Shown here piece by piece: positions 1 to 64,000 of a stretch of DNA of 64,000 bases. Position 1 is the first letter of the stretch. Every line of letters starts with the position of its first letter. A program made the position numbers and the translations under genes. Source of the stretch: Marinobacterium profundum (lineage in GTDB: Bacteria; Pseudomonadota; Gammaproteobacteria; Pseudomonadales; Balneatricaceae); assembly GCF_001528745.1 (NCBI RefSeq), contig NZ_BCNS01000083.1:62001-126000 (forward strand), read 5' to 3'. The notes under the pieces are model-generated. The model searched no databases, had not been told where the DNA came from, and saw only the letters and a list, made by a program, of their open reading frames with translations.

Positions 1-30
1 CAGCCGTAAGCTGAAAGCTCCCGGCTTACC
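1..30. repeat. Edge of a heptanucleotide-phased intergenic repeat
   Basis: Positions 10-30 divide into three 7-base units starting with GCT (GCTGAAA, GCTCCCG, GCTTACC). The same GCTGAAA/GCTTAC vocabulary in a 7-base phase occurs at 20330-20357, 24252-24279 and 24431-24493. The element is cut by the window edge, so its full extent is unknown. It lies just downstream of the response-regulator stop codon and does not look coding. Confidence 0.4.
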
Positions 31-43
31 GAACGTCCCTCGA

Positions 44-709
44 CTACTTCAGTTCGGTTTTAGGCGGCTCAACGCCCAGGCGCTGGGCCGCTATTACCGC
101 CTGGGTACGGCTATTGACGCCGAGTTTGCGCAGTATGGCGGTGACATGGGCCTTGATCGTGGCCTCGGACACGCTCAGCTCATAGGCGATCTGCTTGTTC
201 AGCAGACCCTCGGTGAGCATGGTGAGCACCCGGAACTGCTGCGGCGTCAGGGATACCAAAGCCCGGGCAAAGCGCTGATCCTCAGGCTCAACCTGATCGA
301 AACTGTCAGCGATTTCCTGCGGCAGCCACTCTTCGCCCTGCAGCACCGCCGTAATGGCCTCGGCAATCACCTCCAGTGGTGCCGACTTGGGGATAAAACC
401 CGAGGCGCCGTACTCGATCGCCCGCTGCATAACATGCACTTGCTCGCTGCCGGACACCACCACCACCGGAATACCCGGATTCTGTCCGCGCAGAAACACC
501 AGCCCGGAAAAACCATTGGCGCCCGGCATATGAATATCCAGTAATACCAGATCGGCGTCCGGATGTTTGTCCACCGCTTCCTGCACCGCCGCCAGCGTAT
601 CGGCCTCGACGATTTCCACCCCCGGCACAGCCTGGGATACCGCTTGTTTCAGTGCGGCCCGAAACAGCGGATGGTCATCGGCGATGATGATTTTTTGCGC
701 TAACTGCAT
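44..709 (-). CDS. crbR: LuxR/NarL-family response regulator, CrbR/ErdR-like
   Basis: A 221-residue two-component response regulator. The N-terminal receiver domain (about residues 6-120) has the acidic pair D11-D12, the phospho-acceptor D58 in a LLDIHMPG motif and the conserved K108. A LuxR-type helix-turn-helix fills about residues 150-212 (LTPQQFRVLTMLTEGLLNKQ, then SEATIKAHVTAILRKL). It lies 293 bases downstream of acs on the same strand. In pseudomonads and Vibrio the CrbS/CrbR (MxtR/ErdR) system activates acs, so I infer that this protein controls acetate use. No partner sensor kinase is visible next to it. The symbol rests on context and family, not on a search. Confidence 0.8.
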   Translation of the reverse strand: MQLAQKIIIADDHPLFRAALKQAVSQAVPGVEIVEADTLAAVQEAVDKHPDADLVLLDIHMPGANGFSGLVFLRGQNPGIPVVVVSGSEQVHVMQRAIEYGASGFIPKSAPLEVIAEAITAVLQGEEWLPQEIADSFDQVEPEDQRFARALVSLTPQQFRVLTMLTEGLLNKQIAYELSVSEATIKAHVTAILRKLGVNSRTQAVIAAQRLGVEPPKTELK

Positions 710-970
710 GCGGTATCTCCATCTGCGTACCCGTTACCGGGTTTTATTATATGCCAAACCGCAGTCCATCCGGTTATCGGCAGCCTTGCCTTTTAGCCTT
801 TGCGACCGTTCCTTGCAAACAGTTCCTATCAAGAACACGACCTGCCCTTGAGGCAACTTTGCACCTGCGGTACGCAGCCTGACTTTAAAGACAAAATGCC
901 GCCACGACCAGAGGCCGGGAGGCATTTATGTGAAGCTAGTGCAGATATTTTCGAAGAGACACAGGCCTGT

Positions 971-996
971 GGCCGCTGACAGGGCTGTCAGCGGCC
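971..996 (-). terminator. Perfect 12-bp hairpin downstream of acs
   Basis: GGCCGCTGACAG at 971-982 pairs perfectly with CTGTCAGCGGCC at 985-996 across a 2-base spacer, starting 7 bases beyond the acs stop codon. There is no clear T-run after it on the minus strand, so it may be an mRNA-stabilising or weak termination hairpin rather than a standard intrinsic terminator. Confidence 0.5.
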
Positions 997-1002
997 GTCG
1001 TT

Positions 1003-2958
<1,956 letters not shown>

Positions 2959-3327
2959 TGAAATGCCCTTAAGATTGCTTGTTTTAATTATGTGATCCTG
3001 GATGCGCACAGGCAGCCGGTCGAACTTAACTCTGACCTACTGCACAAAAGCCCGACAAGTTGCTGGACGCTAACAACGGATCTATGGCGTAGAGTTATAC
3101 AGACTTCACCGCAGCGTCCTGAATTAGACATTGGTATATCCCGTTCCCTGATCCAGCGCCTGACAGACAAAATCCGGGCCGCGCCAGCGCACTGCAACAG
3201 CCACCCGGAGCGGCCTGGGGCCCGGTACGACTGAATACCAATCCATTGCACACCATAGTACTAAAAGACTAGCGCAGCATGGTTCAGACGTAGCTGTAAC
3301 AGCATAAGCGCAATGCTGGACGCAGTA
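2959..3327. other. Gene-free stretch between acs and fleR
   Basis: This 369-base gap is the leader and promoter region of acs (read leftwards) and lies downstream of fleR. Apart from the acs ribosome-binding site at about 2966-2970, I could not identify a convincing promoter, terminator, repeat or small gene in it. Short open frames on both strands have no recognisable product. Confidence 0.4.
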
Positions 3328-4716
3328 TTAATCGTTCAGCCTAAAGCCGCTCTCGCGCATTCGTGCCAGCTTGTAGCGCAGGGTGCGCGGGCTTATGCCC
3401 AGCCGCTCGGCGGCATCTTTGCGACTGCCGCCGCTCTGCTGCAACGCATCCACGATAAGCTGAAACTCATGCTGGCGCAGATCCGATCCCAGCTGGCCGG
3501 CATCGTCTGCTTCACCACCATTTTCAGCCTGGGCCCCGCTGTCTTCTTCGATCGGAACCTGGGTCGCGGCAAACTGACTGATACTGATAGCCCCCGGCGC
3601 CAGATGCAGGTCGGCGGCCTGAATGCGGGTGCCGGTTTGCAGGATGAGTGCCCGCTGCATAACGTTATCCAGCTCGCGTACATTACCGGGCCAGCCGTGA
3701 TCCAGCAGTAACTGGCGTGCCTCGGGGCACAGGCTGGCAGGTGGGCGGTGCATCTTGATGCAATGCTTGGCCAGCAGACGCTCGGCCAGGGGCAGTACAT
3801 CGCCTGGGCGCTCGCGCAGCGGCAGCCACTGCAGCGGAAATACATTCAGGCGGTAATACAGGTCTTCGCGAAAACGGCCCTCGGCCACAAAAGCCTCAAG
3901 CGCGCGGTTACTGGTGGCCAGCACCCGCACGTTGAGTTTAATGGCCTTGCGCCCGCCGATACGCTCGACCTCCTGCTCCTGCAATACGCGCAGCAGTTTG
4001 GCCTGAAGCCCAAGGTCCATCTCACTGATTTCATCCAGCAGCAAGGTGCCACCATTGGCCTGTTCAAACTTGCCAGCATGACTGCTGTAGGCGCCGGTAA
4101 AGGCGCCCTTTTCATGCCCGAACAGCGTGGCTTCCAGCATGTTTTCCGGAATAGCGGCGCAATTGATGGCCACAAAGGGCTGATCGTTACGGGCCGAATG
4201 CTGGTGAATATACTGTGCCAGCACTTCCTTGCCAGTGCCGGACTCGCCGGTAATCAGCACCGTGGAGTCCGTTTCTGCCACCCGTCGTGCCAGCTGTAGT
4301 AATTGTCGGCTGCCGGCATCCTCGGCGATAGGCGGCTCGAACGCCGATACACCGGCGACACCTGCGTGCAGCCTGATGGTTTCAATAAGCTGTTCAGGCT
4401 CGAAGGGCTTCATCAGATAGTCGACAGCGCCGGCGCGAATAGCCTCCACCGCTTTCTGCACCTGGCCAAATGCAGTGATCAGCACCACCGGCAGGCAGGG
4501 GTGGGATTGCTGCAGCCGGGCCAGCAGACCGTGGCCATCGAGCCCCGGCATGTTGACGTCGCTGACCACTATATCCACCGCCGACTGCTTCAGCCGCTCA
4601 AGCGCCTGCAGGCCATCGCAGGCCTCCAGATACTCGAAACCCGCCAGCGCCAGGGTATCCGCGAGGGCTTCACGCAGCGCCTGATCATCTTCGACTATTA
4701 AAACCCGAATACTCAT
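3328..4716 (-). CDS. fleR: Sigma-54-dependent flagellar response regulator FleR/FlrC
   Basis: A 462-residue NtrC-type activator. The receiver domain (about 1-120) has D10-D11 and the phospho-acceptor D53. The AAA+ domain (about 130-365) has the Walker A motif GESGTGKE and the sigma-54 contact loop GAFTGA. A Fis-type helix-turn-helix lies at about 425-455 (GSRKDAAERLGISPRTLRYK). In Pseudomonas and Vibrio this protein is phosphorylated by FleS/FlrB and activates middle (class III) flagellar genes. It is the third gene of a fleQ-fleS-fleR run, 41 bases after fleS. The sigma-54 promoters before flgB and flgF in this window are its likely targets. Confidence 0.95.
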   Translation of the reverse strand: MSIRVLIVEDDQALREALADTLALAGFEYLEACDGLQALERLKQSAVDIVVSDVNMPGLDGHGLLARLQQSHPCLPVVLITAFGQVQKAVEAIRAGAVDYLMKPFEPEQLIETIRLHAGVAGVSAFEPPIAEDAGSRQLLQLARRVAETDSTVLITGESGTGKEVLAQYIHQHSARNDQPFVAINCAAIPENMLEATLFGHEKGAFTGAYSSHAGKFEQANGGTLLLDEISEMDLGLQAKLLRVLQEQEVERIGGRKAIKLNVRVLATSNRALEAFVAEGRFREDLYYRLNVFPLQWLPLRERPGDVLPLAERLLAKHCIKMHRPPASLCPEARQLLLDHGWPGNVRELDNVMQRALILQTGTRIQAADLHLAPGAISISQFAATQVPIEEDSGAQAENGGEADDAGQLGSDLRQHEFQLIVDALQQSGGSRKDAAERLGISPRTLRYKLARMRESGFRLND

Positions 4717-4757
4717 ATATCCCTTATTTCCATGTAGTAGCTGGCGCTACGGCGCCC

Positions 4758-5882
4758 TCAGGCATTCGGTAACGGCTGGCTGGCATCGGCCATGTAGGGC
4801 AGCAGGAGTGTTGCACAGGTGCCCTGCCCCGGCGCCGAATCAAGCTCAAAGCTGCCATGATGGGCGCGGGCAACCACCTGTGCCACCGCCAGGCCAAGGC
4901 CGGTACCGTGGGACTTGGTGGTGTAAAACGGCTGCATGGCCTGGGTTCTTGTCTGCAAGTCCATGCCGGGGCCCTTATCGATCACTTCGAGGCGCAAAAA
5001 AGCGGCATCGGTACGGGCGCGGATAACCAGTTCCGCTCCGGCCCCACAGGCCTGCAGGGCGTTGTCCACCAGGTTCTGCAGGGCGCCGAGCAGGGTTTCA
5101 CGGTTGCACTGCAGCCAGATGCCGGCCGCTTCGTTATAGCATTCACAGTCGGCATCATGGCTCGACAGCGGCACATCGAGCATATCTTCTATGGCACGGA
5201 ACAGCTCTTCGGTGCTGATGCGATCATCCAGCCGGGTTTCACCACGGGCAAACACCAGCATGTCCCGCACCTGCTGCTCCAGGTTCACCAGGCGCGACTT
5301 CACCTTGCCGGCAAAACGCACCCGCTGGCTGTCTTCCAGTACAGGGCGATTCAGGTGTGAGGTATAGAGCAGCGCCGCCGACAGCGGTGTACGTATCTGA
5401 TGCGCAAGTGAGGCCATCATGCGGCCCATTTCCGACAGGCGCTGATAATGGGACAGCCGCGTTTGCAGCAAGCGTGTTTCGGTCTGGTTAGTCAGCAGCA
5501 CCAGCTGGCCCGGCTCGTTATCCATGGCGCGAGTCGCCAGTTGCACCCGTCGGCCATCCCGCAGGGAAACTTCATGACCATCATCACTGCGCGGTGCAAA
5601 ACTGCGTCTGATAATTTCAACCCACACCTCGCCCTGCAGCGGCTCACCCAGCAGATCCCGCGCCGCCGGATTGACCTGTGCCACGCGGCCATCACTGTCG
5701 ATCAGAATCACGCCGGCGGGCAACAGATCGAGCAACTTGCGCATGCGCTCCGCCAGGCCCGCTGTGTGCTCCAGCTCGCCCACGCGGGTCACTCGTTCGC
5801 GCGCCAGCTCATCCCTGGCCGCAGCGAGCTCGGCTTCAAGCTCGGCAATGCGATTTTCAGCCGCTGTCAGCTCCTGGGTCAT
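4758..5882 (-). CDS. fleS: Flagellar sensor histidine kinase FleS/FlrB
   Basis: A 374-residue soluble histidine kinase without membrane segments. It has a short N-terminal coiled coil (about 5-45), a PAS domain (about 48-140), a dimerisation/phospho-acceptor helix with H161 in [11 protein letters not shown], and a HATPase domain whose N box ([10 protein letters not shown]) and G boxes ([17 protein letters not shown]) are intact. Its ATG overlaps the fleQ stop by 4 bases, so translation of the two is probably coupled. It is expected to sense a flagellar assembly checkpoint and phosphorylate FleR. Confidence 0.94.
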
Positions 5883-7330
5883 TTGCGCGAAATTCCATAT
5901 TTGCGCATCTTCTCCACCAGTGTCGTGCGTCTTATTTGCAGCAGGTCAGCGGAGCGGGCAACAACGTTATCGCAACTGTCCAGCGCCTGTTCGATAAGGC
6001 GCTGTTCTATGCACTCAAGGTGATTTTTCAGATCGATACCGGCGTCGGGCAGCCGTGCCAGATCGGGCGCGGCCGCTGCAGTACCCGATCCGTTTGAAGA
6101 GTCGGGGGAAGCGCCGACTAGGGCTCCCGATTTTGCACGACGATAACGCTCAGGATTGGGTTCTTCAATCAGGCGAAATTTTTCCGGTAGTTCAGAGACG
6201 CCGACAATGCCATCGGGATGCATGATGGCCATGCGCTCAACCAGATTGGCCAGCTCGCGGATATTGCCGGGCCAGGGATAACGCAGCAGGGATTCGATGG
6301 CCACCGGATGAAACATCAGCTGACCAAAACCCTGATGGTTCAAGCGCCCGACCAGCGCCCGGATCAGCGGCGGAATATCCTCGCTGCGCTCGCGCAGCGC
6401 CGGCAGCTCGATGGGAAATACATTGAGACGGTAATAAAGGTCTTCGCGGAACAGGCCTTCGGCAATCATCTGCTCGAGGTTTTTGTGGGTCGCCGCCAGG
6501 ATGCGCACATCCACATCCAGTGTCTTGCTGCCGCCCACCCGCTCGAACTGACGTTCCTGCAGCACCCGCAGCAGCTTCACCTGCATGGGTAACGGCATAT
6601 CGCCTATTTCATCAAGAAACAGGGTGCCGCCCTGGGCCAGTTCGAAGCGCCCGGCACGGTTGGAGATAGCGCCGGTAAAGGCGCCCTTTTCGTGGCCAAA
6701 GAGTTCGCTTTCAAGCAGTTCCGCCGGAATGGCGCCGCAGTTTACCGGCACGAAGGGGCCCTTGCTGCGCAAGGAGTGCTCATGCAGGCTGCGCGCTACC
6801 ACTTCCTTGCCGGTGCCGGACTCGCCAGTAATCAGCACGCTGACATCCCGTTCAGCCACCTGCGCCATGATGCGCCGCACCTTTAACAGCGATTCGCTGG
6901 CTCCCACAAGATCCGGGAAAAGCCCGACCTGATCAACATGGCCTGCGCCAGTTTGCTGACGGTACAACAGGGCTGCATGCAGCAGATCCGCCAGGGCGCT
7001 GTAACTGGGTGTGGCCGTCAGCGTTCCCACCAGCATGGCTTGAAACTCATCCGCCAGTGAGGCCTGCTCACTCCAGTCGGCCAGCAGGATAACCGGCATG
7101 GCGGCATCCTGACGCCGCAGCTCGGTAAGCAACTTGCCCAGCGAAAGCGGCAGGCGGCATTCTCCCAAGAGAATAACCGAGCACGGTACCGGCTCATCGC
7201 CGCGCTGCAGCCAGGAGACAAAATCTGTCGCCTGACATTGCAGCCCGACAAATTCCAGCGCCTGCATCAGGCGCTCGCGGCGCGGCGCATCATCTTCGAT
7301 CAGCTGTATCTGAACACCTGGCAGCATCAT
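5879..7330 (-). CDS. fleQ: Flagellar master regulator FleQ/FlrA
   Basis: A sigma-54 activator of about 483 residues that heads the flagellar hierarchy. The N-terminal receiver-like domain has LLGEC where a receiver would have its phospho-aspartate, as expected for FleQ proteins, which are not phosphorylated. The AAA+ domain has Walker A GESGTGKE, the GAFTGA loop and an R-finger region, and a Fis-type helix-turn-helix ends the protein ([20 protein letters not shown]). In Pseudomonas FleQ also binds c-di-GMP. Two adjacent ATG codons at 7330 and 7327 follow GAAGG, so the exact start is uncertain by one codon. The upstream extension to 7390 does not resemble FleQ. Confidence 0.95.
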
Positions 7331-7694
7331 CCTTCGCCGGCACCTGAATTTTTGATAGTCAAATTTATGACATTCAGTAGCAGGGTACAACCGCAGTAGT
7401 CACATATTTTTGACACTTGCCCCTTCACCACCGCCGCAGGCGGCACACCCTTTACTGGCACAGCACCAATACAGCCCCTGAACAGGTACTTTCGCTCAGG
7501 CCCAAAGGACGCCGACACGCAACACTCACAACAAATAAGACCCCGGCCAAAATAAATTCTAAAGTTCCGCGGTAAAGCGCCGTTAATACATTCACACCGC
7601 ACTCACGCAGAATCGGGATCCTTCGATCCCTACGTATGACTCAGAACACCTCCTGCCAGATTTGCACGGCCACGGAGGTAAAAGGAGAAACACC
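7331..7694. other. Divergent control region between fleQ and fliC
   Basis: This 364-base gap contains the fliC sigma-28 promoter (7560-7586) and the fliC leader of about 100 bases. On the opposite strand it must hold the fleQ promoter, for which I found only weak sigma-70-like hexamers and make no call. No small gene is evident. Confidence 0.5.
7560..7586 (+). promoter_or_regulatory. Sigma-28 (FliA) promoter of fliC
   Basis: TAAAGTTC at 7560-7567 and GCCGTTAA at 7579-7586 are separated by 11 bases. The consensus for sigma-28 is TAAAGTTT-N11-GCCGATAA, so each half matches 7 of 8 positions with the exact spacing. Transcription would begin near 7593, leaving a leader of about 100 bases before the fliC ATG. 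Confidence 0.85.
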
Positions 7695-9212
7695 ATGGCT
7701 GTTATCAATACCAACATCGCGTCTCTGAACGCCCAGCGTAACCTGATGAAGTCCGAAGGCGACCTGCAGACATCTCTGCAGCGTCTCTCCTCAGGTCTGC
7801 GTATCAACAGCGCCAAGGATGATGCGGCCGGCCTTGCCATCTCCGAGCGTATGGGATCCCAGATCCGTGGCCTGAACCAGGCGGCCCGTAATGCAAACGA
7901 CGGTATTTCCCTGGCCCAGACCGCTGAAGGCGCCATGAGTGAAATCAGCAACAACCTGCAGCGTATGCGTGAACTGTCGGTTCAGTCCCGCAACGCCACC
8001 AACTCCGCCGACGATCGCGCCGCACTGCAGAAAGAAGTTAGCCAGCTGAAAGAAGAAATCGACCGCGTCGCCAACCAGACCTCTTTTAACGGCACCAAAC
8101 TGCTGGACGGCAGCTTCACGCAGCAGGCTTTCCAGGTCGGCGCCAACCAGGGCGAAACCATTAGCATCAGCGGTATTGCCGATTCCAACATTGCGGCGCT
8201 GGGCAGCTGGACGGAAGTGTCGACCCCTGCGGTTGCAGGTTCTTACACGACCGGTGCGATTGCCAGCTTCGATTTTTCAGGTGCACTGGCAGGTGGTTCT
8301 AATACCCAGGCCCCAAATACTCTGGACTTCTCGGGCGGCGCCGGTACTTTTGTAGTCGATGCGGGTGGTGCCAACACAACGGTGACCCTAACTGGCACAG
8401 CTTATGCCAATGAAGCCGCACTAGTAGCTAAGGTCCAGTCAGATCTGGATGGCGGCACCGGCAACTATACTGTGTCTTCTACCGGCACTGTTGCTGGTTC
8501 CGATTTCGCACTTACCATCACTAATAATGACAGCGAGACAGCTGTCGCGATTTCCGCCACAAATGCTGCAGCTCAAACAGGCGGATTTGCTAACTCCGCA
8601 GGCACTGCTGGTACTGCCACCACCAACGCCGGCTTCAATGTAGACGGCAATACAGTGGCGCTGACCACTGATGTGACAAATCAGGCTGGCCTGGTTGCTG
8701 AAATACAGTCCCAGCTGGATGCTGCCGCATCAGGCACCTACCTGGTAGAAGCCTCCGGCTCTGGCATCAGCATTACCAGCACCGCAGCAGGCGTTGCAAC
8801 ACCTGTCACCGTCGATACCTTCACCGGCGCTGGCACCAGCGTATTTGGTGGTGGCACTACCGTTGCGGGAGCCGATGAGATCGCAGGCACCGCTCAAACC
8901 GGTTTCGCCGGTCTGGATATCTCCACCGTAGAAGGTGCAGACAATGCGATTCTGGCCATGGATGGAGCACTGAACGCAATCAACTCGGCCCGTGCCGACC
9001 TGGGTGCGATTCAGAACCGCTTCTCATCCACCATCGCCAACCTGCAGACCAGCTCCGAGAACCTGTCGGCGTCCCGTAGCCGTATCGCCGATGCAGACTT
9101 CGCGGCCGAGACTGCGAACCTGACCCGCGCGCAGATCCTGCAGCAGGCCGGCACCTCCATTCTGGCGCAGGCCAACACCCTGCCCCAGTCTGTTCTGTCA
9201 CTGCTGCAGTAA
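7695..9212 (+). CDS. fliC: Flagellin
   Basis: A 505-residue flagellin, the subunit of the flagellar filament. The conserved N-terminal D0/D1 region (about 1-165) includes [20 protein letters not shown], and the C-terminal D1/D0 region (about 405-505) ends in the usual manner with LSLLQ. Between them lies a Ser/Thr/Gly/Ala-rich surface insertion of about 230 residues containing two related flagellin_IN-like segments (about 217-290 and 313-373). The start at 7695 follows AAAGGAGA and gives the standard MAVINTN N-terminus. It is transcribed from a sigma-28 promoter and followed by a strong terminator. Confidence 0.97.
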
Positions 9213-9243
9213 CGGGGCGTCCCCGTTAGTGGTTATACTTGAC

Positions 9244-9265
9244 GGGGGCCTTTAGGCCCCCTTTT
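9244..9265 (+). terminator. Intrinsic terminator after fliC
   Basis: GGGGGCC (9244-9250), loop TTTA, GGCCCCC (9255-9261), then TTTT. It should end most fliC transcripts and let only a fraction read into flaG-fliD-fliS, which fits the much larger need for flagellin. Confidence 0.9.
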
Positions 9266-9285
9266 GGTTTTAAGGAGATTCAAGC

Positions 9286-9663
9286 ATGAATATCATCTCC
9301 CCTGCGTCGACCCAGGCAACAGGCAGTTCACCTGGCAACGCGGCAGAGCGCAATCTGAGTGCGCGCGATACAAGCACCATCGCCCCCCAAAGCAGCAACA
9401 GCAACAGCACTGCGGTTGCCACTGAGAATGCCCAACTCACGGTACAGGAAGTATCTGAAACCGTAGAGGCACTCAACAGTGTGATGCAGCAAATGGAGCG
9501 TGGGATCAGCTTTCACGTAGATGACCAGAGCGGCCGTCAGGTCATCCAGGTCATCGACCGGGACTCCGGCGATGTGCTAAAACAGATGCCCTCTGAAGAC
9601 CTGCTGAAACTGATCAGCCATATGCAGGAAATGCAGAGCATCCTGTTCGACGAAACCGTTTGA
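9286..9663 (+). CDS. flaG: FlaG family protein
   Basis: A 125-residue FlaG protein. The first 60 residues are low-complexity and Ser/Asn/Thr-rich. The conserved half follows (SVMQQMERGISFHVDDQSGR, then VIQVIDRDSGDVLKQMPSEDLLKL). FlaG genes lie between flagellin and fliD in Vibrio and Pseudomonas and influence filament length, though the mechanism is not settled. It has an AAGGAG ribosome-binding site and follows the fliC terminator by 20 bases. Confidence 0.92.
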   Translation: MNIISPASTQATGSSPGNAAERNLSARDTSTIAPQSSNSNSTAVATENAQLTVQEVSETVEALNSVMQQMERGISFHVDDQSGRQVIQVIDRDSGDVLKQMPSEDLLKLISHMQEMQSILFDETV

Positions 9664-9692
9664 TACGAATACGGATACCGGGAGCTTAAATC

Positions 9693-11102
9693 ATGGCAAT
9701 TACCACCACGGGCTATGGCTCAGGCCTGCCGATCAGCGACCTGGTATCGCAGTTGGTCGCCGCCGAAGGCAGCCCAACCGAAACACGGCTGAATCAAAAG
9801 GAAGCCACACTGCAGGCGGAGCTCTCCGCCATCAGCATTCTGAAAGGCGCTCTGTCCAGCTTTCAGACCAGCTTTGCCAAACTGCAGGATGCCGACAACT
9901 TTACCAGCCGCTCACCCAGCTCCTCCGATACTACTGTCGCCAGCATGACGGCAAAAGAGTCTGCCAGCCTGGGCAGCTATAGCCTGGAAGTCACTCGCCT
10001 GGCCGGCGCCCATAAGCTCGTTGGGCAGCAGGGCTATAACGCTGGCGATACTGGCAGTCTGAGCTTTGCTAACGCGGCAGGCGACAGCTTCAGTGTGGAT
10101 ATTGACTCCGGTAATGCCACGCTCGAAGGTGTGCGCGATGCTATCAACGCAGCCTCGGACAACTTTGGCGTCAGCGCCACCATTTTGAATCTGTCCAGCG
10201 GGCCACGCCTGGTGCTCACATCCAAAGACACCGGCGAAGAAAATCGCATCACCTCGATCAGCAGTACCAGCACCAGCGGCGACCTGTCGGGCTTTGACTA
10301 CAGCTACGCCAGCAACGCCGACCCACTGCTGGATGGCGACAGCGCCAACTACGATCAGGTACGGGCCGCGACCGATGCCGCCTTCACGCTGGAAGGCCAG
10401 GCACTGACCTCTGCCAGTAACACCGTTGATTCGGTTATTCCCGGTGTGACCCTGACGCTCAAAGACACCACCGAAACCGACAAGCCCGTGACCCTGAGCG
10501 TGGGTACCAATACCACCGGTATTCAATCGACTATTGAAGGTTTCGTCACGGCCTACAACAGCCTGCAAAACCTGATCAGCCAGCAGACCAGCTACAATGC
10601 CGAAACTGGCCAGGCCGGCAGCCTGCAGGGCGACTCCCTAACGCGTACGGTACAGAACCAGTTGCGCAGCATGATCTCCGGCAGCTACAACGACGGCGGT
10701 GCGATCAGCAGCCTGCTGGATCTGGGTATAACAACCAATACGGATGGTACCCTGAAGCTGGACAGCGACAAGCTGAAAACCGCACTGGCGGACAATTTTG
10801 AAGCTGTGACTGCATTTTTCTCGGCCGAGAGTGGCCTGGCGAACCGGCTCGACAGCGGTCTTGATACCTATCTGCAAAGCGATGGCAGTTTCGCCAGCCG
10901 GACCGAGTCTATCAACACCCAGATGTCCAGGCTCGACGATGACCGCGAGTCCCTCAATATTCGCATGAGCGCACTTGAAGCCCGCCTGCTGAGCCAGTTT
11001 AATGCCATGGATGCCATGGTCGCGCAGCTCAGCAGCACCGGCGACTTTCTGACCCAGCAGCTGGAAAGTATCAGTCAGATCAGCAATTTCAGAAATAAAT
11101 AA
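9693..11102 (+). CDS. fliD: Flagellar filament cap protein FliD (HAP2)
   Basis: A 469-residue filament cap protein. It caps the growing filament and guides flagellin into place, and in some bacteria also binds mucin. The N-terminal FliD_N region (about 5-105) starts with the typical GYGSGLPISDLVSQLVAAE. The C-terminal FliD_C coiled coil (about 230-465) ends with SRLDDDRESLNIRMSALEARLLSQFNAMD. It lies between flaG and fliS in the standard order. Confidence 0.95.
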   Translation: MAITTTGYGSGLPISDLVSQLVAAEGSPTETRLNQKEATLQAELSAISILKGALSSFQTSFAKLQDADNFTSRSPSSSDTTVASMTAKESASLGSYSLEVTRLAGAHKLVGQQGYNAGDTGSLSFANAAGDSFSVDIDSGNATLEGVRDAINAASDNFGVSATILNLSSGPRLVLTSKDTGEENRITSISSTSTSGDLSGFDYSYASNADPLLDGDSANYDQVRAATDAAFTLEGQALTSASNTVDSVIPGVTLTLKDTTETDKPVTLSVGTNTTGIQSTIEGFVTAYNSLQNLISQQTSYNAETGQAGSLQGDSLTRTVQNQLRSMISGSYNDGGAISSLLDLGITTNTDGTLKLDSDKLKTALADNFEAVTAFFSAESGLANRLDSGLDTYLQSDGSFASRTESINTQMSRLDDDRESLNIRMSALEARLLSQFNAMDAMVAQLSSTGDFLTQQLESISQISNFRNK

Positions 11103-11128
11103 CGTTATTCAGACCGGAACAGACCCAG

Positions 11129-11536
11129 ATGAACAGACTTCAGGCCACCAAAGCCTACCAGCAGATCAATATCAGTTCCGAAGCCCAGGGCGCCTCGCCA
11201 CACCGGCTGATCGGCATGCTGCTTGAAGGTACACTCAAGCGACTGGCCGAAGCCAAGGGGGCTATTGAGCGCAAAGACAACGCGGCCAAGGGCGAGACTA
11301 TCGGCAAGGCCATCAGCATTATCGGCGAATTGCAGGGGTCATTGCGGGATATCGAGACCAACGAAGTTGCCGCTAACCTGGATCGTCTGTACGACTATAT
11401 GACCAGTACACTGGTACAGGCCAACCTGGAATCCTCCAGCGAAAAACTCAATGAAGTGGCGCTGCTAATCATCGACATCAAGGCCGGCTGGGATGCCATA
11501 GGCACAACCCAGACCGGCACCGCAGAGCCCGCCTGA
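11129..11536 (+). CDS. fliS: Flagellin export chaperone FliS
   Basis: A 135-residue helical chaperone that binds the C-terminus of flagellin in the cytoplasm and stops it polymerising before export. The family signature is clear: an A-Y motif near the N-terminus (KAYQQINISSEAQGASPHRL), then IGMLLEGTLKRLAEAKGAIE and the C-terminal EVALLIIDIKAGWDAI. The last base of its stop codon is the first base of the next ATG, so it is coupled to the fliT-like gene. Confidence 0.95.
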   Translation: MNRLQATKAYQQINISSEAQGASPHRLIGMLLEGTLKRLAEAKGAIERKDNAAKGETIGKAISIIGELQGSLRDIETNEVAANLDRLYDYMTSTLVQANLESSSEKLNEVALLIIDIKAGWDAIGTTQTGTAEPA

Positions 11537-11898
11537 TGGCAACTGTGGATGATAAGCCGAACGCTTCTCTCTACGCACAGCTCACCGAGCAGCAATGGCG
11601 CGCACAACACGCCATTGCTGTGGCCTGCTTTGGCGAAATGCGCCAGCTGATGCAGCAGCCTCTTACAGAACCGATTGACCCCGCCGCTCTGCTTGAGCGC
11701 TGGAACGGCAGCATCCGGTCACTGGATATCAGCCAGCTGGCCGACGACCCCTGCTTCGCACCGCCCCTGTTACAGGAGCTGGCGGTGATGAACACTGAGC
11801 TGCAGGCCCTCTTCAGTGCCCGCCGCAGCGCCATTAGCGACGCCCGTATCAAACAGAAAAAAGCCCGCGCCGGCATTAATGCCTATCGCGGGCTTTAA
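11536..11898 (+). CDS. FliT-like flagellar chaperone (position-based)
   Basis: A 120-residue, mainly helical protein whose ATG overlaps the fliS stop by one base. The place directly after fliS and the size match FliT, the export chaperone for FliD that also restrains FlhDC in enterics, but sequence resemblance is weak. The segment LQALFSARRSAISDARIKQKKARAGINAYRGL resembles the C-terminal helix-plus-basic-tail arrangement of FliT-type proteins. Function is inferred from context. The final codons lie inside a terminator hairpin. Confidence 0.7.
   Translation: MATVDDKPNASLYAQLTEQQWRAQHAIAVACFGEMRQLMQQPLTEPIDPAALLERWNGSIRSLDISQLADDPCFAPPLLQELAVMNTELQALFSARRSAISDARIKQKKARAGINAYRGL
11861..11896 (+). 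terminator. Terminator overlapping the end of the fliT-like gene
   Basis: AAGCCCGCG (11861-11869) pairs with CGCGGGCTT (11887-11895). It is preceded by an A-run and followed by a short T tract that contains the stop codon. A smaller palindrome (GGCATTAATGCC) sits in the loop. It ends the fliC-flaG-fliD-fliS-fliT transcript, using coding sequence as its left arm. Confidence 0.75.
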
Positions 11899-11918
11899 TA
11901 CCCGTTGTGGATACATAA

Positions 11919-12046
11919 ACGGTGTGATGCCGTACCCGTAGGGTGGAAAGAGCCTGCGAATTCCACCACTCGAAAGCAGCGCCGCTGGGGGCAACCACCG
12001 AGGTATCGGGTAAACGGTGCGATTCGCTGCACTCATCAGCACCCTA
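11919..12046 (+). repeat. RAYT-associated direct repeat, left copy
   Basis: A 128-base element beginning ACGGTGTGAT. It is repeated in the same orientation at 12691-12818 with only 4 mismatches. It contains inverted-repeat pieces such as GGTGGAA...TTCCACC. The two copies bracket the RAYT gene, the layout expected of REP-type elements mobilised by a REP-associated tyrosine transposase. Confidence 0.85.
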
Positions 12047-12094
12047 CAGGCGCCCTGCGGTACATTGCGAAAAACGCCAAAAAGGAGGACAAGG

Positions 12095-12628
12095 ATGTCC
12101 AAGTACCTGCGGCTATGGAACCTTGGGGGCTGCTATTTCTTTACCGTCAATCTTCAGCAACGCCGCAATAATGATCTTTTGATCCGGCACATCGATACCC
12201 TGCGCGAGGCCGTGCGGCATGTACGAAGCCGGCATCCGTTTATTATTCATGGCTGGGTGGTGCTGCCGGATCACCTGCATTGCCTGATCGAGCTCCCCGC
12301 CGGGGATTGCAACTATGCCATCCGCTGGTCTCTGATCAAAAGCCGTTTCAGCCGCAATATCCCTCCATACGAGCAACGCTCGAAAAGCCAATCCCGGCGT
12401 GGCGAACGCGGCATCTGGCAACGCCGATACTGGGAACATGCAATCCGCAATGAACAAGACTACCGGGCGCATCTGGATTACATCCACATTAATCCCTTAA
12501 AGCATGGCCTGGTTGAACGCGTATCAGACTGGCCCTATTCGACCTTCCATCACAGTGTCGCCAAGGGGCTCTATCGCGAAGACTGGGCAGATGACTGCCA
12601 GGCACGCCAACTGGCCTATGACGATTAA
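12095..12628 (+). CDS. REP-associated tyrosine transposase (RAYT)
   Basis: A 177-residue single-domain transposase of the IS200-like Y1 superfamily. The HUH metal motif is seen in VVLPDHLHCLIEL (H-x-H), and the distal block YWEHAIRNEQDYRAHLDYIH carries candidate nucleophilic tyrosines. RAYTs cut and move short REP/BIME palindromes and are usually single-copy domesticated genes. The start at 12095 follows AAAGGAGG. The gene sits between 128-base direct repeats and separates two flagellar transcription units, neither of which it disrupts. It appears intact. Confidence 0.9.
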   Translation: MSKYLRLWNLGGCYFFTVNLQQRRNNDLLIRHIDTLREAVRHVRSRHPFIIHGWVVLPDHLHCLIELPAGDCNYAIRWSLIKSRFSRNIPPYEQRSKSQSRRGERGIWQRRYWEHAIRNEQDYRAHLDYIHINPLKHGLVERVSDWPYSTFHHSVAKGLYREDWADDCQARQLAYDD

Positions 12629-12690
12629 CAGAAGGCATGCGAATGCGTAAACGATGCATTGCCGTGCATTGCGAAAAATGGCGGATTATC

Positions 12691-12818
12691 ACGGTGTGAT
12701 ACCGTACCCGTAGGGTGGAATGAGCCTGCGAATTCCACCATTCGAAAGCAGCGCCGCTGGGGGCAACCACCGAGGTATCGGGTAAACGGTGCGATTCGCT
12801 GCGCTCATCAGCACCCTA
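12691..12818 (+). repeat. RAYT-associated direct repeat, right copy
   Basis: This is 124/128 identical to 11919-12046, exactly 772 bases downstream and in the same orientation. It lies 8 bases beyond the flgL stop codon, so its internal inverted repeats could act as the 3' end structure of the flg transcript. Confidence 0.85.
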
Positions 12819-12826
12819 AAGACCCC

Positions 12827-13747
12827 CTAGCGGATGTAATCGAACAGGCTTAGCCCACTGACCTTGCTGAAGCTGGCGTAGGCCGCTTCCAGCGTTGTCT
12901 GTTGCAGGGTCAGGCGGCTGATGGCCTCGTTGTAATCCAGATCCCGGAAGGATGACAGCGCTTCCTGGCTCAACAGCGTGTAATTGTCGTTCACCAGTTG
13001 CTGCTGATCCAGCGCGTTCATGCGCGCACCAATGGAAGTGCGGCCACGGATATTGGCATCCTGAGCCCCGTCGATTGCCGTCAGTGAATTACCCAGCAGA
13101 GTTTGCAATTCTGCCCGCCCGGCCTCGGTACTGGTATCGATATTCTTCAGGCCATTGCTCAGATCCAGCGCTATGTTTAGCGGATTGTTGGGCTCAAACA
13201 GCTGCGCGCCCGAATCGGTGGAGGCAATACGGTTATCCGGCCCTATCTGGATAAAACGCTGCTCGGCATCACCCTGAAACTCGTAACGTTCGGTAACATC
13301 ATTAAAGCTGTACGCCTGCTGGTCACCCTGAAAACCGGAAAACAGATACTCACCCTGTACATCCCTGGTATTCATCAGTCCCTGCATCTGATCAATGATG
13401 CCATCCACTTCTGTGGCAAGGGCCGCACGATCCTGCGAACCCAGCGCCGCACTGCCCGCCTGAATGGTAATTTCCCGTAGCCGAACGGCATTATTGAACA
13501 GCTCATCCAGGGTTAATTCTTCATGACTGAGACGGCGGTTACTAACATCAATATTGGTCTGGAACTGCTCGGTGCGGGCCACTTCCTGTTCCAGTTTGAT
13601 AATCTGGCTGGCGGCCAGCGGATCATCCGAGGGCTGCAGCACACGCTTGCCGGTGGCGATCTGTTCCTGCGTCTTGACCAGCTCGCTGTTGGCCCGACTC
13701 AGGTTATCGACGTTGTTCAGAAAGACTTGCTGGGTAGATATGCGCAT
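12827..13747 (-). CDS. flgL: Flagellar hook-filament junction protein FlgL (HAP3)
   Basis: A 306-residue hook-associated protein forming the second junction ring between hook and filament. It begins MRISTQQVFLNNVDNLSRAN and shows the flagellin-like N-terminal coiled coil (QIATGKRVLQPSDDPLAAS). The C-terminal D0 helix ends YASFSKVSGLSLFDYIR. A strong AGGAGGAA precedes the ATG. It is the last gene of the flgF-flgL run and stops next to the right RAYT repeat. Confidence 0.95.
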   Translation of the reverse strand: MRISTQQVFLNNVDNLSRANSELVKTQEQIATGKRVLQPSDDPLAASQIIKLEQEVARTEQFQTNIDVSNRRLSHEELTLDELFNNAVRLREITIQAGSAALGSQDRAALATEVDGIIDQMQGLMNTRDVQGEYLFSGFQGDQQAYSFNDVTERYEFQGDAEQRFIQIGPDNRIASTDSGAQLFEPNNPLNIALDLSNGLKNIDTSTEAGRAELQTLLGNSLTAIDGAQDANIRGRTSIGARMNALDQQQLVNDNYTLLSQEALSSFRDLDYNEAISRLTLQQTTLEAAYASFSKVSGLSLFDYIR

Positions 13748-13784
13748 GGCTATTCCTCCTCATCTGCCGTCAGAAAACTAGCCG

Positions 13785-15479
13785 TTAAACCACGGCCAGC
13801 AGAGAGTCAAAGATCGTCTGGGACGCCGCGATCAAACGCGCCGACGCCTGGTAGGCCTGCTGGAACTGTACCAGCCTGGCCGCTTCCTCATCGAGATTAA
13901 CGCCACTGAGGCTGGACTTGGTCTGCAGATTGGCATCCAGCACCGCCTTGCTGGACTGGGTGGTGATCTGGGCGGTGGCCGTAATGCTGCCGACACGCTC
14001 TATCTGGCGGCCGTACTGTTCCTGGTATGAGCTGCCATCCACCAGCTTGGCGAACTGCAGATCTGACATCGCCAGGGCATTGCGGTTGTTGGAAACCCCA
14101 CCGACGCTGTCGGCCAGTGCCAGACCACGGCCGCTGTTCAATTCCAGTGCAAGCTCGGAGGCGCCGCTGCGGGTGGGCTGAATTTCGAACTTGTCACCTT
14201 TGACAAAGCTTGATGCGGAGTCCAGCTGAAGCCGAAAGCCATCGACCTGCAGCGTCAGGCTGCCGCCAGCGGTATCAAAAGAAAATTCCTGGTTCGCATC
14301 CACATCCCCAGCTACGGCTTCACTATTAAGCTGGTTGCTGTTCCAGCGCACACCATCACTCAGGCGTGTCACGGTAAAACTGCTGTCGGTATTAAACACC
14401 AGCTCATAAGCCGACGCCTTGAGGCCACCGGCATCGACAATATTAACGCTGGATGCCGCACTGCTGGCGTTGCCGCTGTCGGCCAGCACCCGATCAGCCA
14501 CTGCCGCACTGGTGTTGATATCGGCAAACAGGCGCTCGCCCGCATTGCCATCCAGATCAAGCCCCTGCAGTTGCTGTGCATTCATGCTGGAGGCAAACAC
14601 CATGGCGATAAGGCCCATTTCGTCCTTTGCCTGATTCAGCACATCGGCGCGGTAATCAAGCAAACCGCCTATCTTGCCGCCACTGAGCTGGCTGGTAATA
14701 TCACTGATGCTACTGCCAATCTGAAGCGCCACGTTGCGCTGGCTGGAATCCAGGCTGTCCTGCACCGTCAGCAGACGGCTGGCAGTACCGCCCATTACCA
14801 GTGGCTCACCGTTACCGACAAACAGGTTCATCTCACCATTGGGCTGCGGCACTGTGGTGAAACCTATATAGCCTGCCAGAGACTCCATTACTCGATCACG
14901 CTCATCCAGCAGTTCATTAGTTGCGGCGCCAGATGAGGCGGCCAAACGTAACTGATCGTTGATCTGCGCCAGCCCCTGACTCAAGCTGTTGACCTGGGTT
15001 ACTGAACTTTCGATCTGGCTGTTAAGGGTGTCACTCTGGCGCGCAAGGCTGGAATCCAGATCCTGAAAACGGCGCACCAGCGCATCGGCCTGAGCCAGAA
15101 AAAGTTCGCGGTTCGCCAGGTTACTGGGATCATCCACCGCGCCTTGCAGGGCACCAAAATAGTCGTCCATGGCCGTCGAAATGCTGGAGACATCCGAGGC
15201 CAGCATATTGTCGAGCTGATTGGCCAGCTGCTCGAATGCCAGGGCGCTGTTGTAGGCCGAGGTATCGGCATTGACCTGGCTGGTCAAAAAATCGTTGGCC
15301 ATGCGCTGTACATCACGCACCTGTACCCCGCCCAGGTTTTCCCGCGCGACCAGATCCACCCGCTGCATCGAGTAGCCCGGCGTATTGACGTTGGCAATAT
15401 TCTGCCCGACCACCGAGAGTGCGCTGGTGTTGGACTGCAGCGCCTGGGTACCGATATTCAACAGATTGAAACTGGACAT
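13785..15479 (-). CDS. flgK: Flagellar hook-associated protein FlgK (HAP1)
   Basis: A 564-residue hook-associated protein that forms the first junction ring on the hook. The N-terminus has the rod/hook family motif (SALSVVGQNIANVNTPGYSMQRV), and the C-terminal helix ends with the family sequence GVNLDEEAARLVQFQQAYQASARLI. The middle is a variable domain. It lies between flgJ and flgL on the minus strand, in the canonical order. Confidence 0.95.
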   Translation of the reverse strand: MSSFNLLNIGTQALQSNTSALSVVGQNIANVNTPGYSMQRVDLVARENLGGVQVRDVQRMANDFLTSQVNADTSAYNSALAFEQLANQLDNMLASDVSSISTAMDDYFGALQGAVDDPSNLANRELFLAQADALVRRFQDLDSSLARQSDTLNSQIESSVTQVNSLSQGLAQINDQLRLAASSGAATNELLDERDRVMESLAGYIGFTTVPQPNGEMNLFVGNGEPLVMGGTASRLLTVQDSLDSSQRNVALQIGSSISDITSQLSGGKIGGLLDYRADVLNQAKDEMGLIAMVFASSMNAQQLQGLDLDGNAGERLFADINTSAAVADRVLADSGNASSAASSVNIVDAGGLKASAYELVFNTDSSFTVTRLSDGVRWNSNQLNSEAVAGDVDANQEFSFDTAGGSLTLQVDGFRLQLDSASSFVKGDKFEIQPTRSGASELALELNSGRGLALADSVGGVSNNRNALAMSDLQFAKLVDGSSYQEQYGRQIERVGSITATAQITTQSSKAVLDANLQTKSSLSGVNLDEEAARLVQFQQAYQASARLIAASQTIFDSLLAVV

Positions 15480-15543
15480 TCACTCTCTCCCTTACGGCGC
15501 CAGCTAAGGCACGCCGGCCTAGATTATTAGCGGCCGGCCGCGG

Positions 15544-16620
15544 CTATTCTTGAGCCGAATTTGCACGCGCATGCAACAACAGTTCACTGTCAAAGATACG
15601 CCCGATCTTTTTGGCATAAGCCGGATCCGTGGCATAGCCCGCCGCTTGCAGCTCCTGCAGGTAGGCCTGTGGGTCGGCGGCCTGCTCCAGCGCCTGACGA
15701 TAGCGTGGGTTCTGCTGCAAGAAACTGACGTAATCTTCAAAGCTCTGTTCGAATGAACCATAAGCACGAAATGCCGCCGATTCACGTACCGCCACACCGT
15801 CGCGGTACTCCAGCGTGCTGACGCCAACGCGCTCGCCCTGCCAGGCGCTATCAGCCTTGATATTGAACAGGTTGCGGCTATTACGGCCACTGCTGTCCTG
15901 GCTGATATGACGACCCCAACCGGTTTCCAGCGCCGCCTGGGCCACCAGTACCTTGGGATCGACGCCAATCTCGGGCGCCAGCCTCTGCGCCATTGGCAGC
16001 AGGGTCGCGACAAACTCAGCAGGGGTTTCAAAGGTCTCGGGTTCTGCAGCGGCGACGCTTTTAGCAGCCCCGACTGCGGCCACTGTCGCGGCCGTCGCCT
16101 GCGTTGAGCTGGCATCGGCTGAGCCAAGGTGTGGTGAGCTGACATGGGGCGGTAATTCCGCCGCGCCAGCTGGCTGCGAACGCTGCAACTGTGCCAGCGT
16201 CGCCAGCTGGGCGCCGCCATCGAAAGCTCGCTTGAGCATGCGTTCGGATTCATCCAGCGGCCGCAACTCAGAGGCTTCAGCCTTCGCGGCCGGGATATCG
16301 AGCTGCTGGCCGAGCTGCTTCACCAGCACCTCGGCCAGCCCCATACCCTTGCCAGTAGAGAGCTCCAGCGTCATCTGCTGATCGAGCATATCCTGGTAAA
16401 ACTTAACATCACCGCTGCTGAACGGGCTGTCTTCAGCCAGGGAAGCATTGGCTTCGCGCATGCTCTTGAGCATCATGCTCATGAACATTTGCTCGAACTG
16501 CTTGGCGACCTGGAGCAGCGCCTCGGGGCCATCGTTCTTGGCATCGCGCTTGAGCTGCGTCAACTGAGTCAGGTCGGTATAGACCTGCGCCTTGCTGCCC
16601 AAAGCATTATTGCGCTCCAT
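15544..16620 (-). CDS. flgJ: Peptidoglycan hydrolase / rod cap FlgJ
   Basis: A 358-residue two-domain protein. The N-terminal rod-cap domain (about 20-115; KQFEQMFMSMMLKSMREAN) guides rod assembly. The C-terminal glucosaminidase domain (about 205-350) opens the periplasmic peptidoglycan; the catalytic glutamate lies in AALETGWGRH. An Ala/Pro/Glu-rich linker of about 60 residues joins them. The dual-domain form is typical of gammaproteobacteria. It follows flgI by 49 bases. Confidence 0.95.
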   Translation of the reverse strand: MERNNALGSKAQVYTDLTQLTQLKRDAKNDGPEALLQVAKQFEQMFMSMMLKSMREANASLAEDSPFSSGDVKFYQDMLDQQMTLELSTGKGMGLAEVLVKQLGQQLDIPAAKAEASELRPLDESERMLKRAFDGGAQLATLAQLQRSQPAGAAELPPHVSSPHLGSADASSTQATAATVAAVGAAKSVAAAEPETFETPAEFVATLLPMAQRLAPEIGVDPKVLVAQAALETGWGRHISQDSSGRNSRNLFNIKADSAWQGERVGVSTLEYRDGVAVRESAAFRAYGSFEQSFEDYVSFLQQNPRYRQALEQAADPQAYLQELQAAGYATDPAYAKKIGRIFDSELLLHARANSAQE

Positions 16621-16669
16621 CAGATCAGCTCCCGTTCTTCTGGCAGAATACGAAGCTCAGTATAAGCGC

Positions 16670-17776
16670 TCATATCACCACCAGCTCGGCCCGCAGGGCC
16701 CCGGCCTGTTTCAGTGCTTCCAGAATCGCCATCAGATCACCCGGTGCCGCCCCCACTTGATTCACCGCCGACACTAAATCCTGCAGCGAGGTGCCAGGGA
16801 TAAATTCAAACATGTGACCGGAGCCCGCATCCACTTCCACCCCGGATCGCGGCGCAATCACTGTCACACCGCCACTCAGGGGATCAGGCTGATTCACATC
16901 CACAGCTTCCGTAATGGAGACCGTCATGCCGCCGTGGGTAATGGCCACCGGTGAAATACGCACATTCTGGCCGATGACGATGGTGCCGGTGCGGGAGTTG
17001 ATAATGACCTTAGCCACCTCTTCGGCCGGCTGCACTTCCAGGTTTTCCAGCACCGAGAGGTAGGTCACTCGCTGCGACGGATCCCTGGGAGCGCGCACCT
17101 GAATGGAAGTGGAATCCATCGCGACCGCCATATCGGGGCCCAGCAGGCCATTGATCTGTTCGGCCACGCGCCTGGCCGTGGTGAAGTCGCCGTAGTGCAA
17201 GTTCAGAGTCAGGGTATCGCTCTGGGCAAAAGCGCTGGGCACGGCCCGCTCAACCGAAGCACCATTGGGAATACGCCCAACGCTGGGCACGTTCACCGAC
17301 AGACGCGAGCCGTCTCGCCCTTCTGCACCAAAGCCCGATACCACCAGATTGCCCTGGGCAATGGCGTATACCTGACCATCAGCGCCCTTGAGCGGCGACA
17401 TCAACAGGCTGCCGCCGCGCAGGCTCTTGGCATCACCAATGGCGGACACCGTAATATCGATGGTCTGGCCGGGCTTCGAGAAGGCCGGCAGCTCGGCATG
17501 AATCGCCACGGCGGCAATATTCTTGGACGAGGGATTCTGGTTGGCCGGCAGGATGACGCCGAAGTTCGTCAGCATGTTGCGAAAGGTCTGGGAGGTAAAA
17601 CTGGTTTTGTCTCCAGTCCCATCGAGCCCCACCACCAGGCCATAACCCACCAGCTGGTTGCTGCGCACGCCCTGTACTGAGGCGATATCCTTGAGGCGCT
17701 CAGCCTGGGCCGGCGCTACCAGCCACAGGCACAGCAACACCCCTGCAAGGCTCTGTTTGATTATATGTTGCAGCAT
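16670..17776 (-). CDS. flgI: Flagellar P-ring protein FlgI
   Basis: A 368-residue P-ring subunit, located in the periplasm around the rod at the peptidoglycan layer. A cleavable signal peptide is clear ([19 protein letters not shown]), followed by the conserved [20 protein letters not shown] and GLDGTGDKT. The C-terminus [22 protein letters not shown] is typical. It lies between flgH and flgJ. Confidence 0.97.
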
Positions 17777-17800
17777 TTTCTGTACTCCCCTGACAACCCG

Positions 17801-18490
17801 CTAGAACAACCAGAACGGGCTGATAAAGAATTTGCCCAGCCAGCCCATGACGTTGGAGTCATGTACGGCACCGGTACCGCTATAGGCAATGCGCGCATCG
17901 GCCAGCTTGGTGGATGATACAGTGTTGTCGGCCGCGACATCCCGCGCCCGCACCATGCCGCTGACACGAATATATTCATCGCCCTGATTCAGCGTCAGCC
18001 ATTTTTCACCTTTTACCAGCAGCAGGCCGTTGGGCCTTACCTCATGCACCGTTACGGTAATGCTGCCGCTCAGGCTGTTGCTCATGTCCGAGGAACCTTC
18101 ACTGGCAAAGGCGCTGTCAGTCTGGGCCGACAGGCTCAGTGGGCTGCCAAAGGCACTTAGGCCACGGCCAAACACCTGTGGCTGCGCCAGGTTGATCTGG
18201 TTGCTCTTGTCGACATCGGTGGAAGCCGACTTGGACGACTGGGTCTTTTCCGACAACAGCACGGTAATTACATCACCGACCCGCATCGCACGACCATCAC
18301 CATAGAGGTTCATGCTGGTCGCCGCCTGATAGATAGAACCATTGGCCGGCGGCACCGTCTCGTAAGACTGGGCCGGTATAGGCGCAAAGTACGGATTATC
18401 CGGCTTGGGCGCCTTGGTCACACAGCCGCTGAGTACCAGCAGTAGCGCTGCCAGCAGGAGTCTGCGCGTCATCATCATGGCTAGTGTCAT
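17801..18490 (-). CDS. flgH: Flagellar L-ring lipoprotein FlgH
   Basis: A 229-residue outer-membrane L-ring subunit. The N-terminus is a lipoprotein signal with lipobox LSGC, and the family motif DVITVLLSEKTQSSKS follows. The end is GWLGKFFISPFWLF. The start is uncertain: an ATG at 18490 gives a normal lipoprotein signal, while an in-frame GTG at 18499 has better spacing from AAGGGGG, and a TTG directly after flgG is also in frame. All would yield the same mature protein. Confidence 0.94.
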   Translation of the reverse strand: MTLAMMMTRRLLLAALLLVLSGCVTKAPKPDNPYFAPIPAQSYETVPPANGSIYQAATSMNLYGDGRAMRVGDVITVLLSEKTQSSKSASTDVDKSNQINLAQPQVFGRGLSAFGSPLSLSAQTDSAFASEGSSDMSNSLSGSITVTVHEVRPNGLLLVKGEKWLTLNQGDEYIRVSGMVRARDVAADNTVSSTKLADARIAYSGTGAVHDSNVMGWLGKFFISPFWLF

Positions 18491-18517
18491 CGCTTGCACC
18501 TTGCCCCCTTCAGCCAA

Positions 18518-19303
18518 TTACAGCTGCTGCGTCACGAAGGACAACATTTCATCGGCGGTGGAAATAACTTTGGAGTTAAGCTCGTAGGCCCGCTGCGTGG
18601 TGATCATGTTTACCAGTTCTTCCACTGCATTGACGTTGGAGCCTTCCAGCATGCCCTGCTGCAACAGGCCGGTGCCGCCATCCCCCGGTGTTGCCACCAC
18701 AGGTGCGCCGCTGGCGGCCGTTTCCAGAAACAGGTTCTGACCAATGGCCTGCAAGCCCTGGGGGTTAACAAAGTCCGCCAGTTCAAGCTGACCGATCGTC
18801 TGTGGATTCGCATCCCCCGCTATAGTCACCTGCACTGTGCCATCGAGACCCACGCTGAAGGTCTGAACTTCGGAGGGCAAGGTTATGGCAGGCTCTATCT
18901 GAAAGCCCTCCGCGGTCACCAGCTGATTGTCGCCATTAAGATGCAGCTGGCCGTTGCGCGTATAGGCAATCTCGCCGCTGGGCTGCACCACCTGCAAAAA
19001 ACCTCGGCCATTGATGGCGACATCAAAGGGCTCGTCTGTGATCTGCAGATCGCCGGTGGCAAACAGTTTCTGGGTGCCCACGGTGCGTACACCGCTGCCC
19101 AACTGCAAACCAGAGGGTAACTGGGATTCCTGCGCCGACTGGGCGCCTGGCTGGCGCTTGATCTGATACAGCAGATCCTCGAACACGGCGCGATCTTTCT
19201 TGAAGCCCACAGTGGCGACGTTGGCCAGGTTGTTGGAGATGACCTTAAGCGCCGTATCCTGCGCGCTTAGGCCTGTCTTGGCGACAAACAAAGCTCCATT
19301 CAT
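18518..19303 (-). CDS. flgG: Flagellar distal rod protein FlgG
   Basis: A 261-residue distal rod subunit. The N-terminal motif TALKVISNNLANVATVGFK, the internal FATGDLQITDEPFDVAINGRG and the C-terminal EGSNVNAVEELVNMITTQRAYELNSK identify it and separate it from FlgF. Length equals that of the usual FlgG. It lies between flgF and flgH in one transcription unit. Confidence 0.96.
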   Translation of the reverse strand: MNGALFVAKTGLSAQDTALKVISNNLANVATVGFKKDRAVFEDLLYQIKRQPGAQSAQESQLPSGLQLGSGVRTVGTQKLFATGDLQITDEPFDVAINGRGFLQVVQPSGEIAYTRNGQLHLNGDNQLVTAEGFQIEPAITLPSEVQTFSVGLDGTVQVTIAGDANPQTIGQLELADFVNPQGLQAIGQNLFLETAASGAPVVATPGDGGTGLLQQGMLEGSNVNAVEELVNMITTQRAYELNSKVISTADEMLSFVTQQL

Positions 19304-19363
19304 AGCATTAAACTCCTTGGCATTTTAGCGGCAACGGTTATCAAACCATTGCCGGCCACTGCA

Positions 19364-20107
19364 TTAGCTGAGCTGCAGGATACGCGCCGCAGCACTTGAA
19401 TTCTCTTCGGCGGTTTTCATCAGTTTGACCTGCATTTCGAACTGTCGCGCCAGACTGATGATTTCGGTCAATTCGTTCACCGCATTAACGTTGCTGGATT
19501 CCAGATAGCCCGAGCGCAGACTCACATCCAGCGACGGTGGCAAGGGCGCGTTGCCGGGGACATGCATCAGGCCATCCAGCCCCTTGAACAGGGCATCGCT
19601 GTCGGGCTTCACCAGCTTGATACGATCCACCAGTAGCAACTCGGCCGCCCCTTCACCCAGCGGGCGGGCACTGATGGTGCCGTCGTTACCGATATCAATT
19701 TTTTCTGCGGGAGGAATCACAACGGCAATGCCGCCGGCACCCAGCACCGGCAATCCACTGCCTGTCACCAGCTGGTTGGCGGCATTGATCTGCAGCTCAC
19801 CGGCACGGGTGTAAGCCTCGGTGCCGTCTGGGGCCACCACCGCAATCCAGCCTTCGCCATTAATGGCAACGTCCAGATCCCGTCCGGTCTGCATCAGGGT
19901 GCCGGTGCTGGTATCAGTGGCGGGACGTTCGGTCATGGCATAAACCCGGCTCGGCAGCCCCTCGCCAAACACCTGCATGGCGCGGGCCTGGGCCAAGTCG
20001 GTCTTGAAGCCAGTCGTGGTTGCGTTGGCCAGATTGTTGGCATGGGCCTGCTGCGCCATCATGCTTTCGCGGGCTCCGCTCATTGCCACATACAGCACTT
20101 TGTCCAT
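19364..20107 (-). CDS. flgF: Flagellar proximal rod protein FlgF
   Basis: A 247-residue proximal rod subunit. It opens with MDKVLYVAMSGARESMMAQQ, has NNLANATTTGFKTDLAQ and the DLDVAINGEGWIAV segment, and ends with NAVNELTEIISLARQFEMQVKL. It is the first gene after the sigma-54 promoter at 20162-20177, so flgF to flgL probably form one operon distinct from flgBCDE. Confidence 0.95.
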   Translation of the reverse strand: MDKVLYVAMSGARESMMAQQAHANNLANATTTGFKTDLAQARAMQVFGEGLPSRVYAMTERPATDTSTGTLMQTGRDLDVAINGEGWIAVVAPDGTEAYTRAGELQINAANQLVTGSGLPVLGAGGIAVVIPPAEKIDIGNDGTISARPLGEGAAELLLVDRIKLVKPDSDALFKGLDGLMHVPGNAPLPPSLDVSLRSGYLESSNVNAVNELTEIISLARQFEMQVKLMKTAEENSSAAARILQLS

Positions 20108-20161
20108 TGACCGCTCCTGCTGGGAAATCCGTTGCCGCTTTCGCGACCTTTACAGATATAA

Positions 20162-20177
20162 AGCAATTGCTGTGCCA
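20162..20177 (-). promoter_or_regulatory. Sigma-54 promoter of the flgF-flgL operon
   Basis: Read on the minus strand this is TGGCACAGCAATTGCT, which matches the sigma-54 consensus TGGCAC-N5-TTGCW at every position with the required 10-base GG-to-GC spacing. Transcription would start near 20151, about 45 bases before the flgF ATG. FleR or FleQ, both encoded in this window, are the likely activators. Confidence 0.88.
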
Positions 20178-20190
20178 TGTGATGGAGCAG

Positions 20191-20318
20191 GTGCGAGGTG
20201 CGAGGTGCGAGGTTCGAGGTTCGAGGTTCGAGGTTCGAGGTTCGAGGTTCGAGGTTCGAGGTTCGAGGTTCGAGGGAGAGGTTCGAGGTTCGAGGGAGAG
20301 GGAGAGGGAGAGGGAGAG
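20191..20318. repeat. Heptanucleotide tandem array (GTTCGAG family)
   Basis: Written on the plus strand: three GTGCGAG units, nine GTTCGAG units, one GGAGAG, two GTTCGAG, then four GGAGAG hexamers, with no other bases between. It starts directly after GAGCAG, the same six bases that precede the related array at 24203. It sits between the flgE stop and the flgF promoter, so slippage in copy number would not touch coding sequence. Confidence 0.9.
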
Positions 20319-20329
20319 AAGAGCAGGCT

Positions 20330-20357
20330 GACAGCTTACGGCTGAAAGCCGAAAGCT
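20330..20357. repeat. Degenerate heptad run next to flgE
   Basis: Four 7-base units, GACAGCT, TACGGCT, GAAAGCC and GAAAGCT, lie just after the GTTCGAG array and before the flgE stop. They share words with the repeats at 10-30 and 24252-24279. Confidence 0.5.
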
Positions 20358-20373
20358 GCCTGGCGCTTCAAAA

Positions 20374-21645
20374 TCAGATCTGCAGTATGGTCTGGGTCAC
20401 TGTATTGAGGGTTTCCAGCGTCTTGGAGTTGGCCTGGAAGTTACGCTGCGCTTCGATCAAGCTGACCAGCTCCGCCGAAAGGTCAACGTTGGACTGCTCC
20501 AGTGCCGCCGAGCGCAGGCTGCCGCTCAGGCCCGAGCCCGGCGGGTTGATGATCGCAGAACCTGAATCCAGGGTCGCGGTCCATTCGGTGCCGCCACTGG
20601 GGCCAAGGCCCGCCTGATTTTCAAAAGTCGCAATGGCTACAACGCCCAGCTGTTGATTCTGGCCGTTGCTGAAGGATGCAATCATTTCACCGTTGCTGCC
20701 AAAGCTCACACCAATCAGGTCACCCTTGGTGTAACCATCCTGCTGCTGCGTTTTGACGATGGAAGTCGATGCAAACTGGGTAGTACCGGCCAGATCGAGA
20801 TCGATTGTCGTAGCGGCGTTCGCCGAGTCCGCACCCGCTATAGTGAGCTTCGAAGTGGCAGTGCCACCGATGGTGCTCAACAGGCCGTTCGTCGTATCAA
20901 ACGCAACCACTATTGCCCCTGACTCAGGATCTGCAGGGTCGATCGGGCTTCCGCCGATATCCAGAGGCTGATCTGGATCTCCGTTCAGATAGGCATACAT
21001 ATCATAAAGACCACTGCCTTCACTCTGTTCGACCAGGTTGAACTTGATCGTTTGCTGATTGCCCAGGCTATCGAAGACGGGCACCGTGGTGCTATATGAA
21101 TAACTGGACGGTTCGTCAGGGTCATACGCCAGTGTAGGAACCACCGTTGCCGCGTCTATGTTGAAGGACAGGTCAATGTTCTCGGTCGGTTTGGGCGGGC
21201 TCTCCTTCTGGTTCACGGCCAGATTGCCCACCGGCAGCAGATTGCCTTGGTCATCGACGCCATAGCCCTGCAGGTTCTTACCGTCCTTGGAGACAATATT
21301 GCCCTCTTTATCGAGTTCAAAAGCACCGGCGCGGGTATAGGTCACGCTGCCCTGGCCGTTATCGAGCTGGAAGAAGCCCGAACCGTTGATCGCCAGATCG
21401 AGGTTATTGTTGGTGAATTCGATGGTACCGGCGCCGAAGTCCTGGGCTATATCGGACACCGTCACACCTGAGCCTGCGATATTGCTGGATCCCGCCCCTA
21501 CCACGGCAGAAGCATAGATGTCGGCGAACTCGGTGCGCGAGGACTTGAAGCCCACAGTGCTGGAGTTCGCAATGTTGTTGCCGGTGACATCCAGATCGGT
21601 GGATGCCGACTTGAGCCCGGTAATTGCCGTATTGAAACCTGCCAT
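20374..21645 (-). CDS. flgE: Flagellar hook protein FlgE
   Basis: A 423-residue hook subunit. The N-terminus has the axial-protein motif (STDLDVTGNNIANSSTVGFKSSRTEFADIYA), the middle is a FlaE-type domain, and the C-terminus reads EQSNVDLSAELVSLIEAQRNFQANSKTL, ending in TVTQTILQI. It follows flgD by 64 bases and is last in the flgBCDE unit. Downstream lie the heptanucleotide arrays. Confidence 0.96.
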   Translation of the reverse strand: MAGFNTAITGLKSASTDLDVTGNNIANSSTVGFKSSRTEFADIYASAVVGAGSSNIAGSGVTVSDIAQDFGAGTIEFTNNNLDLAINGSGFFQLDNGQGSVTYTRAGAFELDKEGNIVSKDGKNLQGYGVDDQGNLLPVGNLAVNQKESPPKPTENIDLSFNIDAATVVPTLAYDPDEPSSYSYSTTVPVFDSLGNQQTIKFNLVEQSEGSGLYDMYAYLNGDPDQPLDIGGSPIDPADPESGAIVVAFDTTNGLLSTIGGTATSKLTIAGADSANAATTIDLDLAGTTQFASTSIVKTQQQDGYTKGDLIGVSFGSNGEMIASFSNGQNQQLGVVAIATFENQAGLGPSGGTEWTATLDSGSAIINPPGSGLSGSLRSAALEQSNVDLSAELVSLIEAQRNFQANSKTLETLNTVTQTILQI

Positions 21646-21709
21646 GCTGCTCTCCTGTGTGGCGCCTGCCGACTGCGCTAAATCAAATTCAGCTCAGCCT
21701 GGGCGACGC

Positions 21710-22378
21710 CTATCCGAGTTGCTTGATATCGTTGATTCCGGCGGAGCCGACATCCGTATTTACTTTCATGCCGATGCCATTCTGGCCCAGCGTCACGCTA
21801 TTGATTCGGTGCCCCATGTACAGATCCTGGGTAACAACCTTGTCATTCACCTGGGCCTGCGCCACAACGCGGTACTGGCCGGCCGGCGTATTAGCATTGC
21901 CACTCCAGACGAAACTGTGATCACCGGCGCTCTGGGCACCCATTTGCTGGGTATCCACCAGCACGCCGCTGCTGTCATAAACCGACACCCAGACGTTGGA
22001 TGCACTGCTGCCCAGTGACACCAGACCTTCGACACTGCCACCTTCAGGCAACACCGCCAGATCCGTTTTTACGTATGCCTTCTGCCCCACCATCGAAGAG
22101 GCCTGCAGCGCCGCCTGGCTGCTCATGAGCGACTGGCCGAGTTGATCCACAGAGGTGCTCAGGTTGGCAATGCTCTCAACCGTACTCATGCTGGCAATCT
22201 GTTGCATGAAGTCGGACGTATCCGCAGGGCTGGTCGGGTCCTGATTCTGCAGCTGGGCGATCATCAGCTTCATGAACATTTCACTGTCCGACTCGCTCGC
22301 GCTGGTCGCAGTGCTGTTGCTCTGATTGGTCTGGTTAATCTGATTGAAAATACTACTGTTGCTATCAATGGTGCTCAT
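21710..22378 (-). CDS. flgD: Flagellar hook cap / assembly protein FlgD
   Basis: A 222-residue hook scaffold protein that caps the growing hook and is later discarded. The conserved N-terminal segment MFMKLMIAQLQNQDPTSP is followed by FMQQIASMSTVESIANLS, and a FLG-Ig-like domain with FVWSGNANTPAGQYRV follows. It lies in the usual place between flgC and flgE. Confidence 0.95.
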   Translation of the reverse strand: MSTIDSNSSIFNQINQTNQSNSTATSASESDSEMFMKLMIAQLQNQDPTSPADTSDFMQQIASMSTVESIANLSTSVDQLGQSLMSSQAALQASSMVGQKAYVKTDLAVLPEGGSVEGLVSLGSSASNVWVSVYDSSGVLVDTQQMGAQSAGDHSFVWSGNANTPAGQYRVVAQAQVNDKVVTQDLYMGHRINSVTLGQNGIGMKVNTDVGSAGINDIKQLG

Positions 22379-22397
22379 GATCGGTTACCTCCCAGGC

Positions 22398-22829
22398 TTA
22401 CTGCCCCAGCTGCAAGGTGCGCTGAAGCATCTGCTTGGCTGTGTTCATGATGTCCGCGTTGATCTGAAAGGAGCGCGACGCCGAAATCATGTCGGCCATC
22501 TCCTCCACCACATTTACATTGGGGTAGTAAATGAAGCCATTATCATCAGCCATCGGATGATTCGGGCTGTATTCCTGACGCAGTGGCGCATCACTCTCCA
22601 CCACCTCGGCCACATGCACACCCACACCCGCCTCAAGCCCGGGAGCGGCAAAGGATTGCATGGCCTCCGGCGCTCGCACTTCGAACACAGGCTTGCGCGC
22701 ACGGTAGGTATCACCCGTGCTGGAGCTAATACTCTCGGCATTCGCCAGATTACTGGCGGTGGTGTTCAGGCGCACACTCTGGGCGTTCATTGCAGAGCCC
22801 GCGATACTGAATACGTTAGATAAAGACAT
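22398..22829 (-). CDS. flgC: Flagellar basal-body rod protein FlgC
   Basis: A 143-residue proximal rod subunit. It has the family N-terminus (VFSIAGSAMNAQSVRLNTTASNLANAES), the YRARKPVFE segment and the C-terminal motif NVNVVEEMADMISASRSFQIN. It starts 3 bases after the flgB stop, so the two are almost certainly cotranscribed. Confidence 0.96.
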   Translation of the reverse strand: MSLSNVFSIAGSAMNAQSVRLNTTASNLANAESISSSTGDTYRARKPVFEVRAPEAMQSFAAPGLEAGVGVHVAEVVESDAPLRQEYSPNHPMADDNGFIYYPNVNVVEEMADMISASRSFQINADIMNTAKQMLQRTLQLGQ

Positions 22830-22832
22830 CGC

Positions 22833-23237
22833 TTAGTTCCCGGTGATTGCCTTGCTCAACCCTTTGAACTTGCGGTTCAAAAAGTCGAAGGAAGCCTGAT
22901 AGTCGAGTGCGTTTTCGGTATAACGCGCCATTTCTTCCTGCACCTCAACGGTGTTGCCATCAACGCTCGGCTGGGTCGGAATACGGAACAACATGTCGGC
23001 TGCCAGGGATGACGGATCCGGCGTCAGCTGTTGGTGTCCGCTCTGAGTTGCCTGCATCGCAAGACCGCTGCCCGGCGCCTGCGCCCCCTGAAGCAGGCTG
23101 GCAAAATCCAGATCGCGCGCCTTGAAGCCCGGTGTATCGGCATTGGCGATATTGTTGGCAATCACCTCCGCCCGTCGGGCCCGCAACAGCGTTGCCGACT
23201 CGTGAATCCCCAGTGCGCTGTCAAAGCTGATGGTCAT
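22833..23237 (-). CDS. flgB: Flagellar basal-body rod protein FlgB
   Basis: A 134-residue proximal rod subunit. It begins MTISFDSALGIHESATLLRA and carries NIANADTPGFKARDLDF and the C-terminal region VEVQEEMARYTENALDYQ. The ATG at 23237 is preferred over one six codons upstream because AGAGG lies 7 bases before it. It is the first gene after a sigma-54 promoter, about 24 bases downstream of the expected transcription start. Confidence 0.95.
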   Translation of the reverse strand: MTISFDSALGIHESATLLRARRAEVIANNIANADTPGFKARDLDFASLLQGAQAPGSGLAMQATQSGHQQLTPDPSSLAADMLFRIPTQPSVDGNTVEVQEEMARYTENALDYQASFDFLNRKFKGLSKAITGN

Positions 23238-23272
23238 CCGCTTGCCTCTTTGCATGAATACCCATGACTAAA

Positions 23273-23287
23273 GCAATCCACATGCCA
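23273..23287 (-). promoter_or_regulatory. Sigma-54 promoter of flgBCDE
   Basis: The minus strand reads TGGCATGTGGATTGC, followed by TTT. The GG and GC doublets are 10 bases apart as sigma-54 requires, and the TGGCA and TTGC blocks match. The expected start is near 23261, 24 bases before the flgB ATG. Confidence 0.85.
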
Positions 23288-23491
23288 AAGCCGAAAAGTC
23301 CTGTAATCACGGGCGCTTAGTGTTTTGGCAGCACTGCAGGCGGCAACCTTTTACCGCTAAATGCCGGTCGGCGGCAAAGCGGCAATCCGCCCCTGCCGCT
23401 GCGGTTTACAGCCCAGGACAGACCTGACATCATCGACGGGCGCTGCCAGGCCCCACTGCGGGCGGCTCGCCAACTCAAACAGGGAATCCGC

Positions 23492-24196
23492 GTGACGCGT
23501 CCTTCTTATATATCGGCTCTCGCCCTGTTCACCTGCCTGCTCATGGCAACGACGATCCAGGCAGACACCACTGCCCAGGCTGTCGAGAACAGCGCCCGCG
23601 ACTATCTGACACAGCTGTACCAGCAACAAAATTCCGATGCCCAGATAGACGTGCGTATCAACCCGGTCAGCACTCGCCTGCGCCTGCCCGACTGCGCCTC
23701 CCCCCTGACGGTTGAAGCCCCCAGGGGCAGCGGCAGCCGTATTACCACAAGGGTTGCCTGCGAGGGGCCACAACACTGGGCCCTCTTCGTAACGGCGAAG
23801 GTCGGCATACTGCACCAGGTCATTGTCACGCGGCGCCCGGTAGGCCGCGGCGAAGTGCTTGGCCATGACGATATTGAAAGCCGGCTGCTGGATATCAGCG
23901 ATGAAACCCGCGGTTATTACCGTGCGCCCGAGGATGTCATAGGCCGCAGTGCCAGTCGCCACCTGCCCAATGCCAGCATCCTCAATGCCGGCATGCTGAC
24001 CAACAGCACTCTGATTCAGCGTGGCGACAGCGTGATCATCGAGGTCCGCTCCGGCGCCATGCACCTGCGCGCCCAGGGCACCGCATTGGAAGACGGCGAA
24101 GATGGCGCGCAGATTCGGGTGCGCAACGACCGCTCCGGCCAGGAGATCAAGGCCCGGGTGGTTGCACGCGGCCTGGTACGGCCATTGGCGCGGTAA
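23492..24196 (+). CDS. flgA: Flagellar P-ring assembly chaperone FlgA
   Basis: A 234-residue periplasmic chaperone for P-ring assembly. A signal peptide is seen at the N-terminus (ISALALFTCLLMATTIQA). The C-terminal SAF domain contains RRPVGRGEVLGHDDIE and the closing IRVRNDRSGQEIKARVVARGLVR. The start is a GTG at 23492 behind AGGGA; no suitable ATG lies nearby. It is divergent from flgB, as in many gammaproteobacteria, and is followed by a heptanucleotide array. Confidence 0.94.
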   Translation: MTRPSYISALALFTCLLMATTIQADTTAQAVENSARDYLTQLYQQQNSDAQIDVRINPVSTRLRLPDCASPLTVEAPRGSGSRITTRVACEGPQHWALFVTAKVGILHQVIVTRRPVGRGEVLGHDDIESRLLDISDETRGYYRAPEDVIGRSASRHLPNASILNAGMLTNSTLIQRGDSVIIEVRSGAMHLRAQGTALEDGEDGAQIRVRNDRSGQEIKARVVARGLVRPLAR

Positions 24197-24202
24197 GAGC
24201 AG

Positions 24203-24279
24203 GTGCGAGGGGCGAGGTGCGAGGTGCGAGGTGCGAGGTGCGAGGGGCGAGCTGAAAGCTGAAAGCTGAAAGCTGAAAG
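24203..24279. repeat. Heptanucleotide tandem array (GTGCGAG then CTGAAAG)
   Basis: Seven 7-base units of the form G(T/G)GCGAG run straight into four CTGAAAG units with no change of phase. GAGCAG precedes the array, as at 20191. It begins 6 bases after the flgA stop codon. Confidence 0.9.
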
Positions 24280-24600
24280 CGTTTGTAGCAGGGACTGAGC
24301 CTGCGAAATCCGGGAAATGAGCCTCAGGCGAATTTCGAGAATGTATCTACCAATGCCGGTCCACTGCGAGCCACCAATTACCAATCTTCGTCATTCGTGA
24401 TTGGTAGAGCGACCTCAATGCCACGCTTCAGCTTATGGCTTATGGCTTATGGCTTACAAATTACGAATCGCCAATCGCCAATCACCAATCACGGCTCCTT
24501 GAACCTAATGCCGGCCCATGACCAGGGCGAGAGTCTGGGATATACTGCAGCCTGGTAACGACGCTGTGATTAGAGCGGTAAAAGCCTTTTGAAAAAGTAC
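24280..24600. other. Gene-free flgA-flgM gap with degenerate heptads
   Basis: This spacer holds a degenerate 7-base run at 24373-24400 (ACCAATT, ACCAATC, TTCGTCA, TTCGTGA) and the cleaner array at 24431-24493. It also has a 16-base word at 24292-24307 (GGACTGAGCCTGCGAA) that recurs at 53773-53788. I see no gene in it. Confidence 0.5.
24431..24493. repeat. Heptanucleotide run with drifting unit sequence
   Basis: Nine consecutive 7-base units without interruption: GCTTATG three times, GCTTACA, AATTACG, AATCGCC twice, AATCACC and AATCACG. The unit changes along the run while the 7-base phase is kept exactly. Confidence 0.85.
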
Positions 24601-24627
24601 TAAAGTTTTGCCAGATACATCCGATAA
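24601..24627 (+). promoter_or_regulatory. Sigma-28 (FliA) promoter of flgM
   Basis: TAAAGTTT at 24601-24608 (perfect) and TCCGATAA at 24620-24627 (7 of 8) are 11 bases apart. The ATG of flgM lies about 27 bases beyond the expected start, so flgM is made under the sigma factor that its product inhibits. Confidence 0.88.
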
Positions 24628-24660
24628 ACCTCATCAGAAGCGAAATTGAGGATCAGCAGG

Positions 24661-24975
24661 ATGGTTATTGATTTCACGGGGCTGCCGCCGAAAAGTCAGG
24701 CCAGCGGAACCCGTGCCCAAACAGACAGCAACCGTGTTGGCGATCAGGCCAAGTCGCAGACAGCACCCGCCCCCAAGGCTGGCAGTGCTGCCGAGGTTCG
24801 GCTGAGCGAAGCGGCTCAGGCCCTGCAGGGTGCCGACAAGGCGCTGGCGGATACGCCCGAGGTGAATCAAAGCCGGGTGCAGGCTCTGCGTAGCGCCATT
24901 GAGTCAGGTAGTTACGAAATTAACTACGAGCGCCTTGCCCAGCGCATGGTCGACTTTGAGAGCACACTGGATTGA
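24661..24975 (+). CDS. flgM: Anti-sigma-28 factor FlgM
   Basis: A 104-residue negative regulator of flagellin synthesis. It binds FliA (sigma-28) and is exported once the hook is complete. The N-terminal half is Ser/Thr/Ala-rich and probably disordered. The C-terminal half carries the family motif (AAEVRLSEAAQALQGADK, then VQALRSAIESGSYEINYERLAQRMV). The ATG at 24661 has GAGG 9 bases upstream; an in-frame TTG lies five codons before it. FlgN follows with overlap. Confidence 0.93.
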   Translation: MVIDFTGLPPKSQASGTRAQTDSNRVGDQAKSQTAPAPKAGSAAEVRLSEAAQALQGADKALADTPEVNQSRVQALRSAIESGSYEINYERLAQRMVDFESTLD

Positions 24976-25466
24976 CACCTCTTTCGATACCGCACCAGAG
25001 CGCCTTTGACACCCTGACTCGTCAGGGTGTTGTCGTTTTGACCGATTTGCAGGCCCAGCTTGAAATCGAGTTTGCCGCCCTATCGCAGCACAACCTTGAA
25101 GATCTGCAGCAGTCCACTGCCAGCAAGCAATTGCTGCTCCAGCAACTCGCGGAATCAAACGCAGAGCGTGCACAGTTCATGACACAGTTTGGTTACAGCG
25201 CCACGCCAGACGGCATGGCACAGTGGTTTGCAGCCCTGCCAGAGGAGCTACGCCCCGCCAGCGAGGCTCTGTGGCAGACACTGCAGCAGGCACTTGAGCA
25301 GATTCAGCAACTGAATCTGCGCAATGAACAGGTGTTGCGACGCAGCAGCCGCAACAACGATCAGCTGCTGGCACTGCTGCGTGGGCAGAATCAGCGCCAC
25401 ACACTGTATGATTCCAGCGGCGGCAAGGGCCAGCTTTCAGCTCAAAATCGCCTCGGCAAAGCCTGA
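24972..25466 (+). CDS. flgN: Flagellar export chaperone FlgN
   Basis: A 164-residue, largely helical protein at the usual FlgN position after flgM. FlgN escorts the junction proteins FlgK and FlgL to the export gate. Glutamine- and leucine-rich helices (LTDLQAQLEIEFAALSQHNLEDLQ; NLRNEQVLRRSSRNN) fit the family. The start is a TTG at 24972 overlapping the flgM stop, because the only downstream ATG would remove the first third. Confidence 0.88.
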   Translation: MTPLSIPHQSAFDTLTRQGVVVLTDLQAQLEIEFAALSQHNLEDLQQSTASKQLLLQQLAESNAERAQFMTQFGYSATPDGMAQWFAALPEELRPASEALWQTLQQALEQIQQLNLRNEQVLRRSSRNNDQLLALLRGQNQRHTLYDSSGGKGQLSAQNRLGKA

Positions 25467-25548
25467 GGTTAGTCCCTCGACCCAGACCCGCTATCCAGAT
25501 CATCCCGCAATCCGAAATAGCCCCAAAACTGCCGCTATGCCGGCGGTA

Positions 25549-28500
25549 TCAGAGCGCCGCTATGCGCTGATCCACTTCGTTCATCTGCCCTCTGAACAGC
25601 GGAATAAGCCCATCGATCCTGGCCATATCCAGATCGCGGGCGGCATCCTCCAGCTGTTCGCAATACTCGCTCAGACGTATAGCACCGACCGAACGGGCGG
25701 ACGACTTGAGCTTGTGCGCCATGGCACCGACCCCGTCAGCCTCGCCATCTTCATGGGCCTGCAACAGTTCGACAGAAGTCTGCAGACCGTAGTGGCGGAA
25801 ATCCTGCAATAGCTCCAGTATCGCTTCGGGGTCATCCCCCACCAGCGCCGCCAACTCGGCAGTATCCAGCACCGCACTCTCGGTTTCGTTATCCGTCTCA
25901 CTGTCCATTACAGGCTCGTCGACAATGGCCGCCTCAACTTCGGCCTCAACTTCGGCGTCAACCTCAGCAATTGCCTCATCTACAACCCCGGCGCCATTTG
26001 CACCCACTGTAGTCACACCCGCAATGGTGCTTGGCATCCACTTGTTCAGCATGGACCGCAGCAACTCCAGCCGGGCCGGCTTGCTGAGGAAATCATCCAT
26101 GCCGATATCCTTGCAGCGCTGCGCCTCGCCCTTGAGGGCATTGGCGCTCAAGGCAATGATAGGCAGACGAGCCTGCGGGGCCTGCTCAGCCCGCAGCGCC
26201 TCGGTAAGCTGATAGCCGTCCATCTCTGGCATATGCAGATCGGTCAGCAGTACGGCGTAGTCACCCTTGCGCCACAGTTCCAGCGCCTCGAGCCCATTAG
26301 CGGCAATATCTGCGGTATAGCCAAGCAGACCCAGCTGATGCATGAGTACCTTCTGGTTCACCTTGTTATCTTCAGCCACCAAAATCAGCCGGCCCTGCTG
26401 CAACGCCTCCTCACGGGTCGGCAGCACATCAGCCTCCACGGCCTCGGGCTGACCCCATTTAACCGGCTCAAGTATCTCGCGCCGGCTGGCATAGGTTACG
26501 GCAGCCAACAGCATCTCCCGCGACAGCACATTGCCATCCACTTCAACCCGGTTAGGCCGCGCCTGGCGTGGGTAACGCCGCTTGCCGCGCTCAATCTGCA
26601 CGAAGACCAGGTCCTGGCCGGGAGCAACATCGGCGACCAGTTCAAAGCCTGGTAACTCCCGCGCCTGACGCTCTATGTCCACCACCCAGATATAGAGACC
26701 TTCACCCTGCTGTAGCTGCCAGCGTTGCGCCTCTTCAAGACTGCTCACCCTGTCGGTTACACAGCCTGCGTGCTGCAAATACAGCTGCAAATCCTCAGCC
26801 AGACTCTGCGCAGAACCCACCATCAGACAGTTCAGCCCCGCCACCTTGGAGGCGATAACAGGCGCCTGTGGCACCTCTGGCAGGCGCTCCAGCGGCAGCG
26901 ACACACTAAACACCGAGCCTTCACCGGTTGCACTCTTGACCTTGATCTCACCCTGCATCATTTTTACCAGATGCAGCGAAATCGCCAGACCCAGCCCGGT
27001 CCCCCCAAAGCGGCGGGTAGTGGAAGCATCGGCCTGTTTGAAGGCAGTGAAGAGGCTGGCCTGCGCCTTTTCGCTCATGCCGATGCCATTGTCGACCACT
27101 TCCAGCAGCACCCGCACCTGCTGCTCCGTTTCCTTCTCCAGCGAGATTCGAACCGACACCCGACCGCCGTCGCCTTCGCTGGAAAACTTGATGGCATTGC
27201 TCGCCAGATTCAGCAGCACCTGGCGTATGCGCAGCTCATCCCCCAGCAACTCCTTTTCCAGTCGCGGGTCGGTAAACATGCGCAGCTCCACGCCACGGTT
27301 GCTGGCCTGGTTATCCACCATGGCACAGCACTGCTCCACCATCGCAGTAATGGAAAAGGGCGCGGGGTCCAGCTCCAGGTGACCGGCTTCGATTTTGGAG
27401 AAATCCAGAATGTCGTCAATGATGCTCAACAGTGACAAACCGGATATGCGAATCAGATCCACCATACCCTTCTGTTTGGCTTCCAGCCGGGTCTGTTCCA
27501 GCACATCGACCATGCCAATGACGCCGTTCAGCGGAGTACGTATCTCATGGCTCATGGTGGCCAGGAACTGGGATTTCGCCTGACTCGCCTGTTCGGCGCC
27601 CTGCTGTGCCTGCTGCAACTGCTCGGTACGCGCCAGCACGCGCTGCTCCAGCTGATCATTCAACTGCTTGAGCGCAACTTCGGCCTGCTTGCGCAGGGTA
27701 ATATTTTCGTGGGACAGCACTATTCGCAGGGCACCCTCACCCACCCGGAAACAGCTGACCTTGCACAGGAACCAGTGCTGCTCATCGGCACTGTGACAGG
27801 CATATTCAAAAGTACCCTGCTTCCGTGTCCCCTGCATAACCGCCTGAATCAGCAGCGCTGCCTGGGTGCCCTCTTTCTCTGCCGGGCCACAAACACTGAA
27901 ATAGTTCACGCCGCGGCTAATCGGCTGACTCTGGCGCCAATTGTTTTCTACAAAGGCACGCCAGGACTCGTTGCAGGTAATCAGGCCGCCATCGGCATCC
28001 AGCACCACTATATGCACATTGAGGGCATTGATCAGCGCTCGCATAAAGCCTTCACTGCCTCGCAGCTGAGCCGTACGGGCCACAACGCGCCGCTCCAGAG
28101 TGGCGTTGGCCTCATGCAGCTGCTGCTCGCTGGCCTTGAGTGCCAGCTCGAGCTGTTTCTTGTCGTGGATATCGGTGTGGGTACCGGAAATATACAGTGG
28201 CTTGCCGCTTTCACTTCGACTCAGAGCACCGGCACTAGTGCGGATCCAGCGCCAGTCACCGCTGGATGTGCGCAGCCGGTGATCATGTTCGTAAACTTCG
28301 CACCGTCCCTGCAGCAGGTCATCCATGGCCTGTTCCAGCATCGGCTTGTCGTCCGGATGTACCAGATCTGCCCAGGTCTCGTAGCTGTGCTCCAGCTCCT
28401 CCAACCGATAGCCCAGCATACTGGCCCAGCAGCCGCTGTACTGAATTTCGCCTCTGACCAGATCCCAATCCCAGAAGCCAAGCCTGCTGCCATCAATAAT

Positions 28501-30069
28501 TCGCTGCAGCCTCGCCTTGGCCTGGGTCAGCTCAGCGGTACGATGGGCCACTTCGTGACGCACCCGCGCCTGTTGCCCTGCGGCAAGAAAGGTAAGCAGG
28601 GTCGCGAACAGCGCCGCCAATACCGCCGCCACCAGGTAGACTTTCACACTGGCACTCTGCCCCGGCCGCCAGGGTGTCAGTGACCAGAGTTCCAGCAGCA
28701 GGTCCTCGCCCTGGCCTGCGTGCAACTGCTCGGTCCAGTCGGGCACACTGTCCGGCGGAAGCTGTCGTTCAAACAGCACCCTGGAAGCCTGCGCGGAGGC
28801 CAGACTAAAGCGTACCCCAACCGCATCACCCGTCAGCGCCGTCGCGGGCTCCAGCGACAGCGCACCCACGGCAAAGCCTCGCACGCCGGCGCGGCGCTCT
28901 TCGAGGCTGGCACTGCCGACGTCCAGGTCCCTGCGGTATACGGGCACAAACAGCAAACGGCCATCCCCGGATTCCACCTCTGGGCGCAGCACCAGGGCCT
29001 GCTGGCCGCTCTGGGCCGCACTCATCAGGGCCGCGTTCAAGCCTGCATTGGCACTAAAATCCAGCCCAGCCTGAACCCTTTGTGCAGCGGGACCCGCAGC
29101 ATACTGCAGTCTGAAGCGATCTCCTTCGGTATTGGGTTCGACCCAGCCGAGCCAGAGCACACCTTCTGCACTCAATGCTCTCTGGGTAAACTCGCTGAAG
29201 CTAGCCGCGGTTGCGCCACGGCTCGATGCAACATAGGCCGCCGCCATCATGACGGCATGCTCCTGGCCAGCATAGAGGCTGCTTAACCGGGCGCTCAGCT
29301 CCTGTCCGCGAGCCGTCAGATCCGCCTGTACTTCTAGCTGTTCACTGCGCGCCAGCCAGTAGTAGCCGCTCAGCACCAGAGCCACTGTAAGTAGCGGCAA
29401 CATCAGCACCAGGCCCGCCCGCACCTGCTGGTGACGCCGATACAGCACCCAGGCCATGATCAGCGGCATGATCAGCAGAACACCAAGACTGTCGCTGGCC
29501 CACCAGCTGAACCAGATTCCGCTTAGCGCTGAACTATCCACGCCGCCAAAGCCAAAGCGCGCCGCCGTTGCAATACTGGCGGATACCAGGCAAACCACAG
29601 GTACCAGCAGTATCGAGGGGACCAGTAGCGGGGTCTGGTCATAGTGCCGGATAAGCCCCCGATATAGGGGCTGCAGCACCCTGGCACCAATCACCGCCTG
29701 CAGCGTAGCGCCCAGTGCCGTCGCCATAGCGACGAGCAGGGGTGGCAGGTTGCCAGGGTCGCCCAGCAAACTCAGGCCAAGCACCCCAGATCCAAAAGCC
29801 CCCAGTGCAATGCCCGGCCAGCAAGTTCGGCCATACATCAGCAGCGCGCCTATCGACAGGCCTGCCAAAGGCCAGATAAAAGCCACCACTGAGTCCGGTG
29901 ACAGAAAGCGCAGCGCCAGCTGCGCCAGGGTCACATAGATCAGTGCAATGGCGAGAATCCGCGCAGGGCGCGGCCAGCTGGCAATGGAGCAGGCAGACAA
30001 TGGCCTGGCCGCCGCGGTTTGGGCAGTGTCGGTCTGGGCAGAATCCGGGGAGTTTGGGGGTTGGGTCAT
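25549..30069 (-). CDS. MASE1-CHASE-PAS-PAS hybrid histidine kinase with Hpt domain
   Basis: A 1506-residue membrane-bound hybrid kinase. Domains as read: MASE1-like multi-pass region (about 35-245), CHASE sensor (about 250-440), a transmembrane helix (about 475-497), PAS/PAC (about 525-640), a second PAS (about 670-795), HisKA with H841 in ATMSHEIRTPLNGVIG, HATPase (DNGIGM; GGTGLGLAIS), a degenerate receiver (about 1075-1195), a receiver with LLTDLHMPEMDGYQ, an acidic linker and a C-terminal Hpt (MAHKLKSSARSVGA). It can therefore run a full phosphorelay. It lies 51 bases after a two-part response regulator on the same strand. The signal sensed is unknown. Confidence 0.92.
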   Translation of the reverse strand: MTQPPNSPDSAQTDTAQTAAARPLSACSIASWPRPARILAIALIYVTLAQLALRFLSPDSVVAFIWPLAGLSIGALLMYGRTCWPGIALGAFGSGVLGLSLLGDPGNLPPLLVAMATALGATLQAVIGARVLQPLYRGLIRHYDQTPLLVPSILLVPVVCLVSASIATAARFGFGGVDSSALSGIWFSWWASDSLGVLLIMPLIMAWVLYRRHQQVRAGLVLMLPLLTVALVLSGYYWLARSEQLEVQADLTARGQELSARLSSLYAGQEHAVMMAAAYVASSRGATAASFSEFTQRALSAEGVLWLGWVEPNTEGDRFRLQYAAGPAAQRVQAGLDFSANAGLNAALMSAAQSGQQALVLRPEVESGDGRLLFVPVYRRDLDVGSASLEERRAGVRGFAVGALSLEPATALTGDAVGVRFSLASAQASRVLFERQLPPDSVPDWTEQLHAGQGEDLLLELWSLTPWRPGQSASVKVYLVAAVLAALFATLLTFLAAGQQARVRHEVAHRTAELTQAKARLQRIIDGSRLGFWDWDLVRGEIQYSGCWASMLGYRLEELEHSYETWADLVHPDDKPMLEQAMDDLLQGRCEVYEHDHRLRTSSGDWRWIRTSAGALSRSESGKPLYISGTHTDIHDKKQLELALKASEQQLHEANATLERRVVARTAQLRGSEGFMRALINALNVHIVVLDADGGLITCNESWRAFVENNWRQSQPISRGVNYFSVCGPAEKEGTQAALLIQAVMQGTRKQGTFEYACHSADEQHWFLCKVSCFRVGEGALRIVLSHENITLRKQAEVALKQLNDQLEQRVLARTEQLQQAQQGAEQASQAKSQFLATMSHEIRTPLNGVIGMVDVLEQTRLEAKQKGMVDLIRISGLSLLSIIDDILDFSKIEAGHLELDPAPFSITAMVEQCCAMVDNQASNRGVELRMFTDPRLEKELLGDELRIRQVLLNLASNAIKFSSEGDGGRVSVRISLEKETEQQVRVLLEVVDNGIGMSEKAQASLFTAFKQADASTTRRFGGTGLGLAISLHLVKMMQGEIKVKSATGEGSVFSVSLPLERLPEVPQAPVIASKVAGLNCLMVGSAQSLAEDLQLYLQHAGCVTDRVSSLEEAQRWQLQQGEGLYIWVVDIERQARELPGFELVADVAPGQDLVFVQIERGKRRYPRQARPNRVEVDGNVLSREMLLAAVTYASRREILEPVKWGQPEAVEADVLPTREEALQQGRLILVAEDNKVNQKVLMHQLGLLGYTADIAANGLEALELWRKGDYAVLLTDLHMPEMDGYQLTEALRAEQAPQARLPIIALSANALKGEAQRCKDIGMDDFLSKPARLELLRSMLNKWMPSTIAGVTTVGANGAGVVDEAIAEVDAEVEAEVEAAIVDEPVMDSETDNETESAVLDTAELAALVGDDPEAILELLQDFRHYGLQTSVELLQAHEDGEADGVGAMAHKLKSSARSVGAIRLSEYCEQLEDAARDLDMARIDGLIPLFRGQMNEVDQRIAAL

Positions 30070-30120
30070 CGTCCTTGCCTCGTCATAGCGCGCAGGGGCG
30101 CGCCAACAGCGGTTTCAGGG

Positions 30121-31302
30121 TCATGCCATATGCAGCAGGGTACTGATTTTTTTCAGTAAAACGGCCTTGTCGAAGGGCTTGACCACGAAGTCACAGGCAC
30201 CGGCCTTAAGACTTTCCACGACCACGTCTTTTTTGCTGTGTCCGGTGATCATGACCACCGGAATTTTGCCAAAGGATTCAATGGCCTTGATGCGGCGCGT
30301 GGTTTCAATGCCACTGAGGTCCGGCAGACTTATATCCATGAAGATCAGCTCGGGTCGGCGGCTGCGTATGGCCGCCATTGCCTCCTGGCTGGACACGGCA
30401 AACATCAGCTCCACAGCGGCATCCTTGAGCAAGCGCGCCACCAGCTTGTGCTGAAAAGCATCGTCATCCACCACCAGCACCAGCGGCTTGCGCGACTTGG
30501 TGAGCTGTTGCAGTTCACGCACGGACTCCATTTCAGGCGCCAGATCCCGTCGAAACTGTTCCGCCCAGTCGCTGACTGGCTGCAGGGCACTGGACGCTGT
30601 GCGCAGATGCCCGTCGATTTGATCGGTCTGCAGGCGTGCAAACTCGGTCTGCAACAGATCCAGCACCGACACATCCACAGCCCCCTCGGCCTTTCGCAAT
30701 TGCTGCTGCCCCTGGGGCGAGAAGCGGGACGCAAATCCATCCAGCGCCAGACGAATATCATCGCCGGACTTTTCCACCACCTGCTGCCCCGATGCGATCT
30801 GTTCACTGCCCTGGGTAAGACTCATCTCCAGCAACGCCTCGAGCCCGGCTATACGCCGTGACTGGGCAGCAAACTCACTGGTGGTCGGCGTCTCGGACTC
30901 ATTCAGCGCCACTTGTCGCAGTGCATGGTGCACCTCCATCCCCAGGCGGGTGGCGTCATACCCCAGCGGCCAGAAGAGCACATAGCTTGAAAAGTGATCT
31001 TTCTTGCACAGGCTGTACACTTCCTGTAACTCGGCCTTGTTGCACAAAATCAGGGTTCTGTGGGGATGCGCGTGGGCGCGGGAACTGAGGCGATAGAGCC
31101 CCAGATAGTAGCTTTGAGCACGGGCCAGTGTCGGAAACGCCAAGACCAGAACGGCGGGGCTGTGCTGCTCAAAATCCGCCACCGACTTGTCTGGATCGGT
31201 GGAAATAAACACCTGTTCAAATTCCTTGCGCAGCAGCTCACGGACGATATTCGCATCATCCACGTCTTCGGCGGCAACCAGAATAATTTTATTAGCGCTC
31301 AT
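30121..31302 (-). CDS. Response regulator with pseudo-receiver and receiver domains
   Basis: A 393-residue protein without a recognised DNA-binding or enzymatic output. The N-terminal part (MSANKIILVAAEDVDDANIV..., about 1-125) looks like a receiver fold lacking the usual acidic pocket. A helical linker (about 130-265) follows. The C-terminal receiver (about 275-393) is complete: LVLVVDDDAFQ, FMDISLPDLSG, MITGHS and VVKPFD. It lies directly upstream of the hybrid kinase and is presumably its partner. The frame stays open 19 codons further, but homologous sequence appears to begin at 31302. Confidence 0.85.
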   Translation of the reverse strand: MSANKIILVAAEDVDDANIVRELLRKEFEQVFISTDPDKSVADFEQHSPAVLVLAFPTLARAQSYYLGLYRLSSRAHAHPHRTLILCNKAELQEVYSLCKKDHFSSYVLFWPLGYDATRLGMEVHHALRQVALNESETPTTSEFAAQSRRIAGLEALLEMSLTQGSEQIASGQQVVEKSGDDIRLALDGFASRFSPQGQQQLRKAEGAVDVSVLDLLQTEFARLQTDQIDGHLRTASSALQPVSDWAEQFRRDLAPEMESVRELQQLTKSRKPLVLVVDDDAFQHKLVARLLKDAAVELMFAVSSQEAMAAIRSRRPELIFMDISLPDLSGIETTRRIKAIESFGKIPVVMITGHSKKDVVVESLKAGACDFVVKPFDKAVLLKKISTLLHMA

Positions 31303-31813
31303 GCGGCATCGTCTCGCAGGGCTTTGAATGTACAAGGAAAGATAACACGCGCGCAGCACCGGTCGATAAAATGAATACCAGAAAACCGACCTAAACAGAC
31401 AGGAAACCCTGCCAGTACGGGCTATCCGGAAAATACAGAAACATATTCAGAAATACTGAAACAGCACCCAGGACTCCAAGTCCGCGCACCATCTGACGGT
31501 GGATAGCAGCCGCTAATCAACTGAACTATTAACCCGGTGGACAAATAAGTTCCCTCCCTATTTGTCCGTCACGCCAGAATTCTTTAGCTTAAAAGAATGG
31601 GCGCAAGTGCATGGACTTGCTGGCCTTCTTGGGGGCGAAGAGATGGCGTTCGCATTGGCCTGCGGCCAATGATGAAGCAGGGATAAGTAAATAAAGCAGA
31701 AAGGAAATACATCGGTATCGCACTATCAGCAGCATTACAGGGCTGCAATACCGTTAAAACAATCGAGACCATCTCCGCCAAGAGCCAACACCCTTGAGGC
31801 GTTTGGCGCGAAA
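31303..31813. other. Gene-free stretch with MITE-like element copy 1
   Basis: This gap between the response regulator and the tRNA gene is AT-rich and holds the repeat at 31528-31683. Open frames across the repeat have no recognisable product. Confidence 0.5.
31528..31683 (+). repeat. MITE-like intergenic element, copy 1 (lacks right terminus)
   Basis: It starts ATTAACCCGGTGGACAAATA like copy 2 at 32078 and shares the ACAAATA...TATTTGT, GCAAGTGCATGGACTTGC and ATTGGCCTGCGGCCAAT hairpins. It lacks the right terminal ATTAACCCG..., breaking off after GATGAAGCAGGGA. It has an internal block (AGAATGGGCGCAA...GGCCTTCTTGG) that is also in copy 3 but not in copy 2. Confidence 0.8.
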
Positions 31814-31889
31814 TGGTCTCCCCGCAGGGACTCGAACCCCGATCTAAGCCTTAGGAGGGCCTCGTTCTATCCAGTTGAACTACGGAGAG
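31814..31889 (-). tRNA. tRNA-Arg (anticodon CCU)
   Basis: A full cloverleaf of 76 bases on the minus strand. The acceptor stem CTCTCCG pairs with CGGGGAG (one G-U), followed by discriminator A and an encoded CCA. The D-arm is GTTC/GAAC. The anticodon arm has loop CTCCTAA, giving anticodon CCT (31853-31855), which reads AGG. The T-loop is TTCGAGT. It stands alone between two copies of the MITE-like element. Confidence 0.95.
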
Positions 31890-32077
31890 ACATAAAGTCA
31901 GCGCTGCGTACGGCGCCAGGGCGACTTGTTTGCAGCGCGGGGAATGCTATTGCATTCGCCCTGCGGCGTCAACCAATGCAGCGCCCCGCAGCATTGGTTG
32001 AGCGGCCCTGTAAACTATCAAGATCACCTGCACGGGAGCGCAGTACCCCGACAGGGGTGATTCCTGAATGTCGTACT

Positions 32078-32233
32078 ATTAACCCGGTGGACAAATAGGT
32101 TCCCTCCCTATTTGTCCGTCACGCCAGAAAAACTAGCGCAAGTGCATGGACTTGCTGGTTTTTCTGGCGTTCGCATTGGCCTGCGGCCAATGATGAAGCA
32201 TCCCTGCTTCATGTATTAACCCGCCGGGTTAAT
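32078..32233 (+). repeat. MITE-like intergenic element, copy 2 (complete)
   Basis: A 156-base element with terminal inverted repeats: ATTAACCCGGTGG at the left, and ATTAACCCGGCGG read inward from the right (12 of 13 match). Inside are hairpins ACAAATA/TATTTGT, GCAAGT/ACTTGC, ATTGGCC/GGCCAAT and GAAGC/GCTTC. It contains no coding capacity. Copies 1 (31528) and 3 (52621, inverted) share most of it. Confidence 0.85.
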
Positions 32234-32299
32234 ATTCATAAAAAGTTCCCGTCCGCTGCGCCAAAAGTTGAGAATAGTTCAATTCATTGTTGAAATCTA

Positions 32300-32318
32300 A
32301 ATAATAACGATTATCATT
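32300..32318 (+). promoter_or_regulatory. Putative Fur box upstream of exbB
   Basis: AATAATAACGATTATCATT fits three consecutive NATWAT-like hexamers, though the middle one is imperfect, and resembles the Fur consensus GATAATGATAATCATTATC. It lies about 40 bases before the exbB start, where Fur would repress a TonB system under iron sufficiency. Confidence 0.65.
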
Positions 32319-32356
32319 GGCAACACTATTTCAATTACTGATCGTCGGAGCTCAAG

Positions 32357-33235
32357 GTGGAATCCTCAATGGAGACAGCAACAACGCCGCTAATGCAGGA
32401 TGCAAATGTAACAGGTGACCCGATAGCGGCCTCCTCCACTGTGAACGCGGCTTCCGACACACAGTTGACTGCCGATACCAGTGCCAGCGTACTGAACCCA
32501 GCGGACGCCACAGGCTCGCTGAGCACAGAGCTGCCCCTGGCAGATCCGACCGCCCTGCCCGCGAGCTTTCTTGATCAGCTGCAGCAGTTTCTCAACGTCG
32601 GCGGGCCTGTCGTCTGGATACTGCTCGGCTTCTCCGTTATTGCCCTCAGCATAGTGCTGCTCAAAATCTGGCAGTTTACCCTGCTGCGCCCCGAGTCCAG
32701 CCCGCGACTGGAATACAGCCTAGGGCTCTGGCGCGCCTCCCGCACCGACGAAGCTCTGGAGGGACTCAAGGGCCAGGGCCCCATATACGAACTGGTAGCG
32801 CTGGCCATGGTCGGACTGCAAAACGGCGGCGATACGCCTCTGCTGCGGGATGAACTTGAACGGGTTGCAAGCCTGCGCCTGAATCAGCTACGGGCCTTTT
32901 TGCGCCCACTTGAAGTCATCGCCATGCTCAGCCCGCTGCTGGGCCTGTTGGGTACCGTACTGGGCATGATAGGCGCATTCCAGCAGATGGAAGCCGCCGG
33001 CAACCAGGTCGATCCATCCGTGCTGTCCGGCGGCATCTGGCAGGCGCTGCTCACCACCGCCGTAGGTATAGCCGTTGCCATCCCGGTGACTCTGGCTCAC
33101 AGCTGGCTGGAGCGTAAAACAGAGCGCGTCGCCGCCCTGATGAGCGACTCAGTCACCCGGGTCTTTACCAGCGCCCCGGCACTGCAATACCGCGCCGCCA
33201 GTGACGACAGCGAGGCACTGCGCCGTGCGGCTTGA
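32357..33235 (+). CDS. exbB: ExbB/TolQ family energy-transducing protein
   Basis: A 292-residue inner-membrane proton-channel subunit that powers TonB together with ExbD. A Thr/Ser/Ala-rich N-terminal extension of about 75 residues precedes the first transmembrane helix (VVWILLGFSVIALSIVLL). The MotA/TolQ/ExbB core follows, with MLSPLLGLLGTVLGMIGAF and the last helix (ALLTTAVGIAVAIPVTLAHS). The GTG at 32357 has GGAG 6 bases before it; an ATG four codons later is also possible. It heads the operon exbB-exbD-exbD-tonB. Confidence 0.9.
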   Translation: MESSMETATTPLMQDANVTGDPIAASSTVNAASDTQLTADTSASVLNPADATGSLSTELPLADPTALPASFLDQLQQFLNVGGPVVWILLGFSVIALSIVLLKIWQFTLLRPESSPRLEYSLGLWRASRTDEALEGLKGQGPIYELVALAMVGLQNGGDTPLLRDELERVASLRLNQLRAFLRPLEVIAMLSPLLGLLGTVLGMIGAFQQMEAAGNQVDPSVLSGGIWQALLTTAVGIAVAIPVTLAHSWLERKTERVAALMSDSVTRVFTSAPALQYRAASDDSEALRRAA

Positions 33236-33617
33236 TCTGACTCTGCCTGCGCGCCGGCGCGCAATCAGCCTGACACCGCTGATTGATGTCGTCTTTATCC
33301 TGCTGCTGTTTTTCATGCTTTCGTCCACTTTTACCCAGTGGCGACAGCTGGATCTGGTCGTCCCAGGCACGGGCGCGGCAACGCCACCTGTACTGCATGA
33401 GGTTAGATTACTGTCCGGGGACGGTCGTTTTCAGCTCGATGGCATGGAACTGAGCCTGCAGGACAGCCAGGGGCTGACCCAACAGATCAGTCGGCAGAAA
33501 GATGACCTTTTTGTGATCAGTGCCGACAGCGGCATCGCAACCCAGGCGCTGATCGGGCTCTTGGATGCCCTCAAAGCCGCTGGCGCACGGCAGCTGTCAC
33601 TGGCGCACACACCATGA
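33225..33617 (+). CDS. exbD: ExbD family protein, first copy
   Basis: A 130-residue ExbD/TolR protein with a single N-terminal membrane helix (LTPLIDVVFILLLFFML) carrying the essential aspartate, then a periplasmic domain. The start is a GTG overlapping the end of exbB by 11 bases, with GAGG 9 bases upstream. It differs clearly from the second exbD that follows. Confidence 0.9.
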   Translation: MRLDLTLPARRRAISLTPLIDVVFILLLFFMLSSTFTQWRQLDLVVPGTGAATPPVLHEVRLLSGDGRFQLDGMELSLQDSQGLTQQISRQKDDLFVISADSGIATQALIGLLDALKAAGARQLSLAHTP

Positions 33618-34045
33618 AATTTGCAGCCCAGACCAGCCCCCGTGCAAGGAACCGGGACGACAACCTGATTCCGCTGATTAACGTTGTGTTTCTAATGCTG
33701 ATCTTTTTTATGGTGGCCGGGAAGATAAGCCGCTCCGATGCCATTGCGATTGATCCGCCGGCATCGACAAGTGAAACAACGTCCCGCAGCGAAGAGCCGA
33801 TTAATATTCTGCTTTCAGCGACAGGCGTGATTTACATGGATGATATGGAACTGGAATCCGAACAATTAACCCATGCCGTCACTACTGCGCTTGATAACAG
33901 CCAGGATCCGCAGGCACTCTCGATATTACTCAAGGTGGATGCCGCAACACCGGTGGATACCTTGCTGCAAACCCTGGCGCAGATAAAGGCCGCCGGCATG
34001 CTGAAAGTATCACTGGCGACTAGGATGGCGGGGCACCCGGCATGA
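33614..34045 (+). CDS. exbD2: ExbD family protein, second copy
   Basis: A 143-residue ExbD/TolR protein. The membrane helix reads LIPLINVVFLMLIFFMVAG, with asparagine (LINVV) where the first copy has the usual aspartate (LIDVV). It overlaps both neighbours through ATGA, so translation is coupled. The missing proton-carrying aspartate suggests a structural rather than catalytic partner in a mixed ExbD ring, which is inference. Confidence 0.88.
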   Translation: MKFAAQTSPRARNRDDNLIPLINVVFLMLIFFMVAGKISRSDAIAIDPPASTSETTSRSEEPINILLSATGVIYMDDMELESEQLTHAVTTALDNSQDPQALSILLKVDAATPVDTLLQTLAQIKAAGMLKVSLATRMAGHPA

Positions 34046-34845
34046 TTCGCTCGCACCACTGGATGCTTGCCCTTGGTGTTGCCCTGGGCGTACACCTGCT
34101 CACCCTGGGCCTGGTGCTGGCTCGCGAGCCCGCCGAAGGTGCCCGCGCCCCCGGCGAGCAGGGTATCGAGATTGATCTTGGCATGCTCGGTGATCTGGGT
34201 GCCCAGGCGCAGAGCCAGAACGCAGCCAAGGCCGAAGAAGCTGTCGAGACGCCTCAGTCTGAGGCTGAAAAGCCCGTTGCCCAGCCTTATCCGGCGCCTG
34301 AAGTAGAAGCGGAAGCAGTGGAGCCTGAAGCTGTCGTTGCGAAGCAAACACCGGCAGTCACCGTCAAGCCAAAGCCCAGGCCACAGGCAAAACCCAAGCC
34401 CGCACCGGTGACAGCAAAGCCCGCAGCCACAGATCCTGCGCCAGCTACAACCCCGGCGCCTGCGCAGCTGAGCAGCGATGATGGCACGGACAACAGTGAC
34501 AGTCGCCGCATGACCACCGGCAGCCAGAATGCACTGAGTTCCGGCGGTAATCCAGGCGCCGAGCAATCCTACTATGCATTGATCGCCGCACGCCTGGCAC
34601 AACACAAACGCTACCCGATTAGGGCCCGTAAAAAAGGCGAGGAAGGCACCGCGCGACTGTTTTTCATACTCGACCGCCGCGGCAGCCTTGTTGAATATCG
34701 TCTGAGTGAAAGTTCCGGTTTTAAAAGCCTGGACCGTGCCGTTATTGAGATGCTGAAAAGCGCGACTCCGCTGCCGGCATTCCCGGCGGATATTAAAACG
34801 GAAACGCTCACAATTAATATCCCGGTGGCTTTTTCAATTAACTAA
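34042..34845 (+). CDS. tonB: TonB energy transducer
   Basis: A 267-residue TonB. It has an N-terminal membrane anchor (HWMLALGVALGVHLLTLGLVLA), a long Pro/Ala/Glu/Lys-rich periplasm-spanning linker (about 70-150) and a C-terminal domain (about 180-267) with YPIRARKKGEEGTARLFFILDRRGSLVEY. It links the ExbBD motor to the receptor encoded next. It starts within the stop of the second exbD. Confidence 0.93.
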   Translation: MIRSHHWMLALGVALGVHLLTLGLVLAREPAEGARAPGEQGIEIDLGMLGDLGAQAQSQNAAKAEEAVETPQSEAEKPVAQPYPAPEVEAEAVEPEAVVAKQTPAVTVKPKPRPQAKPKPAPVTAKPAATDPAPATTPAPAQLSSDDGTDNSDSRRMTTGSQNALSSGGNPGAEQSYYALIAARLAQHKRYPIRARKKGEEGTARLFFILDRRGSLVEYRLSESSGFKSLDRAVIEMLKSATPLPAFPADIKTETLTINIPVAFSIN

Positions 34846-34986
34846 AAGCTCAGCTGCCGATTAAGGTTCCAAAAAGCTATTTCCTGTAAAGCGGGCTGAG
34901 ATTTCAGCCATAAACAAAACCCCAGGCATGGCTGCCCAGATCGCGGTGGCCGGGTATTTCTGTGCCTATTTTCAAGGAAAGCAACA

Positions 34987-37263
34987 GTGTCAGAAGCAAT
35001 GTCCGACAACGCCAAACTCAAGTTCGGCAACTCAAACCCAGCGAGTAGCGCGCCGCTCAGCCTGCGTCGGGAACGGGACTTCGGCCGTAGCGCCTCCCTG
35101 GCCGGCAGCCTAACCCTGGCGATTTCAACTGCCATGATCGGCTCGGTTCATGCCGAGGAAATTTCACTGGATACGCTGGTTATCGAGGACGGCCGCATCG
35201 CCGCCGATGCCAACCCCTATGCCGAGCCCAATGCACCCTACAAGGCCAAACGCAGCGCCGACAGCCGCCATGTACGCGACATCGCCGATACGCCCCAGAC
35301 CATGACGGTCATTACCAAGTCCGTTATCGAGGAGTCCGGCAAAACCGAACTCAAGGATATCCTCAGCGCCCAGCCTGGCATTACCCTTGGCACGGGTGAG
35401 GGCGGCAACTCCTTCGGTGACCGCTATATCATCCGCGGCTATGAAGCGCGCAATGACATATACACCGATGGCCTGCGTGACCCGGGCCTGATCACCCGCG
35501 AAACCTTCGCGCTGGAACAGATCGAAATCGCCAAGGGCCCAAGCTCCACCTTTGCCGGGCGCGGCTCCACCGGTGGCGCGGTAAACAGCATCACCAAAAA
35601 AGCATCGCTGGATGATGATTTCAGCAGCGTACAGGCAGGTCTGGGCACCGACAAATACCAGCGCTACAGCCTTGATACCAACAAGGTGGTTAGCGATGAC
35701 CTGGCACTGCGCTTCAACGCCCTCTATACCGATGCCGATATTCCCGATAGGGCTCCTGCGCGCGAGCAACGCCAGGGCGCACTGATCTCCGGTGTTTATC
35801 AAGCCACCGATGATCTGCAAATTTCCGCTGATTACTACTATTTTCGGGGCAATGACAAGACCGACGGCGGCACCTTCCTCACCGACGGCAAGCCCAACAA
35901 ACGCGTGCAGTACGTCGGCCAGGACGGGCTCGATTTCCAGGACACCGCCGCCGATATCGCCACAATTAAGCTCGACTACCAGCTCAATGATACTCTGCGG
36001 CTCGAGAACAAGACGCGTCTGGGTTCCACCAGCAACGAATACATTATTTCCACCTACAGCTCACGCAGTGGCAGCCTGCGCAACTTCACCGGCTGGCAGG
36101 AAAATGACTACCTCGGCAACCAGACTAACCTGATACTCGATACCCGCCTGGGCGGCATGCGTCACACCCTGATTACCGGCATCGAGTATGCCAGCGAAGA
36201 TACCAAGGGTGGCAGCTACAGCGTCACTACCGACAGTGTCTCGATTGACCCCTACAATGCAAATAACAGCAGCTGGCAAGGCTCCACCAGCCGCAACAGC
36301 GCCGCTACAGACCTGAACCTGACCACCCTCTCGGCCTACGTGATGGATACAGTCACCCTGAACGACGACTGGGAGCTGTTCGGCGGCCTGCGCTATGACC
36401 ACTTCGACTATGACCTCTGGGCGGCGGAAAAGACCAATCGCGATAGCTCGGTCACCCCCGAAACCAGCTACAAATACAGCGATGGCTTTGTAAACGGCCA
36501 CCTGGGTGCGGTCTACTCGCCCTGGGAGCACGGCAACGTCTACGCCAGCTGGAGCACCTCATCCAACATTAACGGCGGCGAATCCGATGCCGGTACCAGC
36601 TGCGGCTATGGTGGCCTCTGTACCGATGCTGACGGCAACTTCAGCGCCGCCGAACCTGAGCAGTCCGTTAACCTGGAGCTGGGTACAAAATGGAACCTGA
36701 TGGACGAACAGCTGCTGCTTACCGCAGCCATCTTCCAGACCACCAAGGATGACGTTATCGAGGATAACGGCGATTCCTACGCCAGCGGCGGCAACCTCAA
36801 CACCGGCAAGAACCGGGTCGAGGGTATCGAGCTTGGGCTGTCTGGTAACATGACATCCAGACTCAGCGGTCAGTTTGGCATCGCCCTGATGGACTCCGAG
36901 ACGCTGGATTCCTACAACGCCGACAACATTGGCAAGCCCAAGGCCAACTTTGCCGAGCAGAGCGCCAACATGCAGCTGCGCTACCAGGCCAATTCTCAGT
37001 TTGCCTTCGGCGGTACCGCCACCTACTCCAGCGAAATCTTTGGTGGCCAGCCCGATGCGGCGGCGAACACGAATATTGAACTGCCGGATTACTGGGTGTT
37101 CGATGCCTTCGCCAGCTACGAGTTCAGCCCGCAGTTGAGCGTACGTGCCAACATCCAGAATTTTCTGGATGAAGACTACTACACCGCAGTTTACCGCGGC
37201 GGCAGCATCGTCTACATCGGCGACGGTCGCTCTGCTAACCTAAGCCTGAACTACAAGTTCTAA
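34987..37263 (+). CDS. TonB-dependent siderophore receptor, Fiu/PiuA-like
   Basis: A 758-residue outer-membrane receptor. After a long signal region (to about 55, VHAEE) comes a TonB-box-like ISLDTLVIED, then the plug domain (about 85-210; DTPQTMTVITKSVIEE, RGYEARNDIYTDGLRD, KGPSSTFAGRGSTGGAVN) and the beta-barrel, ending in phenylalanine (LNYKF) as barrel proteins do. The resemblance to catecholate receptors of the Fiu/PiuA group is supported by piuC directly downstream. The GTG at 34987 follows AAGGA with correct spacing. The substrate is inferred. Confidence 0.9.
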   Translation: MSEAMSDNAKLKFGNSNPASSAPLSLRRERDFGRSASLAGSLTLAISTAMIGSVHAEEISLDTLVIEDGRIAADANPYAEPNAPYKAKRSADSRHVRDIADTPQTMTVITKSVIEESGKTELKDILSAQPGITLGTGEGGNSFGDRYIIRGYEARNDIYTDGLRDPGLITRETFALEQIEIAKGPSSTFAGRGSTGGAVNSITKKASLDDDFSSVQAGLGTDKYQRYSLDTNKVVSDDLALRFNALYTDADIPDRAPAREQRQGALISGVYQATDDLQISADYYYFRGNDKTDGGTFLTDGKPNKRVQYVGQDGLDFQDTAADIATIKLDYQLNDTLRLENKTRLGSTSNEYIISTYSSRSGSLRNFTGWQENDYLGNQTNLILDTRLGGMRHTLITGIEYASEDTKGGSYSVTTDSVSIDPYNANNSSWQGSTSRNSAATDLNLTTLSAYVMDTVTLNDDWELFGGLRYDHFDYDLWAAEKTNRDSSVTPETSYKYSDGFVNGHLGAVYSPWEHGNVYASWSTSSNINGGESDAGTSCGYGGLCTDADGNFSAAEPEQSVNLELGTKWNLMDEQLLLTAAIFQTTKDDVIEDNGDSYASGGNLNTGKNRVEGIELGLSGNMTSRLSGQFGIALMDSETLDSYNADNIGKPKANFAEQSANMQLRYQANSQFAFGGTATYSSEIFGGQPDAAANTNIELPDYWVFDAFASYEFSPQLSVRANIQNFLDEDYYTAVYRGGSIVYIGDGRSANLSLNYKF

Positions 37264-37285
37264 ATACAGATTGCAGCATTTCCCC

Positions 37286-37327
37286 GCCCGGCAGACCCGT
37301 TAATAGCGCGACTGTCGGGCCTTTTTT
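37286..37327 (+). terminator. Terminator after the siderophore receptor
   Basis: GCCCGGCAG (37286-37294) pairs with CTGTCGGGC (37312-37320, one G-U), followed by C and six T. It separates the receptor from piuC, so piuC may be partly attenuated or have its own promoter. Confidence 0.8.
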
Positions 37328-37381
37328 GACCTGCTCCTTTATCCTTGCACCTTTCCACTTTCCCTGTGTAACGGAGGCCGC

Positions 37382-38077
37382 TTGATTACCCCCATACGCT
37401 CACTCCTTGGCAGCACCCAGCTGGCCCAGATACGCAGCCTGCTTGACCGTGCCGACTGGGTTGACGGTCGCAGCAGCGCCGGCGCCCAGGCCCTTGAGGT
37501 CAAGCGCAACCGGCAACTGCCCGCCGACAGCACGCTGGCCCAACAGTTGGGCGACCTCATACTGGCGGCTCTGTCGCGCCATCCCACTTTCATTTCGGCA
37601 GCCCTGCCACTGCGCATCATGCCACCGCTGTTCAACCGCTACGAAGCAGGCGAAACCTACGGCCTGCATGTAGATAACGCCATACGTTTCCTGCAAAGCC
37701 CGGGGCAGGCGGCAGCCACAGCGCTGCGCACCGACCTCTCGGCCACCCTGTTTCTCGACGATCCCGATAATTACGACGGCGGCGAATTACAGATCGAATC
37801 CAGCTTCGGCGCCCAGAGCATCAAGCTTGCGGCCGGCGACCTGATTCTCTATCCCGCCAGCAGCCAGCACCGCGTTACCCCCGTCACCCGCGGCAGCCGC
37901 AGCTGCGCCGTATTCTGGCTGCAGAGCATGGTACGCGACAGCAGCCAGCGTGAAATGCTGTTCGATCTCGACCAGAGCGTACAGTCACTTGGCAGCGAGC
38001 TTGGCCAGGCCCATGAAGATGTGATGCGTCTGAGCGGGCTCTACCATAATCTGGTCCGCCAATGGGCACAGACCTAA
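37382..38077 (+). CDS. piuC: PKHD-type Fe(II)/2-oxoglutarate hydroxylase PiuC
   Basis: A 231-residue Fe(II)/2-oxoglutarate-dependent hydroxylase. The facial triad is H96, D98 (YGLHVDNA) and H163, with R173 as the likely 2-oxoglutarate anchor. PiuC-type genes accompany catecholate-siderophore receptors of the Fiu/PiuA group, though the physiological substrate is not established. The start is a TTG directly behind GGAGG; the first internal ATG would delete the N-terminal third. Confidence 0.92.
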   Translation: MITPIRSLLGSTQLAQIRSLLDRADWVDGRSSAGAQALEVKRNRQLPADSTLAQQLGDLILAALSRHPTFISAALPLRIMPPLFNRYEAGETYGLHVDNAIRFLQSPGQAAATALRTDLSATLFLDDPDNYDGGELQIESSFGAQSIKLAAGDLILYPASSQHRVTPVTRGSRSCAVFWLQSMVRDSSQREMLFDLDQSVQSLGSELGQAHEDVMRLSGLYHNLVRQWAQT

Positions 38078-38121
38078 GCCTTTCCCCAATATTGCCTGTG
38101 AGCGCAGCACGGAAAACCAGC

Positions 38122-39225
38122 ATGCATGAACCCCTGAGCCAGATTCCCGCCGACCTTGTGAGCCTGTCTGATTACGAGCGCTACGCGCGCCAGCTGCTGG
38201 CCCACAGCCTGTTCGAATACATCGCAGGCGGCGGTGCCGATGAGCTGACGCTGCAGCGCAACCGCACAGCGCTGGACCGCATCAGCCTGCTGCCCCGGGT
38301 ACTGCGCGATGTCACCGCAGGCTCCACCCACACAAGGGTGCTGGATGAAGATCTGCGCCACCCCATATTGCTGGCACCGGTGGCGTTTCAGCGCATGGTG
38401 CACCCAGACGGCGAACTGGCTACGGCCCGGGCCGCCGATGCGCTGGACACCCCTATGGTGGTCAGCACTCTCGCCTCCCACAGTCTGGAAGATATCGCCA
38501 CAGAAACCCGGGCCGGAAAATGGTTTCAGCTCTATTTTCAGCAGGACCCTGACTTCACCCTGACACTCGTCAGGCGTGCCGAGCGCGCCGGCTACAGCAA
38601 GCTGGTGGTCACGGTGGATGCGCCCCTGCACGGCATTCGCAACCGTGCCCAGCGCGCGGGCTTTGTGCTACCGGATGATATCGAGGCGGTAAACCTGCGT
38701 GAGCGCCCACCGTTGCCCCGGGCCGTGCTGGAACCGAGCCAGAGCATCGTCTTCCAGGGCATGATGAGCGAGGCCCCCGGTTGGGAGCAGCTCGAGTGGT
38801 TGTCCCGTAACACCCACCTGCCCATTATCGTAAAGGGCGTTCTGCACCCACAGGATGCCATCCGTGTGGCAGGCATGGGGCTGGCCGGCGTAATAGTCTC
38901 CAATCACGGCGGCCGGGCGCTGGACTGCGTGCCCTCAGCCACCGAAATGCTGCCACAGATTCGCGCCGCCACGGGCCCGAATTTTACTCTGCTGCTCGAT
39001 GGCGGCATCAGTCGTGGCACCGATGTATTCAAGGCCCTGGCGCTGGGCGCCAACGCCGTGCTGATCGGGCGCCCGCAAATCTATGCACTGGCCGTGGCTG
39101 GCGCTGTGGGCGTTGCCCATATGCTGCGCGTACTGCGCGAAGAGCTGGAGGTGACCATGGCGCTGGCCGGCACGCCTCGCATCAGTGACATCACCTCGGC
39201 CGCACTCTATCAAAACCATTTATAG
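38122..39225 (+). CDS. FMN-dependent alpha-hydroxy-acid oxidase/dehydrogenase
   Basis: A 367-residue FMN TIM-barrel enzyme of the lactate oxidase / glycolate oxidase / L-lactate dehydrogenase group. It oxidises an L-2-hydroxy acid to the 2-oxo acid. Catalytic and FMN-binding blocks are present: LAPVAFQRMVHPDGE, KWFQLYFQQD, VKGVLHPQDA, SNHGGRALD with the base histidine, and LDGGISRGTDVFKALALGA. The exact substrate cannot be read. It starts 45 bases after piuC, or possibly at 38062 overlapping piuC; no strong ribosome-binding site decides. Confidence 0.88.
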   Translation: MHEPLSQIPADLVSLSDYERYARQLLAHSLFEYIAGGGADELTLQRNRTALDRISLLPRVLRDVTAGSTHTRVLDEDLRHPILLAPVAFQRMVHPDGELATARAADALDTPMVVSTLASHSLEDIATETRAGKWFQLYFQQDPDFTLTLVRRAERAGYSKLVVTVDAPLHGIRNRAQRAGFVLPDDIEAVNLRERPPLPRAVLEPSQSIVFQGMMSEAPGWEQLEWLSRNTHLPIIVKGVLHPQDAIRVAGMGLAGVIVSNHGGRALDCVPSATEMLPQIRAATGPNFTLLLDGGISRGTDVFKALALGANAVLIGRPQIYALAVAGAVGVAHMLRVLREELEVTMALAGTPRISDITSAALYQNHL

Positions 39226-39237
39226 AGCGCCAAAACG

Positions 39238-39278
39238 AAAAAAGCCCCCGCCACGGATGCGAAGATCCGTCGCGGAGG
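39238..39278 (-). terminator. Terminator of the TRAP transporter operon (minus strand)
   Basis: On the minus strand an imperfect long stem centred on ACGGAT/ATCCGT, extended by CCGCG and GGCGG, is followed by GGGGGC and six T. It lies beyond the dctM relic, so it may originally have belonged to the lost gene. The oppositely facing oxidase gene ends just beyond it. Confidence 0.75.
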
Positions 39279-39318
39279 CAACCACAATGATGCAAGGTAA
39301 AGCGCGTACGGGCTGCGG

Positions 39319-39462
39319 CTATACCAGCCCCAAGGCCAGTACCGGGAACAGGATCAGCAGAATCAGGCGCAGTACATCCGACAGCACGAACGGAAATACG
39401 CCACGGAATATCTGCCCCATGGGCACATCCGGCGCCACACTCTTTATCACGAAGACGTTCAT
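39319..39462 (-). pseudogene. Relic of a second dctM (last 47 codons and stop)
   Basis: This segment translates on the minus strand as MNVFVIKSVAPDV...LFPVLALGLV plus stop, the C-terminus of DctM. It repeats the end of the intact dctM at 39485-39628 with 19 base differences in 144. All but one of the codon differences are synonymous (one Val to Leu), and the stop is TAG instead of TGA. So it comes from a separately evolving paralogue, not a recent copying slip. It has no complete gene upstream. Confidence 0.88.
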
Positions 39463-39484
39463 GCTGGCACTGGACTGGGCGTTA

Positions 39485-40771
39485 TCACACCAGCCCCAGC
39501 GCCAACACCGGGAACAGGATCAACAGAATCAGGCGCACCACATCCGACAGCACAAACGGGAAGACACCGCGGAATATCTGCCCCATGGGCACATCCGGCG
39601 CCACGCTTTTGATAACGAAGACGTTCATGCCGACCGGCGGAGTTATCAACCCCAGCTCCACCGTGATGACCGCCACTATGCCAAACCAGACCGGATCAAA
39701 ACCCGCCTCCAGAATCAGCGGCAGTACCACCGGTACTGTCAGCAGCAGCATGGCGATGGCGTCCATAACGCAGCCCAGCAGGATAAACAGCAGCAGCACG
39801 GCAAAGAGCACGCCGTAGGGCGGCCAGCCCAGCTGGCTCACGGTTTCCGTCAGGAAGAAGGAAATACGCGACACCGAGAGGAAGTAACCGAAGATTTCCG
39901 CCCCCACGATCATAAAGAAGATCATCGCGCTCAGCGCCAGCGCTTCTTCCACCGCCGCCATAAAGCCCGCCCACTTCATGCCCCGGCACAGCGCTACCAG
40001 CAGGGTGGCAAAGGCACCTATGGCGGCCGCTTCTGTCGGGGTGAAGATGCCTGTATAGATACCGCCGATAATGATTGCGAACACGAACATGAAAGGCACG
40101 AAGCCCCACATGCCGACGATCTTCTGTTTCAGCGTGGTGGGCTCGCCGGCCCGCGCCAGATGCGGATAAAAATGCACCAGCAAGGCGATGGTTGCACAGT
40201 AGAGCAGCAGCCCCAGAATGCCGGGTATTAGGCCTGCAATAAACATGTCGCCCACCGACTGCTCGGTGATCAGCGCATAGAGCAGCAAGGCGATACTGGG
40301 CGGAATCATGATGCCCAGGGTGCCGCCCGCCGCCAGGGTACCGGTGGCCAGGGAGTCGGCATAGCCGTGTTTGCGCATCTCCGGCAGCGCCACCCGCGCC
40401 ATGCTCGCAGCCGTAGCAACAGAGGAGCCCGAAATGGCAGAAAAGGTACCGCAGGCCGACACCGCCGCCAGTGCCATGCCACCACGCCAGCCGCCGAACA
40501 GGGAACGGGCGGCATTGAACAACTCGCTGGACATGTTGGCATGGGACGCCAGCACCCCCATCAACAGAAACATAGGAATGGGGCTAAAGCTGTAATTGCT
40601 CAGGGTTTCAAAGGGGCCCGCTTCCAAAATGGCGAAAGCCGGATCAAAGGCGACGATGGTGCCAAAGCCGATAACCCCGGTGGCTGCCATCGCCAGGGCG
40701 ATGGGGCAACGCAGCGCTATCATGACCAGCATCAGGCCCATGCAGACGAGTCCGATAAGGGGTGCACTCAT
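39485..40771 (-). CDS. dctM: TRAP transporter large membrane subunit DctM
   Basis: A 428-residue permease subunit with about 12 membrane helices, the channel part of a tripartite ATP-independent periplasmic transporter driven by the sodium or proton gradient. Typical segments are SPIPMFLLMGVLASHANMS, AISGSSVATAASMARVALPEM and the C-terminal GLITPPVGMNVFVIKSVAPDV. It overlaps dctQ by 4 bases. A 144-base relic of a paralogue lies just downstream. Confidence 0.95.
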   Translation of the reverse strand: MSAPLIGLVCMGLMLVMIALRCPIALAMAATGVIGFGTIVAFDPAFAILEAGPFETLSNYSFSPIPMFLLMGVLASHANMSSELFNAARSLFGGWRGGMALAAVSACGTFSAISGSSVATAASMARVALPEMRKHGYADSLATGTLAAGGTLGIMIPPSIALLLYALITEQSVGDMFIAGLIPGILGLLLYCATIALLVHFYPHLARAGEPTTLKQKIVGMWGFVPFMFVFAIIIGGIYTGIFTPTEAAAIGAFATLLVALCRGMKWAGFMAAVEEALALSAMIFFMIVGAEIFGYFLSVSRISFFLTETVSQLGWPPYGVLFAVLLLFILLGCVMDAIAMLLLTVPVVLPLILEAGFDPVWFGIVAVITVELGLITPPVGMNVFVIKSVAPDVPMGQIFRGVFPFVLSDVVRLILLILFPVLALGLV

Positions 40772-41280
40772 GCTGTTACTTCCTTCTTGCCCATTAATTC
40801 AAGCACACCGCAGCTAAAGCCGCGCAAGGCCAACACAGCCAGGGCTGCGGCGGACACCAGATACATGGGCGCCAGCGGCACCAGCAGGTCCTGGGTCAGC
40901 TCGCCGCTCATGCGGGAGGCCTCGGCGGCCTCAAGAAAACGCCAGCACAGCAGGGCGCCGAAAACGCCGAAGCAGAACGTGTAGAATCCATCGAACCAGC
41001 GCAGCTGGGACGCCGGCATCTTGTGGGTAAACAGATCCACTACTATCTGCCCCTTGTCGACGGTATGGGGGAACGCAAACAGCATGGCAAACAGCAGGCC
41101 GTACTTCACCAGCTCAATGCCACCGACGAAGGTCAGGTCCACCGAGCCCTCGGTCATGGCGAACAGACTGCGCGCAGCCACATCCGCCACCACGCTGAAC
41201 ATCATCATGACCAGCAGCAGGCCGCTGATCCGGTACAGGATCAGCGCCATCGTATCGATTGCCTTGATCAGCCACTTCAT
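40768..41280 (-). CDS. dctQ: TRAP transporter small membrane subunit DctQ
   Basis: A 170-residue protein with four predicted membrane helices, the small subunit of the TRAP transporter. It begins MKWLIKAIDTMALILYRISG behind GAGG at proper spacing and includes FPHTVDKGQIVVDLFTHKMP. It is translationally coupled to dctM through a 4-base overlap. Confidence 0.92.
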   Translation of the reverse strand: MKWLIKAIDTMALILYRISGLLLVMMMFSVVADVAARSLFAMTEGSVDLTFVGGIELVKYGLLFAMLFAFPHTVDKGQIVVDLFTHKMPASQLRWFDGFYTFCFGVFGALLCWRFLEAAEASRMSGELTQDLLVPLAPMYLVSAAALAVLALRGFSCGVLELMGKKEVTA

Positions 41281-41353
41281 ATCGCATACCTCGCGCCAGG
41301 GATTGAATACCACAAGGCCGCGCCCTCAGTGGAAAGAGCGGCCTTGAGCGGCC

Positions 41354-42394
41354 TTAGTTGTCGCAGCTGAGGCTGAGCTCTTTGGCGCGGGCGAAGACAT
41401 CCCGTGCGGCCAGGCCACGACCTTCAAGGTCGGCCAGGTAGCTTTCGGTGGCCTTGTCGAGTACTGGTTTCCAGGCTGCGTTCTCAGTGCCGCCTTCCAG
41501 CGTAATGATCTCGTGACCTTCGGCAACGGCTTCGGCACGACCCTTGGCGTCCAGTTCATCAAACTTGACCGCCTGCTTCTGCGCCCATTCCTTGCCGGAG
41601 TGCTGATCAACGATCTGCTGCAGATCGGCCGGCATGCCGTCGTAGACATCCTTGTTCATGGTCACCACGAACGACAGGGTGTAGAGGCCCAGTTCCGTGT
41701 GATATTTCGCCTGCTCATTCAGACGAAAGCTGGTCATGGCTTCCCAGGGCATGGCGACGCCATCAATCACGCCACGCTGCAAGGAGGGGTAGGTCTCGGG
41801 TGCCGGCATGCCAACCGGCTGAGCTCCGAGGCCTTCCAGCATGTCGGCGACGACGGTGGTCGGGCGGCGAATTTTCAGCCCCGCCAGATCTTCAGGCGTC
41901 TTGATGGCTTTATCGCGGCTGTGAATATCGCCAGGGCCGTGGGTAAACAGAAAGAGCACATGGGTATCGTCGTATTCACTGCTGATCAGGCCCTCGTCGT
42001 ACAGCGACTGGATCACGCAGGAGCCCTGGGTGGCGGTCTTGGCCAGCCCCGGCAGTTCAACTACCTGGGTCAGCGGAAAGCGGTTGGCGCTATAGCCCTG
42101 CACTGTGGCGGTGATATCGGCGATGCGATTCTTCACCGCATCGTAGCTCTGGGGTGCCTTGGCCAGTGTCTGGGAGGGGTAGAACTCAATCTTGATGCGA
42201 CCATCGGAGGCCGTTTCCAGCGATTGACCCCAGGCTTCAAAGCCTGCATGTACACCTGAACTCGCCGGCCAAAAATGGGCAAAGCGCAGATTGAAGTCGG
42301 CGGCCATGGCATTGCTGAAGGACAGCAGGCTCAGCAGCGCCGTGGCAGCTGCAGTTTTGGCGGTTGTCTTGGCAATTGTGGTCAATTTTTTCAT
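41354..42394 (-). CDS. dctP: TRAP transporter substrate-binding protein DctP
   Basis: A 346-residue periplasmic solute receptor. A signal peptide ends at about residue 31 (SFSNAMA). The DctP signature is present, with DLAGLKIRRPTTVVADMLEGLGAQPVGMP containing the arginine that usually clamps a carboxylate. Adjacent pobA suggests an aromatic acid such as 4-hydroxybenzoate as substrate, which is inference. It heads dctPQM. Confidence 0.92.
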   Translation of the reverse strand: MKKLTTIAKTTAKTAAATALLSLLSFSNAMAADFNLRFAHFWPASSGVHAGFEAWGQSLETASDGRIKIEFYPSQTLAKAPQSYDAVKNRIADITATVQGYSANRFPLTQVVELPGLAKTATQGSCVIQSLYDEGLISSEYDDTHVLFLFTHGPGDIHSRDKAIKTPEDLAGLKIRRPTTVVADMLEGLGAQPVGMPAPETYPSLQRGVIDGVAMPWEAMTSFRLNEQAKYHTELGLYTLSFVVTMNKDVYDGMPADLQQIVDQHSGKEWAQKQAVKFDELDAKGRAEAVAEGHEIITLEGGTENAAWKPVLDKATESYLADLEGRGLAARDVFARAKELSLSCDN

Positions 42395-42670
42395 GGGTTT
42401 ACCTGTCTATTGTTGTTATAGCAATGGCGCCGAAGCCGGGCTGTCTGAGTCGACAGAACCCTGCTCGAAAGCGGCGTTCCTCGTTCGGTACCAGAGCGAC
42501 TCTGCAAGTACAAAGTCAGCCCTGCTCAGAGACTTTGGTGTTGTGCCTGGCGGCACTCAACCTAAGTCCTGCTGGCGTGTTTCACTAATGAATTTAAAGC
42601 CTTGTCACATATCACTTTCGATATGCGAACCCTATCTTCAAAAAACATCCATTGTCACTACTGCTAAGCG

Positions 42671-44177
<1,507 letters not shown>

Positions 44178-45107
44178 GTGACAGCTCCCACTCGCTCCCG
44201 CACATCATCAGACCAGGCCCAGATCCCCCACTTCAGCCTCTACGGCGAAGCCGGCACCATTGAAGACCCTGCCTTTGTGCATATTGAAAACATCACCAGC
44301 CGCAGCAGCGCGCATGGCTGGATTATCAAGCCGCACCGCCACGGGCGCATGTTTCAGATGATTTGCATGTTTTCAGGCGGAGTAGAGGTACAGCTGGACG
44401 AAAAGGTACATAAACTGGAAGGCCCCTGGGCCATCACCATTCCGCCCGGCTCCGTGCATGGTTTCTGCTTCAAGCCCGAGACATTGGGTATGGTGCTGAC
44501 CCTCGCCGAGCCCATGCTCAGCGATGCGTCCTACAGCCGTAGCCGGCCCTATTTCGAACCCCTGCTCAGCACCCCCATGACCATCGCCTTCGAGCAGGAT
44601 GGGCCACAGCTGGCGCAGCTGCAGCGTTTGTTGCGCCAGATTGAATCGGAACTCAATTGCCCCGATACCGGCCGCGCCCTTATGTGTGAATGGCTGGCCC
44701 ACGCAGTTCTTATGACCTTGCGCCGCCAGCTTGACCTGCACGGCTTGTCCGCAGAAGCGGCCAACACCCCCAGCGCCACCCTGGCCGCCTTTCGCCAGCA
44801 AGTCGAAGCGCACTTTCGCGACCACTGGACCGTAGTCGAGTACGCCAACAGCCTTGGCACCTCGGCCGCCCGACTCAATCGCCTGTGCAAGCAACTACTC
44901 GACAAAACCGCCAAGGCTGTTCCCCAAAGTCGCCTGCTGCTCGAAGCCAAGCGTCGCCTGATCTATACCCGCAGCAATCTGGATGAAATCGCCTATGACC
45001 TGGGCTTCCAGGACCCGGCCTATTTCTCCCGCTTCTTCAAGCGCGCCACCGGCCTCACCCCCGGCCGCTTTCGCAGCGAAAACAACTTCGATACCACGCC
45101 GGAATAA
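44178..45107 (+). CDS. pobR: AraC/XylS regulator, PobR-like
   Basis: A 309-residue activator with an N-terminal cupin-like sensor domain (about 20-165; KPHRHGRMFQMICMFSGGVEV) and a C-terminal AraC helix-turn-helix pair (about 215-305; LGTSAARLNRLCKQLL, then EIAYDLGFQDPAYFSRFFKRATG). AraC-type PobR proteins activate pobA in response to 4-hydroxybenzoate, and the divergent arrangement fits. The GTG at 44178, behind AAGGCAGG, gives the usual length; ATG codons at 43974 and 44049 would add tails unlike the family. Confidence 0.87.
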   Translation: MTAPTRSRTSSDQAQIPHFSLYGEAGTIEDPAFVHIENITSRSSAHGWIIKPHRHGRMFQMICMFSGGVEVQLDEKVHKLEGPWAITIPPGSVHGFCFKPETLGMVLTLAEPMLSDASYSRSRPYFEPLLSTPMTIAFEQDGPQLAQLQRLLRQIESELNCPDTGRALMCEWLAHAVLMTLRRQLDLHGLSAEAANTPSATLAAFRQQVEAHFRDHWTVVEYANSLGTSAARLNRLCKQLLDKTAKAVPQSRLLLEAKRRLIYTRSNLDEIAYDLGFQDPAYFSRFFKRATGLTPGRFRSENNFDTTPE

Positions 45108-45437
45108 ACAAAATTGATGAATAATAGTTATATACATAACCAAAAATAGACAGCCGTCACCGACCTCGACCCACCGACACTTTCACTACCGTATCGCCGC
45201 CACCCCACCGCTTCGACCTAACATCACCAAAATACGCCCTACTTAAAGCCACTAAAACAGATCCAAGCACACCCCAAAAGCAGTGCATTTCAATTTAAAT
45301 ACCCGCCACAGAAACATATTTTAACGAATACCAATAATTTTTAGTTCAGAGCCAATTCCTGCGCGCTCTGTATTATCGAAAACCAGCATGCTGACAATTT
45401 CATTCCACATCTATCCAATAACAAGCAGGAAAAGACT
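45108..45437. other. AT-rich gap before the MFS transporter gene
   Basis: These 330 bases lie between the PobR-like gene and the MFS gene. They are clearly richer in A and T than the genes around. I see only the AGGAAAAG ribosome-binding site of the MFS gene, and no convincing terminator, promoter pair or small gene. Confidence 0.4.
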
Positions 45438-46766
45438 ATGAGCGGCACTCTGGAAGTAACCTTACCGCTGGGGGAAACGGCTTCGGCCCGGCCCGTCAAA
45501 ACGGCACGTAAAAACGTAATCGCCATCTCGGTCGGCAATGGCCTCGAGATGTATGACTTCACCGTCTACAGCTTTTTCGCCGCCGTCATCGGCCAGCTGT
45601 TTTTCAACGTCGAGAGCCCGGCTGTCGCCCTGCTGCTATCGCTGGCCACCTTCGGCGTCGGCTTTGTCATGCGCCCCCTCGGCGCTGTGCTGATTGGCAA
45701 CTACGCCGACCGCCACGGTCGCAAGGCGGCCCTCACGCTGACCATAGCGCTGATGACACTGGGCACCGCGCTGATCGCACTAACGCCCACCTATGACAGT
45801 ATCGGCCTGGCGGCAACAGTGCTGCTGGTACTGGGGCGGCTACTGCAAGGCCTCTCGGCCGGTGGCGAGATTGGTGCCGCCTCCGCCGCCCTGATGGAAT
45901 CGGACAACCGTCACCGCCGCTGTTACATGGTCAGCTGGCAGCTCGCCAGCCAGGGCGCAGCCGCACTGGCCGGTGCCCTGGTGGGCTTTGCCATTAACGG
46001 CCTGCTGGAAGAAAATGAGATCCTCGCCTGGGGCTGGCGGATTCCGTTTATCCTCGGCCTGCTTATCGGCCCGGTCGGGCTCTATATACGCCGCAACCTG
46101 GATGAAACCCACACAGGTACCAGCACCGAAGCATCACCCATCAAGACCGTGCTGAAAACCCAGTGGCGCACCATCATCTGCGGCATGCTGATGATCTGGG
46201 CTGGTACCGCCTCGATGTATATCGAAGTGTTTTACATGCCGACCTACCTGATCCGCGAGCTCAACTACCCGGCCACCACCGCCTTTGCCGTTGCCGTACT
46301 CGCGGGCCTGACACTCTTTATCCTGCCCCCAATACTGGGCCGCTTTTGCGACCAGCTACAAAGTCGCAAGACCCTGCCATTGATCGGCATGGCACTGACC
46401 TTCGTACTGATCTACCCGGCGTTCGCGCTGCTGCACAACACCACCGCCCTGTGGCAGGCGCTGCTGATTATCGGCGTACTGATTACCCTGTTCGCTACCT
46501 GTTCGTCCTCCCTCTTCGTACTGATCATGGAAGCCTTTCGCCAGCAGTATCGCGCCAGCGGCATGTCAGCCATCTATGGCTTCGGTGTCACCGTCTTTGG
46601 TGGATTCACGCCACTGCTGGTCTCGATGCTGATCGTCTGGAGTGGCGACAAGATGGCGCCGGCCTATTACCTCATGCTCGCGGTGGTGGTGAGCAGCATT
46701 GCCATGTGGCGCTTTCCCACACCAACCCGTGCAGACAACCAGGACACAGCAGGAGCACCGCAATGA
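45438..46766 (+). CDS. MFS transporter, metabolite:H+ symporter group
   Basis: A 442-residue permease with about 12 membrane helices. The first helix region (GNGLEMYDFTVYSFFAAVIGQLFF) and the loop between helices 2 and 3 (GNYADRHGRKAAL) are typical of the citrate/shikimate/proline-betaine branch. LGRLLQGLSAGGEIGAASAAL is helix 4. The substrate is unknown. It overlaps the amidohydrolase gene by 4 bases, so the transporter probably imports the substrate of that enzyme. Confidence 0.9.
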   Translation: MSGTLEVTLPLGETASARPVKTARKNVIAISVGNGLEMYDFTVYSFFAAVIGQLFFNVESPAVALLLSLATFGVGFVMRPLGAVLIGNYADRHGRKAALTLTIALMTLGTALIALTPTYDSIGLAATVLLVLGRLLQGLSAGGEIGAASAALMESDNRHRRCYMVSWQLASQGAAALAGALVGFAINGLLEENEILAWGWRIPFILGLLIGPVGLYIRRNLDETHTGTSTEASPIKTVLKTQWRTIICGMLMIWAGTASMYIEVFYMPTYLIRELNYPATTAFAVAVLAGLTLFILPPILGRFCDQLQSRKTLPLIGMALTFVLIYPAFALLHNTTALWQALLIIGVLITLFATCSSSLFVLIMEAFRQQYRASGMSAIYGFGVTVFGGFTPLLVSMLIVWSGDKMAPAYYLMLAVVVSSIAMWRFPTPTRADNQDTAGAPQ

Positions 46767-47941
46767 CCCGCCTGATTGAAAACCCCGACTTCCTGCTCAG
46801 CTGCGCAGAATTCGTGCGCATCCGCCAGGACATCCATGCCCATCCGGAACTCGGCGCCGAGGTGCCGCGCACTTCCGCGCTGGTCGCCCGCCTGCTGCAA
46901 GACTGGGGCTACGAGACCCACACCGGCATCGGCGGTCAGGGAGTGGTCGGCGTACTACGTAACGGCACCGGCAGCCGCAGCATCGGCCTGCGGGCCGACA
47001 TGGATGCCTTGCCTATGCAGGAACGCACCGGCCTACCCCATGCGAGCACTATCGATGGTCGCATGCATGCCTGTGGTCACGACGGCCATACCGCTATCCT
47101 GCTGGCAGCGGCCCACTACCTGGCCCATAATCGTCACTTCGACGGCACCCTGAACCTGATTTTCCAGCCTGACGAAGAGGGACTCAGTGGCGCCAAGGTG
47201 ATGATCGAAGACGGCCTGTTCGAGCGCTTCCCCTGCGATGCGGTCTATGCGCTGCACAATATGCCGGGCAAAGAGGTTGGCCACGGCATCGCCAGGGCCG
47301 GCGTCTTCATGGCCTCGTCGGATCGCGTCGAAATTCGCCTGCAGGGCAAAGGCGGTCATGCCGCCCTGCCCCATCTTTCGATCGACCCGACTCCGGCCCT
47401 GGCCAGCATAGTGCTGGCACTGCAAACCATCATTTCACGCAACCTTGACCCCATGGAAGCCGCGGTACTCAGCATCGGCAAGCTTGAAGCCGGCACCGCC
47501 TCCAATGTGATACCGGATCAGGCTTCGCTAACACTATCAGTGCGCGCCCTCACGCCCGAGAGCCGGGAACTGCTGGAAAAACGCATTTGTGAAATAGTCC
47601 AGGGCCAGTGCAGCGCCTACGGCATCGATGCTCATATCGAGTACCACCGCCTGGTACCACCACTGCAAAACAGCGCCGCGCAAACCCAGCTGATGCACGA
47701 CTGCCTCAGTGATGTCCTGGGCGCCGATTTTGTAGCGGGAAATGAGGCCCAGCCACTGATGGGCAGCGAAGACTTTGCCTGGATGCTGCAGGAAAGGCCG
47801 GGCTGCTACTTCCTGCTGGCCAACGGCACCGGCGAGTGGGTCGGCTGCTCTGTGCATAACCCCCACTATGATTTCAACGATCGACTTGTGCCGCTCGGTG
47901 CCGCCTGCTGGGTCGAACTGGTCAACCGCTATCTTTGCTGA
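46763..47941 (+). CDS. M20 family amidohydrolase (hippurate hydrolase-like)
   Basis: A 392-residue binuclear metal amidohydrolase of the M20D group, which cleaves N-acyl amino acids such as hippurate or N-acetyl amino acids. Metal-binding motifs are HACGHDGHTA and FQPDEEGLSGA, with MGSEDFAWML near the C-terminus and a dimerisation domain at about 185-295. The ATG overlaps the MFS stop and has AGGAG upstream. A longer open frame extends leftwards but lies wholly inside the MFS gene and is rejected. Confidence 0.9.
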   Translation: MTRLIENPDFLLSCAEFVRIRQDIHAHPELGAEVPRTSALVARLLQDWGYETHTGIGGQGVVGVLRNGTGSRSIGLRADMDALPMQERTGLPHASTIDGRMHACGHDGHTAILLAAAHYLAHNRHFDGTLNLIFQPDEEGLSGAKVMIEDGLFERFPCDAVYALHNMPGKEVGHGIARAGVFMASSDRVEIRLQGKGGHAALPHLSIDPTPALASIVLALQTIISRNLDPMEAAVLSIGKLEAGTASNVIPDQASLTLSVRALTPESRELLEKRICEIVQGQCSAYGIDAHIEYHRLVPPLQNSAAQTQLMHDCLSDVLGADFVAGNEAQPLMGSEDFAWMLQERPGCYFLLANGTGEWVGCSVHNPHYDFNDRLVPLGAACWVELVNRYLC

Positions 47942-47984
47942 CCTCGACAGGCGACCTGCAGCTAGCCCGGTGTAGAATAACGCC

Positions 47985-48893
47985 ATGAAAACCCATCACT
48001 TAAGAGCTTTTCTGGCGGTTCACGAAGCCGGCAGCCTGCAGGCCGCCGCACGGCAACTGCATATAACCCAGCCCGCCCTGAGCAAGGCGATCAAGGAACT
48101 GGAAAACCAGTATGGCGTCAGCCTGTTCAACCGCAGTGCTCACGGCATCACCCTGACGCCCTACGGCCAGCGCCTGCTCGGCTATGCCCGCCTGATGCAG
48201 GAAACGGCCCGACGAGCACAGCAGGATCTGGAAAGTATGCAGGGGGCGCTGAACAGCGAAGTGACTATCGGCATAACCCCGGTGTCGTCGCTGCTCAAGC
48301 CGCTGGTTGGCAGTCTTAACGAATTTCAGCGCCGCCACCCCGCTGCCAAACTGCGTATTCTGGAGATGCGCCCGGCCCAGCTACTGGAACAGCTGCGCCA
48401 GGGCGGCATCGACTTCGCCATCACATCCCAGGTGCCCGTGATGGAGAGCGCACTGGAATGGCAACCCATCTGCCGCATTCCCAATGTCGTAGTGGTACGC
48501 AAGGATCACCCCCTGCGCAAGACAAGGTCGCTGCGCGCACTGCAGCAGACCGACTGGATCACCCTAGATCCACCGCAGGATCAAAGCACCTATTACTACC
48601 AGCTATTTGCGGTCAATGGCGTGCCGCTACCGACCAGCGTGCGGGAATGCACCTCAATGACGCTGGCGCGCATGCTGCTTCAAAGCACCGACCTGGCTGC
48701 GCTTTACTCCCTCGAAGCGCTGGAATTCGACCATATCAAGGCAGAGCTGAGCATAGTACCGCTGGTCGAAAACATTCCCGACAGCCTGATTTCAATGGTG
48801 ACACCCAAGCGCGACATCATGACCCAGGCCGCCACAGAGCTGTTCCGAATCCTGCTTGACGATATGCGCAAACGCTATCCGGAGTTTTCATAG
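47985..48893 (+). CDS. LysR-type transcriptional regulator
   Basis: A 302-residue LysR regulator. The N-terminal winged helix-turn-helix (about 1-62) reads HEAGSLQAAARQLHITQPALSKAIKELE, and an effector-binding domain follows (about 90-295). It starts 43 bases after the amidohydrolase on the same strand and probably controls the MFS-amidohydrolase pair. The inducer is unknown. Confidence 0.9.
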   Translation: MKTHHLRAFLAVHEAGSLQAAARQLHITQPALSKAIKELENQYGVSLFNRSAHGITLTPYGQRLLGYARLMQETARRAQQDLESMQGALNSEVTIGITPVSSLLKPLVGSLNEFQRRHPAAKLRILEMRPAQLLEQLRQGGIDFAITSQVPVMESALEWQPICRIPNVVVVRKDHPLRKTRSLRALQQTDWITLDPPQDQSTYYYQLFAVNGVPLPTSVRECTSMTLARMLLQSTDLAALYSLEALEFDHIKAELSIVPLVENIPDSLISMVTPKRDIMTQAATELFRILLDDMRKRYPEFS

Positions 48894-48953
48894 GCTCTGT
48901 TAGCCTGTGTAAATAGGACCTGACAGGTTATCGCTCCTATTGAGCCGCCCATA

Positions 48954-48986
48954 AAAAATGCCAGTCGATTGACTGGCATTTTTTTC
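48954..48986. terminator. Bidirectional terminator between the LysR gene and pntB
   Basis: ATGCCAGTC and GACTGGCAT form a 9-bp stem, flanked by six A on the left and seven T on the right. It can serve the LysR gene on the plus strand and pntB on the minus strand. Confidence 0.88.
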
Positions 48987-49025
48987 ATCCGGCCCTCCTC
49001 CCGAAGGGCGCGCCTTTCGCCGCTT

Positions 49026-50432
49026 TTAGTGACTCAGGAACTTCAGCACCGCATCGACGCTTTCCTTGGCATCGCCAAACAACATGCGCGTGTTTTCCTT
49101 GTAGAACAGCGGGTTATCGACACCGGCGTAGCCGGTACCCATGCTGCGCTTGAGCACGATGGTGGTCTTGCCTTTCCAGGGCTCCAGTACCGGCATGCCG
49201 GCGATGGGGCTGTCGGGCACTTCCTGCGCCGCCGGGTTAACGATGTCGTTGGCACCGATAACGATGGACACATCCACCTTGGGGAAGTCGCCGTTGATCT
49301 CGTCCATTTCGTAGACGATATCGTAGGGCACCCGCGCTTCTGCCAGCAGTACGTTCATATGGCCCGGCATGCGCCCGGCCACCGGATGAATGCCAAAGCG
49401 CACGTTGACGCCCTTGTCACGCAGCTTCTTGGTGATTTCGTAGACGATATGCTGCGCCTGCGCCACCGCCATGCCATAACCCGGCACTATCATGACTTCG
49501 CGAGCGTTTTCCAGCAGGTCCGCCGCCTCTTCCGCCTCTATCGATTTGACATCACCAGCCTCCCCGGCAGGGCCTGCTGCCGCGCCGCTCTTGCTGGCGC
49601 CTGTGCCAAAACCACCGAGGATGACGTTGACGAACTTGCGGTTCATCGCCTTGCACATGATATAGCTAAGGATGGCGCCGCTGGAGCCTACCAGGGCACC
49701 GACCACGATCAGCAGGTCGTTACCGAGCATGAAGCCCATGGCCGCTGCGGCCCAGCCGGAGTAGCTGTTGAGCATCGACACCACCACCGGCATATCGGCA
49801 CCACCGATGGCCATCACCATGTGCACGCCGAACAGCAGCGCCAGCAGAGTCATCAGGATCAGCCAGACAGTACCGCCGCCCAGGGCGGACTGCTGGACGA
49901 AGAGTACGCCAAACCAGATCGACAGCAACAACAGACCCAGGTTGAACAGATGCCGACCCGGCAGCTGCAGCGGTTTGCCGCTGATCTTGGCGCTGAGTTT
50001 GAGATAGGCCGCCACCGAACCCGAGAGGGTCACGGCACCGATAAGGATGCCGATATAGGTTTCAACATCGTGAATGGTTTTCTCGACACCGCTGATGTCA
50101 GCGCCGTGATCCAGCGCATTGGCAAAACCGACGAACACCGCCGCCAGGCCTACCAGGCTGTGCAGAATAGCCACCAGTTCCGGCATCTGGGTCATCTCGA
50201 CCTTTTTCGCCAGGTACCAGCCGATACCGCCGCCGGCCAGCATGCCAACAATGAGCGCGAAGCGATTGTCGGTAACCAGACCAAAGATGGTAACGACCAG
50301 CGCCAGACCCATGCCCAGCATGCCGTAGAGATTGCCCCGGCGCGCACTTTCCTGATGGCTGAGGCCACCGAGCGCCAGGATGAACAGTGCACTGGCACCG
50401 ATATAGGACGCTGTGATTACACCTGTACTCAT
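49026..50432 (-). CDS. pntB: NAD(P) transhydrogenase subunit beta PntB
   Basis: A 468-residue inner-membrane subunit with about eight to nine N-terminal helices (to about 260) and the NADP(H)-binding domain III (about 290-468). The latter shows [35 protein letters not shown] and [17 protein letters not shown]. With PntA it uses the proton gradient to pass hydride from NADH to NADP+. It begins 10 bases after pntA. Confidence 0.97.
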
Positions 50433-50442
50433 CGTATTGGCC

Positions 50443-52005
50443 TTATTTCCTGAACATGCGCAGCATGCGCTGAGTCACGGCGAAACCACCGACTATGTTG
50501 ATGCTGGTGATAAACACTGCCAGCGTAGAAAGCACCACGACCAGCGTACTGTCGCTGGAAATCTGAATCAGTGCCCCGATAACGATGATGCTGCTGATAG
50601 CGTTGGTCACACTCATCAGCGGCGTGTGCAGCGAATGGGACACGCCCCAGACCACCATGTAGCCGACAAAACAGGACAGCACAAACACTGTCAGATGACC
50701 GATAAAGGCCGGTGGCGCCACGGCACCCAAGCCAAAGAGCACCAGGCCGGCGATGGCCAGCGGTATCAGGAAGGCCAGCGGGTGCGCGGGTTTTGCAGCC
50801 GGTTTTTCCATCGCGGCCTTAGCCTTCTCGCCCACATCCGCCTTGGGTGCGGCGGAAATGCGCGGTGCCGGCGGCGGCCAGGTGACATTGCCTTCCTTGA
50901 CCACTGTGGCACCACGGATGACTTCGTCTTCCATATTGACGACGATTTCGCCGTCCTTTTGCGGACACAGATCGGTCAGCAGGTGACGCAGGTTGGTGGC
51001 ATAGAGCTGACTTGACTGAGCCGCCAGGCGGCTCGGCAGGTTGGTGTAACCGATCAGAGTCACGCCATGGCGTACCACCACCTCGTTGGCGACGGTCAGC
51101 TTGCAGTTGCCACCCGCTTCGGCCGCCAGATCGACAATCACGCTGCCGGGCTTCATGCTGGTGACCATGGCTTCGGTGATCAGCTCGGGCGCAGCACGGC
51201 CCGGAATCAGCGCGGTGGTGATAATGATATCCACCTCCTTCGCCTGCTCAGCGAACAGCGCCATCTCGGCCTCGATGAATTCGGCGCTCATGGTCTTGGC
51301 GTAACCGCCCTCACCGCTGCCGTCCTCATCCTTGAAGTTCAGCATCAGGAAGTCGGCGTCCATGCTCTCGACCTGTTCCTTAACCTCGGGACGGGTATCG
51401 AAGGCACGCACTATGGCGCCCATGCTTTTGGCCGCGCCAATCGCAGCAAGGCCCGCAACACCGGCACCGATCACCAGCACCTTGGCCGGCGGAATCTTGC
51501 CGGCGGCGGTGATCTGGCCGGTGAAGAAACGGCCAAAATGCTGCGCCGCTTCCACCACCGCACGGTAACCGGCGATATTGGCCATGGAGCTCAGGGCATC
51601 CATTTTCTGGGCGCGGGAAATACGCGGCACCGAATCCATCGCCAGTGCTGTTACGCCGCGTTCAGACAGCGCCTGCAGCAGCTCTGGATTTTGCGCAGGA
51701 TAGAGGAAGCTGATCAGGGTCTGACCCTTGCGCAGCAGCTCGACGCCATAAAAACCCAGTTCAGGGTGCTGACTGGGCGGACGCACCTTCATAATAATAT
51801 CGGACGAACGCCAGAGCTCTTTCGGATCTTCGATAATCTCGACGCCGGCTTCGCGATATTTTTCATCGTCGAAATTGGCGGCTTCACCGGCACTGCTTTC
51901 AATCGCCAGACTAAAGCCCAGCTTTTGTAATTGACCGGCCACCTCGGGGGTTAGCGCAACCCGCTTTTCCCCGTCATCTATCTCTTTTGGGACACCTATT
52001 CGCAT
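50443..52005 (-). CDS. pntA: NAD(P) transhydrogenase subunit alpha PntA
   Basis: A 520-residue subunit of the undivided type. It has the NAD(H)-binding domain I (about 1-380; [48 protein letters not shown]) and C-terminal membrane helices (about 420-520) with a Pro/Lys/Ala linker between. It lies directly before pntB. Some bacteria split this gene into pntAA and pntAB; here it is whole. Confidence 0.97.
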
Positions 52006-52620
52006 CTCGTTTTACACTCCGCAATACCTAGTATTTTTATAAACGGGCGGTGCTGCCCAGGGCCGGGCAGTTCACCTGAAATTCACGCGCAGGCCCCAGA
52101 CCTGCGGTCTTTGCCGCACAGACAACTGATATCACTCAATTATGCCGTGAATCCGGCGTCTCCATATCACCAATAACGACTCCTGGTTGTCTTTAGGCAA
52201 GCTGGCTGGCAGCCTCTAACAAACGAGCCCAAGGCCTAAGTTAGCTTAATGTATGTGTTTCAATTGTTTCAGTCGAGGGGGAATTGTGACTTTTTTAGTC
52301 ATTTTTTAGGATTAGTTCTTTAGCCATAAAAAATTCTTATAGCTGTAATAATGTTCGCCTTTACCATAATTATATTTCTGAATTTTCCGGATATAACTAA
52401 TTATATATAACAGATATCTGGCAGCTGTTTATCAATCAGAGCTACTCGGCAACCTATTTAAATTGACCGATTGGTTAACAACGACAATTACTGTTTAATG
52501 TTTCTCGCCAATTCAAGCACTAAGCGGGACCGCCCCCTCATGGGCAAGCAACCCCAGGCATCGTAAATACAAAGGCGCCGACAGACCTTCATTGCACTAT
52601 CCGCCAGCACTCCACTCATA
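52006..52620. other. Gene-free AT-rich stretch upstream of pntA
   Basis: The part at about 52230-52500 is strongly AT-rich compared with the surrounding genes. It should hold the pntA promoter on the minus strand. A weak hairpin with T-run occurs at 52287-52307 (TGACT, five T, AGTCA, six T) on the plus strand, but no gene on that strand ends nearby. Nothing else is supported. Confidence 0.4.
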
Positions 52621-52800
52621 TCAACCCGGGTTAATTCATGAAGCAGGGATGCTTCATCATTGGCCTCAGGCCAATGCGAACTCCATCTATTAGCCTCCAA
52701 GAAGGCCAGCAAGCCCATACAGTTGCGCCCATTCTTTTTGGCTAAATAGTTCTGGCGTGACGAACAAATAGGGGGGAACCTATTTGCCCACCGGATCAAT
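52621..52800 (-). repeat. MITE-like intergenic element, copy 3 (inverted)
   Basis: On the minus strand this reads ATTGATCCGGTGGGCAAATA..., then the same hairpins as copies 1 and 2 (CAAATAGG/CCTATTTG, ATTGGCCTGAGGCCAAT, GAAGCATCCCTGCTTC), and ends in ATTAACCCGGGTTGA. It is about 180 bases long and more diverged than copies 1 and 2, with both ends recognisable. It lies 2 bases from the stop of the GntR gene. Confidence 0.8.
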
Positions 52801-52802
52801 AG

Positions 52803-53477
52803 TCAGTCGGCTTTTGTATCCAGAAACAGGGTTTCAACGACGCGGCTATTGGAGTGCTCGATATGCGCACGCAGTAACTCACAGGCCGCCTCTTCATCAC
52901 GGCGAAAAGCCGCTTCCATGATCAACTCATGTTCATCCACTTCGGTGGAGCCTTCGCGCAAATTGATCAGGGACAAGCGACGAAAGCGTTCGGACTGATC
53001 ATATAGAGTTGAGATGAAGCGCAGCTGCCACTTGGACGGGCACTGGGCGATCAGCGCCAGGTGAAAACGGCGATTTTCACGAATCAGCTCGCCCGCTCTT
53101 TCCTTTAACTGCCCCTGAGCTGCGCGACGTACGCTCAATTCACGGTGTCTCGCACCGGCGATACCCGCTTCCCAGTCAAGGTCGCCATGGCGGATGGACT
53201 GGCGAAACGCATCCACTTCCAGCATGACACGCAGGCGCGCCACTTCCAGAAACTCCTCCACCGACACCGGCGCTGCCCAGTAACCACGCTGCCCCTTGCG
53301 AACCACCAGCCCCTCAGCCGCCAGGCGCGACAGAGCTTCGCGCACCGGCGCTGCACTGGACTCGTAGCGAGCCGACAGGTGGCTGATGGACAGCTTGCTG
53401 GCGGGTTCAATGGAGCCATCCAGAATGTCGTTACGCAGCTGCTGACAGGTACTGCTGTTCTCGTCGTCAGTGTTCAT
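52803..53477 (-). CDS. GntR-family regulator (FadR/FCD subgroup)
   Basis: A 224-residue regulator with an N-terminal winged helix (about 10-72; LSISHLSARYESSAAPVREALSRLAAEGLV) and a helical FCD ligand domain (about 85-215). Its metal-binding pattern is only partly visible (ENRRFHLALIA, then DEHELIMEAAFRRDEEAACELLRAHIEHS). It is divergent from the VOC/TIM-barrel pair and probably controls it. The frame stays open 45 codons upstream, but the family begins near the ATG at 53477. Confidence 0.88.
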   Translation of the reverse strand: MNTDDENSSTCQQLRNDILDGSIEPASKLSISHLSARYESSAAPVREALSRLAAEGLVVRKGQRGYWAAPVSVEEFLEVARLRVMLEVDAFRQSIRHGDLDWEAGIAGARHRELSVRRAAQGQLKERAGELIRENRRFHLALIAQCPSKWQLRFISTLYDQSERFRRLSLINLREGSTEVDEHELIMEAAFRRDEEAACELLRAHIEHSNSRVVETLFLDTKAD

Positions 53478-53823
53478 TACTGTACCGCTCCAGGCCTGCG
53501 CCGGAGCGCGGCAGCCACTGTTCAAGTTGGGGCCTAAGCTAACAAGAACGGCATTGAAAGCCAATCGCCGCATTCCGATGCAATACGGCAACTGTAGAAA
53601 GTAACAGCACATATAAAAATAGATATCATAAATTCATTTAAGTAGTATCTAATAAAATCGAGATGACATTTAATCACGACCTTAAACCAGCCCGGCCCGG
53701 GCCTGCTCCGCTAAACAACCGAGCGCCTATACTGAAGTGGCTGCGCCGCCAGAGAGACGCCAGCCCTTCGCCGGACTGAGCCTGCGAAGCAACTATGAAT
53801 CATCCGAGGGAGACATCCAGCAC
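53478..53823. other. Divergent control region between GntR and VOC genes
   Basis: This 346-base gap has an AT-rich core near 53610-53670 with GATATC and AGTATC in loosely inverted order, a possible GntR operator area. The word at 53773-53788 (GGACTGAGCCTGCGAA) is shared with 24292-24307. A reading-frame extension of the VOC gene enters from 53737 but is not favoured. Confidence 0.4.
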
Positions 53824-54672
53824 ATGCCGGACACCAGTACCAAGAACGCCACTGACAGCACCGCCGTACGTATTGAGGGGCTGGAGTTTGTAGAGTTCGC
53901 CGCGCCCGATCCTGCGCAGCTGGTGCATTTGCTGGAGCAGCTTGGTTTTAGGGCCTGCGCCCGGCACCGCAGCAAGGATGTCACCCTGTACCGCCAGGGA
54001 GAGATCAACTTTATCGTCAACGCCACCCCCGGCAGCTTTGCCCAGTCTTATGCACAGCAGCGTGGTGCGTCCATTTGCGCCCTGGCGCTGCGGGTCAACG
54101 ATGTCAACAGCGCCTACCAGACCCTGCTGGCACGGGGTGCCTGGGAGGCCAGCACCACCGCCGGCGTGATGGAACTGAACATCCCGGCACTGGAGTGCAT
54201 CGGTGGCAGCCAGATCTACCTGATCGACCGCTACGGCCAGGATCTCAGTATTTACGATATTGATTTCAAGGCTCTGCCGGACAGCAAAGCCCCGGCAGAA
54301 ATCCTGCAACAGGTGAATGGGCTAACGCTATCGGTCTGTGCCGGGCGCAGCATTGAATGGAGCGATTTCTTTTGTCAGCTGTTCGGATTCAGCGCCACCG
54401 TACCTGGCCTTGTAATCAGCCCGGATGGCGCTCTGCAATTGCGGTTTCAGGAACTGGAAGCTGAGCACAGCGACCTTGCCGACGAAGGCTTTGCCAGTAT
54501 CGAACTCAGCACCCAGGACCTGGCCGGTACAGAGGCTAGCCTGAGCGCTAGCGGGCTGCAACTCAGGCCTGCGGGCCCTGCGAACACTCAAACAGGCAAA
54601 CAACCCCAGGATTGTTATGCCGTGCAGCACCCGCTGTTTGATTCCAGCGTCCAATTCTTTATCGGCCGGTAA
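53824..54672 (+). CDS. VOC-superfamily protein resembling the HPPD-like half of QuiC
   Basis: A 282-residue protein with two vicinal-oxygen-chelate modules (about 16-150 and 160-282). It resembles the C-terminal, 4-hydroxyphenylpyruvate-dioxygenase-like half of bacterial 3-dehydroshikimate dehydratases (IEGLEFVEFAAPD, RHRSKDVTLYRQGEINFIVN, GASICALALRV). In that family three ligands bind the metal. Here the first His position is N165-G166 (VNGL), the second is near S225 (FASIEL), and the terminal Glu is missing (VQFFIGR). So dioxygenase chemistry looks impossible. The start at 53824 follows GAGGGAG. The TIM-barrel gene follows after 6 bases. Confidence 0.8.
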   Translation: MPDTSTKNATDSTAVRIEGLEFVEFAAPDPAQLVHLLEQLGFRACARHRSKDVTLYRQGEINFIVNATPGSFAQSYAQQRGASICALALRVNDVNSAYQTLLARGAWEASTTAGVMELNIPALECIGGSQIYLIDRYGQDLSIYDIDFKALPDSKAPAEILQQVNGLTLSVCAGRSIEWSDFFCQLFGFSATVPGLVISPDGALQLRFQELEAEHSDLADEGFASIELSTQDLAGTEASLSASGLQLRPAGPANTQTGKQPQDCYAVQHPLFDSSVQFFIGR

Positions 54673-54678
54673 GTATCC

Positions 54679-55533
54679 ATGACTCAAGGCAACAACAGCA
54701 CAGCACCGCGTTTCTCCATCAGCAGCCTGAGCCTGACCGGCACTCTGGACGCCAAACTCCAGGCCATAACCGCAGCGGGTTTTGATGCCGTCGAGCTGGG
54801 AGCTCTGGATTTGTCGGGAGCAAAAGATGGCGTCAGCGGCTCGGTTGAGTGTATCCACAGCAGTGGCCTGCGTATCAGCGCTCTGCAGGAAGTGCGTGAC
54901 TTCGGCGGCCATTCAGGTCGGATCATGGCCTACAAGATTGAGCTGGCCAAAACCTATCTGCAACTCATGGCACGCCTGGGTTGTCGACTGCTGATCGTTA
55001 CCCCGGCCACCTCATCCCACGCCTCGGTGGATATTGACCGCATGGCCACAGACCTGCGTACCCTGGCAACACTGGCAACACTGCGCGGCATCCGTATCGG
55101 CTTCAAGCCGCTGGCCTGGGCCCATGATGTGCACAACTATCCGCTGGCCTGGGAAATCATCAAGCGCGCGGGCAACACCAACCTCAGTCTGGTGATCGAC
55201 AGCTTCCACCTGCTGGCCCAGGCCCAGGGTCCGGAGTCCCTGGCCGAGATCCCCGTTGAGCGCATCAGCCTGGTTCAATTGTCCGACTTTGCCATGAGTG
55301 CCATTCCTGCACTGGAAGACAAGATCGAGATCGCCCGCCATGCCCGCCTTTATCCTGGCGAAGGCAGCCACGGCCAGAGCATCCGCGAACTAATTCGCTA
55401 CTGCCAGGGCATCGGCTATCGGGGGGATTATGTGTTCGACGTATTCAATGACAAGTACCTGGCCCAGGCACCCCAGGACGCACTGCAGCACGCCACCCAG
55501 TCGCGCCAGTGGCTGCTCGACGGGCTGGACTGA
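54679..55533 (+). CDS. TIM-barrel protein resembling the QuiC dehydratase half
   Basis: A 284-residue xylose-isomerase-like (AP endonuclease 2 fold) protein. It resembles the N-terminal half of QuiC-type 3-dehydroshikimate dehydratase, which makes protocatechuate. Family landmarks are ISSLSLTGTLDAKLQAITAAGFDAVEL, GFKPLAWAHDVHNYPLAW, LVIDSFHLL, ISLVQLSDFA and GDYVFDVFND. Of the usual metal ligands, D174 and Q200 are kept (with H177), but the first Glu is K143 and the last Glu is D254. Activity may be altered or lost. In known QuiC proteins this half comes first and is fused to the VOC half; here it is second and separate. Confidence 0.8.
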   Translation: MTQGNNSTAPRFSISSLSLTGTLDAKLQAITAAGFDAVELGALDLSGAKDGVSGSVECIHSSGLRISALQEVRDFGGHSGRIMAYKIELAKTYLQLMARLGCRLLIVTPATSSHASVDIDRMATDLRTLATLATLRGIRIGFKPLAWAHDVHNYPLAWEIIKRAGNTNLSLVIDSFHLLAQAQGPESLAEIPVERISLVQLSDFAMSAIPALEDKIEIARHARLYPGEGSHGQSIRELIRYCQGIGYRGDYVFDVFNDKYLAQAPQDALQHATQSRQWLLDGLD

Positions 55534-55637
55534 CCTCGCTGGGATATAGAAAGCCGCTGCCGAGGCAGCTTGATCGCCTCTCAAATACGTGGGTTTCAGT
55601 CACTACCTCACGACAGTATTCTGCGAGCCTATACTCC

Positions 55638-57611
55638 CTAACCGTTCTGCAGCCGCTCAACATGGGGCTCTGCAAGCTCCGCCGCCATCGCAGCGCAGAC
55701 CCGGTTGCGGCCGCTGTTTTTCGCTTCGTACAGGGCCGCGTCGGCGCTGGCCAATACGGCCTCCAGCGTATCCATGCCGTCTGTCAGTTGCGAAACACCA
55801 AAGCTCGAGGTTACAGCCACAGCTGCGTCAGTTGTCGCCGTAACTTCATCACTAGCTGCCGCATTCTCCTCCAGAGCCACTCGACATTCCTGAACCGCAA
55901 CACGCAGCCGTTCGGCCAGTATCAAGGCGGACTCCCGTGGCGTCTGCACCAGGATAACGGCGAATTCCTCACCGCCAATCCGCGCCTTGAGGTCAGAATC
56001 CCGCAGTACAGTGGTGAGCGTGCGGGCCACAGCCTGGATAACCTTGTCCCCTACCCCGTGGCCGAAGCGGTCATTAACCGTCTTGAAGCGGTCTATATCC
56101 AGCATGATCACGCTAAGCGGCTGGCGGTGGCGCAGAGCCCGCCCAATCTCTTCGTTACCGCGTTCAAAAAATGCGCGTCTGTTGAGCAGGCCTGTCAGGG
56201 AGTCTTCCCGCGCCATAATCTCGGCCTGGTGCCTTGAGGCTTCAAGCTCCCGTGTCCGCTCCAGCACCTTGGACTCCAGCTCATTTCTCGATCTTAACGA
56301 AGCATTCAACTCCCGTTTTTCGGCACTGAGCTTTTCATTGCGCAGAATATTGATCCGATCCGCCAGCGCAAAGGCCAGCAGCACCGTCTGCAAGATCATG
56401 CCAAAACGAGTCGCACCAATGGAGAAAGGGTCGGAAGGCATTATGCCCGTGAAGCGAAAAATGGCGCTGATGATCGACAGCGACCAGATACTCCAGGCCA
56501 GCGTATAGCCACGGGCAATCTGATGGCCCTGATACCAGAGCCAGGCACCGAGAACGGGAAACAGCCCCAGCACCAGCCCGATAAGCAGTGTCAGGTTGAC
56601 CGAAGCGCCACTAAAACCGCCAAATAACAGCAGTACGCTGACCCCGGAAAGCACAATCAACCCCAGCAGGATGCGATCACAGCGCGGTGCCCTAAGCCGG
56701 GTATCCAGAAAGCTGCGGCTGAACTGCACCGCCAGCATATAAAACAGAATCACCGCAATATTGGGGATGATGCCAGAGAGCCACGGGCTGAAATGCCACA
56801 AATAACGATATCCCAGACCACTCATGGCGAGATACAACAGGGTGGCCGCCGAAGCGTAAAGCAGATACCAGAAGAATGGCGCCTCGCGTACAGACAGCAT
56901 CAGGAAAAAATTATAAAGGATGACCAGCAGGATGGCGCCGAGGAAGACGCCAAGCAATAAAGCCTTGGTATGCTGCTGCCGCGCATAGTCCGCCGCCGTA
57001 GAGGCCTCCTGATAAATATTGATAATGCCGGCCGACTCGTAGGCAAAACGCAGATAGATCTCACTGCTTGAGCCCGGTGCCGTCAGATAGGAAAAGTGGA
57101 ATGTTTCACTGGGCAATGCAGCCGTATCATGGGGCCGGTGATCACCGGATAGCTGCCGACCGACAGTGCCGTCGGCACGTATTTCGTAACTGTCGATATA
57201 GTCCAGAGTGTTGTGGGGAATATCCTGCATCCAGGCAACAGCCTCGCTCCCAGGGTTTTGCACCTCCAACCGCACCCACCAGGCGGATGACGATACTCCG
57301 AAAGCGGTCTTGGCCACTGCCAGCGGGGCAAACTGCTGGTTCCATGGATCGCTGCGAACATCCTCAAGTGTGAGCCTGCCATCCGGGTCTTCCAGCACCG
57401 ACAAATAGGGCGCTAGCTGCACTGCCTGCATGACCGGCTGCAGCACCAGCACGGCACCAGACTCAGCGCCCAATCCCACCCCAGGAAAAGCACCCAATAG
57501 CAGCATGACCAGTGAACAAAGCCAACCCCGGGCAGCGACAACCACGGTGGACGGTTCAGAACGCCACCCACCGCACTGCGCTGCCGAAGCACGGCGTTGG
57601 CCGCACAGCAT
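55638..57611 (-). CDS. Diguanylate cyclase with 7TMR-DISM sensor
   Basis: A protein of about 657 residues. After a signal/transmembrane N-terminus comes a periplasmic 7TMR-DISMED2-type domain (WWVRLEVQNPGSEAVAWMQD, then FHFSYLTAPGSSSEIYLRF), seven membrane helices, a short coiled coil (ELESKVLERTRELEASRHQAE) and a GGDEF domain with DSLTGLLNRRAFFE, DIDRFKTVNDRFGH and the active-site variant GGEEF, so c-di-GMP synthesis is expected. The RxxD inhibitory site is not evident. The frame is open to 57764; ATG codons at 57677 and 57611 are possible and neither has a strong ribosome-binding site. FleQ in this window could respond to the c-di-GMP made. Confidence 0.9.
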   Translation of the reverse strand: MLCGQRRASAAQCGGWRSEPSTVVVAARGWLCSLVMLLLGAFPGVGLGAESGAVLVLQPVMQAVQLAPYLSVLEDPDGRLTLEDVRSDPWNQQFAPLAVAKTAFGVSSSAWWVRLEVQNPGSEAVAWMQDIPHNTLDYIDSYEIRADGTVGRQLSGDHRPHDTAALPSETFHFSYLTAPGSSSEIYLRFAYESAGIINIYQEASTAADYARQQHTKALLLGVFLGAILLVILYNFFLMLSVREAPFFWYLLYASAATLLYLAMSGLGYRYLWHFSPWLSGIIPNIAVILFYMLAVQFSRSFLDTRLRAPRCDRILLGLIVLSGVSVLLLFGGFSGASVNLTLLIGLVLGLFPVLGAWLWYQGHQIARGYTLAWSIWSLSIISAIFRFTGIMPSDPFSIGATRFGMILQTVLLAFALADRINILRNEKLSAEKRELNASLRSRNELESKVLERTRELEASRHQAEIMAREDSLTGLLNRRAFFERGNEEIGRALRHRQPLSVIMLDIDRFKTVNDRFGHGVGDKVIQAVARTLTTVLRDSDLKARIGGEEFAVILVQTPRESALILAERLRVAVQECRVALEENAAASDEVTATTDAAVAVTSSFGVSQLTDGMDTLEAVLASADAALYEAKNSGRNRVCAAMAAELAEPHVERLQNG

Positions 57612-57896
57612 CACGTCAGTTTCACTCTGCAACTCATGCCTAACCGAATGTTTATACACCAATACATCAGCATCCATATCAACGCGCTGGGGTCGATTCT
57701 TCGCCAATATAGCATTGTTATATAACAAACCGGCAAGCCGGATGGCCGCAGACTCAGCCAACAAAAGATGACTTTTAGATGTTTATTTACGCCGCAAGCC
57801 ACCTGCCTTTATTTGCTAAGTGGAAAGTGCGCCTGGAAAGTTCAGCCGCCCTGTATTCATCCCCCCGTTACTGGAGGCCACCGCTGCGTAGCTCTC

Positions 57897-59417
57897 TCAA
57901 ACTCCTTGATAGGCCAGATAGGCATTGGACTCGGCATCGGCACACCAGTCTCCGCCGCGGACAAACTGCTTGCTGGCATCCTGACGTGGCTCATAATCCC
58001 AGGATTTTTGCGCACCCTTTTTCAGGGCACCATGAATCAAACGACGCGCATTCTGATCCTTGATGATATCCCCTCTGAGCGTTTCCAAATCCCATTCAGC
58101 CTGTGCGATTAGCAGCAGGCTCTGCAGGCAATCGGCATGATCTGCGCGGGTGGCAAGGTTGTTCTGCTCCAGCGGATCTTCATCCAGGTTGAACAGCAGA
58201 GGTTCGGCATCTGCGCTAAGCAATAACTTGTAAGGGTCACGGATAAGTGCGACCTGCGGTGTATTTGTCCCTTCAGCGAGGTACTCCGCACGCGGCAACG
58301 GTGCCGTCTGCGGGGTTCTGTTGTGCAGATAGGGCAGCAGGCTGGTGCCATCCAGCTGCAAACCAGAGCAATCACTCACACCGGCCATTTCCAGCAGGGT
58401 TGGGAACAGGTCCAGATGAGACACACTGTTGTTCACCCGAGCAGGCTGACCTGCAGAGGGCATTCGAATAACCAGAGGCACACGCAAAGACCATTCGTAG
58501 AACGACTTTTTGTACCACATGCCCCTTTCACCCATCATGTCACCATGGTCAGAGGTGAAGATCACGATGGTATTTTCCCACTGCCCCGTTTTCTTCAGGG
58601 TATCCACCAGCTGACCCACCTTGTGATCGATGTAGCTGATCGACGCATAGTAGCCGTGCCGGGCGCTCAACGTTTCCTGCTCGGTCGGCAGCCGGCGATC
58701 CATGCCATAGTGGAAATACAGATCCTGACTGTGCTTGTCACGGTCCTCAAAGGCGACAAAGGGGGCAGCCGGTGCGTCGATCTCCTTGTCGTCGTACAGG
58801 TCCCAGAACTCAGGTGTTGGCGTATAGGGATCGTGGGGGTGGGTAAAGGAAACCGTCAGGAAGAACGGCCGCTTGTCCTTGCTCCGCGCCAGATCATAAA
58901 TTTTCTGATTAGCCTTATAAGCCACGAGTTCATCGAAATCCAGCTGCATAGTGCGAGCCGCTGGCGCCGCCGAGGTCACATTGCCCATGTCCTGAAAGGC
59001 CAGCTTCGTATCCTGCTGCTGCCAGTTTGGGATCCAGCTAAAGTCGGCCGGATAGATTTCCGTTGTCAGTCGCTCCTCGTAACCATGTAGCTGGTCCGCC
59101 CCCACAAAGTGCATCTTGCCCACCAGACTGGTCTGATAGCCGGCGTCCCGCAGCCCATGCACAAATGTCGGGATGGAAGACTTGAATTCGGCCGCGTTGT
59201 CGTAGGCACCTATCTTTGAACACAACTGCCCTGCCAGCATGGCATAACGTGCCGGCGCGCACAGCGGAAAGTTACAATAGGCCCGGTTAAATACCGTTCC
59301 CTCGCTTGCCAGTGCTGTGATATTCGGCGCTTTGACGACATCATGACCATAAATAGGTAACGCGGGGGCTGCGACCTGATCGGCCATGATAAAAATAATA
59401 TTTGGCTGAGTGCCCAT
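57897..59417 (-). CDS. betC: Choline sulfatase
   Basis: A 506-residue type I sulfatase that hydrolyses choline-O-sulfate to choline and sulfate. The formylglycine motif is C53-A-P-A-R57 in NFPLCAPARYAMLAGQ. Metal ligands are suggested by IIFIMADQ at the N-terminus and IVIFTSDHGDMMGERGMWYKKSFYEWS in the middle. The choline-sulfatase-like C-terminus is present. It lies 129 bases after the ProX-like gene on the same strand, next to a LysR regulator of the choline-sulfate type. Betaine-forming betA/betB are not in the window. Confidence 0.93.
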   Translation of the reverse strand: MGTQPNIIFIMADQVAAPALPIYGHDVVKAPNITALASEGTVFNRAYCNFPLCAPARYAMLAGQLCSKIGAYDNAAEFKSSIPTFVHGLRDAGYQTSLVGKMHFVGADQLHGYEERLTTEIYPADFSWIPNWQQQDTKLAFQDMGNVTSAAPAARTMQLDFDELVAYKANQKIYDLARSKDKRPFFLTVSFTHPHDPYTPTPEFWDLYDDKEIDAPAAPFVAFEDRDKHSQDLYFHYGMDRRLPTEQETLSARHGYYASISYIDHKVGQLVDTLKKTGQWENTIVIFTSDHGDMMGERGMWYKKSFYEWSLRVPLVIRMPSAGQPARVNNSVSHLDLFPTLLEMAGVSDCSGLQLDGTSLLPYLHNRTPQTAPLPRAEYLAEGTNTPQVALIRDPYKLLLSADAEPLLFNLDEDPLEQNNLATRADHADCLQSLLLIAQAEWDLETLRGDIIKDQNARRLIHGALKKGAQKSWDYEPRQDASKQFVRGGDWCADAESNAYLAYQGV

Positions 59418-59546
59418 AACTGCTTCATCCCGTGGGTTTCACATAACTTATTTCAAACAATTTCGCAGACGGGGCTGAAGCTGTATTTTCCGGCACGCTG
59501 CACCAGCAGCGAGTACTCAGCCCCGAATTGCTTTGCCTGAAACTGA

Positions 59547-60569
59547 TTACTTAGCGGTGCTTGCGTTGCGGGCTTCTGCCAGCCAGCGGTCAAAATCAGT
59601 TTGATTCGCCTTAATCCAGCTTTCTGCATGGCGGATAATATCCTTCGGCTTGTCTTCGCCCGCTTCAATCAGTGCATTCTCGGCATTCACATCTTTTATA
59701 TCGATCGAGACATTTTCAAAAAATGATCTGGCAGCCGGGTTTTCTGACAGAAAAGCCTTGTTCGACATGATCTGAACGGTATTGGGTTCGAAGCCAAGCT
59801 CCAGCCCCTGGGTTGCGCCTTTTTCGGGATCTCGAATATTTAACCAGGTCACGTCTTTTTCCGGCACCAGGATGTTGCTGACCCACATCGGAGTCCAGGT
59901 GTAGTAAAGAACGGGATTACCTTTGCCATAGTGCGCAATCGTATCTGCAATCAGGGCACCATAAACCCCCTGTCGGTGCGTGACCGTCTCGCGCAACCCA
60001 AGACGGTCCAGGTGCTCTTCGATGACGTTTTCACAGCCCCAGCCCGGGTTGCAGCCGGTCAGGTCGGCCTTGCCATCACCATCAATATCGAACAGCTGCG
60101 CTACCTTGGGGTCCTTGAGCTGTGCCAGGTCCGTGATGGCATGGGCATCCGCCGTTTTCTTGTCAATCAGTATGCCCTGCAAGGCATCCTTGACCAGCGC
60201 CCCTACGCGCGTATTCACCTCATCCCCGCCGGAACGCTCGTAATAATCTTCGTGCAGTGGATTCCAGTGTACCGCCATGTAATCCGCATCTTCCTGCCCA
60301 ACCGAGAGGTGGGCGATCGTGGGATCCGCTTCCAGTGCCTTATTGACCTTGTAGCCCAGCTGCTCCAACCCAAGGCGCACAACTTCTGTCTGGAACTGAG
60401 TGTTAATGTTGCCAAAATCTATCGGTCGCACAGTGACGCCCGCCCCAGGTTCCTGCAAGGCAGTGTCACTCAATGCCTGATGCGTCACAGACAGTGAAAG
60501 CAGCGCTGTGCCGCAGACAAGCCCCATGCGTTTGAAACTGTCGGTATTACCCATTCCGGGAAAAAACAT
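59547..60569 (-). CDS. ProX-like glycine betaine/proline-betaine binding protein
   Basis: A 340-residue periplasmic substrate-binding protein with a signal peptide (about 1-34). It closely follows the ProX pattern: FQTEVVRLGLEQLGYKVNKALEADPT, AVHWNPLHEDYYE, DIDGDGKADLTGCNPGWGCE and YYTWTPMWVSNILVPEKDV. The tryptophans that cage a quaternary ammonium are visible in the last two. No ATPase or permease gene accompanies it. Being beside betC, it may bind choline sulfate or betaine. AGGTGA stands 6 bases before the first ATG, which decides the start. Confidence 0.9.
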   Translation of the reverse strand: MFFPGMGNTDSFKRMGLVCGTALLSLSVTHQALSDTALQEPGAGVTVRPIDFGNINTQFQTEVVRLGLEQLGYKVNKALEADPTIAHLSVGQEDADYMAVHWNPLHEDYYERSGGDEVNTRVGALVKDALQGILIDKKTADAHAITDLAQLKDPKVAQLFDIDGDGKADLTGCNPGWGCENVIEEHLDRLGLRETVTHRQGVYGALIADTIAHYGKGNPVLYYTWTPMWVSNILVPEKDVTWLNIRDPEKGATQGLELGFEPNTVQIMSNKAFLSENPAARSFFENVSIDIKDVNAENALIEAGEDKPKDIIRHAESWIKANQTDFDRWLAEARNASTAK

Positions 60570-60842
60570 GCTGGATCACCTCTGCCATTCTTGTTGGTCA
60601 GCCCGTTATTCGAGCCCTGCGTGCTTACCGGCCAGCCCTTCGTTCAAAGGCGTCAGCGCGTGCAGTCCTGGCGCAGTGGCCAGGGCAAACATCCGGCTCA
60701 CCCAAACAGTACTGCACCCAGGGCAAGTCGTTCAAACGACAAAATAGCCACTTGATTAACTTAAAGTTAAGCAAGATTCCGCCAAACCCACTAAAATTCG
60801 GCGCAAGTGTTACTGCCTGCACAACCCAGCCAAGGTGAATCC

Positions 60843-61772
60843 ATGCGCAAGAAGGCGTTACCCTCATTTAGTGCGCTGATCGCATTCGAGTCTGCGGCAC
60901 AGCATCAAAGCTTCAAACAGGCAGCGGCTGACCTTTGCATCAGCCAGGCAGCGGTCAGTCGACAGATTCGTCTGCTGGAGGAACACCTGGGAGCGGAGCT
61001 GTTTGAACGCAGCCATCGGGCTGTGCGCCTGAGTGAAGACGGCAGGTTTTTCCTGGAAGCCGTGACTCTCGGCCTCAACCATATAGAAGCCGCCTCACGC
61101 CAGCTGCGTGACAGGCACGAAGCGTCCAGCGTCCGGATAGGGCTGATGAGTTCACTGGCGGGCCTGTTTCTGGCCCCAAGGCTTGGTGAATTCAGGAAAA
61201 AGTATCCGGATATCGATGTCTACATCATCAGTACGGAGTCGAACCCCGATCCCCGGCGGGAGCGCTACGACATCATGGTCAGCATGGGCGAACCCTCATC
61301 CAGTGCCTATGATGCCTACTGCCTTTTTAATGAAGTAGTCTTCCCGGTCTGCAGCCCGAATTACCTCAAGGCCAATCCCGAAATCCGCACCTTTTCAGAT
61401 CTGGCCAGGCAGACACTGCTCAACACCGACACCGAGCACTGGACCGGTATCCCCTGGCCCCGCATCGACTGGCCGTCCATGTTCGCGCACTACGAAACAG
61501 AGGTCGAGCCCATTGAGGGACTGCGCTACAGCAATTACCAGATGATGCTCAATACCGTGCTGAGCGGCCACGGTATCTGCCTGGGATGGAAACACCTGGT
61601 GACGGACCTGTTAAACAGCGGCAACCTTGTCAGGCCGGTCAGGGAAGCCTACGAAACGGACAGAAAGCACTACCTGCTGATCAAAAAATCCATCGCCAGT
61701 CGCAAGAATGTAATTATTTTCAGGGAATGGTTTTTAGATCAGATAGCGCAAATGAACAGCCAGGATTATTAA
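60843..61772 (+). CDS. LysR-type regulator of the choline-sulfate locus
   Basis: A 309-residue LysR regulator of the GcvA-like group. The helix-turn-helix (about 5-65) reads ESAAQHQSFKQAAADLCISQAAVSRQIRLLE. The effector domain follows, with YNIMV-like DIMVSMGEP and GHGICLGWKHLV. It is divergent from proX-betC and resembles regulators found beside choline-sulfate genes. The ATG at 60843 follows AAGGTG; an earlier in-frame start at 60807 is less likely. Confidence 0.9.
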   Translation: MRKKALPSFSALIAFESAAQHQSFKQAAADLCISQAAVSRQIRLLEEHLGAELFERSHRAVRLSEDGRFFLEAVTLGLNHIEAASRQLRDRHEASSVRIGLMSSLAGLFLAPRLGEFRKKYPDIDVYIISTESNPDPRRERYDIMVSMGEPSSSAYDAYCLFNEVVFPVCSPNYLKANPEIRTFSDLARQTLLNTDTEHWTGIPWPRIDWPSMFAHYETEVEPIEGLRYSNYQMMLNTVLSGHGICLGWKHLVTDLLNSGNLVRPVREAYETDRKHYLLIKKSIASRKNVIIFREWFLDQIAQMNSQDY

Positions 61773-61799
61773 CCCGGCTGCCACTGTCTCAGGGTGAAA

Positions 61800-62558
61800 T
61801 CAGAACGGCAACGGCAGTTTGGCCGTACGCCCTCCGTCGATCACAATAATCTGGCCGGTGATGAACGCCGCCCCATCAGCGCACAGAAACACAACGGCAT
61901 CACCGATGTCCTGCGGCTCGCCGGTGCGACCAACAGGATGCAACGCCAGCAAATCCTGCCGGGCGCGGGCCGGGTTCGCCTGGGCATCGATATAGGCATT
62001 GCTCAGGTCCGAGTTAATCCAGCCCGGGGCAATGGCATTGCAGCGGATGCCGTCCCGGCCAAGATCGACGGCCAGGGCGCGGGTAAAGCCGTGGACACCG
62101 GCCTTGGAGCCGCAATAAGCCGCATGCCAGGGATTGGCACCAATGCCCTCAATCGAACCGATATTGACGATACTGCCACCGCCACGACGGCGCATCTGTG
62201 GCAGCAAGGCCTTGGCCAGGAATACAGGCGCACGCATATTGACGACCATCATCCGGTCCCAGTCCTCTTCGCACATGTCATCGATCGACTGCTCGAACAT
62301 GAAACCGGCATTGTTGACCAGAATATCAGCCCCGCCAAAATACTCCTGCGCTGCCTGGGCGATCGCACAGGGCGCCTCTTTCTGGCTCAGGTCCGCTTCC
62401 ACCCAGGCAAGATTGGCACACCCGTTCAGGCTTTCGTCCAGTGGCTGGCGCTGGGCCACCAGTACCCTGGCTCCGGCGGCCAGCAGTTTTTCGGTGATTC
62501 CACGGCCAATACCGCGACCGCCGCCGGTAACAACGGCGACTTTGTTTGCAAGATTCAT
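61800..62558 (-). CDS. Short-chain dehydrogenase/reductase, first of a pair
   Basis: A 252-residue classical SDR. It has the nucleotide-binding motif TGGGRGIG, NNAG, catalytic serine in NIGSIEG, the Tyr-Lys pair in AAYCGSKAG and the C-terminal FITGQIIVIDGG. The substrate cannot be read. GAGGAG lies 6 bases before the ATG at 62558. It starts 22 bases after the second SDR gene on the same strand and converges with the LysR gene. Confidence 0.9.
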   Translation of the reverse strand: MNLANKVAVVTGGGRGIGRGITEKLLAAGARVLVAQRQPLDESLNGCANLAWVEADLSQKEAPCAIAQAAQEYFGGADILVNNAGFMFEQSIDDMCEEDWDRMMVVNMRAPVFLAKALLPQMRRRGGGSIVNIGSIEGIGANPWHAAYCGSKAGVHGFTRALAVDLGRDGIRCNAIAPGWINSDLSNAYIDAQANPARARQDLLALHPVGRTGEPQDIGDAVVFLCADGAAFITGQIIVIDGGRTAKLPLPF

Positions 62559-62580
62559 AGGCAACTCCTCACAACGTTTT

Positions 62581-63348
62581 TTAACCTGAGACGGGCTTGG
62601 CACCGGTTACGTCAACGCATTCACCGGCGATATAGCGTGCCTCGTTCGAGGCCAGGAAAGCGATTACGTCAGCGATGTCCTCGGGCTCCGCGATCCGCCC
62701 CAGCGGCACTGTTTTGTTCAGTTCTTCCACTGCCTTGTCCGGATCCAGACCGCGGCGTTCGAAACCGCTGCGAATCATCGGTGTATTGATCTCATGGGGG
62801 CAGACCGCATTAACACGGATACCCAGCGGTGCGCAGTCACGCCCCAGGTTGCGGGTCAGTGCCGCCACGGCGCCCTTGCTGGTGCAGTACGCCACATGGC
62901 CAGGCCCAGGCTGAGTCCCCCAGACCGAGGACGTGTTAACGATGGCACCGCCACCCCGTTTTTTCATATGGGGAATGGCTGCGCGGCACAGAAAAAAGAC
63001 TGCATTGAGATTCACCCCCATAGCGGTAAACCACATTTCGTCGGTGGTTTCCTCAATGGTGCCCCGGGGGATAATGCCCGCGTTATTGAGAAGAATATCC
63101 AGGGCACCGAAACGCTCGACACAGTGTGCAATCGCCGCCTCACAATATTCCTTTTGCCGCAGGTCACCGGCCAGGTAGTCCGCCTCGGCACCGAGCGCCC
63201 GGGCCTCTTCGGCAGCAAAACGGCAGCCGTCTTCGATCATGTCCACGATCATGATGCGGGTGCCTTCGCGGGCAAACAGCCTCACCAGCGCCTGCCCCAC
63301 GCCGCCGGCACCGCCGGTGATAACGACAACCTTGTTTTCAAATCGCAT
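62581..63348 (-). CDS. Short-chain dehydrogenase/reductase, second of a pair
   Basis: A 255-residue classical SDR with TGGAGGVG, NNAG, catalytic serine in NTSSVWG, Tyr-Lys in VAYCTSKGA and a C-terminal IAGECVDVTGA. It differs clearly from its neighbour, so the two are old paralogues likely acting in one oxidation pathway. The ATG at 63348 has GAGGA 9 bases upstream. It is divergent from a LysR regulator cut by the window end. Confidence 0.9.
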   Translation of the reverse strand: MRFENKVVVITGGAGGVGQALVRLFAREGTRIMIVDMIEDGCRFAAEEARALGAEADYLAGDLRQKEYCEAAIAHCVERFGALDILLNNAGIIPRGTIEETTDEMWFTAMGVNLNAVFFLCRAAIPHMKKRGGGAIVNTSSVWGTQPGPGHVAYCTSKGAVAALTRNLGRDCAPLGIRVNAVCPHEINTPMIRSGFERRGLDPDKAVEELNKTVPLGRIAEPEDIADVIAFLASNEARYIAGECVDVTGAKPVSG

Positions 63349-63628
63349 GACTTCTGTTCCTCGATATGGATGCGTTGCGAGGCTCATAATCAACAATCAG
63401 GATGCAGCTGACAAACGACATTAAAGCCGTATTCGGATAACTTTTTATTAACTGAAATTATCACTCGGGTGCCATGCGAGTGCAGCCATCAACTTCTTAT
63501 AAAACAGTATATTAAGCGCCTTGATATCATGAAAATAACTATGAATGGCATTCAAAGCATCATTATATGGCACTATCAATTGCGATTTGGTTAACTGGAA
63601 AACGTGATCGGTCTACTCAGGTTTACCC

Positions 63629-64000
63629 ATGAGCAACTTGAAACAACTACTCCCGCCCTTAAATGCCCTGCGTACCTTCGAAGCGGCTGCCCGCCATGAA
63701 AGCTTCAAGGCCGCCGCCGAAGAGCTCTGCGTCACCCAGGCGGCCATCAGTCGCCAGATTCAGACTCTGGAAGCGTTTTATCGCCTCAAACTTTTTATCC
63801 GCAGCAATCGCAAGGTGGAGCTCAGCTCCGAAGGGCGAGGCTTGTACCTGGCGGCATCCGCCGCGTTAGAGCACATAGCCGCAGCCTCACGTGACCTGTT
63901 GCAACGCAAGCACCCGGGCCATATATCACTCACAACAACAACATCTTTCTCCCAGCTCTGGCTGCTGCCCAGGCTGAAACAACTGCGCACTCATCACCCA
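63629..64000 (+). CDS. LysR-type regulator, GcvA-like, truncated by window end
   Basis: The first 124 codons of a LysR regulator run off the window without a stop. The helix-turn-helix reads AARHESFKAAAEELCVTQAAISRQIQTLE, and the start of the effector domain follows (HISLTTTTSFSQLWLLPRL). This resembles the LysR gene at 60843 in layout. The ATG at 63629 stands 7 bases after CAGG. It is divergent from the SDR pair and probably controls it. Confidence 0.88.
   Translation, partial: MSNLKQLLPPLNALRTFEAAARHESFKAAAEELCVTQAAISRQIQTLEAFYRLKLFIRSNRKVELSSEGRGLYLAASAALEHIAAASRDLLQRKHPGHISLTTTTSFSQLWLLPRLKQLRTHHP

Follow-up and report, generated by a model that had tools for sequence, protein, structure and literature searches.

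The locus examined here, a tandem pair of a VOC gene and a TIM-barrel gene in Marinobacterium profundum, raises the question of whether it represents a QuiC-type dehydroshikimate dehydratase (DSD) that was cut in two and reordered, as the first-pass annotation proposed, and what such a pair would do after the replacement of its metal ligands. The 64-kb stretch of DNA analyzed is hereafter called the window.

Layout of the Gene Pair

The first-pass annotation had read a VOC gene followed after 6 bases by a TIM-barrel gene on the same strand, with a GntR gene running divergently. The two ORFs were recovered in the window at the same coordinates and on one strand, with the GntR/FCD gene divergent from them (Table 1), and both reading frames of the pair are free of stops. 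A fused quiC of the ordinary type is located approximately 25 kb from the split pair on the same contig of this genome, adjoining a LysR gene and a gene that resembles pcaD by eye. An Rfam search of the 50–60 kb region of the window gave no matches. The large sensor gene in Table 1 has a counterpart split into two ORFs in the congener G003 (L034 14872–16913). The choline sulfatase gene and the ProX-like gene adjoining it probably serve osmoprotectant supply.

Table 1. Coordinates of the features located in the window.
Feature	Coordinates	Strand	Remarks
GntR/FCD regulator gene, CsiR-like	52803–53477	-	Divergent from the pair; start set by orthologues
Palindromic operator-like site TTAAGTAGTATCTAA (consensus TTAGRTASTAYCTAA)	53638–53652		15 bp, in the GntR–VOC gap; one mismatch
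VOC gene, 282 aa	53824–54672	+	HPPD-related two-domain protein without Fe ligands
TIM-barrel gene, 284 aa	54679–55533	+	Relative of the QuiC N-half; K143/D254 replace two metal-binding Glu
Large sensor protein gene	55638–57764	-	GGDEF-like end (by eye)
Choline sulfatase gene	57897–59417	-	TIGR03417, 627 bits
ProX-like glycine betaine/proline binding protein gene	59547–60569	-	Adjoins the choline sulfatase gene

Kinship and Active Sites of the Two Proteins

In a profile search, the TIM protein matched the QuiC model NF042435 at 8e-46 (157 bits), and the VOC protein scored 123 bits against the same model; its cut-off of 1200 bits, which half-length proteins could hardly attain, was reached by neither. 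A search of solved structures with the TIM sequence yielded PDB 5hmq (QuiC1) at 1.3e-36, followed by IolI at 5e-8, and the best PDB matches of its AlphaFold model (pLDDT 83.5) were all 5hmq (TM 0.84). Databases label relatives of this protein as ‘sugar phosphate isomerase/epimerase’, which would agree with an ordinary sugar isomerase gene next to a glyoxalase gene, both unrelated to QuiC. However, QuiC1 is the closest solved structure by both sequence and fold, well ahead of IolI, and the genes described below place the pair in a shikimate/quinate context. This scarcely credible reading, which had been named beforehand as the one that would overturn the kinship to QuiC, was tested and ruled out by the sequence and fold searches.

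The active-site residues of QuiC1 are Arg64, Leu97, Glu134, Leu136, Asp165, His168, Gln191, Ser206, Arg210, and Glu239 (PMC7442255). At these ten positions, the aligned window TIM carries R, I, K, L, D, H, Q, A, R, and D. The correspondences E134 to K143, D165 to D174, H168 to H177, Q191 to Q200, and E239 to D254 match exactly the residues that the first-pass annotation had given; S206 is changed to A219, and R64 and R210 are retained as R73 and R223. Glu134 and Glu239, both changed, are the first and third of the three metal ligands reported to be conserved in soluble DSDs, and the QuiC-type metal set Glu134, Asp165, Gln191, and Glu239 reads K, D, Q, and D in the window TIM.

The VOC protein matched the HPPD N-terminal domain PF14696 at 8e-52 in a profile search, the best match lying in its N-terminal domain, and it matched P. 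fluorescens HPPD at 2.7e-43 and QuiC1 at 8e-27. Its AlphaFold model (pLDDT 77.8) was also closest to HPPD (TM 0.78). The C-domain of HPPD carries the iron, and the positions of the His/His/Glu Fe(II) triad align with G166, approximately S225, and no Glu, which agrees with the earlier claim that all three ligands are missing. Metal ligands are lost on both halves, in each case at the positions claimed, and the proposed functional shift is supported as well. The N-domain of the VOC protein (16–150) is conserved with a dN/dS of 0.05, and the C-domain (160–282) is fast-evolving (0.14–0.24). Loss of the HPPD ligands is common to the whole split family described below, which makes it separate from the ligand loss in the TIM.

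Orthologues in Marinobacterium and Relatives

The prospect that the same split pair would recur beside a GntR gene was borne out. The same gene order and residue changes were found in 16 further genomes of the window's family and in two genomes from a second family of the order, which speaks against a chance arrangement, and the GntR/FCD orthologue is kept beside the pair in relatives. Orthologues occur in M. sedimentorum, rhizophilum, nitratireducens, ramblicola, litorale, mangrovicola, lutimaris, and lacunae, as well as in several genera of the family beyond Marinobacterium. Among the 19 Marinobacterium-type TIMs, position 134 of QuiC1 is Lys in 16 and Arg in 3. Of the substrate-side residues, Asp165 and Arg210 are invariant, and position 64 is always Arg or Lys. 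The residues Glu71, His78, and Pro109 (window numbering) are new near-invariants. The His168 and Glu239 positions are variable, the former being Gln, Ala, or Ser in 11 of 19. This pattern looks like a protein in which the acid-binding pocket was kept and a cation was built in at the metal position, and not like random decay.

A fused quiC is present in every genome with a Marinobacterium-type pair. A decaying duplicate without function would fit this redundancy and the faster evolution of the VOC C-domain. Nevertheless, the reading frames are open in all 19 orthologues, and the dN/dS between congeners is 0.05–0.09 for the TIM, as low as that of quiC (0.07), with the VOC N-domain similarly low. 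The ratios indicate strong purifying selection and rule out a pseudogene, and functionless decay is very improbable.

Shikimate/quinate clusters with genes such as aroE, aroQ, TRAP transporter, AEC permease, or quiC hold or adjoin the pair in eleven genomes (G004, G009, G024, G063, G065, G080, G081, G082, G085, G134, and G1027). Genes for a tripartite tricarboxylate (TTT) transporter, tctCBA, are located near it in G001, G003, G024, G030, G063, G065, G085, G109, G134, and G1027, and in some genomes the pair is linked to a Gfo/Idh dehydrogenase gene. In G109, its surroundings also include genes that resemble by eye a protocatechuate 4,5-cleavage set. The genome of the window contains no close orthologue of TctC (best 31% identity), and TctABC is consequently ruled out as an obligatory partner. 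Clusters of this type also repeatedly contain, together with TctABC, another TIM-barrel gene of a different kind (L027 18036–18854, L076 152–970, L077 5465–6301, and L123 7291–8100), joined in some cases by flavoprotein-like and shikimate dehydrogenase-like genes. In G030 (L029, about 2400–3841), a repeated stretch coding for ‘VHCRTGSLE’ lies upstream of the pair and has the appearance of a tandem or CRISPR-like array.

The basic residue at position 134 in all 19 TIMs, mostly Lys, the new near-invariant residues, and the linkage to the TTT transporter and in places to the Gfo/Idh dehydrogenase would be explained by a metal-independent enzyme. In such an enzyme, charge stabilization by Lys143, or its Schiff base to a 3-keto acid, would do the work of the metal. 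The pair would dehydrate or epimerize a related hydroaromatic acid, perhaps imported by TctABC. However, three orthologues carry an Arg, which is incapable of Schiff base formation, His168 of the active site is replaced in more than half of the orthologues, and no additional enzyme is constantly linked, so that we regard this explanation as rather unlikely.

Operator-like Palindrome

The palindrome listed in Table 1 is the only site in the window that matches TTAGRTASTAYCTAA at up to three mismatches. Its conservation between the GntR and VOC genes makes the suggested control of the pair by the divergent GntR plausible, and the GntR protein presumably binds it. A matrix trained solely on VOC-upstream sites gave scores of 17.7–20.3 outside the training set, namely at the promoters of tctC (G001, G003, G085, and G134), quiC/AEC (G009, G082, and G085), and aroE/AEC (G063 and G134); only 7 background positions in 359 kb reached a score of 12 or more. 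No strong site was obtained for tctC and quiC of G024, for quiC of G080 and G081, or in G978 and G1027. In the 5.6 Mb of the window's own genome, one other near-perfect palindrome was detected, adjoining genes without a visible link, and no convincing second target was found.

An operator common to the pair and quiC in several species is what one would expect if the window pair were still a DSD with an altered metal site composed of Asp174, Gln200, and Asp254, three residues that might in principle retain a metal. The window copy also keeps the counterparts of D165, H168, Q191, R64, and R210. Two of the three conserved metal ligands are nevertheless altered, one of them to a positive charge, H168 and residue 239 are also lost among orthologues, and every such genome possesses an intact fused QuiC. 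Residual DSD activity of this kind is hence improbable.

The Two-Gene Family in Burkholderiaceae

A class-wide search detected the same VOC-then-TIM order in the genome G243, and 200 genomes of its family (f130) were then searched. We take this family to be GTDB Burkholderiaceae, from a match to pVF1 of Vitreoscilla filiformis and the GTDB taxonomy. A split TIM occurs in 68 of the 200 sampled genomes (69 rows, one of which, G549, is the fused form only). The VOC gene precedes the TIM gene on the same strand in all 68 loci from which both genes were extracted (66 of this family, G978, and G1027), with a spacing that mostly ranges from a 4-nt overlap to approximately 20 nt apart; the extracted locus of G523 was without VOC, and that of G699 had VOC in two frames. 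The usual neighbors are TRAP, aroE, aroQ, and AEC. On pVF1, the order is TRAP QMP, shikimate dehydrogenase, ‘4-hydroxyphenylpyruvate dioxygenase’, and ‘sugar phosphate isomerase/epimerase’, with aroQ nearby. The TIM tree places the stand-alone TIM of G523 (L120 9637–10506), which has intact ligands and lies beside aroE/aroQ with no VOC gene seen, adjacent to fused QuiC.

Fused quiC was present in only 14 of the 71 tested genomes. Where it is absent, the split TIM has the full E-D-H-Q-E site in 55 of 56 genomes, the sole exception (G520) being a match reported with an in-frame TGA. Since every ligand is kept in these genomes, the Burkholderiaceae pair is probably their working DSD, as judged from its residues and gene context. 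The published class list contains four DSD classes, none of which is two-gene (PMC9324987). In the literature searched, there was no description of a split DSD or of a link to the TTT transporter, and no function for a pair of the Vitreoscilla filiformis VITFI_RS16415/RS16420 type.

Where fused quiC is present, 6 split TIMs are intact and 24 have lost the site (17 of the 24 in the window's family). Massilia putida has a further intact split TIM alongside fused quiC, and these seven exceptions rule out a strict rule by which fused quiC implies a lost metal site. An intermediate was found in Azoarcus KH32C, whose TIM reads E, D, Q, Q, and D and in whose VOC a His and the Glu are retained by eye. 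In G525 and G652 (L121 6940–10730 and L122 9677–13589), a split pair comes immediately after fused quiC. The TIM of this pair is without the metal site and Arg64, and the pair is a separate degenerate lineage. The window pair has the features of the split family, namely a single-domain QuiC-like TIM gene immediately preceded by a VOC gene on the same strand, a VOC protein within the split clade, and a shikimate/quinate context, which is given by the neighbors of its orthologues and, in its own genome, by the quiC approximately 25 kb away. The intact TIM metal site, which marks the subset of probable working DSDs, is absent from it.

Trees and History of Metal Loss

In the TIM tree, fused QuiC, the Burkholderiaceae split form, and the Marinobacterium-type split form are three lineages. 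The metal-less TIMs fall into two clades, one of 17 rows and one of 5 rows nested within the Burkholderiaceae form, and a single clade was rejected weakly (AU p = 0.03). Both losses lie in genomes with fused quiC, but approximately two independent events are too few for significance; the raw table of metal loss versus fused quiC gives a Fisher p of about 1e-14 with rows that are not independent observations. In the VOC tree, the split VOCs of Burkholderiaceae and the Marinobacterium group form one clade (100/97), which is joined with HPPD against fused QuiC (100/100); this tree is unrooted and gives no order of fusion versus splitting. The proposal of a divided and reordered QuiC was thus correct as to kinship with QuiC and HPPD, but a simple split and swap is not supported, since the VOC shares one clade with that of Burkholderiaceae, whose TIMs have an intact metal site, and the split VOC stands nearer to true HPPD than QuiC's own half does. 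The window pair is not an isolated splitting of QuiC, but most likely a repurposed member of a two-gene family.

Comparison with Known Systems and Proposed Function

The window pair shares with QuiC1/QsuB (PDB 5HMQ) a homologous TIM half (about 31–36% identity), an HPPD-like half, the shikimate/quinate gene context, and most substrate-side residues. It differs in that the halves are fused with TIM first in QuiC1/QsuB and are separate genes with VOC first in the window, where the TIM is without Glu134 and Glu239, the VOC is shorter, closer to HPPD, and devoid of ligands, and the genome has a fused QuiC besides. The Vitreoscilla-type pair is alike in gene order, spacing, VOC clade, and lost HPPD ligands, whereas its TIM metal site is fully intact and fused quiC is usually absent. 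The window VOC has the fold of HPPD and an N-domain 50% identical to that of PfHPPD, but it is without Fe ligands, about 75 residues shorter, and only 20% identical in the C-domain. AsbF and the fungal Qa-4 single-domain DSDs resemble the window TIM as stand-alone barrels; they retain the Glu/Asp/Glu metal ligands, and a VOC partner is not reported (PMC9324987). By its residues and gene layout, the window pair does not fit a QuiC-type DSD, nor by its residues an HPPD, but it belongs to a two-gene family that bears DSD hallmarks elsewhere.

Replacement of a metal-binding Glu of the catalytic half by Lys makes a new role in shikimate/quinate breakdown probable. The pair is most likely a metal-free complex of this catabolism, with ligand binding or altered chemistry as its predicted task. 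Oligomer formation by QsuB is promoted by its HPPD half, and QsuB is mainly octameric while its N-domain alone is mainly monomeric (PMC7442255), which suggests a scaffold role for VOC. By analogy, VOC and TIM would form a hetero-oligomer with the VOC N-domain as a scaffold. The TIM pocket would bind a dehydroshikimate-like acid with Lys143 occupying the metal position, and the TIM would no longer carry out metal-dependent dehydration. We tentatively prefer a pseudoenzyme that binds a ligand and tunes the pathway. On balance, the window pair may be considered a metal-less, repurposed member of a VOC–TIM family that elsewhere resembles a working DSD. A fuller reading, conceivable as a whole but short of probable, is that a fifth, two-gene class of DSD is common among Burkholderiaceae, where databases give it the wrong names, and that in two lineages with fused QuiC it has become a metal-free complex with a basic (once Gln) residue in the metal position, serving new chemistry or the sensing of hydroaromatic acids in a shikimate/quinate regulon.

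The split family points to a common, unnamed route for a key step of shikimate/quinate breakdown. As the pair is annotated as a dioxygenase and a sugar isomerase, the pathway seems incomplete in such genomes. The natural series from intact through intermediate to metal-less forms would present a metalloenzyme losing its metal while under selection. The finding also bears on the role of the HPPD half in QuiC, as in the present pair this half exists as a separate subunit devoid of metal ligands. As a minor observation, RefSeq gives the label ‘4-hydroxyphenylpyruvate dioxygenase’ to split VOC genes (L194 5023–5943, L195 6102–6998, and L196 6134–6958), although most of the split VOC family is without iron ligands.
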